Source: Pelagibacteraceae bacterium AG-426-I15 (lineage in GTDB: Bacteria > Pseudomonadota > Alphaproteobacteria > Pelagibacterales > Pelagibacteraceae). From it: a stretch of 41,578 nt of DNA. The stretch's first letter is position 1; each line of letters begins with the position of its first letter. Below the pieces are notes generated by a model. The model had not been told where the DNA came from, did not search any database, and saw only the letters and a list, made by a program, of their open reading frames with translations. The stretch lies in the NCBI GenBank assembly GCA_003213135.1, contig QCNT01000006.1, positions 1-41,578 on the forward strand, written 5' to 3'. Shown one piece after another: positions 1 through 41,578 of this stretch. Made by a program: the position numbers and the translations under genes.

Positions 1-411
1 CAAATGAATCCTGATAGTTCTGTTAAAGCGCTAGCTTCAACAGAAGTCGATATTAGCCAGGTACAACCCGGTAAAACAATAACTGTTTTATGGAGAGGCA
101 AACCGGTTTTTGTTAAAAGAAGAACGCCCCAGGAAATAGAGGAAGCTAAAAAAGTGAATTTAGATGATTTAAAACATCCAGAAAAGGACGAAGATAGAGT
201 AAAAAAAGAAGAATGGTTAGTCATGTTGGGAATTTGTACTCATTTGGGATGTGTGCCGTTATCAAACAAAGGAGAATACAACGGGTGGTTTTGCCCTTGT
301 CACGGATCTCATTACGATACGTCTGGCAGGATAAGAAAAGGTCCAGCTCCGACGAACATGGAAGTTCCAAAATACGAATTCGTTGACAACAACACTATTA
401 AGATTGGTTAA
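1..411 (+). CDS. petA: Ubiquinol-cytochrome c reductase iron-sulfur (Rieske) subunit, 5' truncated
   Basis: This is the Rieske 2Fe-2S subunit of cytochrome bc1, which takes electrons from ubiquinol and passes them to cytochrome c1 on the outer face of the inner membrane. The reading frame is open to base 1, so the N-terminal membrane anchor lies outside the window; the Met at base 4 is internal, because family members have similar MNP..VKALAS sequence after the anchor. Both cluster-binding boxes are present: CTHLGC (residues 78-83 counted from that Met) and CPCHGS (97-102), giving two Cys and two His ligands plus the disulfide pair. The stop lies 4 bases before the petB start, consistent with a petABC operon. 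Identity is certain; only the true start is missing. Confidence 0.96.
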
Positions 412-415
412 ATTT

Positions 416-1675
416 ATGAGTGAACACACATACACACCTTCATCTAAGTTTGGTAAATGGTTTAACGATAGGCTTCCATTACTGACTTTAGGAGATCATC
501 TAATGAATTATCCAACTCCAAAAAACTTAAATTATTGGTGGACGTTTGGAGGAATTTTGACTTTTTGTTTAGTTACTCAAATAGTAACGGGATTAGTCCT
601 CGCTATGCACTACGTTGCTCATGCGGATCTAGCTTTCGATAGTGTTGAACACATAATGAGAAATGTAAACTATGGATGGCTAATTAGGTATATACATGCA
701 AATGGTGCTTCAATGTTTTTTTTAGCTGTTTATATTCATATATTTAGATCTTTGTTTTACGGTTCATACAAATCACCACGTGAAATAATTTGGATATTGG
801 GTATGTTAATTTATATTTTAATGATGGCAACTGCATTTATGGGTTACGTTTTGCCTTGGGGTCAAATGAGTTTTTGGGGCGCAACTGTAATTACAAACTT
901 ATTTAGTGCAATACCTTTAGTTGGAGACAGTATAGTAACATGGTTATGGGGAGGTTACTCAGTTGACAATCCAACCTTAACAAGATTTTTTAGTCTACAC
1001 TACTTATTTCCATTTATAATACTTGGCCTAGTAGTGTTACATATTTGGGCACTTCATGTACCGGGAAATAATAATCCAGTGGGTATAGATATAAAAAAAC
1101 CTTCAAAAGACACAGTACCTTTTCATCCTTACATTACAATTAAAGATCTTTTTGCTCTTTTGATATTTATAATTATTTTCTCTGGCTTCATTTTCTTTTC
1201 ACCAAATATTTTAGGCCATCCAGATAATTATATTCCAGCCAACCCATTAGTTACACCAACACATATTGTCCCTGAATGGTACTTGCTACCTTTCTATGCA
1301 ATTCTTAGATCTGTCCCGGATAAATTAGGTGGTGTGATTTTGATGTTTGGGTCATTATTTATTCTTCTAATACTTCCATGGCTGGATAGCAGCAAAGTAA
1401 GATCGGCTGTTTTTAGACCTATTTATAGAATTTTTTTCTGGGTTTTAATGATAGATTTATTTGCTCTAGGATATGTCGGGGCAATGCCCGCAGAAGGTCT
1501 TTATTTATTAATCGCAAGAGTTGGAACAGCGTATTATTTCGTTCATTTCTTATTAATAATGCCATTCCTAAGCAGGATTGAAAAAACAGATCCTTTACCA
1601 TTAAATATTTCTGAACCAGTTTTAACCGGAATGCCAAAGCCTGAACTTATGAGAAAAGATAATAAAAACTTATAA
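416..1675 (+). CDS. petB: Cytochrome b of the bc1 complex
   Basis: Cytochrome b is the membrane core of complex III, carrying both b hemes and the Qo and Qi quinone sites. The 419-residue protein has the expected hydrophobic helices, a heme-ligand helix with RYIHANGAS, the [16 protein letters not shown] stretch of the Qo region and the diagnostic PEWY motif in [16 protein letters not shown] chose ATG 416 (MSEHTY...) because it fits the family N-terminus and follows the petA stop; an in-frame TTG at 383 would overlap petA. The stop codon shares one base with the petC start (TAATG), so translation is probably coupled. Confidence 0.97.
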
Positions 1676-2460
1676 TGTTTAAAAAGAATTTAAAGTTCGT
1701 TTTCATTTTATATACATTTTTAATATTTTTTAATGGATACTCAAATTCTGCTGAGAAAGTAAAACTATTAACACAAGATTGGTCTTTCAAGGGAATAACC
1801 GGTACATTTGATAGAGCCGCACTTCAGAGGGGCTATCAAGTATACAGCGAGGTTTGCGCTTCTTGTCATTCGATGAGATTGTTAAGTTACAGAAATCTAG
1901 GTGAAGAGGGCGGTCCAGAATTTTCATTGGAACAAGTAAAAGCAATTGCGGCAAATTTTGAGGTTGAGGATGGTCCGAATGAGGAGGGTGAAATGTTCAC
2001 TAGACCAGCAAGACCATCAGATAGATTTGTTTCTCCTTATCCAAATATTCAAGCAGCAACCGCAGCTAATGGTGGAGCTTATCCCCCAGACATGTCTGTT
2101 TTAGTAAAATCTAGAAAAGGTGGGGCTGACTATATATATTCTATCTTGATGGGATACGAGGAGCCTCCATCAAATATAAAATTAGACGAGGGAGTTTATT
2201 ATAATAAATATATGGAGGGTAAAAAAATTAAAATGTCCAACCCTCTGTCAGATGGAATTGTGACTTATGCTGACGGCACTAATTCAACCGAAGCGCAAAT
2301 GGCAAGAGATGTTACAACTTTTTTAACATGGTCAGCAGAACCCACCTTAGAGGCAAGACATAAAATGGGAGTAAAAGTTATTATTTTTTTAATTATTTTT
2401 ACAATATTGATTTATTTAAGCATGAAGAGACTTTGGTCAAGGATTGACCCTGAAAAATAA
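1675..2460 (+). CDS. petC: Cytochrome c1
   Basis: This is the c-type heme subunit of the bc1 complex, accepting electrons from the Rieske protein. An N-terminal signal peptide (about residues 1-26) leads into mature sequence with one covalent heme site, CASCH (61-65). Met187, in KMSNPLSDG, matches the position of the axial Met ligand in the family. A single C-terminal membrane helix (about 232-250) anchors the protein. The length of 261 residues is normal for alphaproteobacteria. The last 24 bases overlap the end of the convergent ychF gene, so the final eight codons (including the stop) are read on both strands and no terminator fits between the two genes. Confidence 0.97.
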   Translation: MFKKNLKFVFILYTFLIFFNGYSNSAEKVKLLTQDWSFKGITGTFDRAALQRGYQVYSEVCASCHSMRLLSYRNLGEEGGPEFSLEQVKAIAANFEVEDGPNEEGEMFTRPARPSDRFVSPYPNIQAATAANGGAYPPDMSVLVKSRKGGADYIYSILMGYEEPPSNIKLDEGVYYNKYMEGKKIKMSNPLSDGIVTYADGTNSTEAQMARDVTTFLTWSAEPTLEARHKMGVKVIIFLIIFTILIYLSMKRLWSRIDPEK

Positions 2461-3510
2461 AACATCTCCATCTTGAACTAAATAATCTTTTCCTTCTACC
2501 CTTAATTTTCCGTTTTCTTTGGCTTTTTCAGCACTTCCAAATCTCTCAAAATCTTCGAAAGAGACTGCTTCAGCTCTTATAAAATTTTTCTCAAAATCAG
2601 TATGTATTACTCCAGCTGCAACTTGAGCATTTGTGTTTTTTTTTATTGTCCAAGCTCTAGTTTCTTTGGGACCAGATGTAAAAAATGTTTTTAAATTTAA
2701 TAAATCATATCCAGTTCTTATTAATTGGTCTAACCCAGTTTTTTTTAGCCCTATATTTTGCATGTAATCTGCTCTCTCATCAGGTTTAAGATCAGTTATT
2801 TGATCCTCAATATCTGCACATATCACTATATGTTTTTGATTTGGATACTTTTCTTTAAGAATTTCGGTGTATTGGTTGCCATCTTTTAAATTTTTTTCAT
2901 CCACATTATTTACAATTATATAAGGTTTATTTGATATTATACCAACATTCTTAAGTGTCTTTTGGCTATCTAGGTCGTCGTAATCTTTTAAATCGTTACC
3001 TTTGTTTAGCTTATCTAATACAACCTCTAGCAACTTAACCTCTTTTTCATCCATCTTTTTTTTATTATTTTTTTGAAGTTTTTTTTCTATTTGATTTATA
3101 TCTGCCAATAATATTTCTGTTTTTATAGTTTCAAGGTCACTTACTGGATCAATTTTTTTATTCACGTGTTGAATATTCTCCGAGTCAAAACATCTGACCA
3201 GGTGAATAATTGCATCAACTTCTCTAATATGTGAAAGAAATTTATTTCCCAAACCCTCACCCTTGGAGGCTCCTTTAACGAGACCAGCAATATCTACAAA
3301 TGTAATATTAGTATTTATTTTTTTATTTGAATTTGAAAGTTGATGAAGTTTATCAAGTCTTTTGTCGGGAATATCAACTATTCCTATATTTGGATCAATT
3401 GTACAAAAAGGAAAATTTGCTGCTTGCGCATTTTTTGATGATGTTAAAGCATTAAACAATGTTGACTTACCCACATTTGGTAGACCAACTATCCCACACT
3501 TAAATCCCAT
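2437..3510 (-). CDS. ychF: Redox-regulated ATPase YchF (Obg-family, OLA1-like)
   Basis: YchF is a translation-associated P-loop NTPase that prefers ATP to GTP. The 357 residues show the Walker A motif GLPNVGKS (9-16), a [20 protein letters not shown] switch region and the atypical NxxE element (NNVDE) in place of the NKxD of GTPases, which is the family hallmark. A coiled-coil insertion rich in Lys/Glu lies in the middle, and a TGS domain ends the protein. It is the last gene of the minus-strand run lgt-midA-pgeF-prs-rplY-pth-ychF and its start overlaps pth by 11 bases. The pth-ychF pairing is common in proteobacteria. Confidence 0.96.
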
Positions 3511-4072
3511 TCAAATTTTGATTCACTTTACTTGAAAAAGTGTCAATTTTTTTTTCTATCAAAGTAGGTAAAAGTTTAACAATATTTTCCGTCACATCTT
3601 GAATTCTTTCTTCTTCATTATCATTAAAATCATCTAAAACATGACTATTAACTTTTTTTTGATCCTTAGGATGTCCAATACCGACCCTAACTCTTGAATA
3701 TTCTTTTCCTATAGACTTATCAATTGACTCGATTCCATTATGACCTGCGCTACTACCGCCAAATTTGGCTTTCACTTTTCCTAGATCAATATCCATATCA
3801 TCATGGAAAACAAAAACGTCTTTAGCATCAATTTTAAAGTATTCTATTAGTTCTCTGATGCAAGTACCTGAATTATTCATAAAAGTAAGTGGTTTAATCG
3901 CGTAAACTTTTTTATTGTTGATATTTCCAGTTGTTAATAATCCTTTAAATTTTGGTTTTTGTTTTGATAAATTAAACTGTTGGTTTATTGCATCAATAAT
4001 TTTAAAGCCTATATTATGTCTGTTATTTGTATTATTTGGACCGGGGTTCCCTAAACCTACTAATAAAAGCAT
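3500..4072 (-). CDS. pth: Peptidyl-tRNA hydrolase
   Basis: Pth cleaves peptidyl-tRNA that drops off the ribosome, recycling the tRNA. Visible signatures are the N-terminal VGLGNPG, the catalytic His in NNRHNIGF, the FHDDMDIDLGKVKAKFGGSSAGHNG stretch carrying the conserved Asp and Asn, and RVRVGIGHP. The length of 190 residues is typical. It lies 5 bases after rplY and overlaps the ychF start by 11 bases, so all three are probably co-translated. The ATG at 4072 gives the canonical MLLLVGLGNPG start. Confidence 0.96.
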   Translation of the reverse strand: MLLLVGLGNPGPNNTNNRHNIGFKIIDAINQQFNLSKQKPKFKGLLTTGNINNKKVYAIKPLTFMNNSGTCIRELIEYFKIDAKDVFVFHDDMDIDLGKVKAKFGGSSAGHNGIESIDKSIGKEYSRVRVGIGHPKDQKKVNSHVLDDFNDNEEERIQDVTENIVKLLPTLIEKKIDTFSSKVNQNLNGI

Positions 4073-4077
4073 AATAA

Positions 4078-4839
4078 TTATTTTTTTTCTTTCTTTTCAG
4101 GAGGTTTTTTATCGGACGCAGGTTTTTTATCTCCAGACTGCTCTTTGCCTTTATCATCTTTTTTAGAAGCTTCACCTTCTTTACTTGGAGCGGCTTCAGC
4201 ACCTTCGCCTGCAGCCTCAACTTCTCCCTCTACACCTTCTGCAGCAGTTTCTTCCGAAGGTTTTTCCGGTTCTTTAACAATTGTTGGTGGAGCTATAGTA
4301 GCAACCACAAAATCTCTATCCGTAATGGTTGGTTTTGCATTTTCTGGTAGTTTAACAGAAGATATTTTTACGCTCGCTCCTATATCTAAACCCGCTAAGT
4401 CAACTTCTAAATTTTCTGGGATATTTTCGGCTTCGCATTTTAATTGTACTTTTCTCCTTACTATATTAAGTACACCACCTTTTTTAAGGCCAGGAGAATC
4501 AGGATTATTTTTAAAAATTACCGGGATCTCCAAAATAATCTTTGATCCCTTAACAATTCTCATAAAATCAATATGCGCCGGTCTTTCAGATACCACATTA
4601 AAAGAAACATCTCTTGGAATTACTTTTTCTTTTTTTCCCTCTATATCTAAATCAATAATAGTTGATAAAAAAGTTTCCGAATCAAATAAGTTAATAAAAG
4701 ATTTTTCTTCTATACTTATTTTTATATTAGGACTTTTGCCGCCATAAAGAATTGCCGGAATAAAACCTTTTGATCTTAAATCTTTAGTTTCCCCTGCAGT
4801 TTTGGTTTCTCTCTTAGTGGCTTTTAAGTTATTTATCAT
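4078..4839 (-). CDS. rplY: 50S ribosomal protein L25, long (Ctc/TL5) form
   Basis: This protein binds 5S rRNA in the central protuberance of the large subunit. The N-terminal L25 domain (about residues 1-95; LKATKRE..T...LRSKGFIPAILYGG) is followed by the TL5-type beta domain (about 96-190) that distinguishes Ctc forms from the short E. coli protein. A tail of about 60 residues follows, first acidic (Glu/Ala/Gly) and then Lys/Pro/Asp-rich, ending KKPPEKKEKK; it looks disordered. I chose ATG 4839 (MINNLKATKRE) over an in-frame TTG at 4851. The gene sits between prs and pth, a frequent arrangement. Confidence 0.93.
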   Translation of the reverse strand: MINNLKATKRETKTAGETKDLRSKGFIPAILYGGKSPNIKISIEEKSFINLFDSETFLSTIIDLDIEGKKEKVIPRDVSFNVVSERPAHIDFMRIVKGSKIILEIPVIFKNNPDSPGLKKGGVLNIVRRKVQLKCEAENIPENLEVDLAGLDIGASVKISSVKLPENAKPTITDRDFVVATIAPPTIVKEPEKPSEETAAEGVEGEVEAAGEGAEAAPSKEGEASKKDDKGKEQSGDKKPASDKKPPEKKEKK

Positions 4840-4880
4840 TTGAACGAGCAATTTAACCCAACTTTGAAATAAAACAAGGG

Positions 4881-5813
4881 CTAATTAAATAGATCTGATA
4901 CCGAAGTTGAATTTGAAATCCTTTTAATAGCTTCTGCCATTAACTGAGCTATAGATAATACATGAATTTTATTAACTTTTTTTAGTCTTCTGGAGTTATC
5001 AATACTGTCTGTAATTATTAATTTTTTTATTTTTGATTTTTTTATTTTATTGATAGCTTCACCACTAAGCACAGCGTGCGTAATGAAAACATATACATCT
5101 TTAGCACCATTTTTTATTAAAGCGTCGGCGGCATTAACAATGGTTCCGCCGCTATCAATTATATCGTCAACTATAATGCAATCTTTATTTTTTACCTCAC
5201 CAATAATATTCATAACTTCAGATTTTCCTGCCTGAGGTCTTCTCTTATCAATTATTGCTAAGTCTACATTTATTTTTTTTGCCAAACCTCTTGTCCTTTC
5301 TATGCCTCCGGCATCGGGCGAAACACATATTAAATTTTTACTTTTTATATTTTTTTTTATAAATCTTGCAAAAATTGGAGTTGTAAAAAGGTTATCTACT
5401 GGCATATCAAAAAAACCTTGAATCTGCCCTGAATGTAAATCAACTGTGACTATTCTGTTGGCACCAGCATTTGTTATTAAGTTAGCTACAAGTTTTGCGG
5501 AGATCGATGTCCTTGGAACAACTTTTCTATCTTGTCTTGCATAACCAAAATAAGGAATGACAGCTGTAATATTTTTTGCAGAGGATCTTCTTAATGCATC
5601 GATACAAAGTAGAAGTTCCATTAAATTATCATTAGCAGGCGTAGAAGTCGATTGAATCACAAAAACACTATTTCCTCTAATATTCTCATTTATTTCTACG
5701 TAAATTTCACCATCGGCAAAGTTTTTAATATTAGTATTTACAAGTTTAAGCTTCAATTGCTTCGAGATACTTTTACTTAGTGAGGGGTTGCTGGTTCCTG
5801 ATAAAATTTTCAT
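4881..5813 (-). CDS. prs: Ribose-phosphate pyrophosphokinase (PRPP synthase)
   Basis: Prs makes phosphoribosyl pyrophosphate from ribose 5-phosphate and ATP for purine, pyrimidine, His, Trp and NAD synthesis. Clear class I motifs are present: FADGEIYVEINENIRG, NDNLMELLLCIDALRRSSA, PYFGYARQDRK, TVDLHSGQIQGFFD, the flexible loop DKRRPQ and the PRPP-binding loop CIIVDDIIDSGGT. The 310 residues are close to the usual 310-320. ATG 5813 (MKILSGTSNPSL) matches the family N-terminus better than the upstream in-frame start at 5834. It is part of the seven-gene minus-strand run, with gaps of about 40 bases on each side. Confidence 0.97.
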   Translation of the reverse strand: MKILSGTSNPSLSKSISKQLKLKLVNTNIKNFADGEIYVEINENIRGNSVFVIQSTSTPANDNLMELLLCIDALRRSSAKNITAVIPYFGYARQDRKVVPRTSISAKLVANLITNAGANRIVTVDLHSGQIQGFFDMPVDNLFTTPIFARFIKKNIKSKNLICVSPDAGGIERTRGLAKKINVDLAIIDKRRPQAGKSEVMNIIGEVKNKDCIIVDDIIDSGGTIVNAADALIKNGAKDVYVFITHAVLSGEAINKIKKSKIKKLIITDSIDNSRRLKKVNKIHVLSIAQLMAEAIKRISNSTSVSDLFN

Positions 5814-5850
5814 TAGGACAAGATCTTTATACATCCATTAGATGAAGGAT

Positions 5851-6624
5851 TCAATTATTTTTGTCAGGTATTTTTTTTATTGCTGATATGCATCTTCCGT
5901 AATCATTCTCGCCCAACTTTTTGGCCCTTCTATGGCTAAAGTATTCACTCTTCGAGGCAAAAGAATCAATAGATATATTATCAATTTGTGAAATGTTGCA
6001 ATCCTTAAGTTTTTTGTTAACAAAACCCCTTAAATCAAAATTAAATGTTTTTTTTTCACTTTTTAAAAAAAATGAGTCGTATGTTTTAGATTTTTTGACA
6101 AACTTAGAATAAAAGTCTTCTTTGACCTCATAATTTTTTTGATCTATGCATGGGCCTACACTTACAACCAATTTATTTGTATTACCCCCTAATTCTTTTA
6201 ATTTTTTAACAGTATTTTCAATTACTCCGTTAAAAGCACCCTTCCAACCCGAATGTATACAGCCAATAATTTTATTTTCTTTTTCATAGATTAGAATAGG
6301 CGCACAATCTGCTGTTAAAACACCTAAAACTAATGAACTATTTTTAGTGAGCATTGCATCACAGTCTAATCTTTTAAGATTATTTTTACTTTCAATAACT
6401 GCCACTTTATTACTATGTGTTTGATGCATTAAAATTAAGTGGTTAGTAGGGACTTTGAAATTTTTAGCTACTATTTCCAAATTTTTTTTTACTCTTGAAT
6501 TTTCATCATTACTTCCAATTCCGCAGTTTAAACTTTTATAAATACCTTCAGATACACCATTATTTCTTGAAAAAAAACAATGCTCAATACTGCTGTCTAT
6601 TTTTAAATTTCTAGAATAAAACAT
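5851..6624 (-). CDS. pgeF: Peptidoglycan editing factor PgeF / YfiH-type purine nucleoside phosphorylase
   Basis: This belongs to the multicopper-oxidase-like laccase-domain family (DUF152). Members are reported to act as purine nucleoside phosphorylase/adenosine deaminase and to affect peptidoglycan composition (PgeF). The three conserved zinc ligands are visible: His70 (MHQTHS), Cys107 (TADCAPI) and His124 (HSGWKGA). C-terminal HRRAKKLGENDYGRCISAI is also family-typical. The start codon shares one base with the stop of the upstream methyltransferase gene (TAATG), implying coupling. The biochemical role in this organism cannot be chosen from sequence alone. Confidence 0.93.
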   Translation of the reverse strand: MFYSRNLKIDSSIEHCFFSRNNGVSEGIYKSLNCGIGSNDENSRVKKNLEIVAKNFKVPTNHLILMHQTHSNKVAVIESKNNLKRLDCDAMLTKNSSLVLGVLTADCAPILIYEKENKIIGCIHSGWKGAFNGVIENTVKKLKELGGNTNKLVVSVGPCIDQKNYEVKEDFYSKFVKKSKTYDSFFLKSEKKTFNFDLRGFVNKKLKDCNISQIDNISIDSFASKSEYFSHRRAKKLGENDYGRCISAIKKIPDKNN

Positions 6625-7685
6625 TATTTAAAAGCTAATGAAAATTTACATTTTTTATTTTTAGCAAATATTACTTTGAAATTTTCACCCATAAATTTAG
6701 GGTCTAAAAGTCTCTTAATTCTTAAATATAAATTCGTTTTTTCTTTTTCATTTATCTCTTTACTTAAAATTTTAAACCGCTCAATAATACCCATTTTTTG
6801 AAGGAATCTACTTTGGCTTATTATATTTTCCACGTACAATCCTTTAGAGGAGAAGTACTTTTTGTATAAATCAAAATTTACCAAAGAAGTAATATCCGAT
6901 TTACCTATATTTTTATTAATATCGTTATATTTATGTTTCATAACTGATTGCAGAGTATTTTGGTTATATTGAGAGTTATATCCATAATCTATAAAAAGTG
7001 CTCCCCCGCTTAATTTTTTAATCTTTTCACAAATAACATCTAATTCATTAAATCCTTGCTCTGGGTATTCGATGATGCCACGGCCACTAGCTAGATTAAA
7101 ATTGTTAAGTTTATTAATTTGTTTTTTTTTTGCTTCTTTAAAAAAGAAAGCAATATTTTTTTTCTCAATAGTAACAAATTTTTCAAAAATATTTCCATTT
7201 ATTTTTTTAAATTGTTTTATTGGTAGCGCATCGAGAAATTCGTTTCCAAAGAAAATAACTGGGCCTTCTTCTATTCTTTTAATATCATTTATCCAAGAAA
7301 CTCTTTTAGAAATAATTCTTTTTTTTTGAATTTCTTTGAGCCTCTTACTTTTTTCATAAAGGATTATTTTGATTGAATTAAAAGCTTCTGGAAAATTTTT
7401 TAATGTTTTAATTAACATTAAACAGAAATCACCATTGCCAGGTCCCAACTCAACAAAAGTAAGGTTTTTAGGTTTTTTTAAGTTTTTCCAAAAACTAATT
7501 AACCATATTGCCACCATTTCACTAAAAAGATTTGAAATGTTAGGAGCGGTTATATAATCCCCTTTTACTCCAAAAGGGTTTCGATTTTGATAATACCCAA
7601 TATTTTTATCATAAAGTATTTTTTCTAGATAAACATCTAATGGGATAGATTTTTTTTTAGAAAAAATTTTATCTATTTTTTTCAT
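6624..7685 (-). CDS. SAM-dependent methyltransferase, MidA/NDUFAF7 family
   Basis: The 353-residue protein matches the family of mitochondrial NDUFAF7/MidA, an arginine methyltransferase needed for complex I assembly in eukaryotes. Supporting features are an N-terminal segment with YYQNRNPFGVKGDYITAPNISNLFSEM, the SAM-binding loop ELGPGNGD (79-86), FFGNEFLDALPI and GGALFIDYGY. The bacterial substrate is not established from the sequence. It overlaps lgt by 17 bases upstream and pgeF by 1 base downstream. The lgt-midA-pgeF order is common in alphaproteobacteria. It is strongly Lys-rich and AT-biased, like its neighbours. Confidence 0.9.
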   Translation of the reverse strand: MKKIDKIFSKKKSIPLDVYLEKILYDKNIGYYQNRNPFGVKGDYITAPNISNLFSEMVAIWLISFWKNLKKPKNLTFVELGPGNGDFCLMLIKTLKNFPEAFNSIKIILYEKSKRLKEIQKKRIISKRVSWINDIKRIEEGPVIFFGNEFLDALPIKQFKKINGNIFEKFVTIEKKNIAFFFKEAKKKQINKLNNFNLASGRGIIEYPEQGFNELDVICEKIKKLSGGALFIDYGYNSQYNQNTLQSVMKHKYNDINKNIGKSDITSLVNFDLYKKYFSSKGLYVENIISQSRFLQKMGIIERFKILSKEINEKEKTNLYLRIKRLLDPKFMGENFKVIFAKNKKCKFSLAFK

Positions 7686-8466
7686 TTAAGATCAATTTTG
7701 ACAAGAATAATATTCCAAGTAGAACCATTATTATACTTAAAATAGAGCCAACACTTAAATAACCCAATATATAACCAACATGTTCATCTGGCTCTCTAAA
7801 TTGTTCAGATACAATTCTAAAAATACCGTAAAAAATTAAAAATAACAAAGAAACAGAACCGTGGTTATAAAATTTTTTATGTATAAGAAAATTTAATATT
7901 ATAAACAATATTCCACCTTCTAAAATTGCCTCATAAATTTGCGAAGGATGTCTAGAAATATTGTCAATTTTAGGAAAAATTACACCCCAAGCTTTTTCAG
8001 TAGGTTTTCCATATAACTCACCATTTATAAAATTTGCAATTCTTCCCAAAAAAATCCCGATAGGTGCTACGCATGAAATTGTATCGAAATAAACTTTATA
8101 ATTTAAATTTTTTATCTTTGAGAAAAAAAAAGTAAATATTATTACACCAATTAATCCACCATGAAATGACATGCCACCTTTCCATATTTTAAAAATTTCT
8201 AAAATATTTTCAAAATAAAAAGAGGGATTGTAAAATAAAACATAACCAAGCCTACCGCCAATTATCACACCTAAAATAATATAGCTAACAAGCTCGTCAA
8301 AATTTCCAAGATAATTTTTTTGATTGGTATCCTGAATTTGTTTTTTTATAATAATTTTGCCGTACCACCAACCAATTAAGATTCCTGAAATATAGGCAAG
8401 AGAATACCAACGAATTTGCAATATTCCAAAATCTATTAATACTGGATCAAAATTATGAATTATCAT
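7669..8466 (-). CDS. lgt: Prolipoprotein diacylglyceryl transferase
   Basis: Lgt transfers diacylglycerol from phosphatidylglycerol to the lipobox Cys of prolipoproteins in the inner membrane. The 265-residue protein is almost entirely hydrophobic helices, with the family signatures IRWYSLAY near the N-terminus, GGRLGYVLFY, WKGGMSFHGGLIG (catalytic His) and GRIANFINGELYGKPT containing the essential Arg/Asn/Glu. ATG 8466 is chosen; a GTG at 8484 is in frame but adds only a Lys-rich stretch. It heads the minus-strand run and is divergent from the UbiK-like gene, with 55 bases between starts. Its presence shows that the organism makes lipoproteins. Confidence 0.95.
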   Translation of the reverse strand: MIIHNFDPVLIDFGILQIRWYSLAYISGILIGWWYGKIIIKKQIQDTNQKNYLGNFDELVSYIILGVIIGGRLGYVLFYNPSFYFENILEIFKIWKGGMSFHGGLIGVIIFTFFFSKIKNLNYKVYFDTISCVAPIGIFLGRIANFINGELYGKPTEKAWGVIFPKIDNISRHPSQIYEAILEGGILFIILNFLIHKKFYNHGSVSLLFLIFYGIFRIVSEQFREPDEHVGYILGYLSVGSILSIIMVLLGILFLSKLILNEKNR

Positions 8467-8502
8467 TTTTTTTAAATTTATCACAATTGAAATTAAATTG
8501 CT

Positions 8503-8508
8503 TATAAT
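8503..8508 (+). promoter_or_regulatory. Candidate -10 element for the UbiK-like gene
   Basis: A perfect TATAAT lies 13 bases before the ATG at 8522. A weak -35 match (ATCACA, 8480-8485) sits 17 bases upstream. A start about 7 bases after the -10 would leave a leader of only a few nucleotides, and no Shine-Dalgarno sequence is seen. This is a sequence match only. Confidence 0.4.
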
Positions 8509-8521
8509 TTAAGATAAAAAT

Positions 8522-8749
8522 ATGGATAATTCTCAAAAAATTCTTAAAATGATATCAGGTTTTATTGAGGCAGGTATTATTACTACTCAAGATTTAAAAA
8601 AAGAACTTTCTACGTCATTAAAATTCCAAAAAGAGAATTTTGTGGGCAAACTAGATCTGGTAACAAAAAAGGAGTTTGATGTTCTCAAAAAAATAATCGA
8701 GAAACAACAAAAAGAAATAAATAGATTAAAAAAAAAAAGGTCTAAATAG
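8522..8749 (+). CDS. UbiK/BMFP-domain accessory factor (ubiquinone biosynthesis)
   Basis: This is a small 75-residue protein of the BMFP (membrane fusogenic) family that includes UbiK, a coenzyme Q assembly factor that trimerises through a C-terminal coiled coil. It shows the amphipathic N-terminal part (MISGFIEAG, then KKELSTSLKFQKENFVGKLDLV) and a C-terminal heptad-like segment (EFDVLKKIIEKQQKEINRLKKK). The pattern F..V.R/KEEFDVL is what identifies the family. It is a lone plus-strand gene between two minus-strand operons; its last 8 bases overlap the end of the kinase gene. A role in quinone synthesis is inferred from family membership only. Confidence 0.8.
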   Translation: MDNSQKILKMISGFIEAGIITTQDLKKELSTSLKFQKENFVGKLDLVTKKEFDVLKKIIEKQQKEINRLKKKRSK

Positions 8750-10061
8750 GCAAAGAAATCTTAACTTGCAAACCCTTGTATTTACTTTCAGATAAAGAAA
8801 TATTTCCACCATGTGATTTTGCTATATCTTGCGCAACAGAAAGCCCAAGACCCACACCAGATTTATTTAATCCCCTGCTTTTATCAACTCTATAAAATGG
8901 TCTAAAAACATTAGTCCGTTCATTTTTTGGTATACCTGGACCATTGTCATCCACAGTTATAATTAAACTATTTACTGTTTTTTTAATATCTATAAAAATT
9001 TTAGATCCATAAGTTAATCCATTTTCTAAAATATTTAAAATACATCTTTTTATTAAGTTATTTCTTCCGTTAAACTCAAAATTTTGTTCAGCATGAAATT
9101 CATATTTATTTGAATCATATTTTTTTAATAAATTTAAAATCATAGCGTTCAAACCGAAATTAATTGATTTTTCCTCTGTTTGAGATTTTGCATACTGAAG
9201 ATAATCATTTAACATTTTCTCCATTTCATCTATATCGTCTCCCATTTTATTCGCCATCTCTTTTTTTTCTAACAAAGCTAACTGTAATTTTAATCGAGTC
9301 AGGGGAGTTCTTAAGTCGTGGCTGATACCCGAGAGCATTTCTGATCTTTGAGTAAGGTGTCTATTAATTCTTTTCATCATTCTGTCAAATTCAAATGTAG
9401 CTTCTCTAATTTCTAAAGCTCCACTAGGTCTTAAATTTTCTACATTTTCTCCTTTACCAAATCTTTTTGCAGCTTTTGATAAGTTGACAATCGGCCTAGT
9501 CTGATTTTTAAGAAATATTAAAGCTATAAAAATTAAAATTAAAGACGGCAGAGTTAACCACAAAACAAATATTCTAACAGAAGATGGTGCAATTTTATCT
9601 TTTGAAAAAAAAATTTGAATAATTCTGTCTTCAGATTTAATCCTAAGATCAACTAAATCAATGTAGGTAACAGTATCAAACCAGTAATTCTCTCCAAAAA
9701 CAGATTTCATTTCTCGTCTCAGAGATCTGTCCATGGGACTGAAACGTCTATCTGATTTTGTTAAAGGAAGTAACTCATCTTTTTTAATATTAATTACAAA
9801 ATCAAAATTTTTTTTATAGGAGTTTGTTAAAAATTGTATATTTTTACTATCCTCTGATCTATATACATCAAAAAGAGTTTTTATTTCGCTCACAAGAGAT
9901 CTTGTCATTCCCTTATTTGCTTTGATCCAAATACTATCAAAAAAGACTATAGAGATTGTTACTTGCAATATTATTATTGGAGCAGCAACTATTATTAACG
10001 CTCGGTAAAATAACCTTTTTGGTAAGATTTTTTTTAATAATTTATTTAATCCAAAGGACAT
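8742..10061 (-). CDS. Sensor histidine kinase, EnvZ type
   Basis: This membrane histidine kinase is the probable partner of the response regulator encoded just upstream. Domain order: membrane helix 1 (about 20-41), a periplasmic domain of roughly 120 residues, membrane helix 2 (about 163-184), HAMP (about 185-238), DHp with phospho-acceptor His248 in GISHDLRTPLTRLK, and a HATPase_c domain with the N box (NILENGLTYG, 343-352), G1 DDNGPGIP (371-378) and G2 GVGLGLSVAQDIAKSHGG. The DHp sequence is the OmpR-partner (EnvZ/HisKA) type. It overlaps the regulator gene by 20 bases. The signal sensed is unknown. Confidence 0.93.
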   Translation of the reverse strand: MSFGLNKLLKKILPKRLFYRALIIVAAPIIILQVTISIVFFDSIWIKANKGMTRSLVSEIKTLFDVYRSEDSKNIQFLTNSYKKNFDFVINIKKDELLPLTKSDRRFSPMDRSLRREMKSVFGENYWFDTVTYIDLVDLRIKSEDRIIQIFFSKDKIAPSSVRIFVLWLTLPSLILIFIALIFLKNQTRPIVNLSKAAKRFGKGENVENLRPSGALEIREATFEFDRMMKRINRHLTQRSEMLSGISHDLRTPLTRLKLQLALLEKKEMANKMGDDIDEMEKMLNDYLQYAKSQTEEKSINFGLNAMILNLLKKYDSNKYEFHAEQNFEFNGRNNLIKRCILNILENGLTYGSKIFIDIKKTVNSLIITVDDNGPGIPKNERTNVFRPFYRVDKSRGLNKSGVGLGLSVAQDIAKSHGGNISLSESKYKGLQVKISLPI

Positions 10062-10716
10062 ACCCTGACCCCCTAATAGTTTGTAAAAATTTTGGACTTT
10101 TTGGATTTATTTCAATTTTTTTTCTCAACCTTGTTATCATTACATCAATTGATCTTTCCTTAGAGATTTTAGAGACTTTACTAATATCTTCCCGAGAGAA
10201 AATTTTACCAGGTGAAGATAGCATTTTAACAAGTACATTTTTTTCAGATGAATTTATCTTTTCTATTTTACCGTTAAGTTTAATCGTCATTTTATTAAGA
10301 TTTAATTCCGCATCTCCAATTTGTGTAATTTCATTTAAAACATTATTTTTATTTTTTATAATATTTTTTATTCTTAAAAGTAGCTCTTGAGGCTCAAAGG
10401 GTTTACCTAAATAATCATCGGCTCCTAACTCTAAACCCTGTATTCTATTTTCAACCTCTCCTTTAGCTGTCAAAAGTAATACAGGAATATTTTTAGATTG
10501 TTTTAATTCTTCTGTAAGTTCATAGCCACTTTGGCCTGGCATCATTACGTCTAAGATAATCAAATTAAAATCAAAAATATCAATTTTATTTTTTGCATCT
10601 CTTGCATCTATAGCAGTTGACACTATATACCCTTTTTCAACCAAAAACTGTTTTACCAATTCTCTGATTTTATTGTCATCATCAACAACTAAAATATGAA
10701 ATTTATTTGTTTCCAT
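10042..10716 (-). CDS. petR: OmpR-family response regulator, PetR-like
   Basis: A two-domain regulator of 224 residues. The receiver domain has acidic residues 12-14 (VVDDDN), phospho-acceptor Asp56 (ILDVMMPG), Thr83 (LLTAKG) and Lys105 (GKPFEP). The C-terminal winged helix (about 130-224) ends in RSIDVMITRLRKKIE..P..PKFLQTIRGSGYVL. The arrangement MarR-type regulator, OmpR-type regulator, kinase beside ilvE resembles the alphaproteobacterial petP-petR context; in Rhodobacter capsulatus these genes lie upstream of petABC. The family assignment is firm, the PetR label is by context. It overlaps both neighbours (14 and 20 bases). Confidence 0.9.
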   Translation of the reverse strand: METNKFHILVVDDDNKIRELVKQFLVEKGYIVSTAIDARDAKNKIDIFDFNLIILDVMMPGQSGYELTEELKQSKNIPVLLLTAKGEVENRIQGLELGADDYLGKPFEPQELLLRIKNIIKNKNNVLNEITQIGDAELNLNKMTIKLNGKIEKINSSEKNVLVKMLSSPGKIFSREDISKVSKISKERSIDVMITRLRKKIEINPKSPKFLQTIRGSGYVLWIK

Positions 10717-11146
10717 TTATTATCCTTTTGAGAACTTCTTTAAATTGAACCACTGATCTTGGGTCAGAATTTTTTAATGCATTAAAAATTCTCTTTTTTT
10801 GACTTTCGAAAACTTCAGAATAAATTTTTTTACCATTATCATCAAGATAAAGAAGTCTTCTTCTTGTGTCTAAATTGTCTATAGATTGCTTTATCATCTT
10901 AAGGCGCTTTAAATCTCTCAAAACTCTATTTAAACTCTGTTTTGTAATTTTTAGTTTAAATAATAATTCGCTAACATTGATTCCCTCGTCTCTCTCAATT
11001 AATTGCAATGTTCTAAAGTGCGCTGAGCCTAATGACCTTTTCTTAAGTGCTTCTTTGGGGTCTGAAAAGGTTTCTCTGTAAGCGTGGAGAAGCAATTGCA
11101 AGCAATCTTTTATTTGATCATCTTTTAAATAGAGTAAATCTTTCAT
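10703..11146 (-). CDS. petP: MarR-family transcriptional regulator, PetP-like
   Basis: This is a 147-residue winged-helix protein. The HTH region reads FRTLQLIERDEGINVSELLFKLKITKQSLNRVLRDLKRLKMIKQ, followed by a wing with DNLDTRRRLLYLDDNGKK, the standard MarR layout. The N- and C-terminal helices would form the dimer interface. I chose ATG 11146 (MKDLLYLKDDQ) instead of a TTG at 11182, which lies in the ilvE promoter region. It is the first gene of the regulator operon and is divergent from ilvE, so binding in the 78-base spacer could affect both directions; that is inference. The PetP name rests on its pairing with the OmpR-type regulator. Confidence 0.85.
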   Translation of the reverse strand: MKDLLYLKDDQIKDCLQLLLHAYRETFSDPKEALKKRSLGSAHFRTLQLIERDEGINVSELLFKLKITKQSLNRVLRDLKRLKMIKQSIDNLDTRRRLLYLDDNGKKIYSEVFESQKKRIFNALKNSDPRSVVQFKEVLKRIINGNK

Positions 11147-11162
11147 ATTATGGTCAGATATG

Positions 11163-11189
11163 TTGACATATTTTACCAACAAATATACT
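11163..11189 (+). promoter_or_regulatory. Candidate promoter of ilvE
   Basis: A perfect -35 hexamer TTGACA (11163-11168) is followed by TATACT (11184-11189) with a 15-base spacer, shorter than the usual 16-18. It lies in the petP/ilvE divergent spacer, 35 bases before the ilvE ATG. The imperfect dyad GTTG...CAAC (11162-11180) overlapping it could be an operator for the MarR-type regulator, but the arms are short. Confidence 0.4.
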
Positions 11190-11224
11190 TTTTTGTTAGC
11201 AAAAAATTATTTATTTTTAAATTA

Positions 11225-12112
11225 ATGGAAACAATTCCTTACGATAAACGATCAGGAAAAATTTGGTTCAACGGTGAACTTGTAGACTGGAACAAAGCAA
11301 ACGTTCATCTTCTAAGTCACGGCTTACACTATGCTAGCTGTGTATTTGAAGGAGAAAGAGTTTACGATGGGGAAATTTTTAAATTAGAGGAACATACAAA
11401 AAGACTTTTCCACTCGGCAAATAGAATGGGTATAAATATGCCATACAGTGAGGAAGAAATTAATAATGCCTCTAAAGAAATTATTGCAGTTCAAAAAGTT
11501 ACAAATGGATATGTAAGACCAGTAGTTTGGAGAGGCAGTGAGATGATGGCGATATCTGCGCAGAAAAACAAAATACATGTAGCTATTGCAACATGGGAGT
11601 GGGGATCATATTTTGATCCGAAGTTAAAACTTAAAGGAATAAAACTAAATATTTCCCCCTGGAGAAGACCAGCTCCTAATTCTGTTCCATGGGATACAAA
11701 AGCAGCTGGATTATATATGATTTGTACATTGTCGAAACATGAAGCTGAAAGTAAAGGATATACAGACTCTCTAATGCTTGATCATGATGGAAATATTGCT
11801 GAAGCAACTGGAGCGAACATTTTTTTTAAAGACAAACAAGGTAATTTGCACACGCCAATACCAGATTCATTTTTAGATGGAATTACAAGAAGATGTGCAA
11901 TAGAAATTGCAAAATCTAAACGAATTAAAATTATTGAAAGAAAAATTAAGCCAGATGAAATGTCAGACTTTGTTGGCTGTTTTCTCACCGGAACAGCAGC
12001 TGAAATAACTCCAGTGTCTCAAATCGATAATTTTAAATTTGAAGTTTGTGATTTAATAAAAGATCTATCTGATAGTTATCAGAATTTAGTAAGAAAAAAA
12101 GCTGCAGCTTAA
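11225..12112 (+). CDS. ilvE: Branched-chain amino acid aminotransferase
   Basis: IlvE is a PLP-dependent fold-type IV transaminase that makes Val, Leu and Ile from their 2-oxo acids. The PLP Lys is Lys159 in VPWDTKAAGLYM, and family motifs LSHGLHYASCVFEGERVY, VRPVVWRG, EATGANIFF, TPIPDSFLDGITR and FLTGTAAEITPV are clear. The protein is 295 residues. ATG 11225 (METIPYDKRSGKIW) is chosen; an upstream in-frame start would extend into the promoter and add a hydrophobic stretch not seen in the family. Its stop overlaps the end of the convergent pgsA by 4 bases. Confidence 0.94.
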   Translation: METIPYDKRSGKIWFNGELVDWNKANVHLLSHGLHYASCVFEGERVYDGEIFKLEEHTKRLFHSANRMGINMPYSEEEINNASKEIIAVQKVTNGYVRPVVWRGSEMMAISAQKNKIHVAIATWEWGSYFDPKLKLKGIKLNISPWRRPAPNSVPWDTKAAGLYMICTLSKHEAESKGYTDSLMLDHDGNIAEATGANIFFKDKQGNLHTPIPDSFLDGITRRCAIEIAKSKRIKIIERKIKPDEMSDFVGCFLTGTAAEITPVSQIDNFKFEVCDLIKDLSDSYQNLVRKKAAA

Positions 12113-12693
12113 TATTTTTCGTCGTCACTAATTGCCGTGTCTATACCCTTGACCAAATAATCGTACCCGGTATACAGAGTAAGAATTGCGGCCGACCACA
12201 AAAGTATTATTCCAATTGTTTGCGCATTATAATCTTGAAAATTTATAATTTTATTACCCGTTTCTCCTGTTAAAAGTAATGCGATAGAGGACATTTGAAT
12301 AAATGTTTTAAATTTTGCTAAGTTAGAAACTGGCAAACTTACCTCTCTTTTTGCCATAAATTCTCTTAGACCTGAAATTAATATCTCTCTAGTTAATATG
12401 ATTATCGCTGCAATCACTTCATAATTTTTTATGATCCCATTCATTACAAGCAGTATCAATGCAGATGCGACTAATATTTTATCCGCTATCGGATCTAAAA
12501 GTTCTCCTAATTTAGACTCCTCTTTGTATAATCTTGCTAAAAATCCATCTAAGTAATCTGTAAAACTTGCGATAACAAATAGAAAAAAAGGTACTAGGTC
12601 TCCTAAAATTCCAGGAACAAAAAAAGATAAAACAAAAATTGGTACAATTATTAAACGTCCAATAGTAAGTAAATTTGGAATTTTAAATTTCAT
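12109..12693 (-). CDS. pgsA: CDP-diacylglycerol-glycerol-3-phosphate 3-phosphatidyltransferase
   Basis: PgsA makes phosphatidylglycerophosphate, the committed step to phosphatidylglycerol. The CDP-alcohol phosphotransferase signature is complete in DYLDGFLARLYKEESKLGELLDPIADK (D-G-x2-A-R-x8-G-x3-D-x3-D). The N-terminus IPNLLTIGRLIIVPIFV and the REILISGLRE motif separate it from phosphatidylserine synthase and other paralogs. The 194 residues contain about five membrane helices. It follows uvrC by 2 bases, a pairing seen in many proteobacteria. Its product is also the lipid donor for Lgt in this window. Confidence 0.94.
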   Translation of the reverse strand: MKFKIPNLLTIGRLIIVPIFVLSFFVPGILGDLVPFFLFVIASFTDYLDGFLARLYKEESKLGELLDPIADKILVASALILLVMNGIIKNYEVIAAIIILTREILISGLREFMAKREVSLPVSNLAKFKTFIQMSSIALLLTGETGNKIINFQDYNAQTIGIILLWSAAILTLYTGYDYLVKGIDTAISDDEKY

Positions 12694-12695
12694 AT

Positions 12696-14531
12696 TTAAT
12701 TTTCATGAAAAAACTCATGAATTTTTTTTGCTACTTTTTCTTCTATGCCTTTTACAGATTTTAAATCCTCAAAACTAGCTGACTCCACTGATTTTGCAGA
12801 TCCAAAATGATTAAGCAAGGCCCTTTTTCTACCCCTACCTATTCCAGAAATTTGATCCAATAGTGATTTAGATAAGCTTTTTCTTCTTTTTGCCCTGTGC
12901 GTACTAATCGCAAATCTATGAGACTCGTCCCTTAATCTTTGTAGAAAGAATAAAGTGGGATCATTTTTTTTGAATTTAAATTTCTTTTCATCATGAAAAA
13001 AAGTCTCGTCACCCGCATTTCTATTTTTACCTTTTGCTATAGCCACAATAGGAAGCTCGTGTAATCCAAGGTCGTTCAAAGTTTCTCTACTTACTGAATA
13101 TTGGCCTTTTCCTCCATCGATTAGGACCAGATCTGGCAATGCTCTTGTCGAATTTTCATCCTTAAGAGCTCTTGAAAACCTTCTTCTTAAAACTTCTTTC
13201 ATCATTCCATAATCATCATTTTTGACAGTTTCAGATTTAATATTGAATTTTCTATATCTTTTTTTAATAAAACCATCTTTGCCAAATGCGATTAAAGCTC
13301 CAACGGAGTCGGTTCCTTGAATATGGCTATTATCATAAACTTCGATAAGATTAACATTGAATTTTAAATCAAATTTGTCGGCAAGTTTATCTATTAATTT
13401 TGAATTACTTTCAGTTTCCAAAATTTTTTGAGTTAAAGCTTGCTTTGCATTTTTTTCAGCCATATTTGATACAATTTTTTCATCTTTATTTTTGGCCTCC
13501 TTAATAATGATCTGTTTTTTCTCTCTTTCTGAAAAAGTTTTTTCTAATAATTTTTCGTCACCTAAACTCTCATTCAAAAGCACTAGTCTAGGTACGCTTT
13601 TATTTTCGTAAAATTGTCCTAAAAAAGATGATAAAATTTTGCTTTCTTCCTCGTCAGGATCATGTTTAGGATAATAGGCTTGGTTTCCCCAATTTTGTTT
13701 AGATCTAAAAAAGAAAACTTGAACACAAGTTCTACCGGACTCTTTAAAGATGGAAATTACATCTGCCTCTTTTAAATTTGTTTGATTTATTTTCTGAGAA
13801 GATTGAATTTGTGTTAATGCCTTTATTCTATCTCTTATTATTGCAGCTTTTTCATAATCTAGATCATTGCTTGCTTTTTCCATTTCTTCAGATAGATTTT
13901 TTTGAATTGTTTGTGATTTTCCCGAAATAAAGTCAACTGCATCTCGGACTAAATTTTTATAATTATCTCTATCTATTTTGCCTACACATGGCGCAGAACA
14001 TCTTTTTATTTGATATAAAATACAGGCTCTATCTCTATTTCTGAAAACTGTATCATCACAGACTCTTAGTAAAAAAATTTTTTGCAAAATTTTAATTGTC
14101 CAATTTGCTGACCCAACAGAAGCAAAAGGACCAAAGTAATAACCATCTCGATTTTTTTTTCCTCTCAATTTCGTCAGTTGCGGCCACGGATCTTTTTCTC
14201 CAATGAATATATATGGAAAGGATTTATCGTCCCTTAACAATATATTAAATCTGGGTTTGTGCTTTTTAATTAAATTAGCTTCTAACAGTAGCGCTTCACT
14301 TTCATTAGATGTAGTTGTAGTTTCAAGTCTTCTTGTAAGTGACAACATCCTTTCAGTTCGTATTGGGAGATGATTATCAGATACATAGTTTTTTAAACGA
14401 CTTGGTATATTTTTAGCTTTACCCACATAAAGAATTTCATTTTTTTCACTTAACATTTTATAAATCCCAGGGTTATTTGTGAGATTTATAATTTTCTTCC
14501 TGATAACTTCTTTACCTTTTTCAATGCTCAT
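12696..14531 (-). CDS. uvrC: Excinuclease ABC subunit C
   Basis: UvrC makes the 3' and 5' incisions of nucleotide excision repair. The GIY-YIG domain ([30 protein letters not shown], about 20-50) makes the 3' cut. A Cys-containing segment ([18 protein letters not shown]), a UVR motif ([17 protein letters not shown]), an RNase H-like endonuclease part ([21 protein letters not shown]-type, then [10 protein letters not shown]) and tandem helix-hairpin-helix repeats at the C-terminus ([31 protein letters not shown]) complete the protein. The 611 residues are full length. It overlaps folB by 11 bases. uvrB is three genes upstream in the same run. Confidence 0.96.
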
Positions 14532-14922
14532 TTGATCTACTTTTCTCTATTTCTATTCCTACTGAGGATGTGTTTCTAATTATATCTAATTTTTCTAATC
14601 CAATCTTAATCTTGCTAATCTTTTTATCTCTAAATAGTTTTAAAAAAATTTCATCAGCTAAATTTTCAAGAAGTTGGTAATGCTTTCTTTTTACAATATT
14701 ACTCACATTTTTTATAACTGATTCATAATTTACAATATTACTGAGTTCATTATTATTTATTAAGTTTTGATTTAAAGTAATTTCAATATTAAATCTGACT
14801 CTTTGTTTTTTCTTTTTTTCAAAAGAGTGAATTCCTATGGACATTTTTAATACCAGATCTTTTATAAAAACTTTTCTTTTATAATTATATTTCTTCTTTT
14901 CTTTAAACTTAATTAGCTTCAT
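14521..14922 (-). CDS. folB: Dihydroneopterin aldolase (FolB-like)
   Basis: FolB converts dihydroneopterin to 6-hydroxymethyl-dihydropterin in folate synthesis. The 133-residue protein keeps the family pattern: [28 protein letters not shown] (the GIH..E...QR core), a Tyr in IVNYESVI, and the [14 protein letters not shown] segment with the conserved Glu followed by [10 protein letters not shown] Lys-rich N-terminal extension of about 17 residues is unusual. It overlaps the pteridine-reductase-like SDR upstream by 4 bases (ATGA), which supports a pterin-related role. Sequence is divergent, so epimerase versus aldolase activity is open. Confidence 0.85.
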
Positions 14923-15674
14923 TCTTTACTCCGAATAATATCTGGAGTTTTCCATCCAAGACTTTGCCCGCTATCAACATTTATTATTTGACCGGTAACA
15001 CTATCATTTTCAATGAAGTACTTTACCATGTTACAGATATTGCTTGTGTCTACTTGCCTTTCTAATATTGTTGATTTCCATTGAGCCCTAAAGTGTCTTT
15101 CAGATTGTCTTTTATTTTTCATTGTAGGGCCAGGAGAAATTCCATTTACTCTTATGTTTGGAGCTAATTTCATAGCTGCTGTTTCTGTCAAAGTTCCTAG
15201 CGCAACTTTACTTAATGTGTAAGAAAAAAAATATGGTGTTAGCTTCTTAATTCTTTGGTCTATTATATTTACAACATTTCCTTCTTTATTTTTACAAAAT
15301 TTTTTAAAATTTTGAATCAATATTGCTGGAGCCTTAAGATTTATATTCATATGCTTTTCAAAGCTTTTTTCAGTAAAATCAGTTAGATTATCTTTTTCAA
15401 AAACAGAAGCGTTATTAATCAAACAGTCTACACCTTTCATTTTTTTATTAGCAAAAGATATTATTTTTTTTACCTCATTAAGTTTGCTTAAATTTGCCCT
15501 AATCAAATATACTTTGCTTCCGGTATTTTCTAGCTCTCTCTTAAGTTTAAGAGCCAAGTTTTTTGATTTGTGAAAATGAATCGTAATACTAACTTCATAT
15601 CCTGCTAAACTTTTTGCAATAGCAGATCCAATTCTAGTTGCACCACCAGTAATAATTATTTTTTTGGCTTCCAT
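14919..15674 (-). CDS. Short-chain dehydrogenase, pteridine reductase (PTR1/FolM)-like
   Basis: A 251-residue Rossmann-fold reductase. Cofactor loop TGGATRIG (9-16) carries the Arg of the TGx3RIG form seen in PTR1 and FolM. The catalytic set is Asp139, Tyr152 and Lys156: Asp stands where most SDRs have Ser, 13 residues before Tyr, as in pteridine reductases. The C-terminal part [11 protein letters not shown]...[17 protein letters not shown] is standard. It is coupled to folB by an ATGA overlap and overlaps uvrB by 19 bases. Reduction of dihydrobiopterin, dihydromonapterin or dihydrofolate is inferred from these residues and from context. Confidence 0.83.
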
Positions 15675-17827
15675 TTTTTTATTGATTTTCTTGCTTTTGT
15701 ACCCGGCATACCCATCTTCGAACGCCCCTGAGGATATACTTTTTTATTCAAACTGTATTGTGAAATTTTTGGATTTAAATTTATTTCCAGCTCGTTTGTT
15801 TCCAATTTTCTTATATCGTCTCGAATTTTAGCTGCTTCTTCAAATTCAAGATTGGAAGCAGCTTCCTTCATCTTTTTATTAAGAGCCTTAAGATGCTTCT
15901 TTAAGTTTCCACCAACGTTTGAACCTTCACTTATTTTTACGTAATCTTTTTCGTAAACAGACTCTAAAATATCATTAATTTCTTTTTTAACAGACTCTGC
16001 GTTAATATTATTTTTTTTATTATATTCTAGTTGTCTTTTTCTCCTTCTATCAGTCTCTTTTATTGCCTTATCAATGCTTTTAGTAATTTTATCAGCATAT
16101 AAAATTACCTTTCCATCTATATTTCTAGCCGCTCTACCTATCGTTTGAATTAAAGAAGTTTCAGATCTTAAGAAACCTTCTTTATCAGCATCTAATATTG
16201 CAACTAGCGCACATTCAGGAATATCTAATCCCTCTCTTAAAAGATTAATACCTACTAAAATATCAAAAACACCCATTCTTAGATCTCGAATAATTTCAAT
16301 TCTTTCAAGTGTATCTATATCAGAATGCATATATCTAACCTTTAATCCATTCTCATGTAAATATTCAGTCAAGTCTTCCGCCATTTTTTTTGTAAGTGTT
16401 GTAACTAAAATTCTATATCCCTTTTCCACAATCTTATTAGACTCGTGAAACAAATCATCAACTTGAGTTTTTGCTGGCCTAATTTCAACATTTGGATCTA
16501 TCAAACCAGTTGGCCTTATTACTTGATCGATGTATTGATTTTGCGTTTGCTTTAATTCCCACGGTCCCGGTGTAGCCGATACAAAAACTGTTTGAGTTCT
16601 CATAGCATCCCATTCTTCAAATTTTAAAGGCCTATTATCCATACATGAAGGAAGTCTAAAACCATATTCTGCTAAAGTTTTTTTTCTTGTGTGATCTCCT
16701 TTGTACATACCATTTAACTGTGGAACAGTTACATGACTTTCATCTACAAATATAATAGTGTTATCTGGAAAATATTCAAAAAGAGTAGGTGGTGGTTCTC
16801 CTTTTTTTCTACCAGATAAGAATCTTGAGTAATTTTCAATACCTGCGCATGTTCCTGTAGCCTCAATCATCTCAAGGTCAAATTTTGTTCTTTCTCTAAG
16901 TCTTTGAGCTTCGAGTAGTTTATTTTCGGCTTTATGTTTTTCAAGCGTTTCTTCTAATTCTTTTTTAATTTCAATAATTGCCTGATCAATTGTTGGCTTA
17001 GGTGTAATGTAGTGGCTATTTGCGTAAAGTTTTATTATTCCTAAGGAATTTGTTCTGTCACCAGTTAGCGGATCAAATTCTTCAATCTTTTCTAATTTAT
17101 TACCAAATAAAGTTAATCTCCAAGCCCTGTCTTCCAAATGAGATGGAAATATTTCTAAATTTTCCCCTCGTACACGAAAAGTTCCTCTGTAGAAGTTTTG
17201 ATCATTCCTTTTGTATTGTAAGTTTACAAAAGTTTTTATAATTTCATCCCTTTCATATTCATAATTTTTTTTTAAAGTAAGTGTCATTTTGCTATAAGCC
17301 TCAACTGATCCAAGGCCATAAATACAAGAAACGCTCGCGACAATAATAACATCATCTCTTTCAAGCAACGATCTAGTTGCTGAGTGTCTCATTCTATCTA
17401 TTTGTTCATTTATAGATGCCTCTTTTTCAATGTAAGTGTCAGACCGAGGCACATAAGCTTCAGGCGTGTAATAATCATAATAAGATACAAAATATTCCAC
17501 AGCATTACCTGGAAAAAAACTCTTCATCTCACCATACAATTGGGCAGCAAGTGTTTTGTTTGGAGCTAAAACAAGTGCTGGTCTATTAGAGGACTCTATG
17601 ACTTTGGCCATAGTGAAGGTTTTTCCTGATCCAGTTACCCCCAATAAAACTTGTTCGTTTAATTTGCCCTGCAAATTTTTTATGATTCTTTTGATAGCTT
17701 CTGGCTGATCACCAGCAGGTTGAAAGCTACTTTTAATTTTAAATTTTATGCCTCCCTCTAGCTTCTTTCTAGGCACAGAGTTATTTGCTTCTAAATCCCC
17801 AATTTTTTCTTGATAACTATTTTGCAT
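15656..17827 (-). CDS. uvrB: Excinuclease ABC subunit B
   Basis: UvrB is the damage-verifying helicase of nucleotide excision repair. Visible motifs are Walker [10 protein letters not shown], the beta-hairpin [20 protein letters not shown], the DEAD-like DESHVT, SATPG, helicase motif VI (QTIGRAARN) and a C-terminal UVR domain ([24 protein letters not shown]) that binds UvrC. The 723 residues include an extra Lys/Arg-rich C-terminal tail ending KKWKPKK, which resembles other alphaproteobacterial UvrB. The gene heads the run uvrB-SDR-folB-uvrC-pgsA and lies 35 bases from the divergent aminotransferase gene. Confidence 0.97.
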
Positions 17828-17862
17828 TTTATGTTAATAATAACAAAATATTATAAATTTCA

Positions 17863-19050
17863 ATGAGCATAGTTTCCAATAGTTTAAAGAGAATTAAGCC
17901 ATCACCAACCATAGCTGTTACCTCAAAAGCTAGAGAAATGAGGGCTGCCGGCAAAGATGTGATTGGACTTGGAGCAGGGGAGCCTGATTTTGACACTCCA
18001 GATAATATAAAACAGGCAGCTATAGAGGCTATTAAAAATGGGGACACAAAGTATACTGCTGTTGACGGCACCCCAAAATTAAAAAAAGCTATTCAGGATA
18101 AGTTTAGGAGAGAAAACAATTTGTCCTACCAACTAGACGAAATTTCTGTAGGAACTGGCGGCAAGCAAGTTCTCTATAACGTATTTATGGCTACACTTAA
18201 TCCAGGAGACGAAGTTATAATTCCAGCACCTTACTGGGTATCTTATCCTGACATGGTTTTATTAGCTGGAGGAACACCTAAAATAGTTAAATGTTATGAA
18301 GAGAACGAATTTAAAATTACTCCAGAAGAATTAAAAAAAGCAATTGGAAAAAAAACAAAGTGGCTAGTCATAAATTCACCATCAAATCCGACAGGCTCTT
18401 GTTACACCAAAAAAGAAATTGAAGATTTATCAAAAATATTAATGGATAATAAACACGTTTTTATTCTAAGCGATGATATTTATGAACATATTACTTATGA
18501 TAATTTTAAATTTTTTACTACGGCACAGATAAGTTCTTTAAAAGATAGAACCTTAACAATGAATGGTGTCAGTAAATCTTATTCTATGACAGGTTGGAGA
18601 ATAGGATATGGAGCAGGGCCAAAAGAAATAATTAAAGCTGTAGCAAAAATTCAATCTCAATCTACAACAAACCCTTCTTCAATTAGCCAAGCAGCAGCCG
18701 TGGAAGCTTTAAATGGAACTCAGGACTTTATCAAAACTAGAGCGGATTCATTTAAAGAGAGAAGGGATTATGTCGTTAAAACACTAAATGGTATTAACGG
18801 CTTGAGTTGTTTAAAACCAAGCGGAGCTTTTTATGTATTTCCAAATTGTAAAAAATTACTTGGAGAAAAAAATAAATTAAAAACAGACAAAGAATTTGTT
18901 GAAAAATTACTTGAGAAGGCAGAAGTAGCGGTAGTTCAAGGATCTGCATTTGGGTTAGATGGATATTTTAGAATTTCCTACGCGACCTCTATGGATAATC
19001 TTAAAAAAGCTTTAGATAGAATTAAATCTTTTTGTGAAAGTTTAAACTAA
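17863..19050 (+). CDS. aspC: Aspartate/prephenate-type aminotransferase (class I)
   Basis: A 395-residue PLP aminotransferase. The Schiff-base Lys is Lys238 in SKSYSMTGWRIGY; SNPTG (174-178), the DDIYEH segment and a C-terminal FRISYATS with the substrate-carboxylate Arg are present. The N-terminus RIKPSPTIAVTSKAREMRAAGKDVIGLGAGEPDFDTP is the subgroup Ib form, many of whose alphaproteobacterial members use both aspartate and prephenate. The gene symbol is therefore by function class. It is divergent from uvrB, and its end overlaps the convergent SDR gene by 9 bases. Confidence 0.9.
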   Translation: MSIVSNSLKRIKPSPTIAVTSKAREMRAAGKDVIGLGAGEPDFDTPDNIKQAAIEAIKNGDTKYTAVDGTPKLKKAIQDKFRRENNLSYQLDEISVGTGGKQVLYNVFMATLNPGDEVIIPAPYWVSYPDMVLLAGGTPKIVKCYEENEFKITPEELKKAIGKKTKWLVINSPSNPTGSCYTKKEIEDLSKILMDNKHVFILSDDIYEHITYDNFKFFTTAQISSLKDRTLTMNGVSKSYSMTGWRIGYGAGPKEIIKAVAKIQSQSTTNPSSISQAAAVEALNGTQDFIKTRADSFKERRDYVVKTLNGINGLSCLKPSGAFYVFPNCKKLLGEKNKLKTDKEFVEKLLEKAEVAVVQGSAFGLDGYFRISYATSMDNLKKALDRIKSFCESLN

Positions 19051-20064
19051 TCCAAGTCTAACAACTGATCTAGCGTTCTCAGTCATACAATCTTTCGCAG
19101 GTTTAAATTTAAAACCCAACAATTCTTCAGCATATGAAGTGTCAGTTTGCATTAAAATACCTAGATCCGGTATCATCATTTTAGCGCTTGAGTCTATATA
19201 ACTTATTAATTTAACCATAAAATTGGGAAGCTCCTTTTTAGGAAGTTTTTTTTCGTATTCAGGCATCGCTTCGGCTATCAATTGAGATAACTCAACTAGC
19301 CTTTTCACTTCTTTTCCAACGATTAATCTTCTTCCGCCGACTTTTTTATTTCCAATACAGGCAACATGGGCTTTTGCTATATCTTTAACATCAGAGATTA
19401 AAACTGCAAATTTAGGTGCACCTGGAAATTTACCCGCCATAAATTGTCTAACATATTCTATTGATGTACCCCCTTTTTTATCTAGGGCGTCACCAAATAC
19501 TCCACCAGGATTGATTGTTGTTAATTTATTTTTTAATCCTTTACTCTCCATGAACTCCCAGGCAGTTCTTTCTGCTTTTGTTTTTGATAGAAAATAATCA
19601 TTTACACCCTCTATCCAATTTTCATCTGTCCAATCATTTTCTCCAAAAGTATAAGGGTTGCTTCTGTTAGGCTTTCTAAACATTGCAACAATTGAGGAAG
19701 TTTTAATTATTTGTTCTACACCTGCATTTACTCCAGCTTTTAAAACTCTTAATGTTCCATCTACAGCAGGGGGCAACAAAATTTCTCTATTACTTGAAAC
19801 TTTCATTGGAAAAGGAGAGGCAATATGGAATATATAATCACATCCCTTTGCTGCTTCATTCCATCCGTCATCTTTCACAAGATCTAATTCAACAAATGAC
19901 AATTTATCAATCGCAGCATATTTGCTTATAGTTTCTTTCGTTTGTTCAATTAAATTTTTGTTTCTTACAGTTCCTAAAACTTCATAGCCAGAATTTAATA
20001 ATTCTATTGCAGTGTGTTTTGCGATCCATCCACTTATACCTGTTAATAGTACTTTGTTACTCAT
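19042..20064 (-). CDS. Extended SDR, NAD(P)-dependent epimerase/dihydroflavonol-reductase-like
   Basis: The 340-residue protein has an extended-SDR Rossmann fold: TGISGWIAKH (8-17) at the N-terminus, DYIFHIASPFP, a conserved Ser pair (TSSI, 122-125) and catalytic Tyr157/Lys161 (YFLSK). NPGGVFG and the shape of the C-terminal part are like the dihydroflavonol-4-reductase/cinnamyl-alcohol branch, whose bacterial members reduce varied aldehydes or ketones. The substrate cannot be told. It is coupled to trxB by a 4-base ATGA overlap, so it is probably co-expressed with thioredoxin reductase. Its 3' end overlaps the aminotransferase gene by 9 bases. Confidence 0.82.
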   Translation of the reverse strand: MSNKVLLTGISGWIAKHTAIELLNSGYEVLGTVRNKNLIEQTKETISKYAAIDKLSFVELDLVKDDGWNEAAKGCDYIFHIASPFPMKVSSNREILLPPAVDGTLRVLKAGVNAGVEQIIKTSSIVAMFRKPNRSNPYTFGENDWTDENWIEGVNDYFLSKTKAERTAWEFMESKGLKNKLTTINPGGVFGDALDKKGGTSIEYVRQFMAGKFPGAPKFAVLISDVKDIAKAHVACIGNKKVGGRRLIVGKEVKRLVELSQLIAEAMPEYEKKLPKKELPNFMVKLISYIDSSAKMMIPDLGILMQTDTSYAEELLGFKFKPAKDCMTENARSVVRLGLV

Positions 20065-21008
20065 TTTGATGATAAATGTTTTTCAGCCTCAAGCGCAGCC
20101 ATACAGCCCATCCCTGCCGCAGTAACTGCCTGCCTGAAAATTTTATCTTTTACGTCTCCAGCTGCAAAAACCCCAGGCACATTAGTTACTGTTGAATCTG
20201 GTTTGGTAACTATGTATCCCTCTTTATCCATGCTTAATTGACCTTTAAAAAGTGAAGTAGCAGGATCATGTCCTATAGCTATAAATAAACCATCTACAAT
20301 AAGTTCGGAAACTTTATTTGTTTTAACGTTTTTTATTTTTATTGCCTTAACAGACTTGGGATTTTTTTCTCCCACAACATCCTCAACAACACTATCCCAG
20401 ATAATTTCAATTTTTTTATTTGCTTTTAATTTTGCTTGTAGCATTTTCTCAGCTCTTAATTCATTTCTTCTATGAATAAGTTTAACTTTGGATGCAAACT
20501 TAGTTAAAAACATTGCTTCTTCTACAGCAGCGTTTCCACCTCCGACAACAGCGACTTGTTTTTCTTTAAAAAAGAAACCATCACAAGTTGCACATGCTGA
20601 AACACCAAATCCTCTATATTCCTGTTCTGATTTTAAATTTAACCACCTTGCTTGAGCACCTGTTGAAACAATAAAACTATCTGCTGTATAGACTTGACCA
20701 CTATCTCCAATCGCCTCAAAAGGTTTTTTCGATAAATCTACTTTTTTAATGTGATCTTGAATCATTTCTGTACCGACAGCTTTAGCCTGGCCTTTCATCT
20801 CTTCCATAAGCCACGGTCCCTGAATCACCTTTGAGTAACCAGGAAAGTTCTCAACATCAGTGGTTGTGGTCAATTGTCCGCCTGGTTCAGAACCAAATAC
20901 CAATACCGGCTTAAGCATTGCTCTAGCTGCGTAAATGGCCGCTGTATAACCTGCCGGGCCTGATCCAAGAATTAACACTTTTGTATGTTTAATAGATTTA
21001 TTATTCAT
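20061..21008 (-). CDS. trxB: Thioredoxin-disulfide reductase
   Basis: TrxB reduces thioredoxin with NADPH through FAD and a redox disulfide. Features: N-terminal FAD loop LILGSGPAGYTAAIYAARA, the redox pair Cys139/Cys142 in CATCDGFFF, the NADPH loop VVGGGNAAVEEAMFLTKFA followed by HRR, and the C-terminal FAD motif GVFAAGDVKDKIFRQAVTAAGMGCMAA. The 315 residues are typical. Only 21 bases separate its ATG from the divergent gene at 21030. The overlapping downstream SDR gene makes this a two-gene operon. Confidence 0.96.
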   Translation of the reverse strand: MNNKSIKHTKVLILGSGPAGYTAAIYAARAMLKPVLVFGSEPGGQLTTTTDVENFPGYSKVIQGPWLMEEMKGQAKAVGTEMIQDHIKKVDLSKKPFEAIGDSGQVYTADSFIVSTGAQARWLNLKSEQEYRGFGVSACATCDGFFFKEKQVAVVGGGNAAVEEAMFLTKFASKVKLIHRRNELRAEKMLQAKLKANKKIEIIWDSVVEDVVGEKNPKSVKAIKIKNVKTNKVSELIVDGLFIAIGHDPATSLFKGQLSMDKEGYIVTKPDSTVTNVPGVFAAGDVKDKIFRQAVTAAGMGCMAALEAEKHLSSK

Positions 21009-21029
21009 TATATAGATATATAGTTATAA

Positions 21030-21980
21030 ATGTTAAAATTAAAAGCTCTTCTTTTAACCCAAGGTATGCACGGTATGATAAGTCAAGCCGAAGGCTTGGC
21101 CAAAGCCTTAGGTTTAAGCTATAAACACGAGACAATTCAACTTAAAAATTTTTGGAATTTAGTACCGCCCAAATTTACACCCATATCTGAAAATATTTTA
21201 CAAAAAAAATTTTTCTGTGATTCTAAAATCATTATTTCTTGCGGAAGAAAGAGTGTTGTCCCATCTATTTTGTTAAAAAAAAGATTTAAAAAAGATATAT
21301 TTAACATTCACATTCAGAATCCAAAAGTTAATTTAGAAAACTTTGATTCCATTATTTGTCCTGAGCATGATGATTTAAACGGTGAGAATGTTATAAAAAC
21401 TAAGGGAGCTATTCATTATCTCACAAACGATGAAATAAAAAAAAATATTAAATATTTACAACCTAACCAGGGAGAAAAAAAAATAATAACATTTATACTT
21501 GGCGGACCTAATAAATATTACAGTTTTTCAGAGAAGCAAATGGATAAAATGTTTGCTAAAATTAAAAATTTATTTATTTCTTCAAAATATAAACTTATTG
21601 TAATTCCATCTTATAGAACTCCAGAAAATATAGTAAAACTTGCTTTTAATTATTTTAATGCAGACCACTTAGTAATTAGAGAAAAAAACAAAAAAGCTTA
21701 TTTGTCTGCTTTAGGACTTGCAAACATTATAATTGTAACTTGCGATTCAACTTCAATGATTTCTGAGGCCGCTATTACTGGAAAACCAGTTTATATAGCT
21801 CAAATCCAAAATAAAAAAAGCATTCATAGATTTGAAAAATTTTATAAATTGTTTAAAGATCTAGGTATTATTAGAAATTTAGAGAACAAAATTGAGACTT
21901 GGAATTATGAAGGACTTGACGAAGTTAACCGTGCAGCTTTATTAGTAAAAGAAAAATTGAAAAAAAATGGAATTATTTAA
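21030..21980 (+). CDS. ELM1 family protein (mitochondrial-fission ELM1-like, DUF1022)
   Basis: The 316-residue protein resembles the alphaproteobacterial relatives of plant ELM1, a family with a GT-B-like two-lobe architecture. Family-type features are LLTQGMHGMISQAEGLAKALGL near the N-terminus, ISCGRKSVVPSILLKK, HIQNPKVNLENFDSIICPEHD, the FILGGPNKYYSF turn, and CDSTSMISEAAITGKPVYIAQI near the C-terminus, which looks like a sugar-nucleotide-transferase donor-site element. No enzymatic function is proven for bacterial members. It begins a three-gene plus-strand unit and overlaps the next gene by 14 bases. Very AT-rich and Lys-rich, like neighbours. Confidence 0.8.
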   Translation: MLKLKALLLTQGMHGMISQAEGLAKALGLSYKHETIQLKNFWNLVPPKFTPISENILQKKFFCDSKIIISCGRKSVVPSILLKKRFKKDIFNIHIQNPKVNLENFDSIICPEHDDLNGENVIKTKGAIHYLTNDEIKKNIKYLQPNQGEKKIITFILGGPNKYYSFSEKQMDKMFAKIKNLFISSKYKLIVIPSYRTPENIVKLAFNYFNADHLVIREKNKKAYLSALGLANIIIVTCDSTSMISEAAITGKPVYIAQIQNKKSIHRFEKFYKLFKDLGIIRNLENKIETWNYEGLDEVNRAALLVKEKLKKNGII

Positions 21981-22635
21981 TTCACTAAAGACAAGACTCG
22001 AAACATATGAAAAGCCTTTTAAGCATTGGGCTGTTAACAAACCTTTAACGGACCAAGCTATTAAAGAAGTTTGTAACTCTGAAATTTCAAATCCAGTTAT
22101 CGACGGTTTGGAATATGATGGGACAAGAGCAATTGATGGAGGTGAGGGAAAATATAGAGAAGGTATTAAATCTGGTGGAAAAGCAAAAAAATATAGATGT
22201 TTTGTAACTAGAGAAAATTCAAAAAATTTTCCTCAACTTTCAAAATTCATAAATGAATTATGCTCAAAAAATGTTTATGAGTATATTGGTAAATTAATAG
22301 GAAAAGATTTGTCACACTCTTATGTCAGACTAGAAGTAATTTGTGATAGACAAGGTTTTTGGCTAAAGCCTCACTGCGATATAAAAGAGAAACTTTTATC
22401 TTCCCTAATATTTGTTAACCCTTTTAACGAATCAGAAAATTTAGGTACTGATTTTTATGACGAAAAACTAAACAAAGTGAAAACAGTTCCATATAAAGAT
22501 AATTATGGTTATTTTTTTTCTAGCGGCCCAAATACTTGGCATGGAATGGAAAAAAAAGAGATTAAAAAGGAAAGACGTTGCATACAAATTAATTATGTTT
22601 CATTTCAAACAGACTGGAAAGTAGAAGCCCAATAG
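21967..22635 (+). CDS. Putative 2-oxoglutarate/Fe(II)-dependent oxygenase
   Basis: A 222-residue protein with the pattern of a cupin-fold dioxygenase: HxD at His136/Asp138 (KPHCDIKEK), a distal His192 (NTWHGMEKKEIKKERRC), and Arg203 or Arg204 placed to bind the 2-oxoglutarate carboxylate. The intervening LSSLIFVNPFNESENLGTDFYDEKL resembles the beta strands between the two halves of the facial triad in prolyl-hydroxylase-like proteins. Substrate unknown: protein side chain, lipid or glycan are all possible. It overlaps the ELM1-like gene by 14 bases, so the two proteins are probably made together. Confidence 0.75.
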   Translation: MELFNSLKTRLETYEKPFKHWAVNKPLTDQAIKEVCNSEISNPVIDGLEYDGTRAIDGGEGKYREGIKSGGKAKKYRCFVTRENSKNFPQLSKFINELCSKNVYEYIGKLIGKDLSHSYVRLEVICDRQGFWLKPHCDIKEKLLSSLIFVNPFNESENLGTDFYDEKLNKVKTVPYKDNYGYFFSSGPNTWHGMEKKEIKKERRCIQINYVSFQTDWKVEAQ

Positions 22636-22649
22636 TATATTATATTTTA

Positions 22650-22841
22650 ATGTCTACATATGAATGTTCAAAATGCGGTATGTCAGTGAACGCTACATGC
22701 GCAAAATGTAATTCTCCACTGCAAAATGATCAATTAAAACTTGAGGACGGCAAACAAGTTCAAATATCTAAGTGTCCTAATAACCACGGAAAAATTAAAT
22801 CCCCTTTATGTTGTGGTCAAGATATGAGTTGTAGAGTCTAG
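22650..22841 (+). CDS. Small Cys-rich, zinc-ribbon-like protein
   Basis: A 63-residue protein with eight Cys: C6-x2-C9, C17-x2-C20, then C42, C54-C55 and C61, plus His46. The two N-terminal CxxC knuckles look like a zinc ribbon, and the C-terminal Cys could bind a second metal or a cluster. I do not recognise a named family with certainty. It starts 14 bases after the oxygenase gene and ends in a 4-base overlap with convergent carB. ATG at 22650 is the only sensible start. A metal-binding role is inferred from the Cys spacing only. Confidence 0.75.
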
Positions 22842-25800
22842 AGATCCTGTAAAGCTCTAACTTTTATAGGATATTTTTTCAAAGCTTCAATAGATTCCAC
22901 GCACGCATTTGCTGCAGGTATTGTAGTAAAGTAAGGAACTTTATTAATCAAACTTGTTCTTCTCAAACTAAAAGAGTCCGCAATAGAATCTTTTCCTTCA
23001 GTTGTATTTATTACTAATGAAATATTTTTCTTATTTAGTTTTTCAACTATATGCGGGGATCCTTGGCTGACTTTATTAACTTTTTTGCATTTCACGCCAT
23101 TTGCAATTAAATATTTTGCAGTACCAGATGTGGCAAACAAATTGAAACCAAATTTTATTAACTTTTTTGCATTAAGCAATATTTTATCTTTGTCTTTATC
23201 TTTTACTGAAATAAAAGCGTTCCCCTTAAGTGGAATGCTATTATTGCTTGCTATTTGACTTTTGGCAAAAGACAAGCCAAAATTATTGTCAAAACCCATT
23301 GCTTCTCCGGTTGATTTCATTTCAGGACCCAATAATACATCAACTTCAGGAAATTTATTGAAAGGGAATACAGCTTCTTTGACTGCAAAAGTATTCTTAT
23401 TTTTTCTTTTAAGATTAAATTTAGACAATTTCTCTCCCGCCATTACCCTTGACGCTATCTTGGCTATAGAAAGACCAGTGGCTTTTGAAACGAATGGAAC
23501 TGTTCTGCTTGCTCTAGGATTTACTTCTAAAACATAAATTTCATTCCCCTTAACAGCAAACTGAATATTTATTAAACCAACAACCTTTAATGCTTTTGCT
23601 AATTGTTCCGTTTGGAATTCAATTTTTTTTATAATTTCTTTACCTAAAGTGTAAGGAGGCAAAGAACAGGCTGAATCACCAGAGTGAATACCCGCCTCTT
23701 CAATATGCTCCATAATCCCTGCCACAAATATTTTTTTTCCATCAGATATAGCATCAACATCAACTTCTGTTGCATCATTAAGAAACCTGTCAATTAATAC
23801 AGGATTTGATCCAGAAACTTTTACAGCTTCATCTATATACTTTTCAAGATCAGATCGAGTATAAATTATTTCCATTCCCCTACCACCAAGTACGTATGAT
23901 GGTCTAATAACTATTGGAAAACCAATTTTACTTGCTATTTCAAAAGACTCCTCTTTATTCTTTGCAATTCCACTTTCTGCTTGTCTAAGATTTTCTTTTA
24001 TAATTATTTTTTTAAATCTCTCTCTATCTTCCGCAAGATCAATAGAGTTAAATTGGGTTCCTAAAATAGGAATTTTATTATCATTTAATGTTCTTGCTAA
24101 TTTTATTGGTGTTTGGCCACCAAATTGGGCAATTACCCCAAGTAATTTACCTTTTTCCTTTTCTTTATAAATAATATTCATAACATGCTCTTCAATTAAA
24201 GGCTCGAAATATAGTCTATCACTTGTATCATAGTCAGTAGAAACTGTTTCAGGATTACAATTTATCATTATTGTTTCATATTTCTTTTTCCTTAAAGCAA
24301 AGCTTGCTTGGCAACAACAATAGTCAAACTCAATACCTTGACCTATTCTATTTGGACCACCTCCTAAAATTATAATTTTTTCTTTTTTAGTTGGGTTCGA
24401 CTCACACGCAGATAAATTATCAGCTAATTTTTGATAAGTTGAATACATATATGGAGTTTCTGACTTAAATTCTCCGGCACAAGTATCAATTTTTTTAAAT
24501 ACTGGAAAAATTTTGAACTTTTGCCTTTTCTTTTGAATTTCTTTAGTTGAACTCTTGGTTAGTTCAGCGATTTTACTGTCGGAAAATCCTATGGATTTTA
24601 TGTAGGAAAATTCTTTGAAAGTTTTCGGAACACCATTCTTTTTTAATTTTTTTTCTTCTTTTACTAGATCAGATATTTGCTCAAGAAACCAAGGGTCAAT
24701 TTTTGTTAGTTTATAAATATTTTTTATACTTATATTTCTTCTAATCGCCTCAGCAACCACAATAAGTTTGTCAGGTAAATTTTGACTTAGTTTTTTTCTT
24801 AAATCTTTATCCTTTAAATTATTTAAAGAATCTAAACCTTTATAGCCAATTTCTAAAGACACCAAACCTTTCTGCAAAGATTCTTTAAAATTTCTTCCAA
24901 TAGCCATTGCCTCTCCAACAGATTTCATTGATGTTCCCAGTTTTACTTTGGCAGATTTAAATTTTTCAAATGTAAATCTAGGAATTTTAGTTACTACATA
25001 ATCAATAGTTGGCTCAAAAGACGCAGGCGTTGTTCCAGTAATCTCATTTGTCAATTCATCAAGCGTATAACCAACAGCGAGTTTTGCAGCAACTTTCGCA
25101 ATTGGAAATCCAGTAGCTTTGGAAGCTAATGCTGAAGATCTTGAAACCCTTGGATTCATTTCAATAATAACCATTCTTCCGTCTTTAGGATTAATTGCAA
25201 ACTGTACGTTAGACCCACCTGTTTCCACTCCAATTTTCCTTAAACATTCAATCGAAGCATTCCTCATTACCTGAAATTCTTTATCAGTTAAGGTCAATGC
25301 CGGAGCAACCGTAACCGAGTCACCAGTATGTGTTCCCATTGGATCAACATTTTCAATTGAACAAATTATTATACAGTTGTCTTTTTTATCCCTAACAACT
25401 TCCATTTCAAATTCCTTCCATCCCTCAAGTGACTCCTCAATTAAGACTTGATTTTGTGGTGACTCGGCTATTCCATATTTAATTAGATTAAAAAAATCTT
25501 TTTTTGTTTTGGCAATTCCTCCACCAGACCCTCCTAAAGTAAAAGAAGGTCTGATAATTGCTGGCAATCCAATCTTATTTAAAACTTTTTTTGAATTTTT
25601 AATTGAATTAAGAATTTCTGATTTAGGTAAATCAAGCTTAATTTCTTTCATTGCTTTTCTGAAAAGTGCTCTATCTTCTGCTCTTGATATTGCGGATGCT
25701 TTTGCGCCAATCAATTCTACTTTATTCTTCTTAAGTATTCCTTTTTTTTCCATTGATATAGCGGTATTCAAAGCAGTTTGTCCCCCCATTGTAGGAAGAA

Positions 25801-26056
25801 TTGCACAGGGTTTTTCTTTTTTTATAATTTTTTCAACAATCTCAGGTGTAATAGGCTCTATATAAGTTTTGTCGGCTACTTCGGGGTCAGTCATAATCGT
25901 TGCTGGATTAGAATTGATTAAAATTACTTTATAACCCTCATCTCTAAGTGCTTTACAGGCCTGAGTACCAGAATAATCAAACTCACAAGCTTGACCAATA
26001 ACGATAGGTCCTGCACCTATAACCAAAATTTTTTTAATATCTTTTCTTTTTCCCAT
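22838..26056 (-). CDS. carB: Carbamoyl phosphate synthase, large subunit
   Basis: CarB makes carbamoyl phosphate from bicarbonate, ammonia (supplied by CarA) and two ATP, for arginine and pyrimidines. The 1072 residues match the expected length and internal duplication: each half has a preATP-grasp start ([45 protein letters not shown]) and an ATP-grasp with the Gly-rich loop ([25 protein letters not shown]) and the metal-binding ENxR segment ([38 protein letters not shown]). A C-terminal MGS-like allosteric domain ([12 protein letters not shown]...) follows. It overlaps carA by 23 bases. Confidence 0.97.
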
Positions 26057-27314
26057 TTTTCTTTGCTTTTATATTTTTTAAAAATTTTTCAAATAAATAT
26101 TTGCTATCTTGTGGACCAGGATTGGCCTCTGGATGATATTGAACTGAAAATAACTTTTTTTTCTTTACTTCTATACCTTCAATTGATCCGTCAAATAGTG
26201 ATTTATGCGTGACTTTTACATTTTTAGGAATTGATTTAGAGTCAACTTCAAAACCGTGATTTTGACTTGTTATCTCAACTTTATTAGTTGTTAGATCCTT
26301 TACTGGATGATTTGCACCTCTGTGCCCAAGTGGCATTTTTTTTGTTTTTGCACCAAGTGCTAGAGATAAAATTTGATGACCAAGACAGATCCCAAAAATC
26401 GGCAATTTTTTTTCAATTAATTTTCTAACTATAGGTATAGCATATTTTCCGGTGGCCGCAGGATCTCCAGGCCCATTTGACAAAAACACTCCATCGGGCT
26501 TAAGCTTTAGTATCTGATCAGCAGGAAAATTAGCCGGAACAACTGTAACACCGCAGCTAATATCAGAAAAGCATCTTAATTGATTTTTTTTAATTCCATA
26601 ATCAATTGCTATGACTTTATATTTATTTTTTTTATTTTTAACATAACCGTTTTTTTTGTCCCAAGATTTTAAAGATTTCCATTTATAAACCTTTTTACAA
26701 GTTACTTTTTTTGCTAAATCTAAACCTACTAGTCCATTCCAAGATCTTGCTTTGTTCAAAAGATTTTTATAATTATGTCTACCTTTTTTTAAAAACTGTA
26801 TAGTTCCTTTAGGTGCCCCTCTATCTCTTATATAATTAGTAATTACTCTAGTATCTAAGCCAACAATTCCTACAATTTTTCTTTTTTTAAGCCAAACATC
26901 TAGCTTCTTAATAGACCTATAATTGGACGGCTCAGTTATATTGCAATTAATAACAACTCCTTTTAACCAAGCTCTATCTGCCTCGTTGTCCTCAATATTT
27001 GTTCCTACATTACCAATATGCGGAAATGTAAAATTAATTATTTGATCGGAGTAAGATGGATCTGTTATTATTTCTTGATAACCAGTGATGGACGTGTTGA
27101 AACAAACCTCTCCAATAGCGCTACCCTCATGCCCAATACCAGTACCAAAAAATTTGGTCCCATCTTCAAAAACTAAAATGCCAGTCGAAAAATTATTTGA
27201 TTTATCTTCTTTTTTTTTTAGAGCCTGTCTCAAATACAACTCATGAGTTAAAGGAAACCTTTTAATTAAGGTTTTGCGTCTTATATGAAAAAGGTTAACA
27301 GTCGTCAACCCCAT
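26034..27314 (-). CDS. carA: Carbamoyl phosphate synthase, small (glutaminase) subunit
   Basis: CarA hydrolyses glutamine to supply ammonia to CarB. The N-terminal CPSase domain ([35 protein letters not shown]) is followed by a class I glutaminase with the nucleophile Cys in FGICLGHQ and the catalytic His/Glu in VQYHPEA. The 426-residue reading from ATG 27314 has about 40 extra basic residues before the usual family start; no other ATG precedes the conserved domain, so either the extension is real or a TTG start is used. A 9-base inverted repeat abuts this ATG. carA and carB overlap by 23 bases. Confidence 0.94.
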
Positions 27315-27316
27315 TC

Positions 27317-27337
27317 TTTTTTCTTTTGAAGAAAAAA
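27317..27337. repeat. Perfect inverted repeat next to carA start
   Basis: TTTTTTCTT (27317-27325) and AAGAAAAAA (27329-27337) are perfect complements separated by three bases, TTG. The repeat begins two bases from the carA ATG in the 47-base carA/yqeY divergent spacer. As RNA on the carA side the A-rich arm would lie where a ribosome site should be. It could be an operator or a weak hairpin; A+T-only composition means chance is also possible. Confidence 0.45.
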
Positions 27338-27361
27338 TGTGATTAAAGTAAGTTTAAATAT

Positions 27362-27820
27362 ATGTCTCTGCAAACTAAAATTGAAGATAAGCTAAACGAA
27401 GCGTTAAAATCAAAAGATAAATCAACATACTCTACACTTAGATTGGTGGTTGCATCCATTAAAGACACTATGATTGCAAAAAAAATTAGAGATAAGAGCA
27501 AGTTACCTGATAATGAGCTAATAAATATACTTAAAAAAATGGTTAAGCAAAGAAATGACTCTTGTGAAGCTTATAAAAAAGCAGGACGTCAAGAATTACT
27601 TTTAGCAGAGACTAAGGAAATAGAAATTATAAGTAGTTTTTTGCCGAAACAATTGAGTGAGGTAGAAATTAAAAAAATATGTGAAGAAATTATTAAATCT
27701 AATAATGCAAAATCTATTAAAGATATGGGAAAGGTTATGGGAGAATTAAAAAAATCCAAAAATGCCGATAGTCTCGATTTTTCTAAGGCAAGTATGATAA
27801 TAAAGGAAATTTTAAAGTAA
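27362..27820 (+). CDS. GatB/YqeY domain protein
   Basis: A 152-residue member of the YqeY family, related to the C-terminal tRNA-binding domain of the GatB amidotransferase subunit. The pattern is clear: LNEALKSKDKSTYSTLRLVVASIKD, then LLKKMVKQRNDSCEAYKKAGRQELLLAETKEIEIISSFLPKQLSEVEI, and a C-terminal KDMGKVMGELKKS...DFSKASMIIKEIL. It stands where rpsU or yqeY often precedes dnaG-rpoD in the macromolecular synthesis operon. The dnaG ATG is one base after its stop. A direct function is not known. Confidence 0.9.
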   Translation: MSLQTKIEDKLNEALKSKDKSTYSTLRLVVASIKDTMIAKKIRDKSKLPDNELINILKKMVKQRNDSCEAYKKAGRQELLLAETKEIEIISSFLPKQLSEVEIKKICEEIIKSNNAKSIKDMGKVMGELKKSKNADSLDFSKASMIIKEILK

Positions 27821-27821
27821 A

Positions 27822-29591
27822 ATGATGAAGTATCCTAAAGAATATTTAGATGAAATTAAGTTGAGGTTAAAAGTTTCGCAAGTTGTTGGAAAGACTGTTA
27901 AATTAAAAAGAAGAGGCAAAGAATTTGTAGGCCTATCTCCATTCACAAGTGAAAAAACTCCTTCTTTTACTGTAAGTGATGAAAAAGGTTTTTACCATTG
28001 TTTCAGCTCTGGAGAGCATGGAAATATATTTGACTTTTTAATGAAAACTCAATCATTAAAATTTGGAGATGCAGTTAGACAGCTCTCTTCCGAGGCAGGG
28101 ATGCAGCCCTATAGATTTACAAATTTTGATGTAGAAAAAGAAAAAAGATTTCAAGTTTATAAAAATATATTTAAAGATTTTACAGACCACCATAACAGAC
28201 TCATTTTTGAAAAAGATAAAACAGCTTTAGAATATTTAAATAAAAGAGGTATAAAAAAAGATATAATATCAGAATTTCAGATAGGTTATGTTCCAGGTAA
28301 CTCAGATTACTATTCCAATCTATCTAAAAAATTTAATGAAAAAGAAATTTTAGAAACAGGCCTGTTCTATAAAAGCGAAAAAAATAATAGATTTGTAAAT
28401 AGATTTTATTCAAGAATAATATTTCCAATAAAGAATATTACGGGAGATGTTGTTGCATTTGGCGGAAGAACTATTAATAACAATAAAATTGCTAAATATA
28501 TCAATTCACCAGAAACTGAATTTTATAAAAAAGGCAGAATTGTTTTTAATTTAGATAAAGCAAGACTTCATTCAAACAAAGATCAAAAAGTTATTGTCGT
28601 AGAAGGCTACATGGATGTAATTAGTATTTATTCTGCAGGAATAAAAAACGTCGTATCAAATTCAGGAATAGCACTGACAGAAAGTCAAATTAATTTGATT
28701 TGGAAATTTTTTCAGAACCCTACAATTTGTTTAGATGGAGATAAAAGTGGGCAGAAAGCAGCTTTGCGTATTGCTGAGAGTCTTCTGCCACATATAAAAG
28801 AAAATAATAAATTAAGTTTTGTAACACTAGTAAACGGAATAGATCCTGATGATTATATTAAAGAAAAAGGAAAAGAAGGATTCGAGCAATTGATAAAAAC
28901 AAATTTGTCGATAGTGGAGTTTATTTGGAAGATGCACTTAAATGAACTAAATAAGGCAGATCCATTTGCAATAACAAAATTTGAAAAAAAATTTAAAAAT
29001 CTTTGTCAGTCTATAAAAGATACAACTTTAAAAAAACATATATTAGAAAGTTATTTGGAAAAAATTAGAAATTTGACGCCTTTGCAAAGATTCAGGAAAA
29101 CAAAAGATAATTATAACTATAAAATACTTTATGAAACTAAAAAAATTGCGGTTGCAAGAGAACACTTATCTAAAGAGGAAATTAAAGAGTATTCAATATT
29201 ATACATAATGTACAATTACCCAAACATAATCTCACCAAGATTAGAAATTTTTAAAGACATAAATTTTTCCTCAGGTAGTTTAAATAATCTTAAGACAGAG
29301 TTATTAAGACTTATAGACAAGGGCGATTTCGATAAAAATAATGCTGTAAATTTTAATAAAAAGTACTCTAACTTAATTAATGATATTAATCAGAACACAG
29401 TAATAAAAAATATTTTTCTGAAAAAAAAAGAAAATCAACAAATAGAACTTCTAAATGAAATTCTTAGAGAGCTTAATGAAATTAAATTTTCAAAAAAAAT
29501 TGATAAATTAGAACAAAAACTTATGGATAAATTTGATGAGAAATCCTATACTGATTTAATTGAGTTAAAAAAGCAGATAAACAAGGAATAA
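27822..29591 (+). CDS. dnaG: DNA primase with degenerate zinc-binding motif
   Basis: DnaG makes RNA primers for replication. The toprim core is intact: VVEGYMDVISIYSAGIKNVVSNSGIALTESQ and the metal-binding CLDGDKSGQKAA. The N-terminal domain keeps EKTPSF and FYHCF, but where E. coli DnaG has zinc ligands this protein has Ser39, Thr42, Cys60 and Ser63, so three of four ligands are missing. The C-terminal part ends in a Lys/Leu-rich helical region as expected for the DnaB-binding domain. Two adjacent ATG codons begin the gene; either may be used. It lies one base after yqeY and 64 bases before rpoD. Confidence 0.95.
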   Translation: MMKYPKEYLDEIKLRLKVSQVVGKTVKLKRRGKEFVGLSPFTSEKTPSFTVSDEKGFYHCFSSGEHGNIFDFLMKTQSLKFGDAVRQLSSEAGMQPYRFTNFDVEKEKRFQVYKNIFKDFTDHHNRLIFEKDKTALEYLNKRGIKKDIISEFQIGYVPGNSDYYSNLSKKFNEKEILETGLFYKSEKNNRFVNRFYSRIIFPIKNITGDVVAFGGRTINNNKIAKYINSPETEFYKKGRIVFNLDKARLHSNKDQKVIVVEGYMDVISIYSAGIKNVVSNSGIALTESQINLIWKFFQNPTICLDGDKSGQKAALRIAESLLPHIKENNKLSFVTLVNGIDPDDYIKEKGKEGFEQLIKTNLSIVEFIWKMHLNELNKADPFAITKFEKKFKNLCQSIKDTTLKKHILESYLEKIRNLTPLQRFRKTKDNYNYKILYETKKIAVAREHLSKEEIKEYSILYIMYNYPNIISPRLEIFKDINFSSGSLNNLKTELLRLIDKGDFDKNNAVNFNKKYSNLINDINQNTVIKNIFLKKKENQQIELLNEILRELNEIKFSKKIDKLEQKLMDKFDEKSYTDLIELKKQINKE

Positions 29592-29655
29592 ATTAGGTAT
29601 AGATTTTTGATTATTTCTCCCTATATATACATCAGCTGCACATCTTTTTAAAATT

Positions 29656-31545
29656 ATGAAAGAAAAAATTATCACTAAATCTTTTGAGAGGCTACTGGCC
29701 AGAGGATTACACAGAGGCTTTATTACTTATGAGGAGCTGGGAAAATCCTTAGGTAAAAGAGGTAAGTCATCAGACAATTTGGAAAAAGCAATAATAATTA
29801 TATTTGATAATAAAATATCTTTAGTTGCAAAAAAATCTGATTACCAGTCTCCTAAGAAAAAAGAATCAACACAATCAGATAATGAAAAATCAACAGATAA
29901 GAGTGACGATCCAATTAGAATGTATCTAAGGGAGATGGGTGGCGTAGAACTTCTTTCTAGAGAAGGAGAGATTGCCATTGCAAAAAGAATTGAGGCTGGA
30001 AAAGATGTAATGATTAATGCTTTAACACAAAGCCCAATAGTTGCTAAAAAAATATTTGAATGGAGAGAAAATCTTGAAAAAGGAGAGCTGTTGGTAAGAG
30101 ATATAATTGACATTGACTCAACCTATGAAGATTTTGAGTCAGAACAGGATCAAAACAGTGAAAAAGTTAAAGCTAAATCAAAAATTGATGATGATAAAAA
30201 AATTTCAAATGACAAAGACTCTAAAGATGAAAAAAACGACAAAAAAGATGACAATAATTATGCCGAAGAGGAAGATGAGTTTAACGTCTCTTTGTCTGCA
30301 ATGGAAGAGGAGATTAAACCAAAAATAATAGCTCTAATCCAAAGTCTATCTAAAAATTATGTGAAACTTAAAAAATATCAAATAGAGAAATTAAATTGTA
30401 TCTTGAATAGTAAAGAATTATCTTTATCAAAAAACAAAAATTTAAAAAAAATTCAATCTATATTAGTAACTGATTTTAAAAATTTGCAACTTAGTCCATC
30501 AGTTCTTGAGGAGCTTGTACAGTCTCACTACAAAGAAAATAAAAAAATTCTTTCTTTGGAGGGTGTTTTGTTAAGACTTGCAATCGACAGCAAAATAACA
30601 CGTGAAGAATTTTTAAAATATTATATTGGAAATGAAATAAACCCAAAATTCGAGGGCTTTTTGAATGAAAATAAGATTTGGAAAAACTTCTTCAAGAAAA
30701 ATAAAAAAGAAGTTTCCGATATTAGAGATAGATTGGTCGAGTTTAGTAAAAAAATTGAGCTTTCTGTTGGTGAATTTAAGCATTTAGTTAGAAGAGTACA
30801 AAAAGGTGAGAGAGAGTCTAGAACTGCAAAAAAAGAAATGGTGGAAGCAAATTTGAGATTAGTTATATCAATTGCAAAAAAGTATACCAATCGAGGTTTA
30901 CAATTTTTAGATCTAATTCAAGAGGGAAACATTGGATTAATGAAAGCGGTTGACAAATTTGAGTATAGAAGAGGTTATAAATTCTCTACATATGCAACTT
31001 GGTGGATTAGACAAGCAATAACAAGATCTATAGCTGACCAAGCTAGAACAATAAGAATTCCAGTTCATATGATAGAAACTATAAACAAAATAGTTAGGAC
31101 ACAGAGACAAATTTTAAGTGAATTTGGAAGAGAGGCAACACCAGAAGAGCTAGCTAAAAAATTAGCTATGCCTCTTGAGAAGGTCAGAAAAGTTTTAAAA
31201 ATTTCAAAGGAACCTGTATCTTTAGAAACTCCTGTTGGGGATGAAGAGGATAGCAGTCTGGGGGATTTTATTGAAGATAAAAATGCCCTCCAACCACTGG
31301 ATACTGCGATACGATCTAATTTAAGTGAGTCCACTACTAAAATTTTAGCTTCTTTAACACCAAGAGAAGAACGAGTTTTGAGAATGAGATTTGGTATAGG
31401 AATGAATACGGATCACACTTTAGAGGAAGTTGGTCTACAATTTTCTGTTACAAGAGAGAGAATAAGACAAATTGAGGCAAAAGCTTTAAGAAAACTTAAA
31501 CATCCTAGTAGATCTAAACAATTAAAAAGTTTCCTAGAAAAATAA
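29656..31545 (+). CDS. rpoD: RNA polymerase primary sigma factor (sigma-70)
   Basis: RpoD directs RNA polymerase to housekeeping promoters. Region 1.2 is seen in [30 protein letters not shown]; a long charged Asp/Lys stretch with Glu clusters (about 160-220) lies in the non-conserved region; region 2 includes [36 protein letters not shown] and [15 protein letters not shown] for -10 recognition; region 3 contains [12 protein letters not shown]; region 4.2 has [31 protein letters not shown] for the -35. The 629 residues are full length. The 64-base gap before it contains TATATAC-like sequence but no good -35. Confidence 0.97.
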
Positions 31546-31574
31546 ATTATAGTGTAGTAATAGTTTATTGTTGA

Positions 31575-31651
31575 GGGCCTGTAGCTCAGCTGGTTAGAGC
31601 AGTACACTCATAATGTATTGGTCCCAGGTTCGAATCCTGGCGGGCCCACCA
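31575..31651 (+). tRNA. tRNA with CAT anticodon, probably tRNA-Ile2 (lysidine-modified), alternatively elongator Met
   Basis: A complete 77-base cloverleaf with encoded CCA: acceptor GGGCCTG/CGGGCCC (one G-T pair), D stem GCTC/GAGC, anticodon stem GTACA/TGTAT with loop CTCATAA, T arm CCAGG-TTCGAAT-CCTGG. It is not the initiator, because position 1 pairs normally with 72. C4-G69 and C5-G68 are the acceptor pairs reported as positive determinants for TilS on E. coli tRNA-Ile2, which favours isoleucine over elongator methionine. It follows rpoD by 29 bases and precedes convergent mlaC. Confidence 0.93.
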
Positions 31652-31709
31652 TCTAATCAGATAGTGTTCCGATTAACCATAAACTTATAACAATATACCA
31701 GATCATTTT

Positions 31710-32312
31710 TTATTGATTTATAAATTCCTCTAATTTTGAGAATAGTGCATTGATATCATTATCATTTGAGTCAAGTATGGACGCAAATTCTTCCTTTTGT
31801 GTTCTCGCCAATTTAAGACCTTCTACTATCAAGTCTCTAATTAGAGGCTTCTCAGGATTTTTAGTATACACTCTCCAATCAATTTTTACCTCAGGCTTTT
31901 TTGATGTTTTAAGCAACATAGTTTTTACAATTGTATATTTTTCACTTACTTTTTCTGATGATAAAACAGCAATTTTAGGATCAGAATAATCTGTTAGTCT
32001 TGAGGTAAAACTTTTTAAGAAGTACTTTTCAAATAATTGTTCATATTTCCTTAATTCTTCCTCTGAAATTTCCTTCCTTTTGCTTCCTAGAGTGTAATAA
32101 CCTATCCCCTTAATATCTACAGTTTTTAAAGCTATTTCGGATAATTTTTTAGCTTTTTCATCTTTGGTTACATCGCTATTTAAAATTAATTTTGCTTCAG
32201 CTACTATTTCTCCAATGAATTTTTCAGGATCGTTACTATAGGCGTTTGAACTTACCTGTAGAAAAAACCAGGTCAAAACTGACCCAAATAAGAGTATAAA
32301 ACTTCTTTTCAT
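31710..32312 (-). CDS. mlaC: MlaC/Ttg2D family phospholipid-binding periplasmic protein
   Basis: MlaC shuttles phospholipid between the outer-membrane MlaA complex and the inner-membrane MlaFEDB transporter. A Sec signal peptide (about residues 1-25, ending SNAYS) precedes a helical/beta domain with IALKTVDIKGIGYYTLGSKRKEISEEELRKYEQLFEKYFLKSFTSRL and VDWRVY-like WRVYTKNPEKPLIRDLIVEGLKLARTQKEEFASIL. The 200 residues fit the family. It lies 6 bases after mlaA on the same strand. The transporter genes mlaFED are not in this window. Confidence 0.9.
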   Translation of the reverse strand: MKRSFILLFGSVLTWFFLQVSSNAYSNDPEKFIGEIVAEAKLILNSDVTKDEKAKKLSEIALKTVDIKGIGYYTLGSKRKEISEEELRKYEQLFEKYFLKSFTSRLTDYSDPKIAVLSSEKVSEKYTIVKTMLLKTSKKPEVKIDWRVYTKNPEKPLIRDLIVEGLKLARTQKEEFASILDSNDNDINALFSKLEEFINQ

Positions 32313-32318
32313 AATTGA

Positions 32319-33095
32319 TTATTGACTGTCTATTTCTTCCCAGTCGCTATCGTCTTGTGCTTTGTTTGAAACTTCCTCGTTTTCAATCTTTTGGATTCTA
32401 TTTTGTAAATACAGACTTTTTACTGAAGCATAAAAATCAATAGAGTTGTTTTTTAAGCTATCTATGGACTCAATGTTTTTTGATCTAAAATCAACTGCGT
32501 CAGTTCCTTTGTAATAATAATAATTATGTTCAGAGTAAGAACGATCTAAAACCTCTGTATTATGTGTAATTTGATAAACAGGATCTAAGAATGTATTTCC
32601 AACCAGTCCCACAGCATCTCTTGTTGTGGTAGGACCCAAGACGGGTAATACGAAATAACAACCACTTCCAGATCCCCATATTGCTAAAGTTTGACCAAAA
32701 TCTTCCCTAGATTTTTTTTCAAAGCCCATTTTTGCAGCAGGATCTAAGAAACCCAAAATTCCAACTGTCGAATTTATAGCAAATCTTCCCGCAGTATTTC
32801 CTGCTCGATCCCAATTACCTTGTAGAACATTGTTTGAAAAAGTTAAAAGTAAACGTAAGTTTTCAACAGCATTACTTGTTCCTACACGAATTGGTACCGG
32901 CAAACTTCTGTATCCCTTTGCTATAGGTTTAAATAAAGCATTATCTAATCCCATGTTAAACTTATGTATTCCACGACTTACGCCCTCGAAACACTCATTT
33001 GCAGTGAATTTTTCGTTACTATGAGCGTTTGCCGTCATTAAAAATTGGCTCAAAACCACAACTAATGAAAGAGTTTTTAGAAGTCTAAGATGCAT
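32319..33095 (-). CDS. mlaA: MlaA/VacJ family outer-membrane lipid-asymmetry protein
   Basis: MlaA forms a ring-shaped channel that removes misplaced phospholipid from the outer leaflet. The 258-residue protein has the family core: RGIHKFNMGLDNALFKPIAKGYRSLPVPIR, NNVLQGNWDRAGNTAGRFAINSTVGILGFLDPAAKMG, EDFGQTLAIWGSGSGCYFVLPVLGPTTTRDAVG. The N-terminus (MHLRLLKTLSLVVVLSQFLMTANA) looks like an ordinary Sec signal peptide and no lipobox Cys is visible, whereas E. coli MlaA is a lipoprotein. ATG at 33110 is an in-frame alternative start. Its Asp/Glu-rich C-terminus is variable in the family. Confidence 0.92.
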   Translation of the reverse strand: MHLRLLKTLSLVVVLSQFLMTANAHSNEKFTANECFEGVSRGIHKFNMGLDNALFKPIAKGYRSLPVPIRVGTSNAVENLRLLLTFSNNVLQGNWDRAGNTAGRFAINSTVGILGFLDPAAKMGFEKKSREDFGQTLAIWGSGSGCYFVLPVLGPTTTRDAVGLVGNTFLDPVYQITHNTEVLDRSYSEHNYYYYKGTDAVDFRSKNIESIDSLKNNSIDFYASVKSLYLQNRIQKIENEEVSNKAQDDSDWEEIDSQ

Positions 33096-33117
33096 TTTTA
33101 TGCTATACATAATTTTA

Positions 33118-33828
33118 ATGCAAATTACCAAGTATTATTCAAAAAATTTTAACAAAAATAGCAGAAGTAACAAAAGTATAACAATGATAATTATACATTA
33201 CACAGGAATGCAATCTGAACGAGAATCTCTAAGAAGGCTTTCTAATCCCAAATCTAAAGTTAGCGCACATTACTTGATCAGTAGAAATGGTAAAATTTTT
33301 AAAATGATAGACGAACAAAAAATTGCCTGGCATGCAGGAAAATCAAGATGGAAAAATTATGTAAACTTAAATCAGAATTCCATAGGAGTAGAATTAGTAA
33401 ATAAAGGGCATAAAAATGGTTACCAAAGTTTCCCTAAAAAACAAATAATTGCTTTAATTAATTTGTGTAAAAAAATAAAAAGTAAATATAAAATTAAAAA
33501 TAAATTTATTCTAGGTCATTCAGATATAGCCCCATTAAGAAAAATTGATCCTGGTGAAAAATTTCCATGGAGATACCTGTCATCAAAGGGTATAGGAATT
33601 TATCCAAAACAAAATTTCGAGATCTTAAAATTAAAAAAAAATATTGATAGGAGTAAGTTTTTTAATAATTTAGGTAAGATAGGTTATAGATATTTAAAAA
33701 AAGGATCTAAAAAAAAACTAATAACAAATTTTCAGAGAAGATATAGACAGAGAATTATAAATGGAGTTTTAGACTTCGAAACCTTCAAAATAAGTGAATT
33801 TTTAGCCAAAAATAAAGATATATCTTGA
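33118..33828 (+). CDS. N-acetylmuramoyl-L-alanine amidase (Amidase_2, AmiD/AmpD-like)
   Basis: A zinc amidase that cuts the MurNAc-L-Ala bond. Zinc ligands are His27 (IIHYTG), His134 (LGHSDIAP) and Asp144 (KIDPGEKFPW). SAHYLISRNGKIFKMIDEQKIAWHAGKSRW and NSIGVELVNKGHKNGY are typical of the family. The C-terminal part (about 183-230, LGKIGYRYLKKGSKKKLITNFQRRYRQRIINGVLD) resembles a peptidoglycan-binding domain. No signal peptide is seen, which would suit cytoplasmic muropeptide recycling. ATG 33118 is preferred to 33100. It is divergent from mlaA and lies upstream of rnpB. Confidence 0.9.
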   Translation: MQITKYYSKNFNKNSRSNKSITMIIIHYTGMQSERESLRRLSNPKSKVSAHYLISRNGKIFKMIDEQKIAWHAGKSRWKNYVNLNQNSIGVELVNKGHKNGYQSFPKKQIIALINLCKKIKSKYKIKNKFILGHSDIAPLRKIDPGEKFPWRYLSSKGIGIYPKQNFEILKLKKNIDRSKFFNNLGKIGYRYLKKGSKKKLITNFQRRYRQRIINGVLDFETFKISEFLAKNKDIS

Positions 33829-33858
33829 TTTTTTATAAATAACTATTATAGCGGTATC

Positions 33859-34207
33859 GCTAGGCAATTGGATTGTCGCTGTATAGAAGTACAGAGGAAA
33901 GTCCGGGCTCTTAAAGGTGCAGTGCCAGTTAACGGCTGGCGAGGGTGACCTTAGGGATAGTGCCACAGAGAATATACCGCCTAATCAAGGTAAGGGTGAA
34001 AAGGTGCGGTAAGAGCGCACCGGTTTTCTGGTAACAGAAAACGCATGGCAAACCCCACTGGGAGCAAGACTAAAAAGAGACGACGCCGCGAAAGCAAAAA
34101 ACAACCTTTAGTTAGTCGTCAGGGTTAGTCGCTTGAGTTTGAGCGTGAGCTCAAATCTAGATAAATGACATCTTAAATGACAGAACCCGGCTTACAGATT
34201 GCCTAGC
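33859..34207 (+). ncRNA. rnpB: RNase P RNA
   Basis: The catalytic RNA that matures tRNA 5' ends. Class A hallmarks are present: GAGGAAAGTCCGGGCTC near the 5' end, GAGGGTGACCTTAGGGATAGTGCCACAGAGA, the GGTAAGGGTGAAAAGGTGCGGTAAGAGCGCACCGG P12-type hairpin, GGCAAACCCCACTGGGAGCAAGA and the 3' AGAACCCGGCTTACAG. Helix P1 is closed by perfect complements at the two ends (GCTAGGCAAT at 33859-33868 with ATTGCCTAGC at 34198-34207), which sets the ends. TATTAT at 33844-33849 fits a -10 for a start near 33856. No clear hairpin-plus-T-run terminator follows. Confidence 0.96.
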
Positions 34208-34280
34208 ATAAGCTTCCAAATGTTCGTGCTTTGTATCAAATTATTATTTAAATATTGATTAGTTTAAGGTTAATTAAGTA

Positions 34281-34309
34281 TTGACTATAATATAATATAC
34301 CCATATGAT
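34281..34309 (+). promoter_or_regulatory. Promoter of the mraZ-ftsZ division cluster
   Basis: TTGACT (34281-34286) and TATGAT (34304-34309) are separated by exactly 17 bases, the best sigma-70-type match I noticed in the window. Transcription would begin near 34316, inside the putative MraZ operator and about 40 bases before the mraZ ATG. The upstream stretch from rnpB (34208-34280) is AT-rich with nothing else recognised. Confidence 0.7.
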
Positions 34310-34340
34310 CCCATGAATTCCCAAATATTGGGAAATGGGG
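34309..34340. promoter_or_regulatory. Putative MraZ operator (TGGG boxes, palindrome)
   Basis: On the minus strand two TGGGA boxes (34319-34323 and 34309-34313) are separated by 5 bases, the TGGGN-N5-TGGGN layout reported for E. coli MraZ. On the plus strand two more TGGG boxes follow (34329-34332, 34336-34339), and TTCCCAA/TTGGGAA (34318-34324, 34328-34334) form a perfect palindrome with a 3-base centre. The boxes overlap the predicted transcription start, a position suited to repression. Confidence 0.6.
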
Positions 34341-34354
34341 AGATTTGATGATAT

Positions 34355-34819
34355 ATGTTTTTGTCAACTTACGAAAACAGCCTAGACAAAAAAGGGAGGG
34401 TGTCCGTGCCTTCTAGTTTTAGAGCATATTTAAACTCAATGGGATATAATGGTTTTGTTACTTATCCGTCTTTTAATAATTCTGCTCTTGACGCCTGTGC
34501 TCAAGACAGAATAGAAAAACTTTCAGACAGCATTGACTCGCTGGGCCCATTTGAAGATAAAAGAGATTTTTTTGCAACCTCAGTATTGTCAGCAAGTACT
34601 AATCTTAATTTTGATAGCGAAGGTAGAGTTTCAATACCCAAAAAACTATTAAATCATGCAAAGATCAAATCAAACATTATGTTTGTAGGCTTAGGCAAGG
34701 TATTTCAAATATGGGATCCAAAACTTTTTGAAAAGTTTCAATCTCTTGCAAGAAAAAAAGCTTATATTAACAGGTCGGCTTTAAAATGGGATAGTAAATT
34801 TAAAAAGGAGGGAGTATGA
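34355..34819 (+). CDS. mraZ: Transcriptional regulator MraZ
   Basis: MraZ is a DNA-binding protein with two SpoVT-AbrB-type halves that controls the division/cell wall cluster. Each half has the DxxxR signature: DKKGRVSVP (11-19) and DSEGRVSIP (88-96). The 154 residues are typical and begin MFLSTYENSLDKKGR as in the family. A GGGGAG sequence lies 12 bases before the ATG. It is the first gene of the cluster and overlaps ftsZ by 4 bases (ATGA), with a TGGG-box array upstream suggesting autoregulation. Confidence 0.95.
   Translation: MFLSTYENSLDKKGRVSVPSSFRAYLNSMGYNGFVTYPSFNNSALDACAQDRIEKLSDSIDSLGPFEDKRDFFATSVLSASTNLNFDSEGRVSIPKKLLNHAKIKSNIMFVGLGKVFQIWDPKLFEKFQSLARKKAYINRSALKWDSKFKKEGV
34806..34811 (+). 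promoter_or_regulatory. Strong ribosome binding site of ftsZ
   Basis: AGGAGG lies inside the 3' end of mraZ, 4 bases before the ftsZ ATG at 34816. A perfect site stands out because most starts in this window show no clear Shine-Dalgarno sequence. It supports ftsZ starting at 34816 and high ftsZ translation coupled to mraZ. Confidence 0.75.
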
Positions 34820-36300
34820 CGATTAATATCGGTGGAGGAGAACTTAAAGAACTAAAACCAAGAATTTTAGTCATGGGAATTGGTGGAGCAGGAGGCAATG
34901 CAATTAATGCAATGATAGAAGACGGTATGCAAGGTGTAGAATTCGTAGCTGTAAATACCGATGCCCAAGATTTAAAAGTAAGCAAAGCTGATGCAAAAAT
35001 TCAAATCGGAATGAATTTAACAAAAGGACTTGGTGCTGGAGCCAAACATGATATTGGTCAAGCAGCTGCCGACGAGTCTTTAAACGAAATAGTTACTTAT
35101 TTGCAGGGAGCAAATATGGTTTTTATTACTGCAGGGATGGGCGGTGGTACCGGCACCGGAGCTTCACATGTTATCGCAAGAGCAGCAAAAGAATTAAATA
35201 TTTTAACAGTTGGAGTAATAACTTTACCATTTTCTTACGAGGGACCTAAGAGAATGAGAAGGGCAAGTGAAGGCTGGAGTAAATTAAAAAAACACCTAGA
35301 TGCTTCAATCGTAGTTCCAAATCAAAATCTTTTTAAAATTGCAAACGAAGCAACCACATTTGAGAAATCATTCTCTTTATCTAATGATGTTTTAAAACAA
35401 GGTGTTAGAAGTATTACAGATTTAATGGTTAGACCAGGACTGATCAACCTAGATTTTGCTGATGTTGAAACGGTTATGAACTCAATGGGTAAAGCAATGA
35501 TGGGTTCCGGAGAAGCTGAAGGAGAAAATAGAGCAATGGCTGCAACCGAAATGGCTTTAAATAACCCTTTAATAGATGACTATTCTCTAAAAGGTGCAAG
35601 AGGATTGTTAGTAAATATAACAGGAGGGGAAGACATTAAACTTTTTGAAGTTGACCAAGCAGTAAATAAGATAAGAGCAGAAGTTGATCCAGAGGCAGAA
35701 CTTATCTTCGGAGCAATAAAAGATGAAAATTTAAATGGAAAAATGAGAGTATCTATTGTTGCAACAGCTCTTGACGGTGAAATGCCCGAAGGAAAATCTA
35801 TAAATAACAACGTTCATAGAATCCACACAAGAGCCGCAGGATATACTGATGATAACCAAAGAAATATTGAGGTTACATCAATGCCAGACCTCGGATCCAT
35901 TCAAGGCGCTACAGCACTTAAATTAGATAATGAAGTTGAAACAAATCAAAACCCACTTGTACAAAATGAAGAAGAGGTTAGTACAAAAAAACAAGAAGAT
36001 TTGATATCTGGAGTATCGCTTGAAAACGCTTCTTATTTTGAAAACGATCATAGTCAGGAAGAGGTTACAAGAACAGAAGAACCCGAAGAAACTGTAATTG
36101 ACGAAATTTCTCTTTACGAGGAAAAACCTTTGAATAATCCAGACTTAATCCAAGATGGTCACAATGAAGTTTCCCCCCAACTATTTTCTGATGAAGAGAT
36201 CTCAAATACTTCATCAGAAAATAACAAAGAAGATTCTTTAAAAAGTGATGAAGAAGAGGATTTTGAAATACCAGCTTTTTTACGCAAACAAAAATTTTAA
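34816..36300 (+). CDS. ftsZ: Cell division protein FtsZ
   Basis: FtsZ is the tubulin-like GTPase forming the division ring. The GTP-binding domain has VMGIGGAGGNAINAM (19-33), the tubulin signature GGGTGTGA (109-116) and the T7 synergy loop NLDFADVETVM. After the polymerisation core (to about residue 325) comes a long acidic linker of about 140 residues, then the conserved C-terminal peptide DFEIPAFLRKQ that binds FtsA-type membrane anchors. The 494 residues are within the alphaproteobacterial range. Its place between mraZ and rsmH is unusual, since ftsZ normally closes the cluster. Confidence 0.97.
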   Translation: MTINIGGGELKELKPRILVMGIGGAGGNAINAMIEDGMQGVEFVAVNTDAQDLKVSKADAKIQIGMNLTKGLGAGAKHDIGQAAADESLNEIVTYLQGANMVFITAGMGGGTGTGASHVIARAAKELNILTVGVITLPFSYEGPKRMRRASEGWSKLKKHLDASIVVPNQNLFKIANEATTFEKSFSLSNDVLKQGVRSITDLMVRPGLINLDFADVETVMNSMGKAMMGSGEAEGENRAMAATEMALNNPLIDDYSLKGARGLLVNITGGEDIKLFEVDQAVNKIRAEVDPEAELIFGAIKDENLNGKMRVSIVATALDGEMPEGKSINNNVHRIHTRAAGYTDDNQRNIEVTSMPDLGSIQGATALKLDNEVETNQNPLVQNEEEVSTKKQEDLISGVSLENASYFENDHSQEEVTRTEEPEETVIDEISLYEEKPLNNPDLIQDGHNEVSPQLFSDEEISNTSSENNKEDSLKSDEEEDFEIPAFLRKQKF

Positions 36301-36313
36301 GTTTAAAAATTAG

Positions 36314-37327
36314 ATGAAGGGTATTTCATCGTTTGAAAGTTTTCCACATTATCCAGTAATGCTGGATCAAGTAATTAAAATATGCTCTCATAAACAAGGT
36401 GGAAATTTCATTGATTGTACTTTTGGATGTGGAGGATATTCAAAAGCTATCTTGTCCTTATCTAATACAAAAGTAATTTCTATAGATAGAGATAAGCATG
36501 CAATAGATTATGCGTCAGAAATTAAGAAAAATTATAAAGAGAGATTTACTTTTCATAGCGCAAAATTTAGCAACCTAGACAAGGTAATAGAAGAAAATTT
36601 TAAAGCAGATTTTATTATTTTTGATCTAGGCATTTCATCTTTACAAATTTTTAATTTATCAAGAGGTTTTTCATTTAGGTCAAAAGACAGAATTGACATG
36701 AGAATGGGTTTAAATTCTATCTCAGCAGAAGAGGTTTTAAACAAGTATAGTTTTAAAACTTTAAAAAACATTTTAAAATATTTTGGAGACGAAAAAGACT
36801 GCTCTCGTATTGCAACAAATATTATAAAAGAGAGGAAAAAAAATCCAATAATATCGGTACCTGCATTAGTAAATATTATTCAAAATAGCAAAAAAAGAAA
36901 TTATAAAAAAAAAATAAATATTTGCACGCAAACCTTTCAAGCTTTAAGAATTTTTGTAAATAATGAAGTTTCAGAATTAATAAACGGCTTAATAGTGGCC
37001 ACAAAATACTTAAAAGAGGGAGGAAAAATAATAGTGATAAGCTTTCACTCTTTAGAAGATAAAATTATTAAATTTTTCTTTACTAATTATTCTAATAATA
37101 AGTCAAAAAGCTCAAGATATTTTCCACAATTAAAAAATGAGAAAATTCTTTTTGAAAATTATAAAAACTCCATTATTAGGCCAACTGAAAGCGAAGTCAA
37201 AAAAAACCCACCTTCTAGATCTGCAAAACTAAGATGCGCAACAAGAAGTAAAGATAGTTTTTTTTATCCAGAAGATTTAAAAAAAAAATTTGAATATTAT
37301 TTAAATTTAGAAAGTGAGCATGTTTAA
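36314..37327 (+). CDS. rsmH: 16S rRNA (cytosine1402-N4)-methyltransferase
   Basis: RsmH (MraW) methylates N4 of C1402 in the 16S rRNA P site. Family features: FPHYPVMLDQVIKIC at the N-terminus, the SAM loop FIDCTFGCGGYSKAIL, DLGISSLQIFNLSRGFSFRSKDRIDMRM and, near the C-terminus, ISFHSLEDKIIKFFF and NPPSRSAKLRCATR. The 337 residues are slightly longer than E. coli RsmH. It lies 13 bases after ftsZ and overlaps the FtsL-like gene by 8 bases, in the position it normally has after mraZ except for the intervening ftsZ. Confidence 0.96.
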   Translation: MKGISSFESFPHYPVMLDQVIKICSHKQGGNFIDCTFGCGGYSKAILSLSNTKVISIDRDKHAIDYASEIKKNYKERFTFHSAKFSNLDKVIEENFKADFIIFDLGISSLQIFNLSRGFSFRSKDRIDMRMGLNSISAEEVLNKYSFKTLKNILKYFGDEKDCSRIATNIIKERKKNPIISVPALVNIIQNSKKRNYKKKINICTQTFQALRIFVNNEVSELINGLIVATKYLKEGGKIIVISFHSLEDKIIKFFFTNYSNNKSKSSRYFPQLKNEKILFENYKNSIIRPTESEVKKNPPSRSAKLRCATRSKDSFFYPEDLKKKFEYYLNLESEHV

Positions 37328-37631
37328 AAAATCGGCAATCTTTGTAATTTTCTGCTTTTTCTTATTAACAATCACCACTTCACTCACAAAAAATAAAGCA
37401 AGAAATTTAGAAAAAGAGATACTTAAATTAGAAAAAGAAATTTCTCAAATTGAAAAACAAATTAGCGATGCAGAGATTGACTATATTTATCTTTCAAAAC
37501 CAAAAAAATTAATTACTCAAATTAAAGAATTTAAATCGGAAGAATATTTATCCTATGATAGATCAAAAATTTTCTTTTCAATAAACCATTTTTTGGAACA
37601 AAATTCAAAAATTTCTAAATATATTAAATAA
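37320..37631 (+). CDS. ftsL: FtsL-like cell division protein
   Basis: A 103-residue single-pass protein: short N-terminal KKSA, one membrane helix (about 5-22, IFVIFCFFLLTITTSL), then a Lys/Glu heptad-like coiled coil (ARNLEKEILKLEKEISQIEKQISDAEIDYIYLSKPKKL). The coiled coil followed by D[YW]xYLSxPxxL matches FtsL/LppB-type division proteins, which bridge FtsB and FtsI-FtsW. Sequence identity in this family is low, so the name rests mostly on the topology and on the slot between rsmH and ftsI. ATG 37320 is chosen over GTG 37314. Confidence 0.85.
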   Translation: MFKKSAIFVIFCFFLLTITTSLTKNKARNLEKEILKLEKEISQIEKQISDAEIDYIYLSKPKKLITQIKEFKSEEYLSYDRSKIFFSINHFLEQNSKISKYIK

Positions 37632-37642
37632 ATAAAATTTGA

Positions 37643-39370
37643 ATGATAAAAAATAATAATAAAAGAATTAAAAAAAGCTTCTATTTCGAGGAATACCAGC
37701 AATTTTCTCAAAATAATGTTGATGATAAATACAGCGTAAGCCACGACAGGGTTTACCTTCTTTTTTTTATTTTTTTTTCTTTAATTTTTATTTTTGCAAT
37801 AAAAATGATTTCTATCTCATTACAAGAGCCTATTGGTAAATACAGTGCACAACAATACTCTAACTTTAAACTTTTAAGAAATGATATTACTGATAGAAAC
37901 GGAGTTTTAATTGCAAGAAATATTAAAGTATTTCATGCCGCTATCAAGCCAGGATTAATTAATGATAAAAAAAAGTTTATTTTAAAACTTAAACTTCTCT
38001 ATCCTGATTTAGATTTTACGGGAATTGAGAAAAAAATTTCTAAAAAAAAATATTTTTATTTAAAGCAGAATATTACTGAAGACGAAAGACTAAAACTTTG
38101 GTCTTTGGGTGAAAAAGGTTTGTTGTTTGAGCCTGCGCAAACAAGAGTGTATCCTCACAAAAATTTATTTAGCCATGTAGTTGGTCAAATTAATATTGAT
38201 AATTATGGTATATCCGGGTTAGAAAAATCTTATGATGAACATCTTAAAATTAATGAAAAACCTTTGGTTACCACTTTAGATTCAAATCTTCAATTTCTTA
38301 TAAGAGAAGAATTAATTAAATTTCAACAAGTTTTTGAAAGCATTGGAAGCGCATCTATACTCATGGATGTAAATAATGGGGAAGTTCTTTCCATGGTTTC
38401 TTTGCCTGACTTTGATTTAAACAAAAGGGAAAAAATTGAAGATGTAAATTATATAAACAGAACAACAAAAGGTGTTTATGAGCTGGGATCAGTTTTTAAA
38501 ACTTTTACACTAGCAAGTGCTTTAAATGAAAATCTAGTAGAAACTAATACTGAATTTAAAAAACTTCCAAAAAAAATTACTTGTGCAGGTAGATCTATCG
38601 GTGAATATGATGATAAGATTCCATCAAATTTAACAGCAGAACAAATTTTAATAAGATCGGGAAATATTGGATCAGTGAGGATAGGCCAGAAAATTGGTGG
38701 CGAAGGTATGAAAAACTTTCTGCAAAATATTGGTGTATTGAATAAAATAGAATTTGATATAGAAGAAATAGGTGAACCAATACCTTTTAGGTGGGGAAAA
38801 TGCAAGCTAGCGACCGCATCCTTTGGTCATGGTATTACAACAACTCTTATTCAGCTCGTCAAAGGCTATTCAATTATATCTAACGGTGGTTTCGATATTA
38901 AACCAAAACTTGTAAAAAGAAAGTTTGAAGAAAATAAAAAAAAAAGAATTTTAAGCCAGGCTGTGTCTCAAGAGATAAATCCGATTTTAAGAAAAATCGT
39001 TTCAACAAAAGAGGGAACTGCTAATTTTGCGAATATCGAAGGATATGACGTTGGAGGAAAAACTGGAACGGCTCAAAAATCAATAAACGGTGTCTATTCA
39101 AATAATAAAATTAATACTTTTGTTGCAGTTTTCCCAATGACTAAACCAAAATATATTTTATTAGTTCTTTTAGATGAACCAAAACCAAATAAAGACTATA
39201 TTTATCATTATAGAGATGGAAGTGGATGGAAATTTAAAGGAACCCCCTATAATACCGCAGGATGGACCTCTGTTGAAATTGCAGGCAAAATAATAGAAAA
39301 AATTGGACCTATTTTAGCCATAAATAAAATTGATTTTGACGACAACTATGTTGTTAAAAAATCTAATTAG
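37643..39370 (+). CDS. ftsI: Division-specific peptidoglycan transpeptidase (PBP3)
   Basis: FtsI crosslinks septal peptidoglycan. One membrane helix (about 38-58) follows a short cytoplasmic segment. The class B PBP pedestal domain starts at about residue 75 (RNDITDRNGVLIARN). The transpeptidase motifs are intact: S283VFK286, S339GN341 and K473TG475. The length of 575 residues is in the normal range. It lies 11 bases after the FtsL-like gene and overlaps the murE start by 23 bases. Its partner FtsW is outside the window. Confidence 0.96.
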   Translation: MIKNNNKRIKKSFYFEEYQQFSQNNVDDKYSVSHDRVYLLFFIFFSLIFIFAIKMISISLQEPIGKYSAQQYSNFKLLRNDITDRNGVLIARNIKVFHAAIKPGLINDKKKFILKLKLLYPDLDFTGIEKKISKKKYFYLKQNITEDERLKLWSLGEKGLLFEPAQTRVYPHKNLFSHVVGQINIDNYGISGLEKSYDEHLKINEKPLVTTLDSNLQFLIREELIKFQQVFESIGSASILMDVNNGEVLSMVSLPDFDLNKREKIEDVNYINRTTKGVYELGSVFKTFTLASALNENLVETNTEFKKLPKKITCAGRSIGEYDDKIPSNLTAEQILIRSGNIGSVRIGQKIGGEGMKNFLQNIGVLNKIEFDIEEIGEPIPFRWGKCKLATASFGHGITTTLIQLVKGYSIISNGGFDIKPKLVKRKFEENKKKRILSQAVSQEINPILRKIVSTKEGTANFANIEGYDVGGKTGTAQKSINGVYSNNKINTFVAVFPMTKPKYILLVLLDEPKPNKDYIYHYRDGSGWKFKGTPYNTAGWTSVEIAGKIIEKIGPILAINKIDFDDNYVVKKSN

Positions 39371-41578
39371 CAATCTTAAGCCTAATCTTGCGGGATTAAA
39401 AATTAAAGGCATTTCATTTGATAGTAGAAATACGAAAAAAGGTGATTTGTTTGTTTCTGTTAAAGGAAATAAATTTGATGGAAATAATTATATAAAACGG
39501 GCTATATCAAAAGGTGCAAAATTAATAATACATTCCAAAGAAATTAAAAAAAATAAAAAAATACAATACCTAAAGGTTAAAAACACAAGAGAAATACTGG
39601 CTATCTTAGGCAAAAGATATTATAAAAAAAAACCAAAAAACATAATTGCAGTAACCGGAACAAACGGAAAAACATCAGTTTCAGATTTTTTTCATCAAAT
39701 CTTTACTATTCAAAATCAAAAAGTGGGTTTTATTGGAACACTTGGTTTTAAAAAAAACAAACAATTAACAAGAAGGCCTCTCACCACATCAGATTCATTG
39801 AGTTTAAACAAAGATTTACAAAAAATGAAAGAAGCAGGCATAGACAATGTTATTATTGAGGCATCGAGTCATGGGTTAAAACAAAAAAGATTAGATTTTT
39901 TGAAAATAAAAGCAGGGATTTTTACGAACCTTAGCCAAGATCATTTAGATTATCATAAAAGTATGGGTGATTATTTTAATTCAAAACTTTTGTTGTTTAG
40001 AAAGCTTTTAAATAAGCAGTCTACAATAATAACAGACTCAGACATTAAACAATTTAACGTTATAAAAAAAATAAAACAAAATAGAAATTTAAAAATTTAT
40101 TCTATTGGATCTAGGAGCAATATTTTCAAGGTTTTAAGTCATAAAATTTACAACAATTTTCAATTTATTGAGCTTAAGTATAAAAGTAAAATTTATAAAT
40201 TAAAAGTTTTTTTGTATGGATCAGTTCAAATTAAAAATTTGCTAATGGCAATTCTAGCATCTAAAGTTTGTGGTTTAAAAATAGAAAATATTTTAAATAA
40301 AATTTCGAAAATAAAAAGTGTTGACGGGAGATTAAATTTAATTAAAAAATTACCAAACGAATCTAAAATATTTTTAGATTATGCTCATACTCCAGACGCA
40401 TTAGAAAACGCAATTTTATCATTAAGGGAACATTTTCACAAAAAAATTACAGTTATTTTTGGTTGCGGTGGCGAAAGAGACAAAGGTAAAAGAAAAATAA
40501 TGGGCAATATTGCAAAAAAATATTGTGATAAAATTTACATAACAGATGATAATCCAAGAACTGAGAGCCCGACAAAAATAAGAAGTGACATCATAAAAGG
40601 TCTAAAAGGAAAAAAATTTCATGAAATAGGAAGTAGAAAAAAAGCAATTATTCACGCATTAAGAAATTCCACACCAAAAGAAATTATATTAATTGCAGGA
40701 AAAGGACACGAAACTCATCAGGACTATGGTAAGAAAAAAATATATTTAAGTGATAAAAATATAATAAAAAGTTTTAAATCACCCAAAAAATTTTCAAATA
40801 AAAACTTTAATATTTTAAAACACAATTCAGAAATTTTAAAAAAAGTTGTTAAAAGTAAAAATGACCATTTTTTTAATGGCGTCTCTATTAATTCAAAAAC
40901 AATAAAAAGTAAAAATTTGTTCATTGCAATAAAAGGAAGAAAAAATGATGGGCATAATTTTTTAAATGAAGCAGTAAAAAATGGATCTAGCTATTGTGTA
41001 GTATCAAAAAAATTTATGAATAAAAAAAAATTTATATTAGTAAAAAATACAATGAGTTTTTTAAATAAAATGGCCGAAAATATAAGGACACTTTCACCAG
41101 CTAAATTCATAGCAATTACAGGCAGCACTGGAAAAACAACTGTTAAAACTATGATAGGAGAATTATTAAAAAAATATTCTAAAACTTATTTTTCTCCACA
41201 TTCATACAACAATCAATATGGCGTACCACTTAGTATTTGTAACATGAACCTTTATGATAATTTTGGAGTTTTTGAAGTTGGTATGAACAAATTTAATGAA
41301 ATTTATAAATTATCATCTTTGGTAAAGCCAAATATTGGAATAATAACAAATATATCAGAGGCACACCTTGAAAATTTTAAAAATATTGAAGGTATTGCCA
41401 AGGCGAAAAGTGAAATAATTTATAATATTCAAGAAGGTGGCACGGTAATTTTAAATAGAGACGATAAATTTTTTAATTATTTTAAAAAAATTGCAAAAAA
41501 AAAACAAATCGTAGTTAAGTCCTTTGGTTATTCAAAAGAATCTAATATAAGATTCTCTAGCATAAGAAAAAAACAAAA
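39348..41578 (+). CDS. murE-murF: Fused MurE-MurF peptidoglycan ligase, 3' truncated by the window
   Basis: One continuous frame of 743 complete codons, open at the window end. Residues 1-480 are MurE, which adds the third stem amino acid: N-terminal GISFDSRNTKKGDLFVSVKG, P-loop GTNGKTS (104-110), EASSHGL, FTNLSQDHLDYH, YAHTPDALENA, DNPR (401-404), and GKGHE (451-455). DNPR indicates meso-diaminopimelate as substrate. From about residue 486 MurF begins: VSINSKTIKSKNLFIAIKGRKNDGH, P-loop GSTGKTT (592-598), SYNNQYGVPLS and EVGMNKFNEI. MurF adds D-Ala-D-Ala. No stop or new start region lies between the halves. The MurF C-terminal domain is outside the window. It overlaps ftsI by 23 bases. Confidence 0.93.
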   Translation, partial: MLLKNLISNLKPNLAGLKIKGISFDSRNTKKGDLFVSVKGNKFDGNNYIKRAISKGAKLIIHSKEIKKNKKIQYLKVKNTREILAILGKRYYKKKPKNIIAVTGTNGKTSVSDFFHQIFTIQNQKVGFIGTLGFKKNKQLTRRPLTTSDSLSLNKDLQKMKEAGIDNVIIEASSHGLKQKRLDFLKIKAGIFTNLSQDHLDYHKSMGDYFNSKLLLFRKLLNKQSTIITDSDIKQFNVIKKIKQNRNLKIYSIGSRSNIFKVLSHKIYNNFQFIELKYKSKIYKLKVFLYGSVQIKNLLMAILASKVCGLKIENILNKISKIKSVDGRLNLIKKLPNESKIFLDYAHTPDALENAILSLREHFHKKITVIFGCGGERDKGKRKIMGNIAKKYCDKIYITDDNPRTESPTKIRSDIIKGLKGKKFHEIGSRKKAIIHALRNSTPKEIILIAGKGHETHQDYGKKKIYLSDKNIIKSFKSPKKFSNKNFNILKHNSEILKKVVKSKNDHFFNGVSINSKTIKSKNLFIAIKGRKNDGHNFLNEAVKNGSSYCVVSKKFMNKKKFILVKNTMSFLNKMAENIRTLSPAKFIAITGSTGKTTVKTMIGELLKKYSKTYFSPHSYNNQYGVPLSICNMNLYDNFGVFEVGMNKFNEIYKLSSLVKPNIGIITNISEAHLENFKNIEGIAKAKSEIIYNIQEGGTVILNRDDKFFNYFKKIAKKKQIVVKSFGYSKESNIRFSSIRKKQ

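Follow-up and report, generated by a model that had tools for sequence, protein, structure and literature searches.

What kind of site occupies the short region in front of mraZ in SAR11 bacteria, and which genes would it govern? The operator of MraZ has been defined in few species, although the protein is widespread and its gene comes first in the division gene cluster. Eraso et al. (2014) reportedly described the E. coli MraZ operator at Pmra. The DNA analysed here (the window, i.e. the whole stretch of 41,578 nucleotides) constitutes contig G000:C6 of its genome. A preliminary description had proposed that the region upstream of mraZ holds an MraZ operator built of four boxes, two per strand, lying over the promoter of mraZ and ftsZ.

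Identification of the locus and its gene order

The locus is the rnpB–mraZ–ftsZ–rsmH region of SAR11 (Pelagibacteraceae). Among the best 80 FtsZ matches, the closest named loci were those of Pelagibacteraceae, Pelagibacterales and Candidatus Pelagibacter. The coordinates of the genes and of the upstream elements are collected in Table 1. The stop codon of mraZ and the start codon of ftsZ overlap (ATGA). The encoded MraZ matched solved MraZ structures at E values down to 4.7e-11 and has the KGR..SVP and GR motifs in common with the E. coli protein, to which it is 26% identical. Solved MraZ entries include 9qlg, 9qlr, 9r4j, 9sx6 and 9sz7.

Table 1. Features of the mraZ upstream region and neighbouring genes (positions in the window)
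Feature	Position	Strand	Remarks
rnpB (RNase P RNA), upstream neighbour, same direction	33860..34210	+	Rfam RF00010, 292.8 bits
Predicted -35 hexamer, TTGACT	34281..34286	+	TTGAC kept in 89/89 three-box SAR11 upstream regions
Putative core operator, TGGGAATTCATGGGATCATATGGG, three direct repeats, period 10	34300..34323	-	single match in the genome at <=1 mismatch
Putative MraZ box 1	34300..34303	-	CCCA on +, TGGG on -; in 89/91 distinct SAR11 upstream regions
Predicted -10 hexamer, TATGAT; makes up the 6-nt spacer from box 1 to box 2	34304..34309	+	TANNNT in 89/89
Putative MraZ box 2	34310..34313	-	CCCA on +; SAR11 conservation
Putative MraZ box 3, near predicted transcription start	34320..34323	-	CCCA on +; SAR11 conservation
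Two plus-strand TGGG words (34329, 34336)	34329..34339	+	not conserved; probably outside the core operator
GGGGAG, possible ribosome-binding sequence	34337..34342	+	read from the sequence; overlaps second plus-strand TGGG
mraZ, 154 aa	34355..34819	+	Pfam MraZ, 78.4 bits
ftsZ	34816..36300	+	Pfam Tubulin and FtsZ_C
rsmH (mraW)	36314..37327	+	Pfam Methyltransf_5, 284.7 bits

Analysis of the gene order revealed that mraZ is directly followed by ftsZ in 28 of 29 SAR11 loci (a set in which the window's own locus is counted twice, as L001 and L036) and in two of three sister-family loci. The next gene was rsmH in 26 of 28 other Alphaproteobacteria (ftsZ in one of the remaining two, neither gene in the other) and in all 30 loci of other classes. 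The promoter of mraZ in SAR11 thus reads directly into ftsZ.

Promoter and repeats upstream of mraZ

The hexamers TTGACT and TATGAT, described earlier as a near-consensus promoter, are present in the window at a distance of 17 bp. As a sequence match this pair does not exceed chance, since three promoter-like sites were found in the region against 3.3 expected in shuffled sequences. What argues for a promoter is conservation: TTGAC was retained at a fixed spacing in all 89 three-box SAR11 upstream regions, 17 bp (60 regions) or 16 bp (29 regions) before the hexamer that separates the first two boxes.

The minus-strand repeat TGGGA-N5-TGGGA, also reported in the preliminary description, was found once (34309–34323), against 0.06 occurrences expected in shuffles of the window. 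It forms part of a longer array: a further CCCA at 34300, which had been overlooked, precedes those at 34310 and 34320, yielding an exact 10-bp ladder of three TGGG-type repeats on one strand. The boxes overlap the -10 element of the predicted promoter, the transcription start being likewise a prediction from the sequence, and the first gene downstream of the ladder is the cognate mraZ. In the genome of 976,624 bases the three-box pattern matched only this place, even with up to one mismatch, and the reversed pattern did not match anywhere.

Conservation of the ladder in SAR11

A total of 108 usable SAR11 upstream regions were reduced to 91 distinct ones by removing identical sequences; one locus lacking its upstream region (L081) and one ending before the mraZ start (L191) were dropped from the counts, and a short pattern locus (L142) was left out. 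The exact triple is kept in 89 of the 91. The two that deviate, L026 and L192, have ACCA as box 1 and intact boxes 2 and 3. The 10-bp CCCA triple was detected in (i) all 23 loci of the genus (window included), (ii) all 79 usable loci among the best 80 of the FtsZ scan, the 80th being L081, and (iii) all 21 usable sister-family loci; sets (i) and (ii) share several genomes. Other periods or reversed boxes were nearly absent from the same upstream sets. Most flanking columns are variable, with the commonest base reaching ~30–80%; the boxes themselves, the promoter words and some A/T positions next to the boxes stand out from them. An alignment of relatives, in which boxes should be conserved and flanks not, had been suggested in the preliminary description; it came out as foreseen for the three minus-strand boxes, but not for the words on the plus strand.

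On the scale of whole genomes, the exact triple was found in 140 of 197 genomes of the family (once in 139 of them and twice in one), while the reversed control matched in one of 197. These are genome-wide matches, their position at mraZ being known for the loci whose upstream region was read. Many of the 57 genomes without the exact triple are incomplete; no genome of the genera g5, g7, g11 and g381 carries it. Two-box sites elsewhere in SAR11 genomes are few, and the reversed control yields some as well. A larger SAR11 regulon was considered and rejected, since genomes with the exact triple have it once (139 of 140); any MraZ feedback in SAR11 is probably confined to this one promoter. The genome with two matches (G614) has two versions of the operator that differ from each other, one on contig C16 and one on C25, which possibly reflects a mixed assembly.

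Distribution of the ladder in Alphaproteobacteria and other classes

The comparison was widened by 68 other Alphaproteobacteria that have mraZ. A match was present in 245 of 289 genomes, from which we took the 28 loci that scored best and 40 more, most of them picked to represent different families. For other classes of the phylum, 51 genomes were used: E. coli K-12 and 50 from a pool of 225 genomes with a match, Alphaproteobacteria included (the 30 with the best scores and 20 selected mainly according to family). As many as 62 of the 68 Alphaproteobacteria carry at least two CCCA words at 10 bp, i.e. a minus-strand ladder, and 45 carry at least three. Plus-strand TGGG words at this period formed two boxes in two of the 68 and three in none, and CCCA at periods of 7, 8, 9, 11, 12 or 13 bp gave two boxes in at most four. 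Of the six genomes without a CCCA pair, four contain a CCAT ladder instead. The reverse was observed in the other classes: a plus-strand GTGG ladder of at least two boxes is present in 46/51 (versus 1/68 Alphaproteobacteria) and of at least three in 39/51 (versus 0/68), and minus-strand CCCA pairs were detected in two of 50 other-class genomes. The SAR11 site does not conform to the E. coli type, with its coding-strand boxes and GTGG(G) core, and none of the 23 loci of the genus has a plus-strand TGGG ladder. The core is ATGGGA in Alphaproteobacteria (ATGGG or TTGGG at the SAR11 site) versus GTGGG in other classes; as the core itself served to pick each set, only the flanking bases of this comparison are independent.

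The ladder and the predicted promoter are interlocked. The sequence TGnTATCCC occurs in register with the ladder in 42 of the 62 other Alphaproteobacteria that have one, and in 39 of the 40 having both elements TTGAC lies 17 or 18 bp away from it. It looks like an extended -10 element, the last three bases of which are part of a box. In SAR11, TA replaces TG at the same place (89/89) and TTGAC is placed ~3 bp further away, suggesting that the promoter may have slipped against a fixed ladder. In the sister family f2 we found up to five boxes, and in many cases TAGACA and TACTAT at 17 bp. Most f2 genomes (L173–L190) have five boxes, extending past the predicted start.

Co-occurrence with mraZ and alternative explanations

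Thirty Alphaproteobacteria of at least 95% completeness gave no Pfam MraZ match. Seven of these proved to have mraZ when a class-specific profile was used and one of the remaining 23 (L311, with 158 nt upstream of rsmH) was left out, giving 22 informative mraZ-less genomes. In 21 of them no CCCA pair was found within 1500 nt upstream of rsmH. The presence of at least two boxes therefore follows that of mraZ (62/68 with the gene versus 1/22 without it; Fisher p = 3.5e-14 with kinship ignored, the true weight being lower because a few families, among them f60 and f144, supply many of the genomes without mraZ). The single exception, G173 (L296), an alphaproteobacterial genome of 0.8 Mb and 98% completeness, carries a three-box CCCA ladder with TTGAC 236–216 nt before the rsmH match and no recognisable mraZ; the ladder is either an orphan operator or accompanies a decayed mraZ. 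The opposite case is family f12 (L298, L300, L303, L306, L307, L310), in which mraZ is divergent (profile E values of 1e-14 to 1e-20) and no CCCA ladder was seen upstream of rsmH. Repressor and operator may have changed together in this family.

These distributions bear on the possibility that a factor other than MraZ binds the ladder, or that it is only a conserved promoter, as might be suspected from the way in which the boxes interleave with the -35 and -10 elements throughout the class. We regard this as very improbable, since a 10-bp ladder is not a feature of promoters, the array runs beyond the predicted start in the sister family, and the ladder is missing upstream of rsmH in nearly all informative genomes devoid of mraZ. 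Just as improbable is the anatomy of the preliminary description, in which a two-sided or mirror-image MraZ complex would hold four boxes, a pair per strand. The two plus-strand TGGG words are indeed present in the window, as are both halves of the TTCCCAA/TTGGGAA palindrome, two downstream plus-strand TGGG words occur in 5/89 SAR11 upstream regions (window included), and at least one downstream TGGG was detected in 14 of the 23 genus loci. However, TGGG at the offsets seen in the window is found in only 4/89 and 7/89 upstream regions and the palindrome in 3/89, and the distance of the plus-strand words from box 3 varies (8–10 and 15–18 nt), whereas the minus-strand boxes hold their 10-bp register in 89/91. 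Inverted copies that are neither conserved nor constant in spacing speak against a four-box, two-sided arrangement, and their poor conservation, varying spacing and overlap with the possible ribosome-binding sequence led us to exclude them from the core operator. The preliminary description was thus right about the kind of site, given its position over the mraZ–ftsZ promoter, its near-universal conservation in SAR11 and its class-wide co-occurrence with mraZ, and wrong about its anatomy.

The G-rich stretch following box 3 could instead have been selected as RNA, through a 5'-end hairpin with box 3 (TTCCC/GGGAA), a ribosome-binding site, or both, with the TGGG words as a by-product. This explanation, which is compatible with an MraZ operator, is possible, if doubtful. 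It gains from the presence of GGGA within 30 nt after box 3 in 51/89 upstream regions, from the location of GGGGAG 12 nt upstream of the mraZ ATG, and from folding energies of -7 to -9 kcal/mol for some single sequences. On the other hand, folding hardly beats that of shuffled sequences (mean z of -0.5 for the genus, n=23, and +0.1 for the rest, n=66). A conserved 5' hairpin was rejected, since the shuffles fold about equally well.

An out-of-frame ATG (34348–34350) is situated 7 nt upstream of the mraZ ATG, nearer to the putative ribosome site than the real start, and is present in 23/23 genus loci and 52/89 SAR11 upstream regions. A regulatory upstream reading frame starting from it was rejected: the stop is nearly always at codon 22 or 24, with or without the ATG, and thus follows from the coding constraint on MraZ.

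The proposed operator and its relation to known MraZ sites

Sequence anatomy, conservation, uniqueness within the genome, co-occurrence with mraZ and gene order together make it highly probable that the 24 bp at 34300–34323 serve MraZ as an autoregulatory operator, inverted in polarity and in direct control of ftsZ, where it would bind as a repressor. The three ATGGG-type minus-strand boxes follow one another at about one helical turn and so should all lie on one face of the double helix. The MraZ oligomer is ring-shaped, according to a passage of PMC7761207, and such a ring would bind the three boxes together, from about -16 to about +7. Box 1 would then lie inside the -35/-10 spacer, the -10 element would be the first inter-box spacer, and box 3 would fall close to the transcription start, a placement in which bound MraZ would exclude RNA polymerase. 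The outcome would be plain autorepression in an operon that also contains ftsZ, and, as ftsZ overlaps mraZ, a direct negative feedback on both genes. Several points weigh against the operator reading: taken by itself, the promoter match does not exceed chance, the six f12 genomes with a divergent mraZ have no ladder upstream of rsmH, G173 has a ladder and no recognisable mraZ, the exact triple is absent from 57 of 197 family genomes, and the core is not the GTG core of other classes.

Compared with E. coli K-12, the site has the same three TGGG direct repeats with a 10-bp period, upstream of the gene encoding their presumed binder. The E. coli-like layout proposed earlier therefore holds for the direct repeat, but not for its orientation relative to the gene. 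The E. coli boxes belong to the coding strand, have a GTGGG core and follow TAAACT (taken as the -10 element), and rsmH is the next gene; those of SAR11 belong to the opposite strand, lie on both sides of the predicted -10 element and have an ATGGG or TTGGG core, and ftsZ comes next. Repression by E. coli MraZ via repeats upstream of mraZ is described in passages of PMC7761207 and PMC8475190.

The PmraBc fragment of Burkholderia cenocepacia, bound by MraZ in gel shift according to the relevant passages of PMC7761207, also has a period of 10 bp (four repeats of 7 nt, set 3 nt apart) and likewise overlaps the transcription start, which in SAR11 is predicted; it differs in being downstream of the -10 element, in having four repeats and in having been found by a GTG motif. 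The Mollicutes site, given as (AAAGTGKN3)3 in parts of PMC5282649 and PMC8475190, is similar in its three direct repeats, period of 10 and small genome. In M. genitalium, as these passages state, its only chromosomal occurrence is the mraZ promoter, as in the case described here. The Mollicutes differ in the GTG core and in a four-gene cluster of mraZ, mraW, MG_223 and ftsZ (same passages). A repeated GTG motif is described as conserved in B. subtilis, E. coli and mycoplasmas in a passage of PMC7761207, and the alphaproteobacterial form, as judged from its sequence, departs from it. The type of switch is known, and its direction in this class is opposite to that in E. coli. In the open-access literature we recognised no alphaproteobacterial or SAR11 MraZ operator, nor a description of the class-wide inverted polarity or of a single-site mraZ–ftsZ circuit in SAR11, although a prior description in RegPrecise is possible.

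On balance, we lean towards the view that alphaproteobacterial MraZ uses an operator grammar of its own, its ATGGGA boxes being interleaved with the -35 and -10 elements and placed on the other strand from the ladders read here in other classes, and that in SAR11 the promoter slipped by ~3 bp against the fixed ladder (TGnTATCCC becoming TAnTAT in the inter-box spacer) and ftsZ moved directly behind mraZ, which would make MraZ a dedicated, single-site controller of the FtsZ level in some of the ocean's most abundant bacteria. A class-wide operator on the opposite strand would mean that the repressor's 10-bp direct-repeat geometry is conserved, but not its direction or its placement with respect to the promoter. 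SAR11 has few regulators and a streamlined genome, and here the data point to one circuit setting the FtsZ level: one regulator, one site and one operon.

The neighbourhood of the ladder has a further constant member. RNase P RNA was found near mraZ in all 20 SAR11 and sister-family loci scanned. For 'Candidatus Pelagibacter ubique' it is listed in the intergenic region adjoining mraZ in a part of PMC2704228, so that this neighbourhood was already known. As rnpB is also near mraZ in several other Alphaproteobacteria (L034, L037, L040, L041, L043, L047, L052 and L058), the linkage seems older than SAR11.
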